From a virus: 40,538 nucleotides of DNA. Below, piece after piece: positions 1-40,538 of the stretch (its first letter is position 1; each line of letters starts with the position of its first letter). The DNA lies in IMG/VR virus record IMGVR_UViG_3300033148_004315, positions 1 through 40,538 of that record; one strand, 5' to 3'. Position numbers and translations under genes: made by a program. The notes below the pieces were generated by a model. That model made no database searches, had not been told where the DNA came from, and was given only the letters and a program-made list of their open reading frames with translations.

Positions 1-114
1 TTTCTCCTTAAAAGTTATTGATGGATATTTCAGTGCTCGCATCGCCTTTATGATTTTATCATATTTTGCACGCTCGGCATTGTCAAGAATTAGATACCCG
101 CCGGCCTTTAGATT
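1..114. repeat. Terminal overlap of a circular contig (left copy)
   Basis: These 114 bases are identical to 40425-40538. The methyltransferase frame continues correctly over the join (444 bases here plus 33 unique bases at 40392-40424 give 159 codons). The simplest reading is a circular assembly with overlapping ends, from a circularly permuted or circular phage genome. A genuine short direct terminal repeat cannot be excluded, but it would lie inside a gene. Confidence 0.9.
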
Positions 115-444
115 GCGCAAAATACTCATTGCTGTTTTTACCCTGCCCCGCCCGTCAATAAGAATCACATCAAACAATCCTTCGACAGCAAGCCCTTTTT
201 TCGGATATTCCGGATCATGCCTGAGATCAACGTTTTCAATCCCATGATACTCAAGCGTCTCTTTCACATTGTCATACCAGGATTTATCGTGCTCAAATGA
301 GAGTACGTTTTTTACTCTCTTGGCAAACCATATTGTTGAAGCGCCGGCGCCAGCCTCTAAAACACTGGAATTGGAAGTCAAGACCGCATCCAGGAATATC
401 ACAGAATCCGGAACGAGCCATGGTTTGCTTTTTTCTATTATCAA
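1..444 (-). CDS. SAM-dependent methyltransferase (part; continues at 40392-40538)
   Basis: This is a class I SAM-dependent methyltransferase, 158 residues when joined over the circular ends. The SAM-binding motif I reads SVLEAGAGAST near residue 30, followed by an acidic strand end (LSFEHD) and a motif-IV-like strand DVILIDGRG. The start is a TTG at 444 placed 5 bases after AAGGAG. It overlaps the TGA of the upstream methyltransferase, so the two are translationally coupled. The frame runs off the window edge and ends at the TAA at 40392 in the other copy. It is the last gene of the glycan/sulfation cassette. Methylation of a sugar or phosphorylated intermediate is inferred from context; the substrate is unknown. 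Confidence 0.8.
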   Translation of the reverse strand, partial: MIIEKSKPWLVPDSVIFLDAVLTSNSSVLEAGAGASTIWFAKRVKNVLSFEHDKSWYDNVKETLEYHGIENVDLRHDPEYPKKGLAVEGLFDVILIDGRGRVKTAMSILRNLKAGGYLILDNAERAKYDKIIKAMRALKYPSITFKEK

Positions 445-1007
445 CGCATCTCCTTCCATGCAACCATATTTGATCCCCTTGGCTTATCTTTTCTTATGCA
501 GTCGATTTTATAACCAAATCTCTTAAAATCTTTCACGTTCAAATAACTGCGATGCCTCTCGTATGGATTCCCGTCAACTTCTTTTTGCACATATTTACCG
601 ATAGGAGCCGCCATGATCACATAATGCGCCGCCAGAGATTCAAGCCTCCCGATAAGTTTTGGCAGCTTTTTTCTCTCCACGTGCTCCGGCCCGTGCCAGA
701 ACATAACAACGTCGTAGCTGTCAAGCATGCCTTCTATGCCATTATTCATGATATCCGCATGGATAATTTTCCTGAAAATCCCGTATTTCTCATTTAGTTC
801 AATCAGCTCTTCAACATTTGGTTCCCAAACCTCTAAGACATCGATCTTGTAATTCCAATCATAAAACAGATCAATCATCTCAAGCCTGTCTTTGTTGGCT
901 CCGATATACAGCAGCGTCTCATAATTTTTAAGTTCCTTGATATTACTGGTTATCTGCTTTTTCCTCCTCTTCGCCCGCGTCCGCCAGTAAGTCCAAAAGT
1001 CCGCCAT
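441..1007 (-). CDS. Class I SAM-dependent methyltransferase
   Basis: A 188-residue protein resembling small class I methyltransferases. A basic N-terminus (residues 1-25) is followed by a SAM-type strand-loop (LLYIGANKDR), an acidic strand end (VLEVWEPN) and a motif-IV-like stretch DVVMFWHGPEHVE that resembles the DhhEHh motif of methyltransferase_11-type enzymes. The start ATG at 1007 has a strong GGAGGAG site 7 bases upstream. Its first base is the last base of the upstream gene's stop codon. With its neighbour it gives the cassette two methyltransferases, which would fit methylation at two positions of a glycan. Substrate assignment is inference. Confidence 0.75.
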   Translation of the reverse strand: MADFWTYWRTRAKRRKKQITSNIKELKNYETLLYIGANKDRLEMIDLFYDWNYKIDVLEVWEPNVEELIELNEKYGIFRKIIHADIMNNGIEGMLDSYDVVMFWHGPEHVERKKLPKLIGRLESLAAHYVIMAAPIGKYVQKEVDGNPYERHRSYLNVKDFKRFGYKIDCIRKDKPRGSNMVAWKEMR

Positions 1008-1771
1008 TAGTTATCTCCTCCAGGCACTTGCTCTGGCCGTATCCCATAGTCTTTAAGGATGCCGACAATCTTGCCTCTGTTGGTTATGAAATTATTCCTC
1101 TTTGCTTTCTCTTCCAGAAAATACCGCCTGCTTGCCGGATCTTTTCCGATACGATTCCATGTTACATTGTCCATATGCCGGATGATGCAGACCTTTCTCG
1201 GACTCAGCCGCTGCTGTGGATTCCTGTATGCTCCGAATTGTTCCCTGCATAACCGCTGCCAGTTCTTATACTGCGACCTCGGCCAGCAATGAGTCGTGAA
1301 CGGAGAAACGATTATCCTGATATCCGATACGAAATTATGCAGGATATTCCATTGTATGAGATCGCGGAACCCCATCGTCGTTTTGCGATTCGCCATGACA
1401 GTCCTGTCTCTAACCTCAAGCATCACATCTTTGTGAAAGCAATCATCTGAGTCTATCCGCGTTAGAGATAACCACTGGCTTTGAAGCTCCTCTATCCGGC
1501 TTTTTCCGTAATCATAAACAACCTCAACCCTGTCTCCAAAATCATAACTTGATGTTATGTTTCTATACGTCTGACCGCAATAGAGCCATATCCTGAAATC
1601 ATCAAACGACTGGTTAAGAAGGCTTTGTAGTGTAAACTGCTTGAATATCCTGCATCTTCGTTTGACCCATTTCTCAGAGCGAACCTTGATAGCAAACCGT
1701 TTCTTAGAGACTCCGATAAACCGCTCGGCATCGAGCCAGGAAACAACAACGAATTGAATTTTATCAGGCAT
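1007..1771 (-). CDS. Rhamnosyltransferase-like glycosyltransferase
   Basis: About 254 residues, resembling the putative rhamnosyltransferase family (PF11316): an N-terminal strand FVVVSWLDAERF, a FTLQSLLNQSF segment, and a DxD-type metal/nucleotide-sugar site in LTRIDSDDCFH near residue 105. The preferred start is the ATG at 1771, seven bases after AAGGA and overlapping the end of the upstream sulfotransferase gene (ATGCCTGA). An in-frame ATG 14 codons earlier has no better ribosome site. It probably adds one sugar in the cassette's glycan. The exact donor is not determinable. Confidence 0.75.
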   Translation of the reverse strand: MPDKIQFVVVSWLDAERFIGVSKKRFAIKVRSEKWVKRRCRIFKQFTLQSLLNQSFDDFRIWLYCGQTYRNITSSYDFGDRVEVVYDYGKSRIEELQSQWLSLTRIDSDDCFHKDVMLEVRDRTVMANRKTTMGFRDLIQWNILHNFVSDIRIIVSPFTTHCWPRSQYKNWQRLCREQFGAYRNPQQRLSPRKVCIIRHMDNVTWNRIGKDPASRRYFLEEKAKRNNFITNRGKIVGILKDYGIRPEQVPGGDN

Positions 1772-2420
1772 TAGATTGTCCTTCCCTATGATGCCAGAGT
1801 CTTTCATCAACAAACTTTATCAGCTTGGATGGATTTTTTGGATATTCCAAACCCAGGATAGAACAGAGATAACAGAGCTTTACTTTCCATCCGGGACTAA
1901 AAAAGTCGTGAAAATAGACATCGGTTGTCCAAACTCCTGCGTTTTCTATGGCTTTTTCTGCTCTTAATATATACGTTTCTGCCAGTTTTTTGCCTTTATC
2001 CAAAGGTATGTTATTCCTTTTTTTCAAGCTGGCGGCGATCTCAGAGACCGGCCTGTGGACAAAAACGACTTTCACAGGTTCCAGCTCTGTGATGTGATGC
2101 CAAAAAGGAAACGTAAGGCACAGCCTAGGGTCTTTAAAGCCGCAGATCCTGTCTTCCGGAAAGCCGGAAAAGAACGATTTCGCCATATTTATTATATGTT
2201 GTTTATATACGAGTCTCTCCGGCGGCCTTTTCCAGTCGCCGAAATTTGAAAATAATATCTTGTTGTTGATCCTGATAAACTCCCTATCCTCGAAATGGCC
2301 CTTAGGATTATCCTTTGCCCCCATCAGCAAATTATTCCCAAGATAGAGTCCGCATTTGTGGAGCAGTCCGGTAACAAGGCTTGTGCCTGATCTGTGCATC
2401 CCGATTATAAATATTTTCAC
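1764..2420 (-). CDS. PAPS-dependent sulfotransferase family protein
   Basis: About 218 residues. The N-terminal phosphosulfate-binding loop is clear (FIIGMHRSGTSLVTGLL, residues 4-20), and a second nucleotide-binding stretch VVFVHRPVSEIAASLKKR carries the R...S of the 3'-phosphate site. FKDPRLCLTFPFW precedes it. These are hallmarks of sulfotransferases that move sulfate from PAPS to a hydroxyl or amine. The best start is the GTG at 2420, 7 bases after GAGG and overlapping the upstream stop as GTGA; a TTG two codons earlier is possible. It is one of two sulfotransferases side by side, which is unusual for a phage. No PAPS synthesis genes are present, so PAPS would come from the host. Confidence 0.82.
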   Translation of the reverse strand: MKIFIIGMHRSGTSLVTGLLHKCGLYLGNNLLMGAKDNPKGHFEDREFIRINNKILFSNFGDWKRPPERLVYKQHIINMAKSFFSGFPEDRICGFKDPRLCLTFPFWHHITELEPVKVVFVHRPVSEIAASLKKRNNIPLDKGKKLAETYILRAEKAIENAGVWTTDVYFHDFFSPGWKVKLCYLCSILGLEYPKNPSKLIKFVDERLWHHREGQSNA

Positions 2421-3145
2421 AGCCAATCCTCAAACTCTCTACCAAGATATTCAAACAGCCTCTCATTATGAGGCTTGTAATATTCTGAAAGCCAGCTTTT
2501 GATATGTTCCGGAACAGCAGGATACCTGCTTTTCTTATGTTTGTTATTTTTTTTAGGATCGAAATATATAGGATTTGTTATATATATCGCCTGTACCTTG
2601 AGCCATTTATGGACTTCTAAAATCACGTTTTTAATATCGGCATAAAAATCCTCAGACTTGATTATGAGAAATTGTTTTTTTTCAAAATTATCATGCCAGT
2701 GTTTAAGCTGCTCAAAATACAATCCCTTTCTCACCCAGTCGGTTTCAGCATCCATCAATGCGTCCGGAGGGAGCCGGTGCTTCTCACGCCAGTGATAGAA
2801 ATGGCTCCAGGCTCTTTTTACAGGATCACGCAGCATAACAATAAACTTGAGCCGCTTCCAATTCGGAAGCGATTCTTTTATTCTCCACGGGACTTCGTAA
2901 ACATAGAGATAATTCGGCGTTGACTCGAATTTCAAGACTCCTTTAGTGTGGGGCCAGAGACCAAGATACCATGAAAGACCTTGATTATATTTGGAGCGCT
3001 TATCAAAGAAATGAGCTTCTTTCTTATTACCGGTAAGAAACTTTGGGCCTAGAATTTGAGGATGCGACTCCAGGTTCCGGTGAAGAGACGATGTACCTGA
3101 CCTGGCAGCGCCGATAATAAGAAAATCAGGATATTCGATCATCAT
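2417..3145 (-). CDS. Sulfotransferase (Sulfotransfer_1-like)
   Basis: About 242 residues, closer to the carbohydrate/heparan N-sulfotransferase style of PF00685 than its neighbour. It has the 5'-phosphosulfate loop IIGAARSGTSSLHRNLESHP near the N-terminus, KEAHFFDKR shortly after (as in bacterial and animal heparan-type enzymes), and the 3'-phosphate motif FIVMLRDPVKRAWSHFYHW near residue 110. The start is the ATG at 3145, 5 bases after GGAG, overlapping the upstream stop as ATGA. Fifteen codons of open frame upstream lack a ribosome site and lie inside the previous gene. It is predicted to sulfate a sugar made by the adjacent glycosyltransferases. Confidence 0.85.
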   Translation of the reverse strand: MMIEYPDFLIIGAARSGTSSLHRNLESHPQILGPKFLTGNKKEAHFFDKRSKYNQGLSWYLGLWPHTKGVLKFESTPNYLYVYEVPWRIKESLPNWKRLKFIVMLRDPVKRAWSHFYHWREKHRLPPDALMDAETDWVRKGLYFEQLKHWHDNFEKKQFLIIKSEDFYADIKNVILEVHKWLKVQAIYITNPIYFDPKKNNKHKKSRYPAVPEHIKSWLSEYYKPHNERLFEYLGREFEDWL

Positions 3146-3789
3146 GAATACTCCGGCCAGAACCGCTGCGCCGACTTTCTCGGCCTCCATATCCGCCTGT
3201 CAGACTCAAGCGTCTTCTGTGCGACAGCCTTGCACCTGTCCCGTATTCTTGCATGATCAACCCTGCATTTCTTGCAGAGAAAGAACCGGTTGATCTGTTT
3301 AGCATAATGCCACAGCTCCGAGTCGCCGCAGAAATGGACATAAGCAGGATTAAAAACCTGCCTATCCTGGAACCTCAAGACCCACTGTCTGCCAAACATA
3401 CCAAACGCTGCAGGACAGAAATGGTTAAGATTCTGCTGGAAACCGATAACGCCATCGCCGCAGAACAGCTTATCGAGCATTTTAACTGCATGTTCGATTG
3501 TTTGCTTATGAAAATAGATATCGTCTGCGCCATAGATATATATCTCATAATCGGTTGCAGCTAAAACCCTGTTAAGGCTTTTCGGCCAGCCCAACCTTTT
3601 CTCGTTGAACAATATTTTGACTTTATTATTTTTGGCATAGACTTCCTCTAGCCGCTCATAATATTGCTTATTGACATCAACAACAATGGTTATCTTTGTC
3701 TTTTTATAGGAGCTTGTAAATACAGAGTCAACCGTTCTTTGTATAAGCCGCATCCTGTCAAATGTCGGTATAATAACATTTATGCTCAT
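3142..3789 (-). CDS. Glycosyltransferase family 2
   Basis: A 215-residue GT-A fold transferase. The start SINVIIPTFDRMRLIQRTVD is the standard GT2 opening. GWPKSLNRVLAATDYEIYIY leads into the DxD-like metal site GADD near residue 93. The C-terminal part carries several cysteines (FLCKKCRVDHA) that are not part of the GT2 core and may bind zinc. Good ribosome site (GAGAGG, 7 bases before ATG). It overlaps the upstream gene by 4 bases. The protein is short for GT2 and has no membrane anchor, so it should be a soluble cytoplasmic transferase. Confidence 0.85.
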   Translation of the reverse strand: MSINVIIPTFDRMRLIQRTVDSVFTSSYKKTKITIVVDVNKQYYERLEEVYAKNNKVKILFNEKRLGWPKSLNRVLAATDYEIYIYGADDIYFHKQTIEHAVKMLDKLFCGDGVIGFQQNLNHFCPAAFGMFGRQWVLRFQDRQVFNPAYVHFCGDSELWHYAKQINRFFLCKKCRVDHARIRDRCKAVAQKTLESDRRIWRPRKSAQRFWPEYS

Positions 3790-4691
3790 CGTGTAATCCT
3801 CTCATGTATAATCCTGCAAATATATCCCGCATTGGCTTCGGGAGCCAAGTACTCATCAAAATACGTTCTGCCTTTCTGTGCAACAGCCTCCCGCTCGTCA
3901 TCGTGACGAATGTAGTAATTGACAACATCCACAAAATCCGACATATCACGCTTGAATTCGATCCAGCAGCCGTCAGGATCGCCAGGCAGTACAGCGTCCG
4001 GCTTAACCGTCAACACCGCAGCGCCAATGCCCCAGAGTTCTATGTGACGGAATGAGCAGTATGGAAGCTGCCGGCCTCCAGGAAGCGCAAGGTTTAGCCT
4101 GGTCTTCGCCTGAAAAGTCAGGTGATTAATATATGGAAGCCTTCCCATTTTGAGTTTTTCCGGCACCGTTGTATGATGCTTGAATGGCATTAGCCCTGCA
4201 TAAGAGTCCCATTTCTGAGCAAGCGCAGTTTTAACACACCGCATCCTCAAACCGTTGTCGTCGTGCCAGCCGAGAAAAAGAAAATCATAATCATACTTTT
4301 TCCTGTCCCGTATTATGCGCAGCGGTTCAAGATGTTTGAGATACAGCGCAGGATCAGACGGCGAATTCGGAGCAACGAAAAGTCTGGAAAACTTGTGCCT
4401 GTCCTTAAGATGTAAGTGCGTTTTGAAATAAAAGCGTCCCGGAGCCATGAGGTTACTGAAAAACATCCTAGGAATAGTGTTGATGTCATACAGGATTAGA
4501 GGCTTTTTTGTGCCGTAATGGAATTCTATCGGATAGACATACGGCCCTCTGGCGTTTGATCTCGGCCTGAGTTTTTTTATCCAGTGCTTTGATTTTACGA
4601 TTTCAATCCCCATCCGCCTCAACCCTTCAAGCAGATAGAGAGTCTTTGGCCTCTCTTTTGTGTCCGGCCATATAACCCTGTCTGGCTTCAT
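3786..4691 (-). CDS. Glycosyltransferase-like protein (GT-B type candidate)
   Basis: 301 residues. The N-terminal half binds no recognised cofactor by eye. The C-terminal half resembles GT-B glycosyltransferases of the CgeB/exostosin sort: YDYDFLFLGWHDDNG, then TRLNLALPGGRQLPYCSFRH followed by ELWGIGAAVLTV, where a conserved acidic/glycine-rich segment normally contacts the nucleotide sugar. Start ATG after GGGGTCGGT, overlapping the upstream gene by 4 bases. The name is an analogy from the C-terminal motif, supported by its position among four other glycan enzymes. Confidence 0.65.
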   Translation of the reverse strand: MKPDRVIWPDTKERPKTLYLLEGLRRMGIEIVKSKHWIKKLRPRSNARGPYVYPIEFHYGTKKPLILYDINTIPRMFFSNLMAPGRFYFKTHLHLKDRHKFSRLFVAPNSPSDPALYLKHLEPLRIIRDRKKYDYDFLFLGWHDDNGLRMRCVKTALAQKWDSYAGLMPFKHHTTVPEKLKMGRLPYINHLTFQAKTRLNLALPGGRQLPYCSFRHIELWGIGAAVLTVKPDAVLPGDPDGCWIEFKRDMSDFVDVVNYYIRHDDEREAVAQKGRTYFDEYLAPEANAGYICRIIHERITR

Positions 4692-5272
4692 ACCGACCCC
4701 TTTAAACGTCTCGATGCCTGGAAATGCTCGATAATCGGTCTTATTTTCCGCCGATTCTCATCGTCGAATATGCAGCAGTACTCGATAGGCAGCCGGTGGA
4801 TGTTGATCTTTCCGGCGTTCTCCCTGATAACGGACTCAAGGTTTCTCTGCTCAAGCATGTGCGGACGGTTCTTATTTGCCTTGATCCATTCTGAAACAAT
4901 ACGCCTCATCCTCGAATTATTGGCAATATAGAGCGTACCAGATAACAGCTCGCCCCGCCTTGCATGCCAGTCCCTGTAATGGCAGCCGAAATCAACGCCG
5001 TTCATATCCCCGAATAGCTGCGGATAGGAGTGAAACATAGAGTCAGCGTCTGTAAAAACAACCGAATAACCGGGAAATTTCATCATCATTCGAAGGATAA
5101 ACCTTGCTTTGTAAAGCGTATTTTTCTGCCATGTGCCGAAATTCTTGACTCTCTCGATATGGTACGGCCAAATCTCATGGAGGATCAGGCTCGCCTCTAA
5201 CGTCCTGGCCTCTTTCTCATAGCCTGTGCCGGCTGTAAAATAAGAGCAGACAACGAATTTAGATGTGGTCAT
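4688..5272 (-). CDS. Nucleotide-diphospho-sugar transferase-like protein
   Basis: 194 residues with a compact GT-A layout. The strand VVCSYFTAGTGYEKEARTL opens the fold, and NTLYKARFILRMMMKFP leads to a classic DxD metal site in VVFTDADSMFHSYP near residue 75. ELLSGTLYIANNS follows, where PF03407-type nucleotide-diphospho-sugar transferases carry their acceptor-side loop. Start ATG at 5272 with AGGAG 4 bases upstream, 14 bases inside the cupin gene. It is likely one of the sugar transferases of the cassette; donor sugar unknown. Confidence 0.7.
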   Translation of the reverse strand: MTTSKFVVCSYFTAGTGYEKEARTLEASLILHEIWPYHIERVKNFGTWQKNTLYKARFILRMMMKFPGYSVVFTDADSMFHSYPQLFGDMNGVDFGCHYRDWHARRGELLSGTLYIANNSRMRRIVSEWIKANKNRPHMLEQRNLESVIRENAGKINIHRLPIEYCCIFDDENRRKIRPIIEHFQASRRLKGSV

Positions 5273-5654
5273 CCTGCTCCTCTGATTTTTTCGGCTCTTT
5301 TATTTTGCCGAAATTTCTGCCTCCCTCAACACGCCTTTCAATATCCGCCGTCCAGAGTCCTGTCTCGTATATCTCGATACACCGGCAGTCTGTAAGCCCT
5401 ACGAATTGATGCCAGATGTGCGTCGGGATAACCATGCTCTCACCGGCTCTTAAAATAGTCTCGTCAACCTTGTTGCCCTTCCGCCAGAACCGGACAAGCA
5501 GTTCGCCGTCGATAACGTAAAACAGGTTCGTTTTCCAGGCATGTTTATGCTCCGAGCAATAGCCGCCTTTTTGGATATTCAGAAAATGCACCTCAACTCT
5601 CTGGTCGGAGAATATCTTCGTAGTCTCGCCCCAGGCTTTACCTTGCTTATCCAT
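5259..5654 (-). CDS. Cupin-domain protein
   Basis: A 131-residue single-domain cupin. Motif 1 is GYCSEHKHAWKTNLFYVIDG near residue 32 and motif 2 is GESMVIPTHIWHQF near residue 72. The usual glutamate of motif 1 is an asparagine here, while HxH and the motif 2 histidine are kept, so metal binding may be altered. Small cupins of this type in polysaccharide loci are related to phosphomannose isomerase/mannose-1-phosphate guanylyltransferase C-terminal domains and to nucleotide-sugar isomerases. That role is inferred. The start overlaps the upstream gene by 8 bases. Confidence 0.78.
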   Translation of the reverse strand: MDKQGKAWGETTKIFSDQRVEVHFLNIQKGGYCSEHKHAWKTNLFYVIDGELLVRFWRKGNKVDETILRAGESMVIPTHIWHQFVGLTDCRCIEIYETGLWTADIERRVEGGRNFGKIKEPKKSEEQDDHI

Positions 5655-6408
5655 TCAAGACCTCGTCGATATTCGCAATTTCGAAATACTTGAGCCGTGA
5701 TTTTGGATTACAGTTATAGACCTGTACACCTGCACGCCTCAGTATTTCCGACGCCTTCCTGAAATGCTTGACAAAACTCCTAAACGACGCCTCACCCAGT
5801 GATACTGGATACGCCTTATGGAAATGCGAACGCTTACCTGCAAAATAAAAGTCATAACCCAAAAGATATATCGGATTAGCTCCAAGGCAATACGCCAGGT
5901 TCAGCGCTCCATGGCCGGAATTATTCCCATGCACAAGCCCTTTCCTCATGGACGATGTCAGGCCCTCGGTTATAGAGGTATTGGCATATAGTTCATAACA
6001 GCCCGGAATATGCCTCTTTTGCAGGAGATCGAGAAAGACCTTGTATCCCTGGTACTCATCCCATGCTTTTTTTATCCCCTCGTTCATTTTGCCTTTTACC
6101 GCAGGCATATAGAAATTCGCCTTGTCCATGAAAAAAAGGATATCGGCAAACATACAGAATCTAAACGCTGCGTTTATGGCGATAACCCGCTCGCCGCGGA
6201 GCCTTTCAAAATCAAACCCGTCAAGCGATGTACCGCCGCCGAGGATAAAACAGCGCTGCCCCTGCCAGGATTTATCAGGCAACACATCATATAGCGGATT
6301 GTCCGGCACCCGTACCGGATAATCGCCCTTCATCCTGGCCCTGACGATAGGGCTCCGCATAGTTATCTGGTTTAGTTCCATCGTAAGAAATTGAGAGGAG
6401 CCAGACAC
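5647..6408 (-). CDS. DUF115 / Maf-like domain protein, probable glycosyltransferase
   Basis: 253 residues. The Rossmann-like opening CFILGGGTSLDGFDFERL (residues 53-70), ERVIAINAAFRF, and the distal motif YLLGYDFYFAGKRSHFHKAY are characteristic of the DUF115/6-hydroxymethylpterin-kinase-like fold. That fold also forms the core of Maf flagellin glycosyltransferases and resembles GT42 sialyltransferases. The GTG start at 6408 follows GGGAGGGG; in-frame ATGs at residues 10 and 17 have no ribosome site. It is the first gene of the cassette and lies directly downstream of the major capsid gene, which makes transfer of a glycan to a virion protein an attractive but unproven role. Confidence 0.7.
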   Translation of the reverse strand: MSGSSQFLTMELNQITMRSPIVRARMKGDYPVRVPDNPLYDVLPDKSWQGQRCFILGGGTSLDGFDFERLRGERVIAINAAFRFCMFADILFFMDKANFYMPAVKGKMNEGIKKAWDEYQGYKVFLDLLQKRHIPGCYELYANTSITEGLTSSMRKGLVHGNNSGHGALNLAYCLGANPIYLLGYDFYFAGKRSHFHKAYPVSLGEASFRSFVKHFRKASEILRRAGVQVYNCNPKSRLKYFEIANIDEVLNG

Positions 6409-6430
6409 AAAGTCCAGCCCCTCCCAACAG

Positions 6431-6457
6431 CAAAAAGTCAGCCCCGGTTAAGGGCCT
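6431..6457 (-). terminator. Weak intrinsic terminator candidate after the capsid gene
   Basis: On the minus strand a 5-pair stem (GGCCC/GGGCT, one G-U pair, 7-base loop) is followed by GACTTTTT, 14 bases after the capsid stop codon. It is short, so it would act at most as a partial terminator that lowers expression of the glycan cassette relative to capsid. Confidence 0.4.
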
Positions 6458-6469
6458 CTCTTTAGCCTC

Positions 6470-7558
6470 TTAGCAGGAGCCAGACTCCAGGTCAACCTCA
6501 ACGCACTCGATCTGATCGGTATCCCCGATGCAGCCTCCATACCTCATCCACCCTGCCTGCACGTCGGCATAGGTCAGGATGTCGAAGTCGCTGAACAGGC
6601 TCAAGTCCATTCTGTATCCGCCTTTGAGTCGCCTCTTCGGTAGGATAACATAGAACCTGTTTGGATTGCCAAGCATCAGAGATGTAATGTGCGTGAAATT
6701 CCAGTCCGTGACAGAAGGACTGCCAACGAATTGCTGGAGATTGAGCCCCATTGCACGCCGGATTCTGCCTCTCAGACGCAGCGGCGTAAGCACGATCATA
6801 CCTGGATCTTGATTCAAGCCATAGCCCTTGTTTCTGTTCGCTGTTAGAATTGTCCTTGCGGCCAGATTCATGGACAGCGCATCTCGCCAGGCTGTGGCAT
6901 CGCAGTCGTTGCAGCCGCCAGGAGCTGCGACCCATTCACAGCATCCCTTCGCATCGCCGACCGCCTCGATCAGCGCATAAAAAGCCTGCGCTCTCACAGA
7001 GTATGCGGCAGCGACAAATGCTTTCGCATTATCCTCGATCGTCCACCAATCCTCGTCATCGAAAAGAATCCGTGACCAGGAAAGTGCGCCCCCGTACAGG
7101 TCGAAATGACAGGTTGCTTTCGTGCCTGACATCTGATAGACCTGGATTGGAACGCCCTGCTGAGCCTTCTCAAAAGTCAGCCCTGATGTTACATTGCCTA
7201 CCTCGAACCCATTGCGCTTTGAACCGGCATAGTTCCGGATGTCGAAAATCTGCTCATAGGCTCTGTCATAGTCCGGCACCGCATGGAATTTCTCGATAAC
7301 CGGAAGCACGGACGCAGGGAAATCGGAAGGCTTTCCGAATGCCTGAATCTCCGCTGCTTTCAGTTTCGACTTTTCCTCAAGATACTGGACTTTGGCTTTC
7401 CGGAAATAGGCAGACTCCTCATCGTTGCCCATAAATTTCTCAGGAATGAAAAGGTCCGGGAGCGCCATGAACATTTGAAGCGCCTTAAAAAGGTTCTTCC
7501 TGTGTGCCTCGTTCTCAATGTCAAATTTTTCAAGCTGTCTGAAATATTGTAGTTGCAT
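6470..7558 (-). CDS. Major capsid protein
   Basis: 362 residues with the position (directly after the protease/scaffold and cement genes) and composition expected of an HK97-fold capsid protein. An N-terminal helical arm (residues 1-80) is followed by a mixed domain, FVAAAYSVRAQAFYALIEAV as the long spine-like helix near residue 190, and AARTILTANRNKGYGLNQDP before MIVLTPLRLRGRIRRAM, typical of Mu-like and related major heads. Five cysteines occur around residues 207-220 (GCCEW, GCNDCD), which is unusual and could allow disulfides or metal binding. Strong GGAGG site 6 bases before the ATG. Assigned by context plus pattern, not by a single diagnostic motif. Confidence 0.8.
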   Translation of the reverse strand: MQLQYFRQLEKFDIENEAHRKNLFKALQMFMALPDLFIPEKFMGNDEESAYFRKAKVQYLEEKSKLKAAEIQAFGKPSDFPASVLPVIEKFHAVPDYDRAYEQIFDIRNYAGSKRNGFEVGNVTSGLTFEKAQQGVPIQVYQMSGTKATCHFDLYGGALSWSRILFDDEDWWTIEDNAKAFVAAAYSVRAQAFYALIEAVGDAKGCCEWVAAPGGCNDCDATAWRDALSMNLAARTILTANRNKGYGLNQDPGMIVLTPLRLRGRIRRAMGLNLQQFVGSPSVTDWNFTHITSLMLGNPNRFYVILPKRRLKGGYRMDLSLFSDFDILTYADVQAGWMRYGGCIGDTDQIECVEVDLESGSC

Positions 7559-7570
7559 TATCTTCCTCCG

Positions 7571-7951
7571 TTACAGCGGCTCAGTAAGACTGGCCTTGTC
7601 ACCCTTGAGGTCTGCTTTGACCTTCGCATCCCCAGCATCTGCATCCTCAACAGCTATCGCAATCCAGTAGAGACCGGAAGCATATACGTTTGTAACGGCA
7701 GTCTCGGCAACTCCTGAATGATAAAGTTTCTCACCTGCGTTGATCGCAACAGCTGCTTTCTCAAGCATAATCTTCTCGCAGTGATAGGTGAAGGCGACAT
7801 CGTCACCGAAGTCAGCGTTTTGAAACGCAACCCCGAATGTGTCGTTTACCTTGTAGATCTTACCTTCTGTGGCTCCAAGCGATAGATCAACAGTCCAGGT
7901 GAAATCCCGCCTGTCTCCAGACGGTCTAGCTGTTCTGATATGTTGTGGCAT
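7571..7951 (-). CDS. DUF2190-like capsid cement protein
   Basis: 126 residues, nearly all beta. It follows the pattern of DUF2190 proteins: a KVNDTFGVAFQNADFGDDVA segment (the usual 'G..fGVa...a..Ge.v'), a middle AVAINAGEKLYHSGVAETAV where the family has 'aGd.lYwd...v', and YWIAIAVEDADAGDAKVKAD near the end. Such proteins bind the outside of HK97-type heads and stabilise them. The position between scaffold and major capsid protein agrees. Start ATG after AGAGG. Confidence 0.7.
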   Translation of the reverse strand: MPQHIRTARPSGDRRDFTWTVDLSLGATEGKIYKVNDTFGVAFQNADFGDDVAFTYHCEKIMLEKAAVAINAGEKLYHSGVAETAVTNVYASGLYWIAIAVEDADAGDAKVKADLKGDKASLTEPL

Positions 7952-8035
7952 CTATACCTCTGGACTTGTTTTGGATTTTGTCCACTCTCTATCCAGTCCG
8001 GAGACAGAGATGGTTAAACGGTTGGCCTCGAAGAT

Positions 8036-8614
8036 TCAGTCGAGAGGCGGCAGAAAAGGATTATCGATGTCTATCGGTTGTTCTTTCTTGGCGTCAGCTT
8101 TTATTTTCGGCTCTTCTTTCTTGCCGTCGCCATCATTTGACTGATCGACATCGATCCCGAAAGTCTGCGCATACTCTTTGAATTCGTCAAGCTCAGAATC
8201 AAGGTGTTTATCAAATTCGTCATCAATCTTTTCAAGCTCTTTCGGCTCAAACGTTGTCAGCCTCTTCTCAACAAATTTAATCTGCTGTTCTGAAAGCTCC
8301 CGTTTCTCTTTCGCCTCGTCAAAAAGACTTCTAACCTTTGATGTGGCCGCAGTTTTTGTGAGCATTGATATTTTATCTTCAAGCTCTTTTTTCTCTCGCT
8401 CCCATTCCTGCTCTTTTTCATCGAATTTCTTGTCTGTTCTTTTCCTGTGCGAGTACTCACCGGCGACCGCCTCTTTCACCTGAGCATTGACGTAACCCTT
8501 TACGGCTGAATCCTCAGTTAAGTCCTCAATGACAAAAATGTCACTAGGTTTGATTTTTTCCTCTTTGACAAGTTTTCTCAACTCGTCAATAGTGATTTTG
8601 TCCACATCTGCCAT
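8036..8614 (-). CDS. Scaffold protein from an internal in-frame start
   Basis: An ATG at 8614 lies in frame inside the protease-scaffold gene and is preceded by GGGAGGAG at 8 bases, one of the best ribosome sites in the genome and pointless unless used. Translation from here gives 192 residues (MADVDKITIDELRK...), consisting only of the coiled-coil scaffold region and the acidic tail. This matches the known C/Nu3 arrangement of lambda and similar phages, where a protease-scaffold fusion and free scaffold share a C-terminus. Use of the start is inferred from the ribosome site. Confidence 0.72.
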   Translation of the reverse strand: MADVDKITIDELRKLVKEEKIKPSDIFVIEDLTEDSAVKGYVNAQVKEAVAGEYSHRKRTDKKFDEKEQEWEREKKELEDKISMLTKTAATSKVRSLFDEAKEKRELSEQQIKFVEKRLTTFEPKELEKIDDEFDKHLDSELDEFKEYAQTFGIDVDQSNDGDGKKEEPKIKADAKKEQPIDIDNPFLPPLD

Positions 8615-9244
8615 TTGTAATCTCCTCCCTGCAGATTGGTTATCAACAAATGCCTGAAGTTCACCGATTAGTTCAGCGCCGGCAAACCCAGGCTTGTTTA
8701 CGTTTGAATTTCCAAGCGCAATACCAGTAACGCTTTCGACATTCACGCTCGTTATTTTCTCACCATCCGGTATCGTAATGTCTGCCTCGATTGACGCAAC
8801 GTCAAGCGGCAAGCTCCGGTATTCCGGCTTGATATACGCTATGGCAATAGCCGTTAGTTTGTCCTTGATATATGATGTTGTTTTCCCGACAAGCTCGCCG
8901 ATCGGCGTGCGTCCTTCGTGCCGATTGTCTTTTCCATGCTGGTGGAAAAGCTTGAGCCCGGTTTTGAGCTTATCGAATATCTTCCGGATAGCCGATTGAA
9001 CCCAGCGCTTGACCATCTCGCCTGCGCCGACTATCTTACCATGACTCAAGCCCTCATGCGCCACAACGTACGCCCTGTAAACCGGGTTCGGGTCCTGCTT
9101 TTTTATCCTGGCGTGCGTCTCGGCCGGGATATGTTTCAGCATCTCGGATGCGGCCATCTCCTGGAGCTCCAAGAGAATATAGCCTTGAACGTGCCTCTTA
9201 AGCCCGGGCTTTGCGCCTACATCATAACTCAGTCTGAGTGCCAT
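8036..9244 (-). CDS. Capsid maturation protease fused to scaffold
   Basis: 402 residues. The N-terminal half (1-205) has the strand-rich layout of a prohead protease, with LFHQHGKDNRHEGRTPIGEL near residue 100 (a histidine where phage serine proteases keep their catalytic His) and VNVESVTGIALGNSN around 170, which could supply the serine. The C-terminal 190 residues are a charged coiled coil (residues 275-370) with an acidic tail ending PFLPPLD, as in scaffolding proteins. Start ATG at 9244, 6 bases after GAGG. A second start for the scaffold alone is annotated separately. Catalytic residues are tentative. Confidence 0.72.
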   Translation of the reverse strand: MALRLSYDVGAKPGLKRHVQGYILLELQEMAASEMLKHIPAETHARIKKQDPNPVYRAYVVAHEGLSHGKIVGAGEMVKRWVQSAIRKIFDKLKTGLKLFHQHGKDNRHEGRTPIGELVGKTTSYIKDKLTAIAIAYIKPEYRSLPLDVASIEADITIPDGEKITSVNVESVTGIALGNSNVNKPGFAGAELIGELQAFVDNQSAGRRLQMADVDKITIDELRKLVKEEKIKPSDIFVIEDLTEDSAVKGYVNAQVKEAVAGEYSHRKRTDKKFDEKEQEWEREKKELEDKISMLTKTAATSKVRSLFDEAKEKRELSEQQIKFVEKRLTTFEPKELEKIDDEFDKHLDSELDEFKEYAQTFGIDVDQSNDGDGKKEEPKIKADAKKEQPIDIDNPFLPPLD

Positions 9245-9753
9245 TACTTATCCTCGCTCTCCTTTTTCCTGGTTGTATATTTTTTCCTGACGCTTGTCTT
9301 TTTGATCTCAGTCTCAACAGCATCTTTCAGCGGATCAGGTTTTACCTCTTTTTTGGTATCCTTTGGCATTGACACAGGCTCAGTTTTTGTCTCAGGCTCG
9401 CTCTCAGGAGCTTTCTTTGTCTCAGATTCCGGTTTTTTTACCGGTTTCGGCTTTGGCTTGGCTTTTTCTTTCTTTTTCTCAGCCTCTGCTTTCGCCTCAA
9501 GCTCCCGCTTGATCTTCTCCATCCTGGCAGCCCTCGCCTTTTCCATCCTGGCCCGCATTGCGGCCTGCTCCCTGATTTGCTCCACATTTCCGGTTGTGAT
9601 CATCGGTCCTGCTGGTTCACGTGGATTCTTTGGATACTCCACCTCAGGGTTGAAAATATCATGAGTAGTTATCGGTTTCGATATCTCCGGGATGCCTTCC
9701 GGCTTGACCGGCGCATCCCGCATGGTTATGATTTGAAGCTTTTTCTTTTCCAT
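9244..9753 (-). CDS. Lys/Pro/Glu-rich protein of the head module, unknown function
   Basis: About 169 residues. The first 60 residues are ordinary (IITMRDAPVKPEGIPEISKP and a PKNPREPAGPMI segment). Residues 65-105 form a charged helix (EQIREQAAMRARMEKARAAR), then a low-complexity tract rich in K, P and E runs to the C-terminus. No catalytic motif is visible. The start chosen is the ATG at 9753 (GGAG, 9 bases); a second ATG five codons earlier is possible. The position between portal and protease suggests a head-assembly accessory. Function not recognised. Confidence 0.6.
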   Translation of the reverse strand: MEKKKLQIITMRDAPVKPEGIPEISKPITTHDIFNPEVEYPKNPREPAGPMITTGNVEQIREQAAMRARMEKARAARMEKIKRELEAKAEAEKKKEKAKPKPKPVKKPESETKKAPESEPETKTEPVSMPKDTKKEVKPDPLKDAVETEIKKTSVRKKYTTRKKESEDK

Positions 9754-9971
9754 TATTTCAATCTCCATCCATGCTTAAATTTAGTATTAAGCAAAAAAAT
9801 AAAAAAAATAACTGGACCAAAAAGCAAGCTAATCATAATTGAAATAAACATATCGATACGCCTACAGCTTTTAGCTATTGTTGGATATTCATCTTGAAGA
9901 TCAGCGAAAAATCCCCCCATTGTTGCAATAGCAAATCCAAGCCAACAGATAATAATTATTGCAATCAACAT
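9753..9971 (-). CDS. Small membrane protein with two TM helices
   Basis: 72 residues. Two hydrophobic segments, residues 2-22 (LIAIIIICWLGFAIATMGGF) and about 43-61 (FISIMISLLFGPVIFFIFLL), are joined by a charged loop with three acidic residues and a CRR motif. Excellent GGAGGAG site before the ATG. A membrane protein between portal and protease is odd for a head module. It could be an additional holin or antiholin, or a superinfection function. Not recognised. Confidence 0.65.
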   Translation of the reverse strand: MLIAIIIICWLGFAIATMGGFFADLQDEYPTIAKSCRRIDMFISIMISLLFGPVIFFIFLLNTKFKHGWRLK

Positions 9972-9972
9972 T

Positions 9973-10263
9973 TTAATCTCCTCCGCAGCCGTAGTCTTCC
10001 AGGTCCGGCAGGAAGCTCCTCAGCCCCATCTCCTGGAGTGCAGCCTCGAACCGGCCTTTATGCTCCCGACAATGCGCCCTTGCCTCTGCGGCAGTCCAGG
10101 ACTTTTTTGGATAATAATAAGCATATTCTTGGGAGCCTCCCTTGCCAGATTTAGGGAGTCCAAGTCTAACGGTATATTCTTTGCCATTACTTTTTCTAAT
10201 TTGAGAGCCAACAACTTTTAGATTTGTGTTAATATCACAAACATGAAAATTTTTACTTGGCAT
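9973..10263 (-). CDS. Small hypothetical protein with C-terminal helical motif
   Basis: About 96 residues. The start is set at the ATG at 10263 by GAAGGAGAAAG; the open frame upstream has no ribosome site and would overlap a promoter-like sequence. The C-terminal half, YAYYYPKKSWTAAEARAHCR followed by EHKGRFEAA, resembles the 'W...eA..h...h.g.feaa' helical element found near phage head proteases and in stand-alone phage proteins. The last residues contain GCGGD. It has its own promoter candidate just upstream, unlike its neighbours. Function unknown. Confidence 0.6.
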   Translation of the reverse strand: MPSKNFHVCDINTNLKVVGSQIRKSNGKEYTVRLGLPKSGKGGSQEYAYYYPKKSWTAAEARAHCREHKGRFEAALQEMGLRSFLPDLEDYGCGGD

Positions 10264-10276
10264 TCTTTCTCCTTCT

Positions 10277-10305
10277 AAAATATTTGTAAAACCGGCATTT
10301 GTCAA
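10277..10305 (-). promoter_or_regulatory. Sigma-70-type promoter candidate within the head operon
   Basis: On the minus strand, TTGACA (10305-10300), a 17-base spacer and TATTTT (10282-10277) precede the 96-residue gene starting at 10263 and fall between the portal stop and that start. The -35 is perfect and the -10 matches 4 of 6. The same TTGACA box with a 17-base spacer recurs at four other intergenic sites in the genome. Confidence 0.55.
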
Positions 10306-10317
10306 GAGCCAATTTTA

Positions 10318-11694
10318 TCATTCGATAATTTCCCCCGCCTCTATCTCCGCCAGCTTCATCCGCAGCTCCTCGTTCTCCGCCATCGCTTTTTTAAACTCGC
10401 CTTCCTCAGCGGCGGCCTGCCTGTCCAGCTCGTCTTTAGGGTCGATGCCCGGAAGCTGACTCAATGCCAGCTCGTCGGATATCTTCCCGGCCATCCACAG
10501 CGGCAGCCATACTTTCTCAAAATGCAGCCAGCTTTCCTCAGACGGAAACGGTATGTCAACCGTCAATTTTGTCGGATCGAGCTTTGTGGATTTTTGTGCC
10601 AGCATTTTCTGGTTATACATATTCATGGCTTTTACCAGACACTCTTCGTATGCGCCGCGCCAGATTTGCCGCTCTTTTGACGTTGAACCAAAGATGAGCT
10701 GACCCAAGTTGGATGCAACCGCACGGTTAGACAGCAGATCCGGAAGCCCCAGGAAATGGACGGGAATGCCCGTTGTGCCGGAGATCATCTTGGCAAGCGT
10801 CAGTATTTCATTCTCAAGCGACTGCATACCGCGAATATCCGGCCCCTCGAATGAGAATTTCCCCGTATGCGCAAGGAATTTCTTGATCTTGAAGTTAGGA
10901 TTAGTCTTAATCTCGTCCATGATCTTAGCCGCCTGCTCTGCCGTTTCGCACTCGATATGCGGAGTCGGAGACGCGAAAAGCCGGTTAATCTCACGCCAGT
11001 CCCTGAGCGCCTTGTCCAAGTATTCGACCTGCGTCAGGCATTTCATGATCTTCGGCTGCGCATCGTTAGGATCGTACACCCTTCCGCCGAATTTCTTGTA
11101 CACGAATTCAGGCGCAAGAAGCGTCTCCTCTTTGCCGCCGGTTGGGCGCCATGTGGCCTTCTCGTATCGGAGATAATCTTCCTCAGCAGCTTCGATCTTA
11201 TAGTTTTTCACCGTCCACGGAATGAACCTCACGGATACCATGCCGGATTCTTTCCCGTCGGTTTTTACCGGCTCCCATGCCAGTTTGAGCAGTATCTTAC
11301 CTTCTATCTCCGCCTCTTTTGCAAACTCCTGCGGCACTTCGCGGTCAAGGTCGTTGTACTGAAGGAAAGCCTCTGCAAACTCAAGCTCGTTCTGAGCATC
11401 GGCTTTGTCGCCGGTTATGTTTATGCCTTCTGAGATAATAAAGGCGGCTCTCAGGTCGATAATGTTTCCGGTCTGGAATACCCCCCAGTCAGACTTTCCT
11501 TTGTACTTGTTGGAGATTTCTTTGACGGCGTTCGTATAATTCCTGTACTCGTTGCCTCTGTATGTCTTGGCATCCTCAGCGCGTGCAGTAAGAACGTCGT
11601 CTATCAGGAACGTCTGGTACTGTTTAAGCTGTCCTGTCAGCTCCTCTATCCGGTTGTTCAAGTCTCCTATTTTTTTAGTGTTGAATATATCCAT
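10318..11694 (-). CDS. Portal protein
   Basis: 458 residues, directly downstream of the large terminase. It has the typical order of siphovirus portals: an N-terminal coiled-coil segment (1-30), NYTNAVKEISNKYKG, a mixed wing domain with FIPWTVKNYKIEAAEEDYLR, then a conserved stem/clip region around residues 285-340 (FSFEGPDIRGMQSLENEI, ISGTTGIPVHFLGLPDLLSN, ASNLGQLIFG) and a charged helical C-terminus. 'TGIP..fLG' followed by 'N...as...' is the usual portal signature. Good site GGGAGGG before the ATG. It forms the dodecameric DNA gate and docks with TerL. Confidence 0.88.
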   Translation of the reverse strand: MDIFNTKKIGDLNNRIEELTGQLKQYQTFLIDDVLTARAEDAKTYRGNEYRNYTNAVKEISNKYKGKSDWGVFQTGNIIDLRAAFIISEGINITGDKADAQNELEFAEAFLQYNDLDREVPQEFAKEAEIEGKILLKLAWEPVKTDGKESGMVSVRFIPWTVKNYKIEAAEEDYLRYEKATWRPTGGKEETLLAPEFVYKKFGGRVYDPNDAQPKIMKCLTQVEYLDKALRDWREINRLFASPTPHIECETAEQAAKIMDEIKTNPNFKIKKFLAHTGKFSFEGPDIRGMQSLENEILTLAKMISGTTGIPVHFLGLPDLLSNRAVASNLGQLIFGSTSKERQIWRGAYEECLVKAMNMYNQKMLAQKSTKLDPTKLTVDIPFPSEESWLHFEKVWLPLWMAGKISDELALSQLPGIDPKDELDRQAAAEEGEFKKAMAENEELRMKLAEIEAGEIIE

Positions 11695-11705
11695 CTCATC
11701 CCTCC

Positions 11706-12968
11706 CTAATATGCGTCTTCAAGCGAGAACATCATGAACGCCTCTTTCTGTCCTCTGCAATGTGTGTCAATGGCGTACCGGATGGCGTCCATGCCATGGT
11801 TGAAATTGCTGACCGGCTCAGGAATCACGTTGCCATCCTTATCCTCTTTCCACTTATACAGGCACCGCTCTTTCCAGATGTTCTCATCGGGATTCCAGTA
11901 ATCGCCGCCATCAACAATGTGGATCGTAAGGCTCTTGAGATAGTCGATACCGGCCTTAACAGAATCAGCCCCCTTTCTTGCAGGCTTTGCATTTATGCCG
12001 TTATCCTTTAGCTCCTGGATAGACTTTGGTTCTGCCGAATCGCAGTATACGTCATCGGTGTCTGATATGCCGTTCTCTTTCATGATCCGTGCAAACTGCG
12101 GATTTGTCAAGCCTCGCTCATAAATCAACTGCTCGGCCCAGAATTCATTAGACTTTCGGTATATCCTGACAAGCACCGCCGGATCAACGGAGTATCCGAA
12201 ATCGACACCGTAGAAAATCTCATCAAACCACGAAAAATCAGGCGTCGGAAGCTGTACTAAATCCCATGGGTAAATGATCCCCTTTGCAATCGCCCAGCGC
12301 CCCAGCCGAAATATGCTGATGTGCGTTTTGTCGTCCAGCCTGTCAAGCACGGTCTGGTAATCATCCTTGACAGCATCGACAGGATTGTCTTTTAGCGTGC
12401 TGTGGTGAAGATAGGAGTCCGATATGCTGCCAGGCCCCGTGAAGTCATCTGCTATGCCATCGAAAAACATGTTCTTGATCCACGGCCCGCGCGCCTCATC
12501 CGGGTTGAATGTCATGATGATCTGCTTGTATGATGGTGTTTCCTCTCTCAGGCTCAGGTCGATTGTTATAAAATCGGACTTGCTGAATTCTGTCGTCTCC
12601 TCAAGCCAGATGCTTGTAATGTTTTTTATGGACTTTATTTTTTCCGGATCATCTATGCCCTCGAAAAGCAGCTCGTTCGGCAGCCCGCGGCTATTGTAAA
12701 ACTTAATGCTCCTGTCTGTCTTGTTATAGTCGTGCCGGATCTCACAGCTATTCAGGAGCGTCAGGAACACCTCGATAACCGAGCCTTGAAGCGAGCGGCG
12801 GACTTTCCGCATAATCAGGAACCGGTGATTGCCCTCAGTCCAGCATCTTGCCAGCGTCTTCCGTGCTGCAAATTCGGACTTGCCGGAACCTCGGCCACCG
12901 TAGAGAACGAGGTATCTTTCCTGTCTGGCAAAGAGCGGAAAGAAAGAGCTGCTGACTTTTAGCTCCAT
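11706..12968 (-). CDS. terL: Terminase large subunit (PBSX-type)
   Basis: 420 residues, the DNA packaging motor. The ATPase domain has Walker A GGRGSGKS (residues 24-31), an arginine-rich FLIMRKVRRSL segment, and Walker B ITSIWLEE (about 117-124) with its catalytic glutamate pair, then IIMTFNPDEA as the coupling motif. The nuclease domain starts with FYGVDFGYSVDPAVLVRIYR near residue 238 (first metal-binding Asp), then VYCDSAEPKSIQEL near 300 (second), and ends with NHGMDAIRYAI (third). This is the TIGR01547/PBSX family layout at the usual length. It acts with TerS and the portal. Confidence 0.93.
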   Translation of the reverse strand: MELKVSSSFFPLFARQERYLVLYGGRGSGKSEFAARKTLARCWTEGNHRFLIMRKVRRSLQGSVIEVFLTLLNSCEIRHDYNKTDRSIKFYNSRGLPNELLFEGIDDPEKIKSIKNITSIWLEETTEFSKSDFITIDLSLREETPSYKQIIMTFNPDEARGPWIKNMFFDGIADDFTGPGSISDSYLHHSTLKDNPVDAVKDDYQTVLDRLDDKTHISIFRLGRWAIAKGIIYPWDLVQLPTPDFSWFDEIFYGVDFGYSVDPAVLVRIYRKSNEFWAEQLIYERGLTNPQFARIMKENGISDTDDVYCDSAEPKSIQELKDNGINAKPARKGADSVKAGIDYLKSLTIHIVDGGDYWNPDENIWKERCLYKWKEDKDGNVIPEPVSNFNHGMDAIRYAIDTHCRGQKEAFMMFSLEDAY

Positions 12969-12980
12969 TATTTATCCTAT

Positions 12981-13457
12981 TTAAAAAAAATCATCCTTTC
13001 TGAATTTAACCCTACCAAATAAAAGACAAATAGTTTTATCAAATATCTCTCTTGATATCTCTGTTCTTTTTGGCCTTTTAATCCATTGAGGATTTGCTAT
13101 ATAAAATGTTGTAAATCCTATTTTTTTCTGATTCCCAATCCATAATAAACCTGCAGGAGATTCAACCTCATCTTTTTGAATCAACCCCTCAGGACAAACC
13201 CAAGTAAATGTATTGCAATATTTAAGATAGCCTCTCCATTTGCCTGAGTTTCTATCTTTTAAAAAATCTGCCCTATTTATTTTAAATTCAAATCCTCTCA
13301 ATTTCATTAAATGAAAATGAAACATTATTAAATCAAATCTAACAGAATCAATGCCAAATTCAAATAATCCAACCTCATTGGTTCTATTTTTTAATTTATC
13401 TATAAAATAGCTGGAAATTAATTCCAACCCTTTAAGGGGTTTATTTTTTCTTTCCAT
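12981..13457 (-). CDS. MmcB-like PD-(D/E)XK nuclease family protein
   Basis: 158 residues. VRFDLIMFHFH, then GFEFKINRADFLKD, then KWRGYLKYCNTFTWVCPEGL and ESPAGLLWIG reproduce the order seen in MmcB-related proteins and other small PD-(D/E)XK nucleases: Asp of RFD, then E-x-K, then a D...KW..Y segment. It lies between the small and large terminase genes, where HNH nucleases needed for packaging often sit in other phages, so a role in genome cutting is plausible. An unrelated inserted gene is also possible, since it is clearly more AT-rich than both terminase genes. The start overlaps the terS stop. Confidence 0.65.
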   Translation of the reverse strand: MERKNKPLKGLELISSYFIDKLKNRTNEVGLFEFGIDSVRFDLIMFHFHLMKLRGFEFKINRADFLKDRNSGKWRGYLKYCNTFTWVCPEGLIQKDEVESPAGLLWIGNQKKIGFTTFYIANPQWIKRPKRTEISREIFDKTICLLFGRVKFRKDDFF

Positions 13458-14039
13458 TTATTTCTTCTCTGCCTCCTCCGCCTCCTCCGCCGGCGCCCCC
13501 ACGCCATCCACCTGCACGACCTTGATCACCAGCTCGTTGTCTGTTTTTAACTGGCCGTCGATGTTGATATTCTCGCTAAACATGCTCATATATTTGCCAA
13601 GCAGTTCAAGCGACTTCTCCTTTGAATGGAATTTGATCTTGACCCTCTTGCCATCAAACTCAAACGACTTGATTGCCCGCGTCACCTGTGGCGGCAAGCG
13701 TTCGAATTCTTGGAGTGTTATGTATCCTTTGTTGGTTTTCAGGACGTCGGCAAAATCAGAGAAGCCCATGATCTTTAGCTCGTTTAAAATTTGTTCTTTT
13801 GTAATGTCGGCGTTTTGCAGTAATTGTTTCTTGTAATATTCGATTCTTTTCTGCACCTCAACTTTTTTCAATAGATTAGAACCGATGGCATAAGCCGTTT
13901 TTTTGCTGTACTTTGCACGCTCTGCCGCACGCGTAGCATTGAAGTCAATAACGTATTCCTGGCAAAACTGATCCTGTTGTGGATTTAAGCTTCTTTCTTT
14001 GGAGGCTGTATGATTTTCACTATTCTTTTTCTTTCCCAT
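13458..14039 (-). CDS. terS: Terminase small subunit
   Basis: 193 residues of the Terminase_2 (PF03592, XtmA) type: LNPQQDQFCQEYVIDFNATR, AAERAKYSKKTAYAIGSNLL and VEVQKRI form the N-terminal helix-turn-helix (residues 18-65) that recognises the packaging site. The region DITKEQILNELKIMGFSDFA is the family's helical core. The C-terminus is an acidic, alanine-rich tail (EEAEEAEKK) likely to contact TerL. It is upstream of the nuclease and terL genes, the standard order. Confidence 0.9.
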   Translation of the reverse strand: MGKKKNSENHTASKERSLNPQQDQFCQEYVIDFNATRAAERAKYSKKTAYAIGSNLLKKVEVQKRIEYYKKQLLQNADITKEQILNELKIMGFSDFADVLKTNKGYITLQEFERLPPQVTRAIKSFEFDGKRVKIKFHSKEKSLELLGKYMSMFSENINIDGQLKTDNELVIKVVQVDGVGAPAEEAEEAEKK

Positions 14040-14126
14040 ATTTTAGCAATCCTTGAGCATACCCTTTTCTTTTGCCCTTTCTTATAATTGCACGTTGATG
14101 TCAAAAATACAACAAGCGTCGTTTTC

Positions 14127-14390
14127 CTAGCCATTCATCTTGTTTTTGATATCCTTAACTTCTTGTCTTAAATCTTTTAACTCACGACAGATTCTATCAT
14201 TTTTTATCTCGATTTTCAAAAGCCGCTCACCATGAGTATAACACAAAAACCCGGCATTACCAGGATTCCCCGGATTCTTGTTATTCTTTTTCTCGTATTT
14301 CTTTGCCTTGTAAAAAAACACCGCATTCGTCAGCGTCCCGATAAGCGCTATTATCGCAACGATTATCGCCGTCCAATTCAGCGTTGTCAT
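14127..14390 (-). CDS. Membrane protein with one TM helix and a C-terminal coiled coil
   Basis: 87 residues from the ATG at 14390, which overlaps the stop of the lipoprotein gene as ATGA. One TM helix (residues 5-26, TAIIVAIIALIGTLTNAVFF) is followed by a lysine/asparagine-rich linker and a helical heptad region (KIEIKNDRICRELKDLRQEV). This is the layout of inner-membrane spanins and of some holin-associated proteins. Its position beside a lipoprotein gene supports a lysis role. Function not certain. Confidence 0.6.
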   Translation of the reverse strand: MTTLNWTAIIVAIIALIGTLTNAVFFYKAKKYEKKNNKNPGNPGNAGFLCYTHGERLLKIEIKNDRICRELKDLRQEVKDIKNKMNG

Positions 14391-14692
14391 TTCAGCATCT
14401 TCCTGAGCTTGACAATCTCCGCTTGCAGCTCCTGCACCCATTGCAGGAATTCAGCATTCACTTTGTAATACCCGTCAGGCGTTGTCCCGAACGGATTCGC
14501 AAGCACCTCGATTCCCGGCACAAGCACGTCATACGACGGATAAAGCGCCGGGTCGTATTGCGTGCAGCTAGCGGCGAGCAATGAGAAACAGATGCTTGCG
14601 CACAGCAGCCAGGTCTTTATCCGCGCCAGTTTTAAGCGCTTTTTTGCATGCCTTGAGAAGCCGTTTCCTTCGCCTTCTGTTGGTTTCAGCAT
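14387..14692 (-). CDS. Small lipoprotein, outer-membrane spanin candidate
   Basis: About 101 residues from the ATG at 14692 (GGAG at 7 bases). A hydrophobic segment WLLCASICFSLLAAS ends in a lipobox-like AAS-C at about residue 42, followed by TQYDPALYPSYDVLVPG, so the mature lipoprotein would be about 60 residues. The N-terminal extension before the signal is long for a lipoprotein, and a later start is possible. The gene overlaps the 71-residue gene upstream by 125 bases in another frame, as Rz1-type genes often overlap their partners. Proline-rich content is modest. The o-spanin role is inference. Confidence 0.55.
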   Translation of the reverse strand: MLKPTEGEGNGFSRHAKKRLKLARIKTWLLCASICFSLLAASCTQYDPALYPSYDVLVPGIEVLANPFGTTPDGYYKVNAEFLQWVQELQAEIVKLRKMLK

Positions 14693-14783
14693 TGATGTTC
14701 TCCTCAATTTTTTTCCATGCCTCGATGGCCTCTAGTAAAAGCTTCATGATATTATCGATATCAGGCGTCAAGTTTTTCTCCAA
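14568..14783 (-). CDS. Small charged helical protein, unknown function
   Basis: 71 residues, TTG start at 14783. It is strongly helical and basic: IDNIMKLLLEAIEAWKKIEE, then NRRRRKRLLKACKKALKTG and DLAAVRKHLFLIARR. No TM segment. Its 3' part overlaps the lipoprotein gene in another frame. The TTG lies 1 base after the stop of the upstream zinc-ribbon gene, suggesting coupled translation. Not recognised. Confidence 0.5.
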   Translation of the reverse strand: MEKNLTPDIDNIMKLLLEAIEAWKKIEENINAETNRRRRKRLLKACKKALKTGADKDLAAVRKHLFLIARR

Positions 14784-14784
14784 T

Positions 14785-14979
14785 TCATTTAACTTTCTCC
14801 GTTACAATTAAACCCCCTGTGATAAAACTTTTTCCCCCACAATTAGGACAAGGAGATAAATCCTTATCATCATTACTTATCTGTAGATCTGTCTGCGTGC
14901 GACGCACAGACAGGACTGTTATAAATCCGCATTTTCTACAATGCAAATTCATTCTCTCGTTTGAAAAATCTTTAGCCAT
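14785..14979 (-). CDS. Small zinc-ribbon protein
   Basis: 64 residues with two CxxC pairs (CRKCG at 14-18 and CPNCGGKSF at about 43-51), the spacing of a zinc ribbon. Start ATG with GGAG 7 bases upstream. Not linked to a known function. It sits directly downstream of the endolysin gene in the lysis region. Confidence 0.65.
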   Translation of the reverse strand: MAKDFSNERMNLHCRKCGFITVLSVRRTQTDLQISNDDKDLSPCPNCGGKSFITGGLIVTEKVK

Positions 14980-14980
14980 C

Positions 14981-15541
14981 TCATATCTCCATAAATTTAA
15001 ACGGATCGCAGACCTTGTATTTCGGCCTGTACCCTATCGGCCGGATCTTGATGAATGCGTTGCGCCGGATGGCCTCGTCCATGATGAGGAAATGCTTGAG
15101 TTGCTTGATGCTGTAGTCGTCCATGCACTCAGCATAAAATTCCTCCCTCGAATATTGGCCGTAATGAGCGCTGAGATGCGGATCTTTCTTCATCTCGTAG
15201 TACAAGTCAAACTGCGGCCTGCCGCCGCCGGATGCGCCGATAACCTGCGACTCGTTAACCGCAAGCTCGACGTGTGCCGCATAATCGTCCTTGAAATAAA
15301 AAACGTGATCGCCCGGTTGTGTTGCCTCGTCAACCTCACGCTCGCCTTTCCGGAAATACTCCCATAAGCCATGAGCGTTGTTGTCGTATTTGTGCGGATG
15401 CAGGCCGATTGACTTGCCGACCTCTATCAGGAAACCGGAACAGTCCATGAAAAAACTGTCATCACCGCCCCAATAATACGGAGTACCGAGAAACGAGAGC
15501 GCATATTCGACCATACGCTCCCTTTTTTTTGCCTCTAACAT
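14981..15541 (-). CDS. NlpC/P60-family endolysin
   Basis: About 186 residues, a papain-like peptidoglycan hydrolase that cuts the stem peptide. Motifs in order: ALSFLGTPYYWGG (residues 14-26), catalytic Cys in FMDCSGF (Cys34), QPGDHVFYF, catalytic His in AAHVELAV (His90), and VIGASGGGRP at about 100-109, where a third polar residue is expected. The C-terminal 80 residues (LKHFLIMDEAIRRNAFIKIR) are not part of the catalytic core and may hold wall-binding activity. No signal peptide, so a holin is required. The ATG at 15541 is preferred because GGAGG lies 5 bases upstream. Confidence 0.88.
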   Translation of the reverse strand: MLEAKKRERMVEYALSFLGTPYYWGGDDSFFMDCSGFLIEVGKSIGLHPHKYDNNAHGLWEYFRKGEREVDEATQPGDHVFYFKDDYAAHVELAVNESQVIGASGGGRPQFDLYYEMKKDPHLSAHYGQYSREEFYAECMDDYSIKQLKHFLIMDEAIRRNAFIKIRPIGYRPKYKVCDPFKFMEI

Positions 15542-15554
15542 ACTGTCCTCCATA

Positions 15555-15584
15555 AGCCTAAAATATTGGAATGGGATTTGTCAA
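15555..15584 (-). promoter_or_regulatory. Weak promoter candidate before the endolysin
   Basis: On the minus strand a perfect TTGACA (15584-15579) follows a terminator hairpin. The nearest -10 is only TAGGCT after 18 bases (15560-15555). The box and location, between terminator and gene, fit a restart of transcription into the lysis/packaging genes, but the -10 is poor. Confidence 0.35.
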
Positions 15585-15590
15585 CCAAAA

Positions 15591-15624
15591 AGTGAAAGAG
15601 GGAGCACCTTCTCAAGCTCCCTCT
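15591..15624 (-). terminator. Intrinsic terminator
   Basis: A 9-base perfect inverted repeat (AGAGGGAGC/GCTCCCTCT, 15597-15605 with 15616-15624, 10-base loop). Read on the minus strand it is followed by TTTCACTTTTT. It lies about 75 bases downstream of the gene at 15699-16154 and would end its transcript before the endolysin gene. Confidence 0.7.
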
Positions 15625-15698
15625 CTGGTTGTGAAAATATCCTCATGCCTTTCTTTCTCTATATCACCTCCTCTCAATCACCAAGATCAAAAAACTCA

Positions 15699-16154
15699 TT
15701 ACATTTTTAATTTCTTTTGTACCTCTTTAATTGCGCCGAAAATCTTATCCAGCTCCTTGTATTCCTCGTCGAGTGCCTTCTTGATAATCTGTGATCTCAA
15801 GTCCTGTGTTTTCGCCACTATCCGAGTTGGGACATAGGTGTTTTTTTTGTCGAGATATTCAACGTTCATGAAAGCTCTGATAGGTTTTTCCTCACCGTCT
15901 GATACAACTATAACATTGATATGACTAATCATGTGTCTTGCTTGATGTTTCCTGTACATCTCGGCGGCAATAGAATCGTCCCATTCGAAAAAATCATGAA
16001 TCGGAGATTTTTCATCTCTTGCCGCGTTGATAATGTCGTCTGGATCTACAGAGTTTTTCGTTTTCCGCGATAACCGGTCAATGAATTCGCCGAATATCTG
16101 CGCCTTCTTGTCCGTAAACTGCGCTCCTTTCGCAGCTTTGTAAATGTTTTTCAT
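15699..16154 (-). CDS. Conserved phage-type hypothetical protein
   Basis: 151 residues. The most distinctive segment is SPIHDFFEWDDSIAAEMYRK followed by HQARHMISHINV (residues 50-81), a pattern I associate with phage proteins of unknown function. The second half has FMNVEYLDKKNTYVPTRIVA and a charged helical C-terminus. Excellent AAGGAGG site before the ATG. Its leader contains the 251-base pentanucleotide array, and a terminator follows it, so it may be expressed in its own right. No function assigned. Confidence 0.65.
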   Translation of the reverse strand: MKNIYKAAKGAQFTDKKAQIFGEFIDRLSRKTKNSVDPDDIINAARDEKSPIHDFFEWDDSIAAEMYRKHQARHMISHINVIVVSDGEEKPIRAFMNVEYLDKKNTYVPTRIVAKTQDLRSQIIKKALDEEYKELDKIFGAIKEVQKKLKM

Positions 16155-16180
16155 TTAATCCTCCTTAATTTAATTTTTTG

Positions 16181-16431
16181 CCTTGCCTTGCCATGCCATG
16201 CCTCACCTTGCCAAACCCAGCCTAGCCATACCTCGCCTGCCTTGCCTTACCGAACCACGCCGTGCCCAACCACGCCGTGCCTTACCCCGCCTCGCCAAGC
16301 CTGCCGTGCCTTGCCGGGCCTCGCCTCGCCGGGCCTTTCCTCGCCTTGCCTTGCCTGCCATGCCATACCCTGCCAGACCTTGCCTTGCCTGACCCCGCCT
16401 CGCCATGCCTCACCAGGCCTCGCCTGCCTCA
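16181..16431 (-). repeat. Degenerate pentanucleotide array, (GGNNN)n in the mRNA sense
   Basis: 251 bases consist of 46 five-base units, each beginning CC on the plus strand (CCTTG, CCATG, CCTCG, CCGTG, ...), with no other sequence between. Four four-base units, always CCTG, break the register after 11, 12, 10 and 13 pentamers, giving blocks of 54-69 bases. On the transcribed (minus) strand this is GGNNN repeated, two-G runs with three-base spacers. It occupies nearly all of the space between two genes and ends 17 bases before the AAGGAGG of the gene at 16154. Confidence 0.92.
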
Positions 16432-16443
16432 TAGTTCAAAAGA

Positions 16444-17055
16444 CTAAGCGATTTCAAACAAACCCCAGCCTAAACCAGTGCTTTTCTTGCTGTCTGGACG
16501 GCCTTCGCCGATGCCCACTTGTAACCCGGCTCTCATCAACAGGTTCGCGACATCTTCTTCCGAAAACAGATCTGCATCGAATTTAACGCAAATCTGCGCC
16601 GACCATTCGTTAAAAACCGGGCGTATTCTGATGTCAGTCGAACCCGGAAGCCTAACATGGCTTTCTAATTGCTTGGGTTCACCATGAATTCTAACTAACG
16701 GCATTCTGTCATCAGCGTCAATTCCATCTGGTTCAACAAATAAAGCCAATTTCGCTTTCGTCATCTCGAATCCAACTAAGCGGCAAGCCGAAACCATAGC
16801 CGCCCTAAAGGCCGCTGCCGGCATGCCTACCCATCCTTCCTCGCTTCTGTGGAAAGCCTCTTCATAGCATTTTTCAAAATCTTTCGGTTCTTTCTTTTTG
16901 CCTTTTTTCGCACGACTGCCAGCTTTTTGATTTGTGCGTATTTGCTCTCTTGACTTTTTGCTGAATTTATTCATAACAAGCGGCGACGTTCCTTTGATTT
17001 TGAAAATACCCACTCCAAAATTTGGAGCCGAAATAGATACTTCTTTTTGTTTCAT
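16444..17055 (-). CDS. Phage hypothetical protein with glycine-rich C-terminus
   Basis: About 203 residues from the ATG at 17055 (AAGGAG at 7 bases). An N-terminal strand VGIFKIKGTSPLVMNKFSKK, a lysine-rich loop, WVGMPAAAFRAAMVSACRLV (residues 82-101) and a C-terminal LLMRAGLQVGIGEGRPDSKK then GLGWGLFEIA. The closing glycine-rich GIGEGRP...GWG motif faintly recalls RAMP/Cas7-type RNA-binding folds, but this is only a visual likeness. The pentanucleotide array begins 12 bases after its stop codon. Function unknown. Confidence 0.6.
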   Translation of the reverse strand: MKQKEVSISAPNFGVGIFKIKGTSPLVMNKFSKKSREQIRTNQKAGSRAKKGKKKEPKDFEKCYEEAFHRSEEGWVGMPAAAFRAAMVSACRLVGFEMTKAKLALFVEPDGIDADDRMPLVRIHGEPKQLESHVRLPGSTDIRIRPVFNEWSAQICVKFDADLFSEEDVANLLMRAGLQVGIGEGRPDSKKSTGLGWGLFEIA

Positions 17056-17103
17056 TTTATGTCTCCTTATTTCTCCCACCCCATTCCCTTAAAACCAGAT
17101 CCT

Positions 17104-17361
17104 TTACCTTGACCTTGCGACTTTCAACAACCCATATCCAGCGTTCGCACCAATCGCAACCTGGATGACAAGCGCAATAAGCCCGACGTTAAACGCATCG
17201 CCGGAGAGAATCCAGTGATACGCCACAACGCCGCAGGACGCAACGACCGAAAGCACGACCGCCGCCGTTTTCTCGACAACGACGTTCACTTTCGCAAGCG
17301 CTGTCTTCAGAAACTGAGTCACAAGCCCGACAGTGATAACCATTTCCGCTATTGATGGCAT
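17104..17361 (-). CDS. Holin candidate
   Basis: 85 residues, mostly hydrophobic. Segments at about 7-24 (MVITVGLVTQFLKTALA), 32-50 (TAAVVLSVVASCGVVAYHW) and 59-80 (VGLIALVIQVAIGANAGYGL) could form two or three TM helices, with a basic C-terminus (KVARSR). Size, helix count and lysis-region location fit a holin that lets the endolysin through the membrane. Strong GAGGAGG site before the ATG. Confidence 0.72.
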   Translation of the reverse strand: MPSIAEMVITVGLVTQFLKTALAKVNVVVEKTAAVVLSVVASCGVVAYHWILSGDAFNVGLIALVIQVAIGANAGYGLLKVARSR

Positions 17362-17368
17362 CTCTTAA

Positions 17369-17614
17369 TCACCTCCTCGTTTGTAAATTTTCAAGCAAGC
17401 CCTCAAGCTGCTCGGTATAAATTGTCAAACTCCTATCTAACTGCTCCACTAATTCCGTCGTATGCTTTATCGCCTCGATCTCCATGCGGATACTGCGCTG
17501 CTCAAACTGCACGTGCCGCCAGGTTATTAGCGAGCCCAAAAGCATGCCGAGGATAAACGCTGTGAATATTGTTACGACGACGAGGAAATATTTCTGGTCT
17601 TTATTTAGCCTCAT
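17369..17614 (-). CDS. Single-TM coiled-coil protein, inner spanin (Rz-like) candidate
   Basis: 81 residues: N-terminal anchor (residues 9-31, FLVVVTIFTAFILGMLLGSL) and a long charged coiled coil (HVQFEQRSIRMEIEAIKHTT to the C-terminus). This is the topology of i-spanins, which bridge the periplasm with a lipoprotein o-spanin during lysis. It lies beside the holin gene, but the lipoprotein candidate is 2.7 kb downstream. Its start overlaps the 53-residue gene by 14 bases. Confidence 0.58.
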   Translation of the reverse strand: MRLNKDQKYFLVVVTIFTAFILGMLLGSLITWRHVQFEQRSIRMEIEAIKHTTELVEQLDRSLTIYTEQLEGLLENLQTRR

Positions 17615-17762
17615 CCTCCATCCCCTTTTTCACGCTCTTGAATCTCGCACAAGGATAATCATTGACCTTTAAAATCCGCTTTAGGAGCCAGCAATAAATT
17701 ATGTCGGACGAATTCATGTGGTTTTCTGCGAACATGCAATTACCGCAAATGTAAACGCTCAT
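17601..17762 (-). CDS. Small cysteine-rich protein (53 residues)
   Basis: Starts MSVYICGNCMFAENH and has four cysteines (C6, C9, C24, C38), CxxC...YCWLL...PCARF, suggesting one zinc site. Excellent AGGAGG site 7 bases before the ATG, an ATGA overlap with the upstream HNH gene, and a 14-base overlap with the next gene, so it fills the space completely. Function unknown. Confidence 0.65.
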   Translation of the reverse strand: MSVYICGNCMFAENHMNSSDIIYCWLLKRILKVNDYPCARFKSVKKGMEDEAK

Positions 17763-18313
17763 TTCATTCCTCCTTTTTCAGCACCTCCAAGTAAAGCAAA
17801 GTGTTCTTGCATATAAAGACGTGACATTCTGTTGTGTAACCATTGATGATACCTCGCTGAACAAATTAAAAGATTTTTATTCCGATTGTCCCATTTATTA
17901 CCATTTACATGGTGGACAACTTCACCTTTTTTTAATGGACGACCCAATACTTTCTCGGCAATTAATCTGTGTTCAAGGATTTTGTTTCTACTTTTATTTC
18001 GAGAGCCATGTTTTGTGTCGTGGAGTTCTATATATCCAAAGTGATTAATCACCCTCTCTTTTCGTAGGGGAGATTTGTTCTTTTTATAAAATGTGTGGAT
18101 TCCCTTTTTTGGATTTCGCACTTTAATGTTAAATTTCGTCATCCAATAGCGAATAGTTGCCTGGTCTGCCCCACACAATTCTGCTATTTGGTGAGTTGAT
18201 AATTTCTTTTTCTTATATTGTTTTTTCAACCATTGTTTATCTCGATATGGCTTATCAGATTTTCCACCATAGCCCGAATGACCACTCAGGAATCGACCCT
18301 TTTTATCTCTCAC
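17759..18313 (-). CDS. HNH endonuclease (HNH_3 type) with helix-turn-helix
   Basis: 184 residues. An N-terminal helix-turn-helix (THQIAELCGADQATIRYWMT, about 39-58) is followed by an HNH domain of the free-standing homing type: GYIELHD, LEHRLIAEKVLGRPLKKGEV, VHHVNGNKWDNRNKNLL (about 133-149), with the catalytic His and Asn visible. GTG start after AAGGGG, overlapping the upstream gene. It is noticeably AT-rich. Such enzymes cut DNA sites in related genomes lacking them and are selfish; it does not appear to interrupt another gene here. Confidence 0.85.
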   Translation of the reverse strand: MRDKKGRFLSGHSGYGGKSDKPYRDKQWLKKQYKKKKLSTHQIAELCGADQATIRYWMTKFNIKVRNPKKGIHTFYKKNKSPLRKERVINHFGYIELHDTKHGSRNKSRNKILEHRLIAEKVLGRPLKKGEVVHHVNGNKWDNRNKNLLICSARYHQWLHNRMSRLYMQEHFALLGGAEKGGMK

Positions 18314-18725
18314 TATTTTCCCCTTGGAACATGGCTAATAACGCACCCAAGAAAGCCTCATGAATGTTTTTACCTATACCTCGCCATCCCTCTGTTAAAT
18401 TAGTATGAATAATATTAACTTCATTGAATTGTTTGTTAACCATATTGTCATGGTCTTGGATTGCATCAATAGTGTATCCCTTTGAGTTTACCAGAGAATA
18501 AACATCTGAAATCGACGGAATAGGGACTCCACTTCCTTTTCTATTTGCCCATCGGTTTTTAAAGCAATTACAACCCGTAAAAAAGTAATCGTCACAAGTA
18601 GATGTTATGAGTTGAACTTCACCGCCAATTTTTATCCAACATCCCCGATAAATCTCCATCTTCCAGTGCTTGGCAATCTGTTCTGCTAGGTCGACAATCT
18701 CAAATGTTATATCTTGTTTTTTCAT
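18303..18725 (-). CDS. Phage hypothetical protein
   Basis: 140 residues. FEIVDLAEQIAKHWKMEIYR, CWIKIGGEVQLIT, then PIPSISDVYSLVNSKGYTID and a closing IHEAFLGALLAMFQ. The last segment resembles short helices ending many small phage proteins of unknown function. No catalytic motif is seen. Strong AGGAGG before the ATG. Its last 11 bases are shared with the HNH gene. Confidence 0.55.
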   Translation of the reverse strand: MKKQDITFEIVDLAEQIAKHWKMEIYRGCWIKIGGEVQLITSTCDDYFFTGCNCFKNRWANRKGSGVPIPSISDVYSLVNSKGYTIDAIQDHDNMVNKQFNEVNIIHTNLTEGWRGIGKNIHEAFLGALLAMFQGENSER

Positions 18726-18726
18726 T

Positions 18727-19395
18727 TTATTCCTCCTTTCTCACTACCGGAAACTCTTGAATTAATTCTTCCCCCCAAATATCCCTCAAATTCTCTTTCA
18801 GAAATACCGGTATATCCAGAACCGCGCACCTGTCAATATAGCTCTTGATCCACGCCCTCTCCGGCTGTAATTTTTTCCCATACCCCGTCAGCGCACCGAT
18901 GATAACCCAGTCTATACCCTCAAGCGAATAGCACGACCTGCTCATCATCGGCTCAAAAGAGATGAATTTCACCGGCGCCCAAACTCTCTGGAAATTCTTG
19001 AACCGCTGCCAGTTTCCGTCAGCTGTCGCTTTACCTGTCAGAGAAATTCCAAGCCAGACGTTGCCGAGAATAATCCCGCCGCCGGCATTCTCAGGATACT
19101 TTGTCAACACTTGAAATGTCAGCTTTGGATATCGCTCGATAGCCTCGAATACCCTTGCTCTCCAGCCAGGCTTTACAGCGTGATGAAACAGGTCGTTTGT
19201 TGAGCACACAAAAACTTTGGAACCATCCGGTATTTTTCTAAGCTTGTGTTCCTGTAGATCCAGCCTCAATTCAGGATTCCAGCCAAACCGTTTGTAAAAC
19301 TTTCTAGCGTAGCAAAACCAGCAACTCCCGGGACAGATGCCGCGTATCGGATTCCAGGAAATGTCCGTCCAGCCGATTGATGTTTTTATGCTCAT
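18727..19395 (-). CDS. DUF5131 (phage Gp37/Gp68 family) radical-SAM-like protein
   Basis: About 222 residues. TSIGWTDISWNPIRGICPGS and then CWFCYARKFYKRF give the family's cysteine cluster C-x3-C-x2-C near residue 22-29. SKVFVCSTNDLFHHAV, LTFQVLTKYPENAG, VWLGISLTG and VKFISFEPMMS are further family blocks. The three cysteines suggest an iron-sulfur site as in radical SAM proteins; the reaction is not established for the family. The preferred start is the ATG at 19395 (AAGGA at 8 bases). An upstream in-frame extension lies inside the small membrane gene. Confidence 0.85.
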   Translation of the reverse strand: MSIKTSIGWTDISWNPIRGICPGSCWFCYARKFYKRFGWNPELRLDLQEHKLRKIPDGSKVFVCSTNDLFHHAVKPGWRARVFEAIERYPKLTFQVLTKYPENAGGGIILGNVWLGISLTGKATADGNWQRFKNFQRVWAPVKFISFEPMMSRSCYSLEGIDWVIIGALTGYGKKLQPERAWIKSYIDRCAVLDIPVFLKENLRDIWGEELIQEFPVVRKEE

Positions 19396-19396
19396 T

Positions 19397-19552
19397 TCAT
19401 ATTTCCTTATCCACAAGATCCCTAAGCTTCCGCTCATAATCATCTTGATCCGATAACTTGCTAACACAGCATAAAGCAGTAATTAAAATCCCAGCAAACA
19501 TACCCACAAATAATGCGACGCCGATTAAAAATAATGCTAGTCCTAAGCTCAT
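19397..19552 (-). CDS. Small membrane protein (51 residues)
   Basis: Starts MSLGLALFLIGVALFV; a TM helix covers residues 2-28 (ending GILITALCC), followed by a charged tail with SKLSDQDDYERKLRD. AGGAGG lies 6 bases before the ATG, and the gene exactly fills the gap between its neighbours. Possible membrane-acting early protein. Not recognised. Confidence 0.65.
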   Translation of the reverse strand: MSLGLALFLIGVALFVGMFAGILITALCCVSKLSDQDDYERKLRDLVDKEI

Positions 19553-19553
19553 T

Positions 19554-19985
19554 TCAATCCTCCTTTAATACCCCGGTTTTTTTCAAAACGCTTTTCTGGA
19601 ATTCTCTCTCAAAATTTTTCTGATATTGCTTCCCTTTTCTGCAGCGCATGCACGGAAAAAAAACATCGTATCCATTCTTCTCCCGGATCACTCCACCGAT
19701 GTTATTACAATACTCGCAATATTGGTCTTCTAACTCCTCAATCCTTGCGTCTGAGCGTTCAATAGACACTTGCTCAATCGCTTGCCTTATTTCAGCTATG
19801 AGGGGAAGCCGCTTATACGGGTGCATCTCAATAAGATAATCGACGGCTTTTTTCAAAAACTTTTCATCATGGAATTTCAGCTTCTGGTACATTTTTTCTT
19901 TCTGAAAGCTCGTATAATCCAAGCGAAAGTATTGCTCAATGTCTTTCACTAAACAATCAAACCTGAATGGATCAACTATTTGCAT
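19554..19985 (-). CDS. Zinc-binding protein, helicase-loader-like candidate
   Basis: 143 residues. The N-terminal 80 residues are helical (FRLDYTSFQKEKMYQKLKF, FLKKAVDYLIEMHPYKRLPL, IAEIRQAIEQ), like G39P-type phage loaders/inhibitors of the replicative helicase. A zinc site follows: QYCEYCNNIGG and FPCMRCRKGKQ (about residues 88-120). Its location directly downstream of the replication initiator supports a replication role. The loader name is an analogy. Start ATG overlaps the upstream stop. Confidence 0.6.
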   Translation of the reverse strand: MQIVDPFRFDCLVKDIEQYFRLDYTSFQKEKMYQKLKFHDEKFLKKAVDYLIEMHPYKRLPLIAEIRQAIEQVSIERSDARIEELEDQYCEYCNNIGGVIREKNGYDVFFPCMRCRKGKQYQKNFEREFQKSVLKKTGVLKED

Positions 19986-20710
19986 TATAATAAACCCTCC
20001 TTTTTTAGCTGTTCAGCTTTGTTTTTCGCCCAGGAATCACCATCCTCCCTCTGCTTCTTTTTCGTGCCGCCGGAATCCTGAGTCCGCCGCAACCAGTTTG
20101 ATATAAAGCGCGCATAGTTAGATTTTCTTTTTGCCGGATTGGCAATGAGCCAATCGCCCATATAAAGCAACTCTTGTTCAACATCACATGCAGGATAAGT
20201 TTTCTTCCAGCGAGACAAATCTTTTTCTTTTATGTTTTCAAATGTTTCAGCTTCAAAGTTAAAAAGTATTGGCATCTTTTCTTCTATTCCTTCCTTCCTT
20301 CCTTTAACTTCCTTTAACTTAAACTTAGGGGGCAAAATCCGGAAGTCTCCGGAGGACGCCGGAGCCACCTCATATGGAGCAACCTCAGATTGAGCTTCTC
20401 TATCTTTTCTAAGTCCAATTTGGAAATCTTCAAATTTTTCATATTGAATGGCAATTTTATCATTATTTGGGTATATTTTTATTAATCCAATTTCAGCCAA
20501 TTCATTTAAAGTGTCTGCAATTTTTTTTATTGTCCAATTAAAATATGGAATTATTTCAATTTTTAAATCCTCTAAATCATCAAAGGCTATTCTTCCTTCT
20601 CTATCTAAATGTGGTAGAATCATAAACCACATAACTTTTGTTTTATCTAAAACTTTAGCAATTTTCTTTGAATTACTTACTCGCTTATCTATCATTCTAC
20701 CCCTCGCCAT
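19985..20710 (-). CDS. Replication initiation protein (winged-helix type)
   Basis: 241 residues. The opening ARGRMIDKRVSNSKKIAKVL and VMWFMILPHLDREGRI is a common start of phage replisome-organiser proteins. Residues 20-95 form a winged helix (ADTLNELAEIGLIKIYPN). A linker with VAPYEVAPASSG and a basic FKLKEVKGRKEG follows, and the C-terminal part has a DnaD-like YARFISNWLRRTQ segment. Expected to bind the phage origin and recruit the helicase machinery. No iteron cluster is visible inside the gene by eye. Confidence 0.72.
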   Translation of the reverse strand: MARGRMIDKRVSNSKKIAKVLDKTKVMWFMILPHLDREGRIAFDDLEDLKIEIIPYFNWTIKKIADTLNELAEIGLIKIYPNNDKIAIQYEKFEDFQIGLRKDREAQSEVAPYEVAPASSGDFRILPPKFKLKEVKGRKEGIEEKMPILFNFEAETFENIKEKDLSRWKKTYPACDVEQELLYMGDWLIANPAKRKSNYARFISNWLRRTQDSGGTKKKQREDGDSWAKNKAEQLKKEGLL

Positions 20711-20714
20711 TTTT

Positions 20715-21254
20715 CTAATTCCCTTTTATTTTCTTCCAACAAATTCCACAAAAATATTTAATTGCCTTATCTTCTGGATTCCATGGTTTATGCAACATTT
20801 TTGAACAAGCTAATTCCATTGCATCTTTCACCTCTTGTTTGGGAAGAGATTTAAGGAATCGCTTTAATGAAGTTTTCTGAAATGATTCAGAAAGCCACCA
20901 TTTTTTAAAATATGAATGATAAATTTCATCAATTTCATCAATGTCGGCTTGTAATCTTTTCTCAATTTTCTCTAAAAACTTATTATATTCTTTGATTTGA
21001 AGTTCTTTTTCTTTTAAAATTTCTAAATTTTCAATTAATGAATTAGGAATTTTTTTAAGTGGGATTCCACCTTTACCTCGATTGCAATCAAAACAGGCAG
21101 TAATAAGATTGTTTATATCGTCCTTTCCTTTTTTGGATTTAGGGTTTATGTGATCTATTTCAAGTGTTGTCTCAGGTGGAGTTTTCCCGCAATATTGACA
21201 TTGAAATCCATCTCTTTTAAAAACTTCAAATCGCAGCTTTTTAGATATTGCCAT
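20715..21254 (-). CDS. HNH endonuclease with C-terminal helical domain
   Basis: 179 residues. McrA-type HNH with zinc cysteines: FEVFKRDGFQCQYCGKTPPE, LEIDHINPKSKKGKDDINNL, ITACFDCNRGKGG (residues 9-66), with catalytic IDHI...NL. A helical half of about 110 residues (KEYNKFLEKIEKRLQADIDE, FLKSLPKQEVKDAMELAC) has YFCGICWKKIKG at its end. HNH proteins with this extension occur next to phage initiators and may have a replication or packaging role. The leader is the pseudoknot-terminator element at 21274-21390. ATG at 21254 with AAGGA at 7 bases. Confidence 0.82.
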   Translation of the reverse strand: MAISKKLRFEVFKRDGFQCQYCGKTPPETTLEIDHINPKSKKGKDDINNLITACFDCNRGKGGIPLKKIPNSLIENLEILKEKELQIKEYNKFLEKIEKRLQADIDEIDEIYHSYFKKWWLSESFQKTSLKRFLKSLPKQEVKDAMELACSKMLHKPWNPEDKAIKYFCGICWKKIKGN

Positions 21255-21273
21255 CAATATTTCCTTTTAATAT

Positions 21274-21390
21274 AAAAAAAGCCTCCGGTTAACGCCTTGG
21301 ATGAGCCTAGTTTTCCCGGATGGGAAGAAAGACAGACGCATAGACCGGAGGCCTTATTTTTTTCTTGTTTCATTTTCTAGGCTCATCGCA
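21274..21390 (-). ncRNA. Structured RNA or attenuator with interleaved helices (pseudoknot)
   Basis: Read on the minus strand from just after the promoter at 21424-21396: an 11-base arm GATGAGCCTAG (21387-21377), a 9-base arm GCCTCCGGT (21352-21344), a 5-pair hairpin TTCCC/GGGAA (21326-21313), the complement of the first arm (21310-21300), then the complement of the second arm (21289-21281) and seven Ts. All pairings are perfect. The order A-B-A'-B' can only form an H-type pseudoknot or two competing structures, the second being an intrinsic terminator. It could be a free RNA of about 115 bases, or a switch controlling the HNH/replication genes. A 10-codon ORF starts at 21386 and ends just before the second arm. 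Confidence 0.7.
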
Positions 21391-21395
21391 CTTAA

Positions 21396-21424
21396 ATCCT
21401 ACAAAATCACACCACGTTTGTCAA
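21396..21424 (-). promoter_or_regulatory. Sigma-70-type promoter for the structured RNA/replication operon
   Basis: On the minus strand TTGACA (21424-21419), a 17-base spacer, TAGGAT (21401-21396). Predicted start about 21390, only a few bases before the first pairing arm of the structured RNA. It lies between a terminator for the upstream recombination genes and the replication genes. Confidence 0.72.
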
Positions 21425-21429
21425 GCAAA

Positions 21430-21498
21430 AAAAACAAGAGAGCCGCCTCCGATATAGCCAAAAAAAGGAGGGGAAAATCTGGATGAAGGAGGCGGCTC
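21430..21498 (-). terminator. Intrinsic terminator after the recombination genes
   Basis: An 11-base perfect inverted repeat (21440-21450 with 21488-21498, GAGCCGCCTCC/GGAGGCGGCTC) with a 37-base loop. Read on the minus strand it is followed by TCTTGTTTTTTTT. It lies 12 bases after the stop of the RecB-like nuclease gene and ends just before the TTGACA of the next promoter. Confidence 0.75.
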
Positions 21499-21509
21499 GT
21501 CTTGTCATC

Positions 21510-22169
21510 TCAAAACTCTTTTTTCAATTTTCTCTGCAACTGGTAATTCTTGAGGCAGTTAGCGAATATCTTCCATGCCGTCTCTCGCGTCCTCTTTCCA
21601 ACCGTACGCTCCATAAACGTCTCATCCTCTGTGCGCGGAATGTTGAGTATCCGGACAAACTGCACTTCACTACCAGCCTCTTCAAGCAGCCTTGCATACG
21701 CTTCCACCTGGATGACCATTTCGTCATAGATGCCGGACCCGGTTTTAAGGTCAATCAACTCCAATTGCCCATCGATGTTTGCATAGATATCTGGCGTTCC
21801 GCCATACCGATATTTTTCACTGATAAGCGGGACTTCAATCGACACCGGCTTGATTTTCTTGTTTCTTATCCATTCGAAAAAACTAAGCGCCGAATTCTCC
21901 GCCGCCGTTATCTGGTTTTTGGAATAATCGCTAGTATCGGTTTCAATTCCAAGCAGCCAATCGGTAACCATCGCATGCGCCAGCGTCCCGATTTCAGCTT
22001 TATCGTCTTTGTATCGCTTTGAGTCAATGCCTTCCAATCCTATGCGGTTAGCCCAATTTACTAATACCTGTTTGTTCCAACCGAGCTGAGAGCCGGTTAT
22101 CGTCGTAACGCCAGGCACTCTCGTTCCATCAGCCAGCCTGTATTGGATGTGTGCTTTTGATTTTCCCAT
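21510..22169 (-). CDS. PD-(D/E)XK nuclease (RecB-like exonuclease)
   Basis: About 219 residues. Motifs in order: GTLAHAMVTDWL (about residue 61), the catalytic YGGTPDIYAN then QLELIDLKTGSGIYDEM (about 122-149), and QVEAYARLLEEAG, the QxxxY motif of RecB/Cas4-type nucleases. It lies directly after the ERF gene and would resect DNA ends for annealing. Two ATGs follow AGGGGG; the second (22169) has the better 5-base spacing and is chosen. The gene overlaps the ERF stop codon. Confidence 0.85.
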   Translation of the reverse strand: MGKSKAHIQYRLADGTRVPGVTTITGSQLGWNKQVLVNWANRIGLEGIDSKRYKDDKAEIGTLAHAMVTDWLLGIETDTSDYSKNQITAAENSALSFFEWIRNKKIKPVSIEVPLISEKYRYGGTPDIYANIDGQLELIDLKTGSGIYDEMVIQVEAYARLLEEAGSEVQFVRILNIPRTEDETFMERTVGKRTRETAWKIFANCLKNYQLQRKLKKEF

Positions 22170-22948
22170 CATGTCCCCCTGTATGCTTCGATCATCTGCG
22201 CATAGATTTTTGGTATCTCTTTTGCCGGCACCTGGTTTGATTTCTCGTATCCGGCGTTGCCAAGAATCTCGTAATACGCTTCTTTGCCGAGTACTTCCTT
22301 GATTTTTGCGAAATAATCAAGCGCCTCGAATTTGGAGACGCGCTTTTTAGTACCGTCGCTCAACGTAATTGTTATCGTCCTGAACGATTCTTTCCGAGCT
22401 TCATCATCATAATCATCATAGATAGCCTCATCCAGCGGATCGGCTCGATGGCTAGTTTGCGGCTTGATTGGTTTCGGTTTGCCATTGATTTCATGACTCT
22501 CGTTTTCCGGGTCCTTCGCGTCGTCCGTCGGCACAAGCAGCATCTGCAAGAGCGCATATTTGTGCGCCACAGAGAGCGCCTTGTTTCCGGCCTTGTCACC
22601 ACTGTCCATTCCCTCGCCGATAACAACCGAGTCAACATAGCTTCCGTCGGACGCATAAAACCGGTAACGAATCGTGTAGATCCGGTAGATCAAAACGCCG
22701 CCGCTCCGGCTCGTTCTCTCCTCGTGCTTGGCGTCCAGAACTTCCGGGACTGTGAACACTTTGTGTTTTGCGAATATCTTATGCACCTCGTTGTACACGT
22801 CATCAATGCCGCGAAAAGAATATTTTTGCTGGACGTTCTTCCTGTCCTTTCCGATTGTCTGGACGTCTGCCATGATCGCCGGAATTTTCTCGTAGATTAA
22901 TTCCTTTTTAACCGTTTTTTCTTTCGTCTTTTTTTGCTCTTCCATCAT
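22169..22948 (-). CDS. erf: ERF-family single-strand annealing protein
   Basis: 259 residues of the ERF superfamily (PF04404). Diagnostic stretches: YSFRGIDDVYNEVHKIFAKH (about 44-63), YRIYTIRYRFYASDGSYVDS and VVIGEGMDSGDKAGNKALSV then AHKYALLQMLLVPTDDAKDP (about 108-146). These proteins bind single-stranded DNA and anneal complementary strands in phage recombination. The C-terminal 100 residues are variable, with a charged linker. Start after GGGAGGACT; overlaps the upstream coiled-coil gene as ATGA. Confidence 0.92.
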   Translation of the reverse strand: MMEEQKKTKEKTVKKELIYEKIPAIMADVQTIGKDRKNVQQKYSFRGIDDVYNEVHKIFAKHKVFTVPEVLDAKHEERTSRSGGVLIYRIYTIRYRFYASDGSYVDSVVIGEGMDSGDKAGNKALSVAHKYALLQMLLVPTDDAKDPENESHEINGKPKPIKPQTSHRADPLDEAIYDDYDDEARKESFRTITITLSDGTKKRVSKFEALDYFAKIKEVLGKEAYYEILGNAGYEKSNQVPAKEIPKIYAQMIEAYRGT

Positions 22949-23664
22949 AGTCCTCCCTTGTGATGGTCATTTAGGCTGAATTTTCTATGACAAAAGGGGC
23001 ACTCAATCATATTTGCAAGCCGCTCTTTTAGCTTGCGGCTTTCCTCTCTTTCCTTTTCAGCCTTCTTCCTCTCAGCCTCGGCCTTGGCTTTTTGTTCTGC
23101 TATGATCTTAACTTGTCGCTCCCTCTCTGCTCGTTCCCTAGCTATTTCCCGTTCTTTTTCTTCAGCCTCTTTTCGCAATCTCTCATTCTCCCTTTTAATT
23201 CGCTCTCTTTCTTCAGCTTCAGCTTTTTCTTTGGCAATCCGTTCTTGTTCAACTTTCTTTTCAACTTCAATTCTTTTTCTTTCTGCTTCTTCCGCTGCTT
23301 TAATTTCAACAAACTTCTCTTGTCTTTCTAGATATTCTTCGATGGGAACAATTAGAGCCTTTAGAATATTGGCAATTCCATCTATCGCCTTTCCTTCTCG
23401 CAGAGACTGTTCTTTCAGTTGTTTCCGAGTTTTTTCTATGGCAATTCTTTTTTCTCGAAGAAATAATCGGCCTGTTCTTGCCATTTTCATCTCAGCCATT
23501 TGATTTGCATTTGTTACAACAATCATCTTGGCTTTCTTTTCCCAATCAGCAGCAATCTCAAAATAATTGCTAAAATTCTCAAGCAAAATCTTTGCTTTAG
23601 ATTCTACAAGACCGCTGTCCTTGACAATCATTGCTAATCGATTTTCTTTTTTTTCTTTCATCAT
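22945..23664 (-). CDS. Coiled-coil zinc-finger protein of the recombination module (DUF1351-like)
   Basis: About 239 residues from the ATG at 23664 (AGGAGG just upstream; 35 more open codons upstream lie inside the previous gene). Residues 1-125 resemble the family commonly next to RecT/ERF genes: MARTGRLFLREKRIAIEKTR, KAIDGIANILKALIVPIEEY. Residues 125-215 are an almost uninterrupted charged coiled coil (EAERKRIEVEKKVEQERIAK...). A C2H2-type finger closes the protein (CPFCHRKFSLNDHH). Likely an accessory to annealing or a host-nuclease inhibitor; not established. Confidence 0.72.
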   Translation of the reverse strand: MMKEKKENRLAMIVKDSGLVESKAKILLENFSNYFEIAADWEKKAKMIVVTNANQMAEMKMARTGRLFLREKRIAIEKTRKQLKEQSLREGKAIDGIANILKALIVPIEEYLERQEKFVEIKAAEEAERKRIEVEKKVEQERIAKEKAEAEERERIKRENERLRKEAEEKEREIARERAERERQVKIIAEQKAKAEAERKKAEKEREESRKLKERLANMIECPFCHRKFSLNDHHKGGL

Positions 23665-23900
23665 AGTCCTCCTTTGCGATGAAATTTTTTCTCCTCTTCT
23701 CTGATCAAGTCTCGATCGTCCGCACAGCTCACGCAGAGATAGCTGCCGTCGATGTTTAAAATATCGCACTCATCATAATACTGGCCGCAGTCATCGCATA
23801 GATAGCCTTTGCGCTGCTGTTTTTTGAGCCATTCCAGATTTTTGACGAGCCCCTGGCAATCCAGAGAATCAAGAATAAAATCGCCGATGGTTTTTTTCAT
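23661..23900 (-). CDS. Small zinc-binding protein
   Basis: 79 residues with two CxxC pairs (LCDDCGQYYDECDI at about 34-47 and LCVSCADDRDL at about 55-65), a zinc-ribbon-like layout between charged helices. Strong AAGGAGG site. It overlaps the downstream gene by 4 bases. Ribbon proteins of this size are common in early phage operons; no function assigned. Confidence 0.65.
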   Translation of the reverse strand: MKKTIGDFILDSLDCQGLVKNLEWLKKQQRKGYLCDDCGQYYDECDILNIDGSYLCVSCADDRDLIREEEKKFHRKGGL

Positions 23901-23911
23901 CTTATGCCTCC

Positions 23912-24451
23912 TTATAATTTGATTTTTCCAACTCCTTTAATTGCTTCTTCCCATCTTTTTACCTCTTTGTTTATTTCTTGGATTTTTTGACGATACCTCT
24001 TAATTAATTCTTTGTCATTATTTTCGTCCATTAGATGCAAAAAATAAGAATATCTTTTCTTCCAGTTTTTTAAACCGCATGAAATTTTATTGGGTTTTAG
24101 TTGAATTTGTGTAAAGGTAGAACATTTTTTCCCGTCGTAATAAAAGTTGCATTTCTTTTTCCAATAAAAAAAGATCTCAATAAAATTTGAATTCCACATC
24201 CAGCTTGATTTTTCAATTATAATAGGTCTATTAAAGTCAAATAAGTCTAGCCTATCAATATAATAATCATGAGCAATTGGAGTAAAATCTTCAGGTTTTA
24301 TGCAAACTTTAAAATTTTCATATCTTCGTTCATTGAAAGAATTGCAACTAAGCTCATAAATTGCGCCGGGAAAAAGATTAAACATTTCTTCCAATGCTTT
24401 TTGTTTTTCCCTGAATGATTTTTTAATATCCTTGATTGTTACCGTAGTCAT
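23912..24451 (-). CDS. Hypothetical early protein
   Basis: 179 residues, AT-rich. The N-terminus is helical (KSFREKQKALEEMFNLFPGA) and the middle is aromatic and beta-like (SSWMWNSNFIEIFFYWKKKC). The C-terminus is charged and helical (KRYRQKIQEINKEVKRWEEA). Excellent AAGGAGG site before the ATG. No motif recognised. The start codon lies beside the plus-strand promoter of the small RNA, so the two transcripts diverge. Confidence 0.55.
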   Translation of the reverse strand: MTTVTIKDIKKSFREKQKALEEMFNLFPGAIYELSCNSFNERRYENFKVCIKPEDFTPIAHDYYIDRLDLFDFNRPIIIEKSSWMWNSNFIEIFFYWKKKCNFYYDGKKCSTFTQIQLKPNKISCGLKNWKKRYSYFLHLMDENNDKELIKRYRQKIQEINKEVKRWEEAIKGVGKIKL

Positions 24452-24461
24452 TAGGTCCTCC

Positions 24462-24490
24462 TTGACAAATTTATTTTTTTTGGCTATATT
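24462..24490 (+). promoter_or_regulatory. Sigma-70-type promoter on the plus strand for a small RNA
   Basis: TTGACA (24462-24467), a 17-base spacer rich in T, TATATT (24485-24490). This is one of the best promoter matches in the window and almost the only sign of plus-strand transcription. It points towards the XRE-type gene from its 3' side. Confidence 0.72.
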
Positions 24491-24496
24491 TGGAGA

Positions 24497-24558
24497 AGCC
24501 GGTCCTCCTCGGCTATGTCTCCTAATAACCCCTGTTTATGCAGGGGTATGCCTTTTTA
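24497..24558 (+). ncRNA. Small RNA candidate with a UCCUCC loop and terminator
   Basis: Starting about 7 bases after the TATATT box: a 5-pair hairpin AGCCG-GTCCTCCT-CGGCT (24497-24514) whose 8-base loop shows CCTCC, the complement of a Shine-Dalgarno sequence; a short linker with TCTCCT; then a 7-pair hairpin ACCCCTG/CAGGGGT (24528-24547) and TTTTT shortly after (24553-24557). The RNA would be about 60 bases and would end at the stop codon of the XRE-type gene on the other strand, like OOP RNA of lambda against cII. The T-tract begins 5 bases from the stem, so termination may be leaky. No minus-strand ORF fits this gap. Confidence 0.62.
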
Positions 24559-24559
24559 T

Positions 24560-24835
24560 TCATTCCAATTTTCTTAATCTTTTATCAAGCTCTTCTATTT
24601 TCTTCCTCAGTTTTATCTTTTCATTTTCCTCATCGCTTATTAAACCCAAATGCTTTCCAACAATTTCAGCGTTTTCTTTTGATGGTTTAGCAATTCCTCT
24701 TTCCCAGTTTCGAAGTGTTCGCCAGCTTAATCCACAATCGCGCGCAATGCGATATTTGTTTGTTTTAAGCGATTTTAAGAGACGAGTGAAATTAACGCCC
24801 ATCAGGCGTGGAATGATTAATGATACATCTATCAT
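24560..24835 (-). CDS. XRE-type helix-turn-helix regulator
   Basis: 91 residues. A helix-turn-helix spans about residues 26-63 (KYRIARDCGLSWRTLRNWER, then GIAKPSKENAEIVGKHLGL), followed by a short charged coiled coil (EENEKIKLRKKIEELDKRLR) likely for dimerisation. There is no cleavage or protease domain, so it is Cro-like or a small repressor rather than a CI/LexA type. AAGGAG lies 9 bases before the ATG. Its leader contains a 13-base palindrome and paired ATATAGTA repeats. The plus-strand small RNA ends at its 3' end. Confidence 0.82.
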   Translation of the reverse strand: MIDVSLIIPRLMGVNFTRLLKSLKTNKYRIARDCGLSWRTLRNWERGIAKPSKENAEIVGKHLGLISDEENEKIKLRKKIEELDKRLRKLE

Positions 24836-24853
24836 AGCTCAAGCTCCTTATGG

Positions 24854-24866
24854 TATGAAGTTCATA
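24854..24866. promoter_or_regulatory. Palindromic operator candidate
   Basis: TATGAAGTTCATA is a perfect 6+1+6 palindrome between the promoter at 24877-24905 and the start of the XRE-type gene, near the expected transcription start. Its size suits a small helix-turn-helix dimer, so autoregulation is likely but inferred. Confidence 0.5.
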
Positions 24867-24882
24867 TAGTATATATATAGTA
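24864..24882. repeat. Paired ATATAGTA repeats, operator candidate
   Basis: ATATAGTA occurs at 24864-24871 and 24875-24882, exactly 11 bases (one helical turn) apart. The second copy covers the -10 box of the minus-strand promoter. A third copy lies beside the other early promoter at 26353-26360. Direct repeats one turn apart suit ribbon-helix-helix proteins, and one is encoded next door. Confidence 0.5.
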
Positions 24883-24905
24883 AAACAACCATTTCTCATT
24901 GTCAA
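24877..24905 (-). promoter_or_regulatory. Sigma-70-type promoter for the XRE-type gene
   Basis: On the minus strand TTGACA (24905-24900), a 17-base spacer, TACTAT (24882-24877). It lies just after the stop of the ribbon-helix-helix gene and 42 bases before the ATG of the XRE-type gene. Confidence 0.68.
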
Positions 24906-24913
24906 TATCCAAT

Positions 24914-25126
24914 TTAAAGTTTCCGCTCCCTCAAAATCCCATCGTCATCATTGTAATGACTTGCATGGGATCTCAAATAATAATAAACCGCATCCCTCAC
25001 AACTTCGGATACGTTCTTTTTATGCTGCTTGGCATACGATTCAAGCGCCTGTTTAAGCGCCTCGTCTGCCCGGATGTTGATATGTATTGTCGACGTGAAT
25101 TTTCTTGGCCGGCCAACTTTTCTCAT
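24914..25126 (-). CDS. Ribbon-helix-helix DNA-binding protein
   Basis: 70 residues. VGRPRKFTSTIHINIRADEA (strand), LKQALESYAKQHKKNVSEVV (helices) and RDAVYYYLRSH match CopG/Arc-type regulators, with a basic N-terminal GRPRK. These act as dimers on short direct or inverted repeats. ATATAGTA repeats lie directly downstream, in the next promoter. Start overlaps the upstream stop as ATGA. Confidence 0.82.
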   Translation of the reverse strand: MRKVGRPRKFTSTIHINIRADEALKQALESYAKQHKKNVSEVVRDAVYYYLRSHASHYNDDDGILRERKL

Positions 25127-25317
25127 TCGCTCATTTCCTTTTTTACCCGGTTATATTCTCTGACGGATTCAAATAATTTTTCCCTGAAATTATCAAGCAC
25201 CTGCTTCCTCTTTTCCTCGTACGTCATCTTGAGAACCGAGCTGCAATATTCCGTTACTGCATCCTCTAATTCTTTTGGCCAAAATTCAATGACACAGTAA
25301 AATTTTGGGCGTTTCAT
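25123..25317 (-). CDS. Small helical protein, unknown function
   Basis: 64 residues: a short strand-like start (FYCVIEFWPKELEDAV) and a long charged helix (YEEKRKQVLDNFREKLFESV). AGGAAGGA site before the ATG. Overlaps the ribbon-helix-helix gene by 4 bases, so the two are probably made together. Not recognised. Confidence 0.5.
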   Translation of the reverse strand: MKRPKFYCVIEFWPKELEDAVTEYCSSVLKMTYEEKRKQVLDNFREKLFESVREYNRVKKEMSE

Positions 25318-25338
25318 TTTTTGTCCTTCCTATAAGAA

Positions 25339-25548
25339 TTATTTTTCTTTATGAGCTTCATGACAGGCCCAAATCACGCCAGCACGAAAGCAGCTTAAAC
25401 AAATATCTTCTGCCTCAATCGGCCACCAAAAGTCATTATCTTCTTCGTGGATTGATTTACAGAATATACAAATTCTACCTTTTTTTGATTTCCCAATCCC
25501 AAAAGCATTTTTCAAAGCATCTTTCGTTACTTCTTTGAAAATTCCCAT
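25339..25548 (-). CDS. Small zinc-binding protein
   Basis: 69 residues with CIFCKSIHEEDNDFWWP and ICLSCFRAGVIWACHEAH, that is, two CxxC pairs about 22 residues apart followed by CHxxH. Good GGGAGG site. Early operon member; function unknown. Confidence 0.62.
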   Translation of the reverse strand: MGIFKEVTKDALKNAFGIGKSKKGRICIFCKSIHEEDNDFWWPIEAEDICLSCFRAGVIWACHEAHKEK

Positions 25549-25573
25549 TTTTTACCTCCCATTTTAGGATATT

Positions 25574-25789
25574 TCATTTCTCACCTTCCCTCTCCCGCCT
25601 GCGAACCTCGACATCAAACATTCTGACAAGCGTCGGGAAATGTGTCGAAGCATATTGCCATATGGCGTTCCTGACAAACCCGGTCTTGCAGAATTTGATC
25701 CGGTAGAGTTTCGGGAATTCATGGTTATAATGCTTGATGACAAGCGCTTCCCACAGAGCTTTTTTTTCAGAGACTTTGAGTTTTTTCAT
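25574..25789 (-). CDS. Small basic protein, unknown function
   Basis: About 71 residues from the ATG at 25789 (a GTG one codon earlier is possible). KKLKVSEKKALWEALVIKHY, FPKLYRIKFCKTGFVRNAIW and a C-terminal RRREREGEK. No clear ribosome site, but it starts 5 bases after the upstream stop, so coupling may provide initiation. Not recognised. Confidence 0.5.
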   Translation of the reverse strand: MKKLKVSEKKALWEALVIKHYNHEFPKLYRIKFCKTGFVRNAIWQYASTHFPTLVRMFDVEVRRREREGEK

Positions 25790-25793
25790 CACG

Positions 25794-25955
25794 CTATCTC
25801 ACATTCAGATTAATCATATCTTGTTCAGCTTCTTTTACAGATTTGTAAATCTTGCCCGTCCATTCTTGGGAATTTTCACGCCCCCTCTTAACAAACAATT
25901 GCTCAATCTTGCCGTCACTGTTTTTGGCAAAAGCATAATAAGTGATTAGTCTCAT
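25794..25955 (-). CDS. Small protein (53 residues), unknown function
   Basis: Start fixed at the ATG at 25955 by AAGGAGG 6 bases upstream: MRLITYYAFAKNSDGKIEQL, then TGKIYKSVKEAEQDMINLN. A small mixed fold, no motif. Part of the early row of small genes. Confidence 0.5.
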   Translation of the reverse strand: MRLITYYAFAKNSDGKIEQLFVKRGRENSQEWTGKIYKSVKEAEQDMINLNVR

Positions 25956-25998
25956 TCTTTCCTCCTTTATTTGTCTCATTCTAAAATCTCTCTAAATT

Positions 25999-26301
25999 TT
26001 AATTTTGCCTAGATGCAATTATCAGCCTAGCAATTTGAAACAATTTTAATCTCTCGTTGTTATAAACAAAAGTCCAGGTTTCTCCCATCATTGGAGGACA
26101 AAAATTAAGCTCAAAAAATTCTGCAAATCTATCATCTCCAATCCTTTTATGTTTAAGGTCAATAATTTCAACTTTTGTTCCATACCAATCAACTGAGCAT
26201 GAGCCTAAGATTTTTAAGTCTGGATAATTTTTGAGAGTCCGCCTGATATAAGTAACAAGTTTTTTGGATCCCCTCTGAGCATCTGTCATTCTCTTTCTCA
26301 T
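25999..26301 (-). CDS. First gene of the early operon, hypothetical
   Basis: 100 residues, AT-rich. Basic start MRKRMTDAQRGSKKLVTYIR, then VDWYGTKVEIIDLKHKRIGD and FFELNFCPPMMGETWTFVYN. GGAG lies 5 bases before the ATG. It is the gene nearest the strongest early promoter (26347-26319) and so may be among the first proteins made after infection, a typical place for host-takeover functions. Function unknown. Confidence 0.6.
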   Translation of the reverse strand: MRKRMTDAQRGSKKLVTYIRRTLKNYPDLKILGSCSVDWYGTKVEIIDLKHKRIGDDRFAEFFELNFCPPMMGETWTFVYNNERLKLFQIARLIIASRQN

Positions 26302-26318
26302 TGTGTCTCCATATCCAA

Positions 26319-26347
26319 ATAATAAAGTATTACCAAACTCCTGTCAA
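26319..26347 (-). promoter_or_regulatory. Strong early promoter candidate
   Basis: On the minus strand TTGACA (26347-26342), a 17-base spacer, TATTAT (26324-26319): perfect -35 and 5 of 6 at -10. It faces the row of early genes. A copy of ATATAGTA (26353-26360) lies 5 bases upstream of the -35. Confidence 0.78.
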
Positions 26348-26372
26348 GCTGTATATAGTATGCTTTTTTTAG

Positions 26373-26390
26373 ACCACAATATGTTGTGGT
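26373..26390. promoter_or_regulatory. Palindrome upstream of the early promoter
   Basis: ACCACAA-TATG-TTGTGGT is a perfect 7-base inverted repeat 26 bases upstream of the early -35. Neither side has a run of T directly after the stem, so it is not a convincing terminator. It reads better as a regulator site. The rest of 26302-26442 is AT-rich spacer without an ORF. Confidence 0.45.
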
Positions 26391-26442
26391 TTGGAGGGAA
26401 AAAACTTTAAAAAAAGTGAAAATAATTGAAAAAAAACGAGAA

Positions 26443-27657
26443 TTATCCGAGATATTCCGAAAAAGCGTCACCGTAAGCACGAAACAACTGATACTCAAGG
26501 CTGCTCAAACTCCAGTCAGCCTCATATCCCACGTTGACCCATTTGCCATTCTTCAACTCAAGCAGCGGCCTGAGATTCCCTTCATATCCTTTTGAGTCGC
26601 TCTCCAGGATCTTGCGCACATTGTCTTTCGTTTCAGCGACAGTCACAAACGGCATCTGCCCGTCCTGGCTCACCATGTGAGTGCCAGAACCGAAGATATG
26701 TTTCCTATCCAGATAGCTCTTATAATCCTTGACGTTGTGCAGTATGCGGATGCAGGAATGCTTTACGGCCGAGTTGTAAAAATTCTCATTCTCCCGTAAC
26801 ATAGACGTGAATACCCGCCGGTCAAGGTTGCCCTGCCCAAGTGTCTTGTTGCAAAACAGCCGCATAAATTTATGATAATCTATTCTAGCGTCAATCTCAT
26901 TGCCAATCTCGATTAGGAAAAATTTCCCAAAATGTCGCTTGGCTTCTAAAAGCACGTACTCATAGAGTTCCAGTAAATATTTCTTCGTCTGCATAAACTC
27001 ATGATCATTCTGATGCTTCTCGTCCATCCAATGAGTCTGCGAGTGCCAGCTTGTGTGCGTGCCGTTTACGTTATTGTTTCCGTTCATCCAGTGCGTGCGC
27101 CAGAACCCCGGCCTGTCCCAATGAAGCGATGCACCGTCTAGCAGCGTGAACATAGGATATATGTCACGCTCAGCAAAATATCCGGCCCTTCGCCAGAGAG
27201 AATCAAAATGTGTTTGATTCTTTTTTTCGAGGTTGAATTTACCGGAATCTTTCAGATACGGTTTCGACACTTTCAGTTTCGGCTCCCAGTTGCCGGCAAC
27301 GAAAAGCCGCATAAAATTCCCCCATCCTTCCTCGGCGAACCTGTCAGCAAATTTCTCGGCATCATCGTCTGTGAGTTCCTGGTGGAACCCAAAGCTAGGC
27401 ATCAAGCATGGCGAGAGAGCCTTAGTCTCAGGTTTGTGGATATCAATCTGGTACACCTTTTTTCGATCGAGCTTGTGTTTCACGGGCGGCGGAGGAGGCG
27501 GAGGAGGCGGATCAGGATATATGATCTTGTTGATATCTCGATTCATAACATCCTGCACCTTCTTGTATTCCGGATACTCATCACGCAGCGGCGTAAGCTG
27601 CTCGTTGAACAGGTCGCGTCCCTTTATCGCCCGGCGTCTTGCTTCTTCCTTGTCCAC
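26443..27657 (-). CDS. TIM-barrel glycoside hydrolase-like tail/depolymerase protein
   Basis: About 404 residues from the GTG at 27657 (AGGAAG at 8 bases). An N-terminal helical part (1-50) is followed by a run of nine or ten prolines (near residue 55) acting as a stiff linker, then a catalytic-looking domain: NFMRLFVAGNWEP, RDIYPMFTLLDGASLHWDRP, FGKFFLIEIGNEIDARIDYH and a closing WVNVGYEADWSLSSLEYQLF. The NE pair in IEIGNEID is the acid/base position of clan GH-A (GH5-like) enzymes, and the late YEADWS could hold the nucleophile. It ends the tail operon, as polysaccharide-degrading enzymes often do. Substrate unknown. Confidence 0.7.
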   Translation of the reverse strand: MDKEEARRRAIKGRDLFNEQLTPLRDEYPEYKKVQDVMNRDINKIIYPDPPPPPPPPPVKHKLDRKKVYQIDIHKPETKALSPCLMPSFGFHQELTDDDAEKFADRFAEEGWGNFMRLFVAGNWEPKLKVSKPYLKDSGKFNLEKKNQTHFDSLWRRAGYFAERDIYPMFTLLDGASLHWDRPGFWRTHWMNGNNNVNGTHTSWHSQTHWMDEKHQNDHEFMQTKKYLLELYEYVLLEAKRHFGKFFLIEIGNEIDARIDYHKFMRLFCNKTLGQGNLDRRVFTSMLRENENFYNSAVKHSCIRILHNVKDYKSYLDRKHIFGSGTHMVSQDGQMPFVTVAETKDNVRKILESDSKGYEGNLRPLLELKNGKWVNVGYEADWSLSSLEYQLFRAYGDAFSEYLG

Positions 27658-27658
27658 G

Positions 27659-27964
27659 CTATTCGCTTCCTTTCTCAAGCACGTTCCAAGCCTGGCCGAC
27701 AATAAGCGGAGTGTAAACTTTGCCGACCAGGTCTTTTAATAGTTTTGTATCGTCGATACTGAGGACAATGTATTTGGTTGCAGCCTGGATGTCGGACGCT
27801 AAGTTGTATCTTTTTAGCTTTTCCTCGCCGGCGATACCCTTGGACTCTGATGGATCAAGGAGCGCATTGATGAGGATTGTCTTTAGGAGCAGCGGTTTGT
27901 TGCCCTGTCCTTTCAGCTCTTCGCCATCCAATGTTTTTAGTTTGTGTGTTAGGTTAATTTTCAT
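27659..27964 (-). CDS. Conserved phage hypothetical protein
   Basis: About 101 residues from the ATG at 27964 (GGAGG at 6 bases). KINLTHKLKTLDGEELKGQG, LLLKTILINALL, GEEKLKRYNLASDI and LVGKVYTPLIVGQAWNVLE are blocks I recognise as a family widespread in phage and prophage tail regions, without known function. The stop codon is immediately followed by the GTG of the glycosidase-like gene. Confidence 0.65.
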   Translation of the reverse strand: MKINLTHKLKTLDGEELKGQGNKPLLLKTILINALLDPSESKGIAGEEKLKRYNLASDIQAATKYIVLSIDDTKLLKDLVGKVYTPLIVGQAWNVLEKGSE

Positions 27965-28032
27965 TTTTGCCTCCAATTAAATTCCAATCATAAGCATATT
28001 ATCGGGGAATGTTGCGTGACCACTTAAAATCA

Positions 28033-30168
28033 TCATCCTGGCCCAAAGCTGCGCCGTTGGTAGTACCAATCAAACGGCGCTGAAATTGCGTTATAGGTTG
28101 TCGTTCCAACCCCATTACGACAAAATAATCCAATGCACAGTCCGTCTTTATAGTTAGAAAAAAGATCATTAGAAATTGTTGCGGTTCTTAAATTAGTGTA
28201 TGTAATATCATCCGTACTATAATCCATGGTATAGCAACCACAAGCTAAATTCAGAGCTGATAATCTAATTCGCAGATATATTGGCAACGTCGTAACACCG
28301 TTTGTATTCAGCCAATTTCCATTACCCCAGACCCCCAAGCCATTCATCCCAAATCCACTATCACGCCCACGACCAAAAAAGAGCCAACTAGAGGCATAAC
28401 CAATCCATGTGTCAACAGAAATAAAAAGCCCTGCGTGCGTATAATCATTTACAGTATATGAATTCAATTTACACTTAACTTCAAATGGGTCACCAGGGCT
28501 GCCCAATGCTACATGTGGGCCTTTATTCCGGCCCGCGTCGCCAATCCGACCATCGACACCATTTGCCACAGCCAGGGTCAGTACATTTGAAGCTTCAACT
28601 ATTGTTCCGTTGTTTGCCTGATCACACCAACCCCAATGCAGCGACGCATCATTAAAATTATCAAGAAATTGAATATCAGTTTCAGAAACACCACCGCCAC
28701 CGCCCCCTGCTGCTGGAACCCATTCGCCAGCGATATCATCCCAAGTCAAAACATCATCATCGTTTGGTGCGCCAGCGTTTACATCACTTAAATCATTTAA
28801 GTCAATACTCATTTGATCCGCACCGCCAAGCTCATGACGTGCGGCATGTGCAGAAACATCAACGCCATCGACGTTTCCGACATTTGTGATCTGGTTTCCG
28901 CCCATGTCAAGGTTGCCGGCCATTGCACGTACGCCGGACACAAGGAGATACTGCGTGTGGTCATCATCACCAAGCCCTGACAATCCCCCGTGGTCTGTCA
29001 CAATGCCGCCGATTTTCGCACCGGCCAATGTTGGCCTAACGTCTATCCACTGGTCACTCCCTGCTGCCGGAAACGCCGCATCGTCTCCCTTCATGATTAC
29101 GACCGTGCAGCTTGGAAAATGCGCCAGATAATCCGGCGGCTCTGGATCGTCTCCGGCAATGGCCTGCGCTAAAGTGTTAAACTCCTCCTGCGGATACAGC
29201 CAGTGGATATACGTACCATCGGTATAAAATATGCTTCTGTAATATTTGTTGTTTGCGTTTGGCTGTATACCTGCGCCATCTGTCGGGTCGTCCCAATTTG
29301 CGGCGTCTATCTGAGCATTTGTATCAGTCGCCCAATTATCGGCGGCATCGTGGAACCAGCGGATGATATTCGTTGCAGTCGAATCTATGGCCGATACGGT
29401 ATGGACGTCTATTCCAAGGTGCACAAATGTACCGGCAGACAAGTCCACGTCAAACGCCCCTCCGCCTGCATGTTCTGAAATAACAAGCCCATCCTTTACA
29501 ACGGCATCAAGCGCTGTAAACAATACCCGCTTTATGTTGTGAAGTTCCCGGTTTCCAAGCGGAAAATGATGAAGGGCGAGGATATCAGTCGGGCTGCATC
29601 CGATAGCAGCAACCGGAAAATCACCTTCAGCCCACTTTATGTCATCCTCGTTTGCTGAATTGTCTAAGTCTCCGGCAGTCTGGTCGTAAAAAAGCCAGTT
29701 CATGGTATTTGCTGTCTGCGCCTGATTCACGGGCTCGGCTGTAGTATCAACCATCTGGTTGCCGCCGGAAATGAAGGCATCGAATACCTCACCTGCGCTC
29801 CACGTGATATTGAGTCCGCCCTTGTCTGTCACGGTTATAGTGGCGTGAACATGCGAGCTTGCACTAAATGCGCCGCTGCTCAAATCGTACCATATATCGT
29901 CCTCACTTAAACTTATGAGGTGCTCATCGTGTGCGAAAAACCTGACATCGCCCGCCGCCGGTGCGCCCGGATCTGCGATCTCGTCTATATCTATGTAGGA
30001 GCTTAGATTTCTGCTTCCGTCTGCTAATAGATACTGCACATGGTCGTCATCTGCAAGGCCGCTTAAAGTGCCATGATCAATGACGCTGCCGCCTGAAACG
30101 CTCGAAATTCTCCTGTTTAGAGATGTGATGTCATCCTGGATTTTCTTTATAACATCCTGCACAAGCAT
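28033..30168 (-). CDS. Tail fibre protein with C-terminal lectin-like domain
   Basis: 711 residues. An N-terminal coiled coil (VQDVIKKIQDDITSLNRRIS) is followed by two copies of a fibre motif, DHGTLSGLADDDHVQYLLAD (near 52) and DHGGLSGLGDDDHTQYLLVS (near 395), as in many phage fibres. A glycine linker (AAGGGGGGVSE, near 500) leads to a C-terminal beta-sandwich (FLDNFNDASLHWGW, ..., TYNAISAPFDWYYQRRSF) resembling concanavalin-like/laminin-G carbohydrate-binding domains. The C-terminal third is more AT-rich than the rest, suggesting exchange of the receptor-binding module. Confidence 0.78.
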   Translation of the reverse strand: MLVQDVIKKIQDDITSLNRRISSVSGGSVIDHGTLSGLADDDHVQYLLADGSRNLSSYIDIDEIADPGAPAAGDVRFFAHDEHLISLSEDDIWYDLSSGAFSASSHVHATITVTDKGGLNITWSAGEVFDAFISGGNQMVDTTAEPVNQAQTANTMNWLFYDQTAGDLDNSANEDDIKWAEGDFPVAAIGCSPTDILALHHFPLGNRELHNIKRVLFTALDAVVKDGLVISEHAGGGAFDVDLSAGTFVHLGIDVHTVSAIDSTATNIIRWFHDAADNWATDTNAQIDAANWDDPTDGAGIQPNANNKYYRSIFYTDGTYIHWLYPQEEFNTLAQAIAGDDPEPPDYLAHFPSCTVVIMKGDDAAFPAAGSDQWIDVRPTLAGAKIGGIVTDHGGLSGLGDDDHTQYLLVSGVRAMAGNLDMGGNQITNVGNVDGVDVSAHAARHELGGADQMSIDLNDLSDVNAGAPNDDDVLTWDDIAGEWVPAAGGGGGGVSETDIQFLDNFNDASLHWGWCDQANNGTIVEASNVLTLAVANGVDGRIGDAGRNKGPHVALGSPGDPFEVKCKLNSYTVNDYTHAGLFISVDTWIGYASSWLFFGRGRDSGFGMNGLGVWGNGNWLNTNGVTTLPIYLRIRLSALNLACGCYTMDYSTDDITYTNLRTATISNDLFSNYKDGLCIGLFCRNGVGTTTYNAISAPFDWYYQRRSFGPG

Positions 30169-30169
30169 T

Positions 30170-30583
30170 TTAGACCGCCATTGTCATTGCCTGATACCAG
30201 TAATTCGTACCGTCTGAGACGATGTGATAAAGCACTCCGCCGGAATCGATGTCCCTTACAAACCTGTGGCCGCCGTTCCCGATCTCTGCCGGAGATGTGA
30301 AAATTGCGTCAAGCTGAGCGTCTGATGGAGCACCGCCCAGAGAGGCATCGACAACCGGAATCCTGACAAGAATCTCACGCCACAGCTCGCCGCTTTCGCC
30401 AATATATAGATATACCCTGTTATCATCCTCATCGACCGAGATAATACCATAGACGGGATTGGCCATATTGGTTTGAGGGTCAGACATCGGGAAATGATTT
30501 TTTATGGCGTTAACAACAGCATTACAGTAAGCCTCATTGCCCTCAAAATCAGCGCCGTTTAAAAGTTCGGTTCGTGTTGACAT
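30170..30583 (-). CDS. Tail-associated hypothetical protein
   Basis: 137 residues, acidic and beta-rich: AYCNAVVNAIKNHFPMSD, YGIISVDEDDNRVYLYIGES, FVRDIDSGGVLYHIVSDGTN. Strong GGAGGG site. It lies between the tail hub and fibre genes, so it may be a fibre connector or tip protein. No family recognised. Confidence 0.6.
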   Translation of the reverse strand: MSTRTELLNGADFEGNEAYCNAVVNAIKNHFPMSDPQTNMANPVYGIISVDEDDNRVYLYIGESGELWREILVRIPVVDASLGGAPSDAQLDAIFTSPAEIGNGGHRFVRDIDSGGVLYHIVSDGTNYWYQAMTMAV

Positions 30584-30595
30584 CTTATCCCTCCG

Positions 30596-33343
30596 TTATC
30601 CGCATTTGCATATTTTCTTAACCGGTTCGCCATCTGAAAACTGCCCAGTCGTACAGTCTGCAATATAGCCAAATACCCGCATCCACTCAGAAGCATCCGC
30701 CCACTGCTCTGCAAGTTCTGAGCTTTTTCCGATGATCATACACTGCCGGATGAGCCATTGTAAATCAGGAGCCAGAACATCTATCTTACCGCCGACAAGA
30801 TCGATTGATAGTTGTTCGATATAATAATAATAGCCGCTTGTTCCATCGCCGGATATGTCGATGGCAAACAAATCCTGGAGCTGGAAATTATCCAGCACAT
30901 TCAAGTCTCTAACCCAATTCATAGAAATTGCAAAAGCCGCCTTCCTGTCCCCGTATCCTTTTTTCAGAAGCTCTTCTGATATCCTGGTATTAATAACATC
31001 CTCTGACGTTGTCCATTTCAGTTCAAAAGGACTCTGCTCCGGCTCCACTTCGACATCAAAAGTATCGACACTGCTTTCTCTTATGTCTTCGGCAGAGCCA
31101 AGAAAGAGGCTGTGACATGGATAATATTGCCATTTGGCCTTAATCCTATTTACCAGTTCCCTCAAATTCTGGATATATGTGACAGGCTCCATCGTATCGA
31201 TCTGATCGAAAATGATGATATCAGACTCATAGCTGTGCTTGTCTTTTCTCTCGACTCTGAAACGCCCCATGTTATCCGGGAAGAATTTCGCTCCATAGGT
31301 AAAAAGCATCTCTGAGAGTTTTGTCGCCATATCCTGAAAATCCTGGAGTATGAGATATGCCGACTCATCCCATCCTAAGTCAACCATCAAGTCCGCCAGC
31401 GTATCGAATGACGTCATGCTCAGGAAATTGATAGGCACCTCTGCTATAAGGCTCAGAAAAAAAGCGATGACGTATGCTGGATTCTGCACATATCCGTTAG
31501 CGCTGTTCCAATCGGCAAGCATATATCCATTACAGTTGAATGTTATTTTTTTATCACCCTGATCAGCGTTAAAAGTTATATATGTCCGCCCGCCGTCCTC
31601 ATAGCTTATCGTATAGTCGTTTCCGGCGCCTTCGGTTTGAAGCACGTTTTCGCTAAAAACTTCTGTCACCGAATGAAGTGATCCGCGAGCTGCAAGGTAT
31701 TTGTGTGTCGCGTCATCAACGAGATAAGCCTCAACAGCGCCTTTCAGCTCGCCGTCAAGATAGGCCCTGCCGATAATCTCAGGCATCGGTTTCCCGACGG
31801 CAGACTCATGGGCATTCGGATACTCATCAAGCGTTATGATGTAGCGCGGCACGGTTATCCGGAAGTATTTCTGGGTTATATCTTTTAACGTTGCTCGAAG
31901 TACCGGCCCCTGAAGCTCCCAGTCGTCAACAATCATCTGCATAAAATACTCTTTCCATATTTCCGGCTCATGTTTCCATGCAGAATAAAGAGCAACGATC
32001 TGGTTTTTGATGGTATATTCTGCCATAAGTTTCGAGAATTCCTTGTCAGCATTTGCAAGGTCAACGGTTATGTCGGATATATTCGGCAGCCCGGAATCAT
32101 CATCAACGGATTTTGTAAGCGCTGAGTGCGTGATTATCCGGCCGTCATAGAACCGATCAGGCGACCGGATGTCTATCGGAGCAAAATATTTGCTTATGGT
32201 CGTATCGCCTTTCTTAAATTGCCACTCTGTCAGAAAAATCAGGTCTTCCTCTCTCGGCTCGCTCTCCTGGACGAGCAGCGTCATCCTGGAGCCTTGAGTG
32301 CAGAGGCCGCTCTCGTCTGAGCGCCAGTCGCCGGCATAAGAGTAAACGTCTGAGACACAGGCGCCAGGCCCGACATTTATTTTTCTTAATCTTATGTGGT
32401 ATGTGCCTTCTGGCAAATTCGGAAGATTATGTATCGTTAGCTGCGTGTCGGAATTATTGGTAAAATCCCCGCCGATTCTTGTGATGTTGAAAGTTCCCTG
32501 TCCCTGCTGGCCTATAAAATCGATCTCATCAACAACGCTCTCCCAGTTTGAACCCGGAGTATTTTGGGGGCTCCTGCTCTGGTCGTTTAACTCAGCGTCA
32601 TCCTGCGAGAATCCAAGCCCGGTTAAGATAAGCGTTGGATTTGTGCCGGTTCTAATCCACCGCCTGCTCATGGAATTGACGACAGCGTTAAGATAGTTAA
32701 CCCTTATTTTTTGCGGCTCAAACCACGCCGTGCAATCATCTCCAGGAGGAAAAGGCTCTGCCTGGCCTCCTGCAAAATCCCCTATCCTGACTCTTGCGCC
32801 GTTCCGGAAAAAATCAGCCTGCCATTGATTCGAATGACAGCCGGCGTCAAAAGATGGCGTCCACGTCCTGTAACTATACGGCATATTTGCAATAGTCACA
32901 GTATAAATGTAGAAATAACCGTATCCGTTTCCTGGCGGATAGAAGCCCCAGTTGTTCACTCCGTCATAGTATTTTCCATTGACAAGCTCGAAATCCCAGG
33001 CGTTCGGAGCAACCGGCTCATGCAGGATATAACCGTGCAAATCAAAACTAGTCTCTCCAGCCTCGTTTCCCTCCTCCGTGAGGATAAACCAGAAAGCATA
33101 ATCGAGGCACTGATCCAGGCTTTCGAGTAAATCAAAATCTGCGCTTTTCGGCCTGAATACAGCGTGCCAGTGCCTGTAAACGTTTGCCTGCGGAGTGTAA
33201 TGCCCTAAAAACCCAGCCTTCCCGTCTCTGTAAACAAGATGATCGGTTGTCCACTTTCCAATCGCGCTGCAATCATTATCATCGGATTGACAGAGAATCG
33301 TAACAACTTCGATATCAGTCCATTCCCTGTGCGGAAGCGTCAT
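30596..33343 (-). CDS. Large tail tip/hub protein
   Basis: 915 residues. The N-terminal third is beta-rich with many cysteines and includes an IPT/TIG-like segment (NPTLILTGLGFSQDDAEL, near 238, and LTIHNLPNLPEGTYHIRLRK). From about residue 390 it resembles siphophage tail hub proteins: ITVDLANADKEFSKLM, VVDDWELQGP-like VDDWELQGPVLRATLKDITQ, and RVERKDKHSYESDIIIFDQI. The C-terminus is again cysteine-containing (KKICKCG). Expected at the tail tip below the distal tail ring. It overlaps the upstream gene by 4 bases. Confidence 0.65.
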   Translation of the reverse strand: MTLPHREWTDIEVVTILCQSDDNDCSAIGKWTTDHLVYRDGKAGFLGHYTPQANVYRHWHAVFRPKSADFDLLESLDQCLDYAFWFILTEEGNEAGETSFDLHGYILHEPVAPNAWDFELVNGKYYDGVNNWGFYPPGNGYGYFYIYTVTIANMPYSYRTWTPSFDAGCHSNQWQADFFRNGARVRIGDFAGGQAEPFPPGDDCTAWFEPQKIRVNYLNAVVNSMSRRWIRTGTNPTLILTGLGFSQDDAELNDQSRSPQNTPGSNWESVVDEIDFIGQQGQGTFNITRIGGDFTNNSDTQLTIHNLPNLPEGTYHIRLRKINVGPGACVSDVYSYAGDWRSDESGLCTQGSRMTLLVQESEPREEDLIFLTEWQFKKGDTTISKYFAPIDIRSPDRFYDGRIITHSALTKSVDDDSGLPNISDITVDLANADKEFSKLMAEYTIKNQIVALYSAWKHEPEIWKEYFMQMIVDDWELQGPVLRATLKDITQKYFRITVPRYIITLDEYPNAHESAVGKPMPEIIGRAYLDGELKGAVEAYLVDDATHKYLAARGSLHSVTEVFSENVLQTEGAGNDYTISYEDGGRTYITFNADQGDKKITFNCNGYMLADWNSANGYVQNPAYVIAFFLSLIAEVPINFLSMTSFDTLADLMVDLGWDESAYLILQDFQDMATKLSEMLFTYGAKFFPDNMGRFRVERKDKHSYESDIIIFDQIDTMEPVTYIQNLRELVNRIKAKWQYYPCHSLFLGSAEDIRESSVDTFDVEVEPEQSPFELKWTTSEDVINTRISEELLKKGYGDRKAAFAISMNWVRDLNVLDNFQLQDLFAIDISGDGTSGYYYYIEQLSIDLVGGKIDVLAPDLQWLIRQCMIIGKSSELAEQWADASEWMRVFGYIADCTTGQFSDGEPVKKICKCG

Positions 33344-34170
33344 AGCAGCCTGATACCCTCCGTTAGAGTTATAAGCGAAAGCCTGTAATCATACAGCTCG
33401 CCGGTAAGCCCTCTGGTTATCTGTGTCGCAAAGTCAGACTCGTTCTGTAGGAAAACATAATAGCAGAAGCCCAGATCATCACGCGGGATAAAAACAAACC
33501 GGCCTCCGTTGTCATGGACTTCTCTTAGAAAAACCTCAAGCTCTGAAACCTGCGCCGGATTGCCGACGTTCTTGATCGTAAGCTCAAACGTCCTAGCTTC
33601 GGAATACGCCGATGACCAGGTCTGACCGTAGTGAGTGACGTTAACGTTCCGGAAAAACGCAGGCCCGTCAGACTGGCCGGGCTGCAAGCGTGCGTTTGTA
33701 AACTGCCGCCACTGGCCGAGAAACAGCTCGCCTATCTCAACCGGATACGGATTGTCTTGATCGATAACGTCAATATCCCAGTACCGGTTTGTATGCGAGA
33801 ACCTGTCACAGATATTCCTGTGGTTTGCCTTCTGGCTCGCCAGCAGGCTCCGCTCAAAATCCGGCGCATCCCAGTTGCAGGCGCCACTCTCACCCCGGCA
33901 GATGTTGGAACATGCCTTCAGGCTCAGCTCGTCGGCGGACCCGATAAGGAGCATGTTCGTGTTAAAGATTCCGACAAATGTTACAAGCCTGTTCTCTGTC
34001 AAATCCACACAAACCCATTCAGGGCTGCCCGGCGATCCCTGGCCCGTGAACCGGAAAGGCTTTGATGGACGTTTGTTATGCAGATTCTCAAGCACGTAGA
34101 CGGAATCCTCAGAGCTTGAATAAAGAGGCGTATTATCGGTTATGTAATTCGTGATTGCATAGAGTATCAT
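33340..34170 (-). CDS. Distal/minor tail protein
   Basis: 276 residues between the tape measure and the hub, the usual place of distal tail or tail-tip assembly proteins. Beta-rich: VCVDLTENRLVTFVGIFNTN near 53, IGELFLGQWRQFTNARLQPG near 146, ARTFELTIKNVGNPAQVSEL near 193 and YDYRLSLITLTEGIRLL at the end. Two cysteines occur in ACSNICRGESGACNW. Identified mostly by order. Confidence 0.62.
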   Translation of the reverse strand: MILYAITNYITDNTPLYSSSEDSVYVLENLHNKRPSKPFRFTGQGSPGSPEWVCVDLTENRLVTFVGIFNTNMLLIGSADELSLKACSNICRGESGACNWDAPDFERSLLASQKANHRNICDRFSHTNRYWDIDVIDQDNPYPVEIGELFLGQWRQFTNARLQPGQSDGPAFFRNVNVTHYGQTWSSAYSEARTFELTIKNVGNPAQVSELEVFLREVHDNGGRFVFIPRDDLGFCYYVFLQNESDFATQITRGLTGELYDYRLSLITLTEGIRLL

Positions 34171-36758
34171 ATCTGCACCCCCAGAATTTCTCTCATCCTG
34201 GTCTTATTCCTGGAGTTAACCTCGATAGCCTTCAGCATGCTTGGCACGATCTGTTCTCTGACAATGCGCTGTGCGGAGTACGGGTCGAGGTGATCTTTTA
34301 CCATGATATTGACATTGACATTCTGGCTGAGCGTTGCCGATCCGCCGCCGATCCCTTTCAAGCTTTCAATCAATCCGCTAACCGGAGTCACGATCTCAGG
34401 ATTAGCAGGGCTCCCATGCAGCGCTGCAAGCGTCGGCTCATCCACAACAGCGCCTCTTGCCGCAGAGATCATGTTTTTTATAGGTGCTGTATTGTCTTTT
34501 ATTACGCCCAATATCTTAGCTATGTGGTCGAATTTTCGAGGGATCACGCCATAGAGCGCCTCAAGCATCCGGTCGTATCTATCCAGGAACCAGTTGTATT
34601 GCCTGTCTCGGAAATCCGTGCGGAGCGTTGCCAGGATATTTGTGGAATTCTCATGAATAAGCCGCATGTGTTCCTGGCTGTGTTTTGGGAAACCACCCAT
34701 CAATCCGGAAACAAGGCCAGAGACTGCGCCGGATATAACGCCTTGTGCAATGCCGCCAGCAGAGAATCCTTTGATGGTATCGGTGATGCCTTTTCCAAGA
34801 TTTTTCACAGAATCAACAACCGTGCCGAATCCTTTTTTTGCAGAGCCAACAAGATTGCCGATAAAATCAAACGTCCATTTACTTATCATTTGCGCAATCA
34901 CGTCAAAAAACTGGTTCTTCATGGTATCCCATATCGATGCCAGAGCGTCTTTAAAACTTTTTGAGCCGGACAGCATAGCGCCAAGCTCCATTGTCCAGGC
35001 ATCTCTGATCCTCTCTGACATCTCAACCCATTTATTTTTAACCTCGATCACTTTTGTTTTTGCTTTAATCGCAAAATCAGAAGTCTTTGCCGTCATCTTT
35101 CCAAATGCCAAACCAAATGATCTAGCTGCTAAAGGAGTCGTATCGATAATTGTTTCCGAAAGTCCTTCAATTTCCTTGGTTGCCTTGTTTGTCGATTTGA
35201 TATAATCCTCAAGACTTAATTTTCCATTTTCATAGGCAATTTTGAGATCTTCTAGATATCCAGTTAATTCCTTAATTCTGTCTTCTTTTTGCTGGATTGT
35301 CTGGACACCTATGCTTTTCAGATAATCAACCCAGGTTTTTGTCTCCTCCTTCGTCTCTTTCAGCTCGTCGAGATAGCCCTGGAATCGTCCGGTCAGATCC
35401 GCCATTGATGCGCCAAGATTATCGGTTGCTTCTTTCTGTTTTTTATATTCCTCGGCGGATTCTTTTGCAACGTCTCTTAGCTTTTCCTGCCATTCAACGC
35501 CGTGCTTTCCCTCTCTGACGGCCTTCATCATGGCGCCGGCGTTCAGCTTATACTGGTTTGTCAGCTTTACAAATTCTCTTTCTGTCACACCGGCAGCATC
35601 GGCTGCTTTTTTGAGTTTTGCAAAGACCCGATCTGTTACGTCGGCTTCCCTCTTAGATGCCTCGATCAGCGCATCTTTGGCTTTTTTGACTTTCATATAA
35701 CCAACAGCAAGCGCCGCTAAAGCGGAAGTCAAGAGCACGATTGGCCCTGCTGCTGCGATAGTCGCCAGCTTAAATGCCTTCATTCTAACAATCGCAAGCT
35801 TAAGGGATTTCCTCATGTCACCGATTCCTGTTACAATTTTAGGGATGATCATCACAAAAGGCCCCAGTGCTAACATCAAAGCTCCTACACCAGCAGTAAT
35901 TTTAACAATCGTTTCGGCTAATTTAGGATTTTCTTTCACCCAATCAGAGATTTTTTTAACAACATCTGTAATTTTTGTAATCATTGAAGTAACAATAGGA
36001 ATTAGAGTAGTTCCCAAAGAAACTGATAAATCCTCTATTCTTGATTTTAAAAGCCTTTTTTGGTTTGCTAAACTACCAGAAGTCCTTTCATAATCTCCTA
36101 TCGCATTTTGGCTTTGTCTATAAGCTATTGTCAAAGTTGCTTCTGCTGCTGCCTCTTTCTGTGCAAGTCCTGTTAATTTATCTTTTCCTTGAGCAAGTAA
36201 CTCCTCTTTGACCATTTCCTCAGTTATGACGATACCTAAACTTTTAATACTTTCCCTTTCTCCTAACATTGCTTTTGTTAGGGCTTCAGATGCTCCTTTA
36301 GCTCCTCCGGAAAAGTTAGTAAAAGATGCAAGGTCAACAGCTAATTGTTGAGTTTTTTCTGATAGATCAAGAGCAACCTCTGGCATCATCCCAAGACCTG
36401 TCAACAAATCTCCCGTTGCCGCAAGCATATCTTTTGAGGCAAGAGTTGAAAGGCCGTAACTGTCTGCTAAATCTCTGGCTTTTTGCTCTGCCGTTTCCAT
36501 AACATCTTTGAAAATTGTCCCGAATTTGGCAAAAGTTTCCTCAGCTTCAGATGCTTTATTGACCATCGATGCCATGCCTGCAACAATGGCGCCGCCAGCA
36601 ACGGTCATGACCATGCCGACTTTTTTGAATTTCGCGGCAGTCTTATCCGTCATACGCTGCATGCGTTCCTGATCTTTCTCAACCGATTTAACGGCTTGTG
36701 TCCAGCCAGACTTATCCAGCGTCAATTTTGAGACTATCGCACCGACTTTAAAGGCCAT
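34167..36758 (-). CDS. Tail tape measure protein
   Basis: 863 residues. The TP901/PhageMin_Tail core is clear at residues 75-215 (AKFGTIFKDVMETAEQKARD, DMLAATGDLLTGLGMMPEVA, LTKAMLGERESIKSLGIVIT). Three hydrophobic stretches (MVMTVAGGAIVAGMASMV near 50; VGALMLALGPFVMIIPKIV near 292; IAAAGPIVLLTSALAALAVG near 335) precede a long coiled coil. At about 1.5 angstroms per residue this predicts a tail near 130 nm. The segment 35820-36540 looks more AT-rich than the rest, suggesting mosaic origin. Start overlaps the G-T frame stop as TAATG. Confidence 0.9.
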   Translation of the reverse strand: MAFKVGAIVSKLTLDKSGWTQAVKSVEKDQERMQRMTDKTAAKFKKVGMVMTVAGGAIVAGMASMVNKASEAEETFAKFGTIFKDVMETAEQKARDLADSYGLSTLASKDMLAATGDLLTGLGMMPEVALDLSEKTQQLAVDLASFTNFSGGAKGASEALTKAMLGERESIKSLGIVITEEMVKEELLAQGKDKLTGLAQKEAAAEATLTIAYRQSQNAIGDYERTSGSLANQKRLLKSRIEDLSVSLGTTLIPIVTSMITKITDVVKKISDWVKENPKLAETIVKITAGVGALMLALGPFVMIIPKIVTGIGDMRKSLKLAIVRMKAFKLATIAAAGPIVLLTSALAALAVGYMKVKKAKDALIEASKREADVTDRVFAKLKKAADAAGVTEREFVKLTNQYKLNAGAMMKAVREGKHGVEWQEKLRDVAKESAEEYKKQKEATDNLGASMADLTGRFQGYLDELKETKEETKTWVDYLKSIGVQTIQQKEDRIKELTGYLEDLKIAYENGKLSLEDYIKSTNKATKEIEGLSETIIDTTPLAARSFGLAFGKMTAKTSDFAIKAKTKVIEVKNKWVEMSERIRDAWTMELGAMLSGSKSFKDALASIWDTMKNQFFDVIAQMISKWTFDFIGNLVGSAKKGFGTVVDSVKNLGKGITDTIKGFSAGGIAQGVISGAVSGLVSGLMGGFPKHSQEHMRLIHENSTNILATLRTDFRDRQYNWFLDRYDRMLEALYGVIPRKFDHIAKILGVIKDNTAPIKNMISAARGAVVDEPTLAALHGSPANPEIVTPVSGLIESLKGIGGGSATLSQNVNVNIMVKDHLDPYSAQRIVREQIVPSMLKAIEVNSRNKTRMREILGVQI

Positions 36759-37323
36759 TATTTTACTCCTCCAGGCTTATCCAGAGACTTAAGGCCCCAC
36801 TTGATCTGCATCAGCTCTTGCGAGACATCTTCTGCCTTCCCGTGCATAGCCAGCCTGTACTCAACCAGCCTGTTCTGTTTTTTGCTCAATCTCAACTTCT
36901 CCGCCTGGATATACCAGAATTCCAGATCTCTCAAGTCCAGAGATTCAAAATCGCTGTAACGGAAGAGTCCTGGAAACTCAGAGCAAATAATCGCTAGCTT
37001 GAGTCTCCAGGACTTTCCGAATTTGGGCCTTTTTCTGTCTGCGCTTCGACTTTTTCAGCGTCCGTTATTGCGTTTAGAACCATGGCGTTTATGTCGCGCA
37101 CCTCAGGAGCGTCCAGCTTGTGGAGAATTTTTACCGGTATCCCGAATGCAAAATTAGCCTGCTGGTATGGCGAATCAAGATCACCCTCTATCGCGGCTTG
37201 CTCGTACGACAGAAATTTTTCGAGAAAATCTTTGGTTATTTTCTTGCAGACATAGACCTTGTCATCGATTTCGATCTCAAGCGGCTTATAGATACTTTTT
37301 GCTGTCTTAAATTTTGCTCTCAT
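36758..37323 (-). CDS. Tail assembly chaperone G-T fusion by -1 frameshift
   Basis: The G frame shifts -1 at C CCA AAT (37027-37021) into an 87-codon frame that has no start near its beginning and ends at the TAA at 36758. The fusion is 188 residues: 101 of G followed by FGKSWRLKLAIICSEFPGLF... The T part is helical and charged (FWYIQAEKLRLSKKQNRLVE) and ends GLKSLDKPGGVK. In lambda and most siphophages a small fraction of G is extended this way, and the T domain recruits the tail tube protein to the tape measure. Position, direction of slip and signals all fit. Confidence 0.85.
36966..37027 (-). other. Programmed -1 ribosomal frameshift signal
   Basis: The heptamer C CCA AAT (37027-37021, form X XXY YYZ) is followed after 6 bases by a 14-pair stem (37014-37001 with 36979-36966, AGTCCTGGAGACTC/GAGTTTCCAGGACT, one G-U pair) with a 21-base loop. 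The stem can be lengthened through a small mismatch to GGAA/TTCC. The zero-frame TAG stop is in the loop. Heptamer, spacing and stem are all standard. Confidence 0.87.
36994..37323 (-). CDS. Tail assembly chaperone G
   Basis: 109 residues. KFKTAKSIYKPLEIEIDDKV, VCKKITKDFLEKFLSYEQAA and VRDINAMVLNAITDAEKVEA, an acidic helical protein of the usual size directly before the tape measure gene. The last codons (after KGPN) lie beyond the slippery site and are replaced in the fusion. AAGGG lies before the ATG. It coats the tape measure protein during tail assembly and is absent from the finished tail (family knowledge). Confidence 0.78.
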   Translation of the reverse strand: MRAKFKTAKSIYKPLEIEIDDKVYVCKKITKDFLEKFLSYEQAAIEGDLDSPYQQANFAFGIPVKILHKLDAPEVRDINAMVLNAITDAEKVEAQTEKGPNSESPGDSS

Positions 37324-37332
37324 TGCGATCCC

Positions 37333-37854
37333 TTAGTTAACACCGATTGTCCCGAATTCTCCTACCTGACCGCTCTCAAGGCTAACGAATACTTTGAAAA
37401 TGACGTTGAAAACCCTCTGTGTCGATCTGTCATACGTCAGTTCGATTGCACGGTAAGGAAAGCAGTGATAAAGATGTATCCAGCCTGACTTGTCGCTGCT
37501 TGGCACGCCATCGCACATCGGCTTGATGACAACCGCTTTTGCCCTGTCTCTTACATTGCAACCGGCCTTGTTCTTGATCGTAATCTCGTTTCCGGATATC
37601 GGCCCATCGATTGCAACTTTGAGCTGATCAAGAGACGACCGCGCCATCGGACACGTAAGCTCTATCACCGTTCCGCCTTTCACGGAATCAACAGGTGCGT
37701 CACCGTGCGCCTCTTCCTGCACGTCATTCATCGTCTCTGTGATCGATAGTGTAACAGCGCCGTAGAAAGGACTCAGCGTTAGAGGCCCGCTCTCGCCGTA
37801 ACCATAGACAAGCTCAGCAGACGATATGTCGCCCATAGGTAGTTCTTGACCCAT
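37333..37854 (-). CDS. Major tail (tube) protein
   Basis: 173 residues, beta-rich: ISSAELVYGYGESGPLTLSP, YGAVTLSITETMNDVQEEAH, GGTVIELTCPMARSSLDQLK, and RVFNVIFKVFVSLESGQVGE near the end. Order (after tail completion genes, before the chaperones) and the single-domain beta structure fit the tail tube monomer. Strong GGAGG site before the ATG. Confidence 0.78.
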   Translation of the reverse strand: MGQELPMGDISSAELVYGYGESGPLTLSPFYGAVTLSITETMNDVQEEAHGDAPVDSVKGGTVIELTCPMARSSLDQLKVAIDGPISGNEITIKNKAGCNVRDRAKAVVIKPMCDGVPSSDKSGWIHLYHCFPYRAIELTYDRSTQRVFNVIFKVFVSLESGQVGEFGTIGVN

Positions 37855-37884
37855 TTTATACCTCCATTTATTTTAGAGGCTCAA

Positions 37885-38313
37885 CTACGGAGCCTCCTTG
37901 AATAGCCAGACATAGTTTGTCGAAAATTCAAACCTGCCTTTTTCATCCTGCCCGATATAAGCAGGAGCGGCTATTGCGTCTATTATTTCATTTTTGTAAT
38001 TCGCGCCACTCTCAATCGGCAGCGCATCACAGCATTTACCGTGGATTGCGCGGAAGATCGCATAAGCATCATCACGCGCCTCATGGTAATCATAGCTTCT
38101 TGTCAACACCTGTGCGTGGAGATCGACACGATCCGGCAGATCCGGATGCACCTCTCCGCCTGCCTGCTCCAACACAACCGCAACCCTGTCAGGCGCATCC
38201 TGCGGACGCCAGCCAATAAGCAGCGTATCTCCCAGGACAAAAGCACCGCCTGTCATAAGCTCAATACAGTTCCCGACCTCAACCAGCATCAGCTCGTTCG
38301 GCGCAGCGCTCAT
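37885..38313 (-). CDS. Tail terminator/completion protein candidate
   Basis: 142 residues. MLVEVGNCIELMTGGAFVLG, VAVVLEQAGGEVHPDLPDRV, LHAQVLTRSYDYHEARDDAY and AIFRAIHG follow the pattern of minor capsid/tail terminator proteins that cap the tail tube. ATGA overlap with the upstream gene. Identified by order and pattern. Confidence 0.65.
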   Translation of the reverse strand: MSAAPNELMLVEVGNCIELMTGGAFVLGDTLLIGWRPQDAPDRVAVVLEQAGGEVHPDLPDRVDLHAQVLTRSYDYHEARDDAYAIFRAIHGKCCDALPIESGANYKNEIIDAIAAPAYIGQDEKGRFEFSTNYVWLFKEAP

Positions 38314-38708
38314 TTCAGGAGCCTCCTGAGATGTTTGATTGCGATCTCTATGTAGTTTTCCTTGTATTGCATCATTTTCGTTTCCAAGAATTTCGGCCCT
38401 GATCCCGGAAGATTGTACGACGACTGCGGGCCTTTTTCCTTCTCATGCTGGTATGCCGCATAGACAATATTGTATCCCTGTTCTGAGTATATCTCATTCT
38501 CTGTCTCTTTTATTTTCACGATTTTCGCACCTCGCAGATCACCTTTCCGAAACGGAGTCTTCGGCTCTTTCTTATCCGCATCGTGCAGCATCTCGGATGC
38601 CGCTTTAAACAGCCCTAGTTTTATCTCTTTCGGTGCGGATTTTTCCAGCAGCTTTTTCAGGTCCTCATTAAAGACCTTAAAATCCATCGTGAAAGGCTTG
38701 CTGCTCAC
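38310..38708 (-). CDS. HK97 gp10-like tail completion protein
   Basis: 132 residues. The segments LFKAASEMLHDADKKEPKTP, FRKGDLRGAKIVKI, and VYAAYQHEKEKG with a C-terminal YIEIAIKHLRRLLK match the HK97 gp10/minor capsid pattern ('P.dtG.LR.s...Ya.y.E.G'). GTG start at 38708, about 10 bases after GGAGG; a later ATG (residue 8) is possible. Confidence 0.72.
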   Translation of the reverse strand: MSSKPFTMDFKVFNEDLKKLLEKSAPKEIKLGLFKAASEMLHDADKKEPKTPFRKGDLRGAKIVKIKETENEIYSEQGYNIVYAAYQHEKEKGPQSSYNLPGSGPKFLETKMMQYKENYIEIAIKHLRRLLK

Positions 38709-39013
38709 GCTATAAATACCTCCTGATGATTTACGCTAAAATCTTTTGCCTCAACCATATTTATCACACTGTGCCGCACATCGTCAATTTTGATATAGTC
38801 TTTATGCGTGATTTTTCGTGGATGGTTAATATATATCGTTGCAGACGATACCGTCTCCTCGCCTGCGATGTCTCTTACAAGTCTTGTCTTCCAATCGATA
38901 TAGCCTTTGGTTTTGACGGACTTATATGTCAGTTGGTTATATTTGTTTCGTCCGGAATAGAAGAGAATTTCCAGATCGTCTATCTCGTAAACTTCCAACA
39001 TTGTAAATGGCAT
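38705..39013 (-). CDS. Head closure protein candidate
   Basis: 102 residues, small beta-barrel pattern: DLEILFYSGRNKYNQLTYKS, GYIDWKTRLVRDIAGEETVS, ATIYINHPRKITHKDYIKID. Its place between minor head and tail completion genes suits a head-tail joining (head closure) protein. Good GAGAGG site. Confidence 0.65.
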   Translation of the reverse strand: MPFTMLEVYEIDDLEILFYSGRNKYNQLTYKSVKTKGYIDWKTRLVRDIAGEETVSSATIYINHPRKITHKDYIKIDDVRHSVINMVEAKDFSVNHQEVFIA

Positions 39014-39014
39014 T

Positions 39015-39893
39015 TTAACCTCTCAGCGATATCGCCTCTTCTGATGTCGGGAAAATACTATGTTCGCAATTTGGATGCCATGGTGGATAGTCCGGAAGCA
39101 CGTCATAACCAGGAGTCTTCCCGAAAAGGCTGTAAACATTGCCCTCATATTCAAGGCAGATATCATCGAATTCTGAGCTGTGATCCGACACCTCAACCAG
39201 ATCGTTATCGTATTGTTTTGCAAGGTTGACGGTTGCCTGTGACTGCACCTTCCGGAGCCTTGTCCGGCCTACAAGCTCGGCGTATTTTTTAAGGTTATAG
39301 TTGCGTCCGTTAATATTGATGAAATCGCCATCGCCCATGATCTTTGCAAAATGCGATAGCACAGCCTTTTTTGCCGCAGTCCTTGTCTCACCGGCAGCTA
39401 TCATCTCGTCCATAAGACTTGATATCACAACCTCATCCCGCATATCCCATGCCTGGAATTGCCCCATTTTTTCAGACGCTGCACGTACCATGAAAAGCAG
39501 CGCATTGACATTCTCGATTATTGAGGCGTTGGCCTTTACGAGTATATCAAAAGTATCATCCCTGTATGTATCGATTGTTTTTTTATGGATGTTTTTGTCA
39601 AACTCCGGATTAGGCTTTAGTCCTAAAACCTGCATCCTGACTGTGCCTATTTTCAGCGCCTTCTTGTAAGCATCGCGCAGGGCTTTTCTTGTCCAGCCGG
39701 AAGCAAAGACATTGAGCCTGTTTACAAGCGCTTCAACTTTCCGTCTGACGCGCATCGCACCGGCTTCTGAATAACCGTCAGGCAGCAGCCCCATAACAAC
39801 GGATTTAATCTGTCTTGATATCTTGTCATAGAATTTCGTTATCAAGGACAGGTCTTTTCTATCCGGTATAAGCCCTACTGATCGCTTTGCCAT
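39015..39893 (-). CDS. Phage minor head protein (gpF/Min_cap-like)
   Basis: 292 residues. Helical N-terminal 200 residues, then the conserved block YAELVGRTRLRKVQSQATVN near 210, DLVEVSDHSSEFDDICLEYE near 237 and the ending PPWHPNCEHSIFP near 270. This C-terminal block is typical of gpF-like/Phage_min_cap2 minor head proteins, which enter the prohead with the portal in related phages. Here it lies after the capsid-side cassette rather than next to the portal. GAGGGG site before the ATG. Confidence 0.75.
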   Translation of the reverse strand: MAKRSVGLIPDRKDLSLITKFYDKISRQIKSVVMGLLPDGYSEAGAMRVRRKVEALVNRLNVFASGWTRKALRDAYKKALKIGTVRMQVLGLKPNPEFDKNIHKKTIDTYRDDTFDILVKANASIIENVNALLFMVRAASEKMGQFQAWDMRDEVVISSLMDEMIAAGETRTAAKKAVLSHFAKIMGDGDFININGRNYNLKKYAELVGRTRLRKVQSQATVNLAKQYDNDLVEVSDHSSEFDDICLEYEGNVYSLFGKTPGYDVLPDYPPWHPNCEHSIFPTSEEAISLRG

Positions 39894-40390
39894 TATGTCC
39901 CCTCATCCTCACCGCAAGTTATAACATCTGTCTCATCGACGCATTCATCCTCGTCTCTGTCGATATCGGTAACCATGAAATGTTTGGCTTTTGTCCATGG
40001 CTTAAGAAGCGCAAGTACGAACGGTGGAATCGGCAGGCTCATCAGCATGTCCGCATAATAATCCTCTTTGATGATCCCTGCTTTTATGACCGCCTGCGCC
40101 TGGATGCCTTTCCGTCTGTCCTCATCTCTCAGATGGCAACAGAGATAATAAGCCATCTCACACTGCGCTTTTGTTAGGATAACAAGCTCGGATGCGCTTG
40201 CCTCGGCGTATGTCGGCAGGCTGAAACGCGGATCGTAATAAAGCCTGTTGTATGCGTTTAGAAGTACTTTCGCCTGGAGTATCGAACCGGCAGACTCGGC
40301 GCCTATCACATCCCAGCAGTCGGTCCTTAGCCTTTCCGTATCAAAATATGTCTGTGCCGCCGCCTGGTTTACGAGCCATCCTATAGCCAT
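39893..40390 (-). CDS. Head-tail connector (adaptor) protein
   Basis: 165 residues, helical first half (ESAGSILQAKVLLNAYNRLY, AQCEMAYYLCCHLRDEDRRK) and an acidic tail ending CGEDEGT. Size and order, first of the joining genes, match gp6-type head-tail connectors that sit under the portal. Excellent GGAGG and GGGGG sites before the ATG. The methyltransferase stop codon is 2 bases upstream, so the cassette and this gene form one transcription unit. Confidence 0.68.
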   Translation of the reverse strand: MAIGWLVNQAAAQTYFDTERLRTDCWDVIGAESAGSILQAKVLLNAYNRLYYDPRFSLPTYAEASASELVILTKAQCEMAYYLCCHLRDEDRRKGIQAQAVIKAGIIKEDYYADMLMSLPIPPFVLALLKPWTKAKHFMVTDIDRDEDECVDETDVITCGEDEGT

Positions 40391-40391
40391 T

Positions 40392-40538
40392 TTATCCCCC
40401 TTTCCTCCAGAGCATTGTTATCCATTTCTCCTTAAAAGTTATTGATGGATATTTCAGTGCTCGCATCGCCTTTATGATTTTATCATATTTTGCACGCTCG
40501 GCATTGTCAAGAATTAGATACCCGCCGGCCTTTAGATT
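40392..40538 (-). CDS. SAM-dependent methyltransferase, C-terminal part (continues at 1-444)
   Basis: The last 48 codons and TAA stop of the methyltransferase annotated at 1-444, seen here because the contig ends overlap. The protein ends YPSITFKEKWITMLWRKGG. Bases 40425-40538 duplicate 1-114. Confidence 0.8.
   Translation of the reverse strand, partial: NLKAGGYLILDNAERAKYDKIIKAMRALKYPSITFKEKWITMLWRKGG
40425..40538. repeat. Terminal overlap of a circular contig (right copy)
   Basis: Identical to bases 1-114. See the left copy. Confidence 0.9.

Follow-up and report, generated by a model that had tools for sequence, protein, structure and literature searches.

The 40.5-kb window analysed here, a phage record from IMG/VR taken at its full length, carries an element on its minus strand (positions 21274–21424) that probably serves as a cis-acting leader RNA, a transcription attenuator of the HNH/replication operon that follows it. 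A short RNA placed ahead of the replication genes would, on this reading, probably act as an on/off switch for those genes. The assignment draws on features that can be read from the sequences themselves: complementary arms, promoter-like sites, the location of the element, compensated change in a sibling phage and recurrence at replication operons. An intrinsic terminator lies between the predicted promoter and the first gene of the operon, the arrangement by which a leader-embedded attenuator is recognised at the sequence level.

All features of the element are on the minus strand. The predicted promoter consists of a −35 hexamer TTGACA (21419–21424) and a −10 hexamer TAGGAT (21396–21401), separated by a 17-nt spacer and matching the consensus at 10 of 12 positions. 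Arm A, GATGAGCCTAG (21377–21387), has its first base 8 nt past the −10 hexamer, and is followed by arm B, GCCTCCGGT (21344–21352), which provides the 5′ half of the terminator stem. A five-pair loop hairpin, TTCCC-ATCC-GGGAA (21313–21326), adjoins the 5′ side of arm A′, CTAGGCTCATC (21300–21310), which lies within the terminator loop and forms 11 perfect pairs with arm A. Arm B′, ACCGGAGGC (21281–21289), supplies the 3′ strand of the terminator stem with nine perfect pairs to arm B, and a T7 tract (21274–21280) directly 3′ of it completes the intrinsic terminator. The original prediction of a promoter, arms in the order A-B-A′-B′ with 11- and 9-base complements, a 5-pair hairpin and a T7 tract is borne out at every position, as is that of a 10-codon, near-leaderless ORF (21354–21386, ATG to TAA), the TAA of which stands directly 5′ of arm B; this ORF is probably incidental. 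Upstream, the exonuclease gene (21510–22172) is followed by a terminator of its own (21440–21498) with an 11-bp stem and a 37-nt loop, which is kept in the sibling phage and is predicted to insulate the element from upstream transcription. The loop of this terminator is unusually long.

The full minus-strand RNA has a predicted folding energy of −37.2 kcal/mol (z = −3.2), and none of 200 dinucleotide shuffles was as stable; the plus-strand RNA was rejected, with a fold z of −0.3. Shuffling of the 60 nt upstream produced an arm A as good in only 2 of 2000 trials (p ~0.001), and a search of the 40.5-kb window found no copies of the arm sequences beyond their own two places each. In a nascent RNA ending at A′, the predicted fold contains all 11 A:A′ pairs, whereas the fold of the full RNA favours B:B′ and, as a nested structure, has lost A:A′. 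The folding programs used cannot score pseudoknots, and coexistence of the two helices as a pseudoknot could occur. The spacers between the arms, of 23, 33 and 10 nt, make such a pseudoknot feasible in the window.

The HNH endonuclease gene (20715–21257) begins 16 nt past the T7 tract if its start codon is TTG and 19 nt past it if ATG is used, with no separate sigma-70 promoter seen between tract and gene, and the replication initiation gene (19985–20710) is next in the operon. The HNH protein, of 180 aa, contains an HNH domain (PF01844, E 1e-15) and no other recognised domain. Its profile finds its best solved relatives among IscB, Cas9 and other HNH domains, with TbaIscB matching at E 1e-10 over positions 19–154. 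An RNA-guided HNH of the IscB/omegaRNA kind was set aside as a remote idea, given the 180-aa length, the HNH domain standing alone and an RNA sequence that is not conserved. In most related loci, the gene after HNH encodes a replication initiator or a DnaD-like loader, followed by DnaB in three of them (L155, L168 and L204); in the phage collection, HNH likewise precedes replication genes in Louie, D65, P27 and D14C. The first 100 positions of PHROG 5718 match the L155 initiator and positions 117–217 match the window HNH, which suggests that fused initiator-HNH forms may exist. Among sampled genomes, HNH was found in 3 of 398 and in 1 of 395. Elsewhere in the window, 18727–19467 encodes a Gp37/Gp68 (DUF5131)-like phage protein with related genes in many actinophages and in the archaeal virus ANMV-1.

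The most direct structural evidence comes from a sibling phage, L002 (IMGVR_UViG_3300033153_004578), which is ~90% identical to the window on both flanks of the element and shares 92% identity in the exonuclease and 97% in the initiator. Its promoter aligns with that of the window at 27 of 29 positions, including an identical −35 hexamer, and the sequences diverge between promoter and T-run. Within this stretch, L002 has arms A CCGGTAAGCAA, B GAGGCCCCTC and A′ TTGCTTACCGG, then B′ and T7; A and A′ match perfectly over 11 pairs, and a hairpin CCCG-TACG-CGGG (CCCGTACGCGGG) stands in the same place as the window loop hairpin. Both arm pairs have thus been replaced relative to the window, yet remain perfectly complementary in an unchanged layout, and none of 2000 shuffles gave an arm A as good. 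Arms rewritten yet paired in near-identical phages constitute unusually strong structural evidence, and are the opposite of the uncompensated arm changes by which the original prediction was to be judged wrong. Strict covariation evidence comprises this one sibling pair for the present type, and seven sequences for the int-alpA type considered below. No HNH gene is present in L002, either at the element or elsewhere on its 40-kb record; the replication initiator gene directly follows the element, so the RNA is not tied to HNH. A promoter-pattern search of viral contigs matched L002 alone, an exonuclease alignment against genome contigs found no relative, and a scan of 80 ERF loci yielded no further convincing element.

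A mechanism that would account for these features begins at the element's own promoter, from which an RNA of ~115 nt would extend to the B:B′-T7 terminator unless polymerase continues into the HNH and initiator genes. Arm A at the 5′ end would pair with A′ in the terminator loop, and because A′ is made before B′, the A:A′ helix could form first and then either be opened or be kept as a pseudoknot when B:B′ closes. Since A:A′ can precede the terminator helix, whatever frees or occupies arm A would set the fraction of read-through. Candidate effectors are the HNH or initiator protein, an RNA, or, where the short ORF is present, a ribosome translating it. We infer that the RNA is transcribed, that A:A′ alters termination and that a sensor acts on it; as to the direction of the switch, our guess is that A:A′ favours read-through.

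The same arm order recurs in other phages. A scan of HNH-homologue loci, which like the other compared loci are mostly metagenomic contigs, identified A-B-A′-B′-T directly 5′ of HNH homologues at 11 loci (L007, L155, L157, L159, L168, L182, L199, L200, L201, L204 and L216) and, less strongly, at L158, L165 and L174. In L268 and L255, this order precedes the initiator with no HNH relative between, and arm A is individually weak. By shuffles, arm A is marginal in L155 (108/2000), L268 (112/2000) and L255 (331/2000). The L157 element is minimal: its terminator hairpin has a 15-base loop, of which A′ takes up 11 bases. Except in L002 and the int-alpA group, arms were found by complementarity, and that they pair does not in itself prove the structure. 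An enrichment test was confined to loci chosen by protein similarity only, with an HNH-leader terminator defined as one within 60 nt before HNH: arm A reached p ≤ 0.01 in 6 of 12 HNH-leader terminators versus 3 of 158 other terminators at the same loci (Fisher 2.3e-6). A terminator of this kind precedes HNH at only those 12 of ~145 HNH loci. The distance from T-run to next gene is about 10–35 nt.

Most of these elements have a strong sigma-70-type promoter or a TAnnTTTG motif shortly 5′ of arm A. The pattern TTGACx-N17-TAxxxT occurs 1–14 nt upstream of arm A in L007, L157, L200, L216 and L188, and TAnnTTTG, of Bacteroidota type, lies 12–21 nt upstream in Bacteroidota-like phages; L159, L182 and L204 have no clear promoter within 60 nt before arm A. 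For transcripts ending at A′, A:A′ appears in the folds of all 17 elements, and the full RNA favours B:B′ in 16 of 17; because the elements were selected for having these arms, the folds speak to the order of formation, not to function. In L157, L268 and L204, which have almost no linker, a full pseudoknot would be strained, and the two helices are likely to exclude each other or to pair only in part. Several scanner matches (L013, L076, L117, the Latescibacteria loci and L253) were rejected as lying inside coding or far-spread regions. Krappator27, which has the closest HNH by DNA, was discarded as well, a repressor gene preceding HNH with no such leader. On the minus strand of L169 (~4848–4960), the order A-B-hairpin-A′-B′-T is found away from HNH, with A TGGGTAGGAC and B AAGCCCTTGAG. 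Another type of HNH leader is present in L183 and L197 (~900–1075 and 2093–2260), where a hairpin loop TTGATAA is complementary to a later loop TTATCAA; these loops before the HNH start may possibly form a kissing pair.

The element had been proposed as a candidate new RNA, a claim that holds insofar as no Rfam family matches the window at its cut-off, and is qualified by a known motif, int-alpA RNA (RF02996), whose arms follow an identical order and which takes the corresponding place in the operons of other phages. The best sub-threshold Rfam match within the element, Phe_leader (26.1 bits versus a cut-off of 55), was rejected because its score comes from AT-rich sequence and from the terminator stem. 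The int-alpA covariance model (cut-off 35.8 bits) has no match in the window, and none at E ≤ 10 in 21240–21520. Like the window element, int-alpA combines the order A-B-A′-B′ with a U-rich stretch, a mobile-element setting and, at seven related phage loci, a place directly before HNH. Its U-run, however, follows A′, with the second pseudoknot arm downstream, whereas the U7 of the window comes after B′; its hairpin lies between A and B rather than between B and A′, and the two share no sequence.

The seven HNH loci (L170, L173, L177, L180, L188, L189 and L190, ~2894–2971) share an alignable int-alpA-type leader, which scores above the cut-off in L170 (36.8 bits) and at 24.8–34.5 bits in the other six. 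The B helix covaries: when the strands are assigned by anchored position, all six B:B′ pairs form in each of the seven, with up to three pair types per position, compared with 60% pairing when arms are swapped between sequences; the leader hairpin pairs at 98% versus 58% for swapped arms, and the A1 part is invariant and hence silent. No T-run follows the last arm in these leaders, which would fit pseudoknot leaders that share a position but differ in their output step. Arm B of the seven has two possible partners downstream, the repeats GGGTGC and GTGCGG, of which the latter adjoins the ribosome site. A place before phage HNH genes is a setting absent from the name of the motif. The int-alpA cut-off was reached in 50 of 398 genomes. 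In four int-alpA loci from Pseudomonadota (L285, L288, L295 and L299), a loop such as CCTTCAA was seen by eye to have two complementary TTGAAGG copies downstream, the second near a start codon, suggesting a possible translation switch.

Other regulatory systems offer partial parallels. The pT181 attenuator serves a plasmid replication gene. Attenuators of its type resemble the window element in having a 5′ leader that contains a terminator, with an upstream arm in competition (PMC4878617); in pT181, however, the partner of the anti-terminator is the 5′ half of the terminator stem, whereas arm A of the window pairs with the loop, and no antisense gene is seen in the window. In T4, RNA structures or a terminator likewise control nuclease genes of the phage, the free-standing homing endonuclease genes mobE and segB together with I-TevI (PMC2988022); the hairpins there lie over the ribosome site or the terminator lies inside the gene, and the available part of that account describes no pseudoknot-ordered leader. 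Two phage RNAs, the P4 CI RNA and IsrK of Gifsy-1, also control whether transcription terminates or runs on into a phage operon (PMC4825925). P4 relies on a processed antisense RNA pairing seqA and seqC, and neither RNA has a sequence or Rfam match in the window.

Gifsy-1 IsrK, in which read-through of the terminator enters a phage operon while the short form acts in trans, is the precedent (PMC4825925) for reading the element as a stand-alone phage sRNA of ~115 nt that acts in trans, read-through yielding a second, mRNA isoform. The paired 5′ end and terminator would then stabilise the RNA, and A, A′ or the loops would target other RNAs. Although the element has its own predicted promoter and terminator and is kept in L002 without HNH, we consider this unlikely: neither arm A nor arm B has a further site in the window. 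The original prediction had offered either a termination switch or a stand-alone RNA; the element is genuine, with compensated arms, and its placement ahead of the HNH/replication genes suits the switch; the stand-alone RNA is less favoured because of the position at the head of the replication operon, the short distance from T-run to gene and the int-alpA-like leaders that occupy the same position without a final T-run.

It is distinctly improbable that the element works as an immunity or copy-control RNA like P4 CI, the short RNA or loop A′ binding in trans to arm A on leaders still being transcribed, whether from the same phage or from a superinfecting one, to force termination of the replication operon, with arm divergence as specificity. 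The operon-head position and termination output recall P4 immunity (PMC4825925), arms have been replaced between phages with 97% identical initiators, and pT181-type attenuators likewise switch partner via arm changes (PMC4878617). Within a single molecule, however, A would find A′ before any partner in trans, and such cis pairing accounts for their complementarity without trans action; no separate antisense gene was seen.

Very little probability attaches to a type III toxin-antitoxin-like arrangement, in which the pseudoknot RNA would be the antitoxin of the HNH nuclease and the terminator would set the RNA excess. ToxIN does share the order promoter, pseudoknot RNA, terminator and nuclease gene (PMC5772629), but 21100–21600 contains no tandem repeat family, the HNH is a predicted DNase (PF01844) rather than an endoribonuclease of ToxN/CptN/TenpN fold, L002 has the RNA without the nuclease, and the RNA sequence is not conserved among HNH proteins 40–60% identical. 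Leader-peptide attenuation, also raised at the outset, fares as poorly: a ribosome on the 10-codon ORF would cover A, or B when at the stop codon, and so choose between A:A′ and the terminator. ORFs of 10–12 codons ending just before B occur in the window, L002 and L007, but are absent in L155, L157, L159 and L204, their codon content differs, and the AT-rich spacer makes stop codons cheap; as a general mechanism it is unlikely. That the element is an ordinary intrinsic terminator with a chance A:A′ match has a negligible probability, for although the terminator alone is unremarkable and arm A reaches p ≤ 0.05 in 9 of 158 other nearby terminators (about the chance rate), the shuffle results for the window, the enrichment at HNH leaders and the compensated arms of L002 argue against it, the last coming close to refuting it.

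The element exemplifies a common RNA anatomy, a 5′ end complementary to a terminator loop, located where HNH/replication operons begin, both in phages with sigma-70-type promoters and in those with promoters of Bacteroidota type, and such leaders are invisible to sequence-based RNA families. A broader interpretation, which we hold to be quite doubtful, is a widespread phage replication switch of interchangeable specificity, in which self-complementary arms would be swapped wholesale between close phages and each leader would recognise only its own kind, controlling by termination its own replication operon or that of a superinfecting relative. The occurrence of int-alpA relatives as leaders of HNH/replication operons makes the function of int-alpA testable, and arms that are rewritten yet paired in near-identical phages raise the question of what drives arm turnover.
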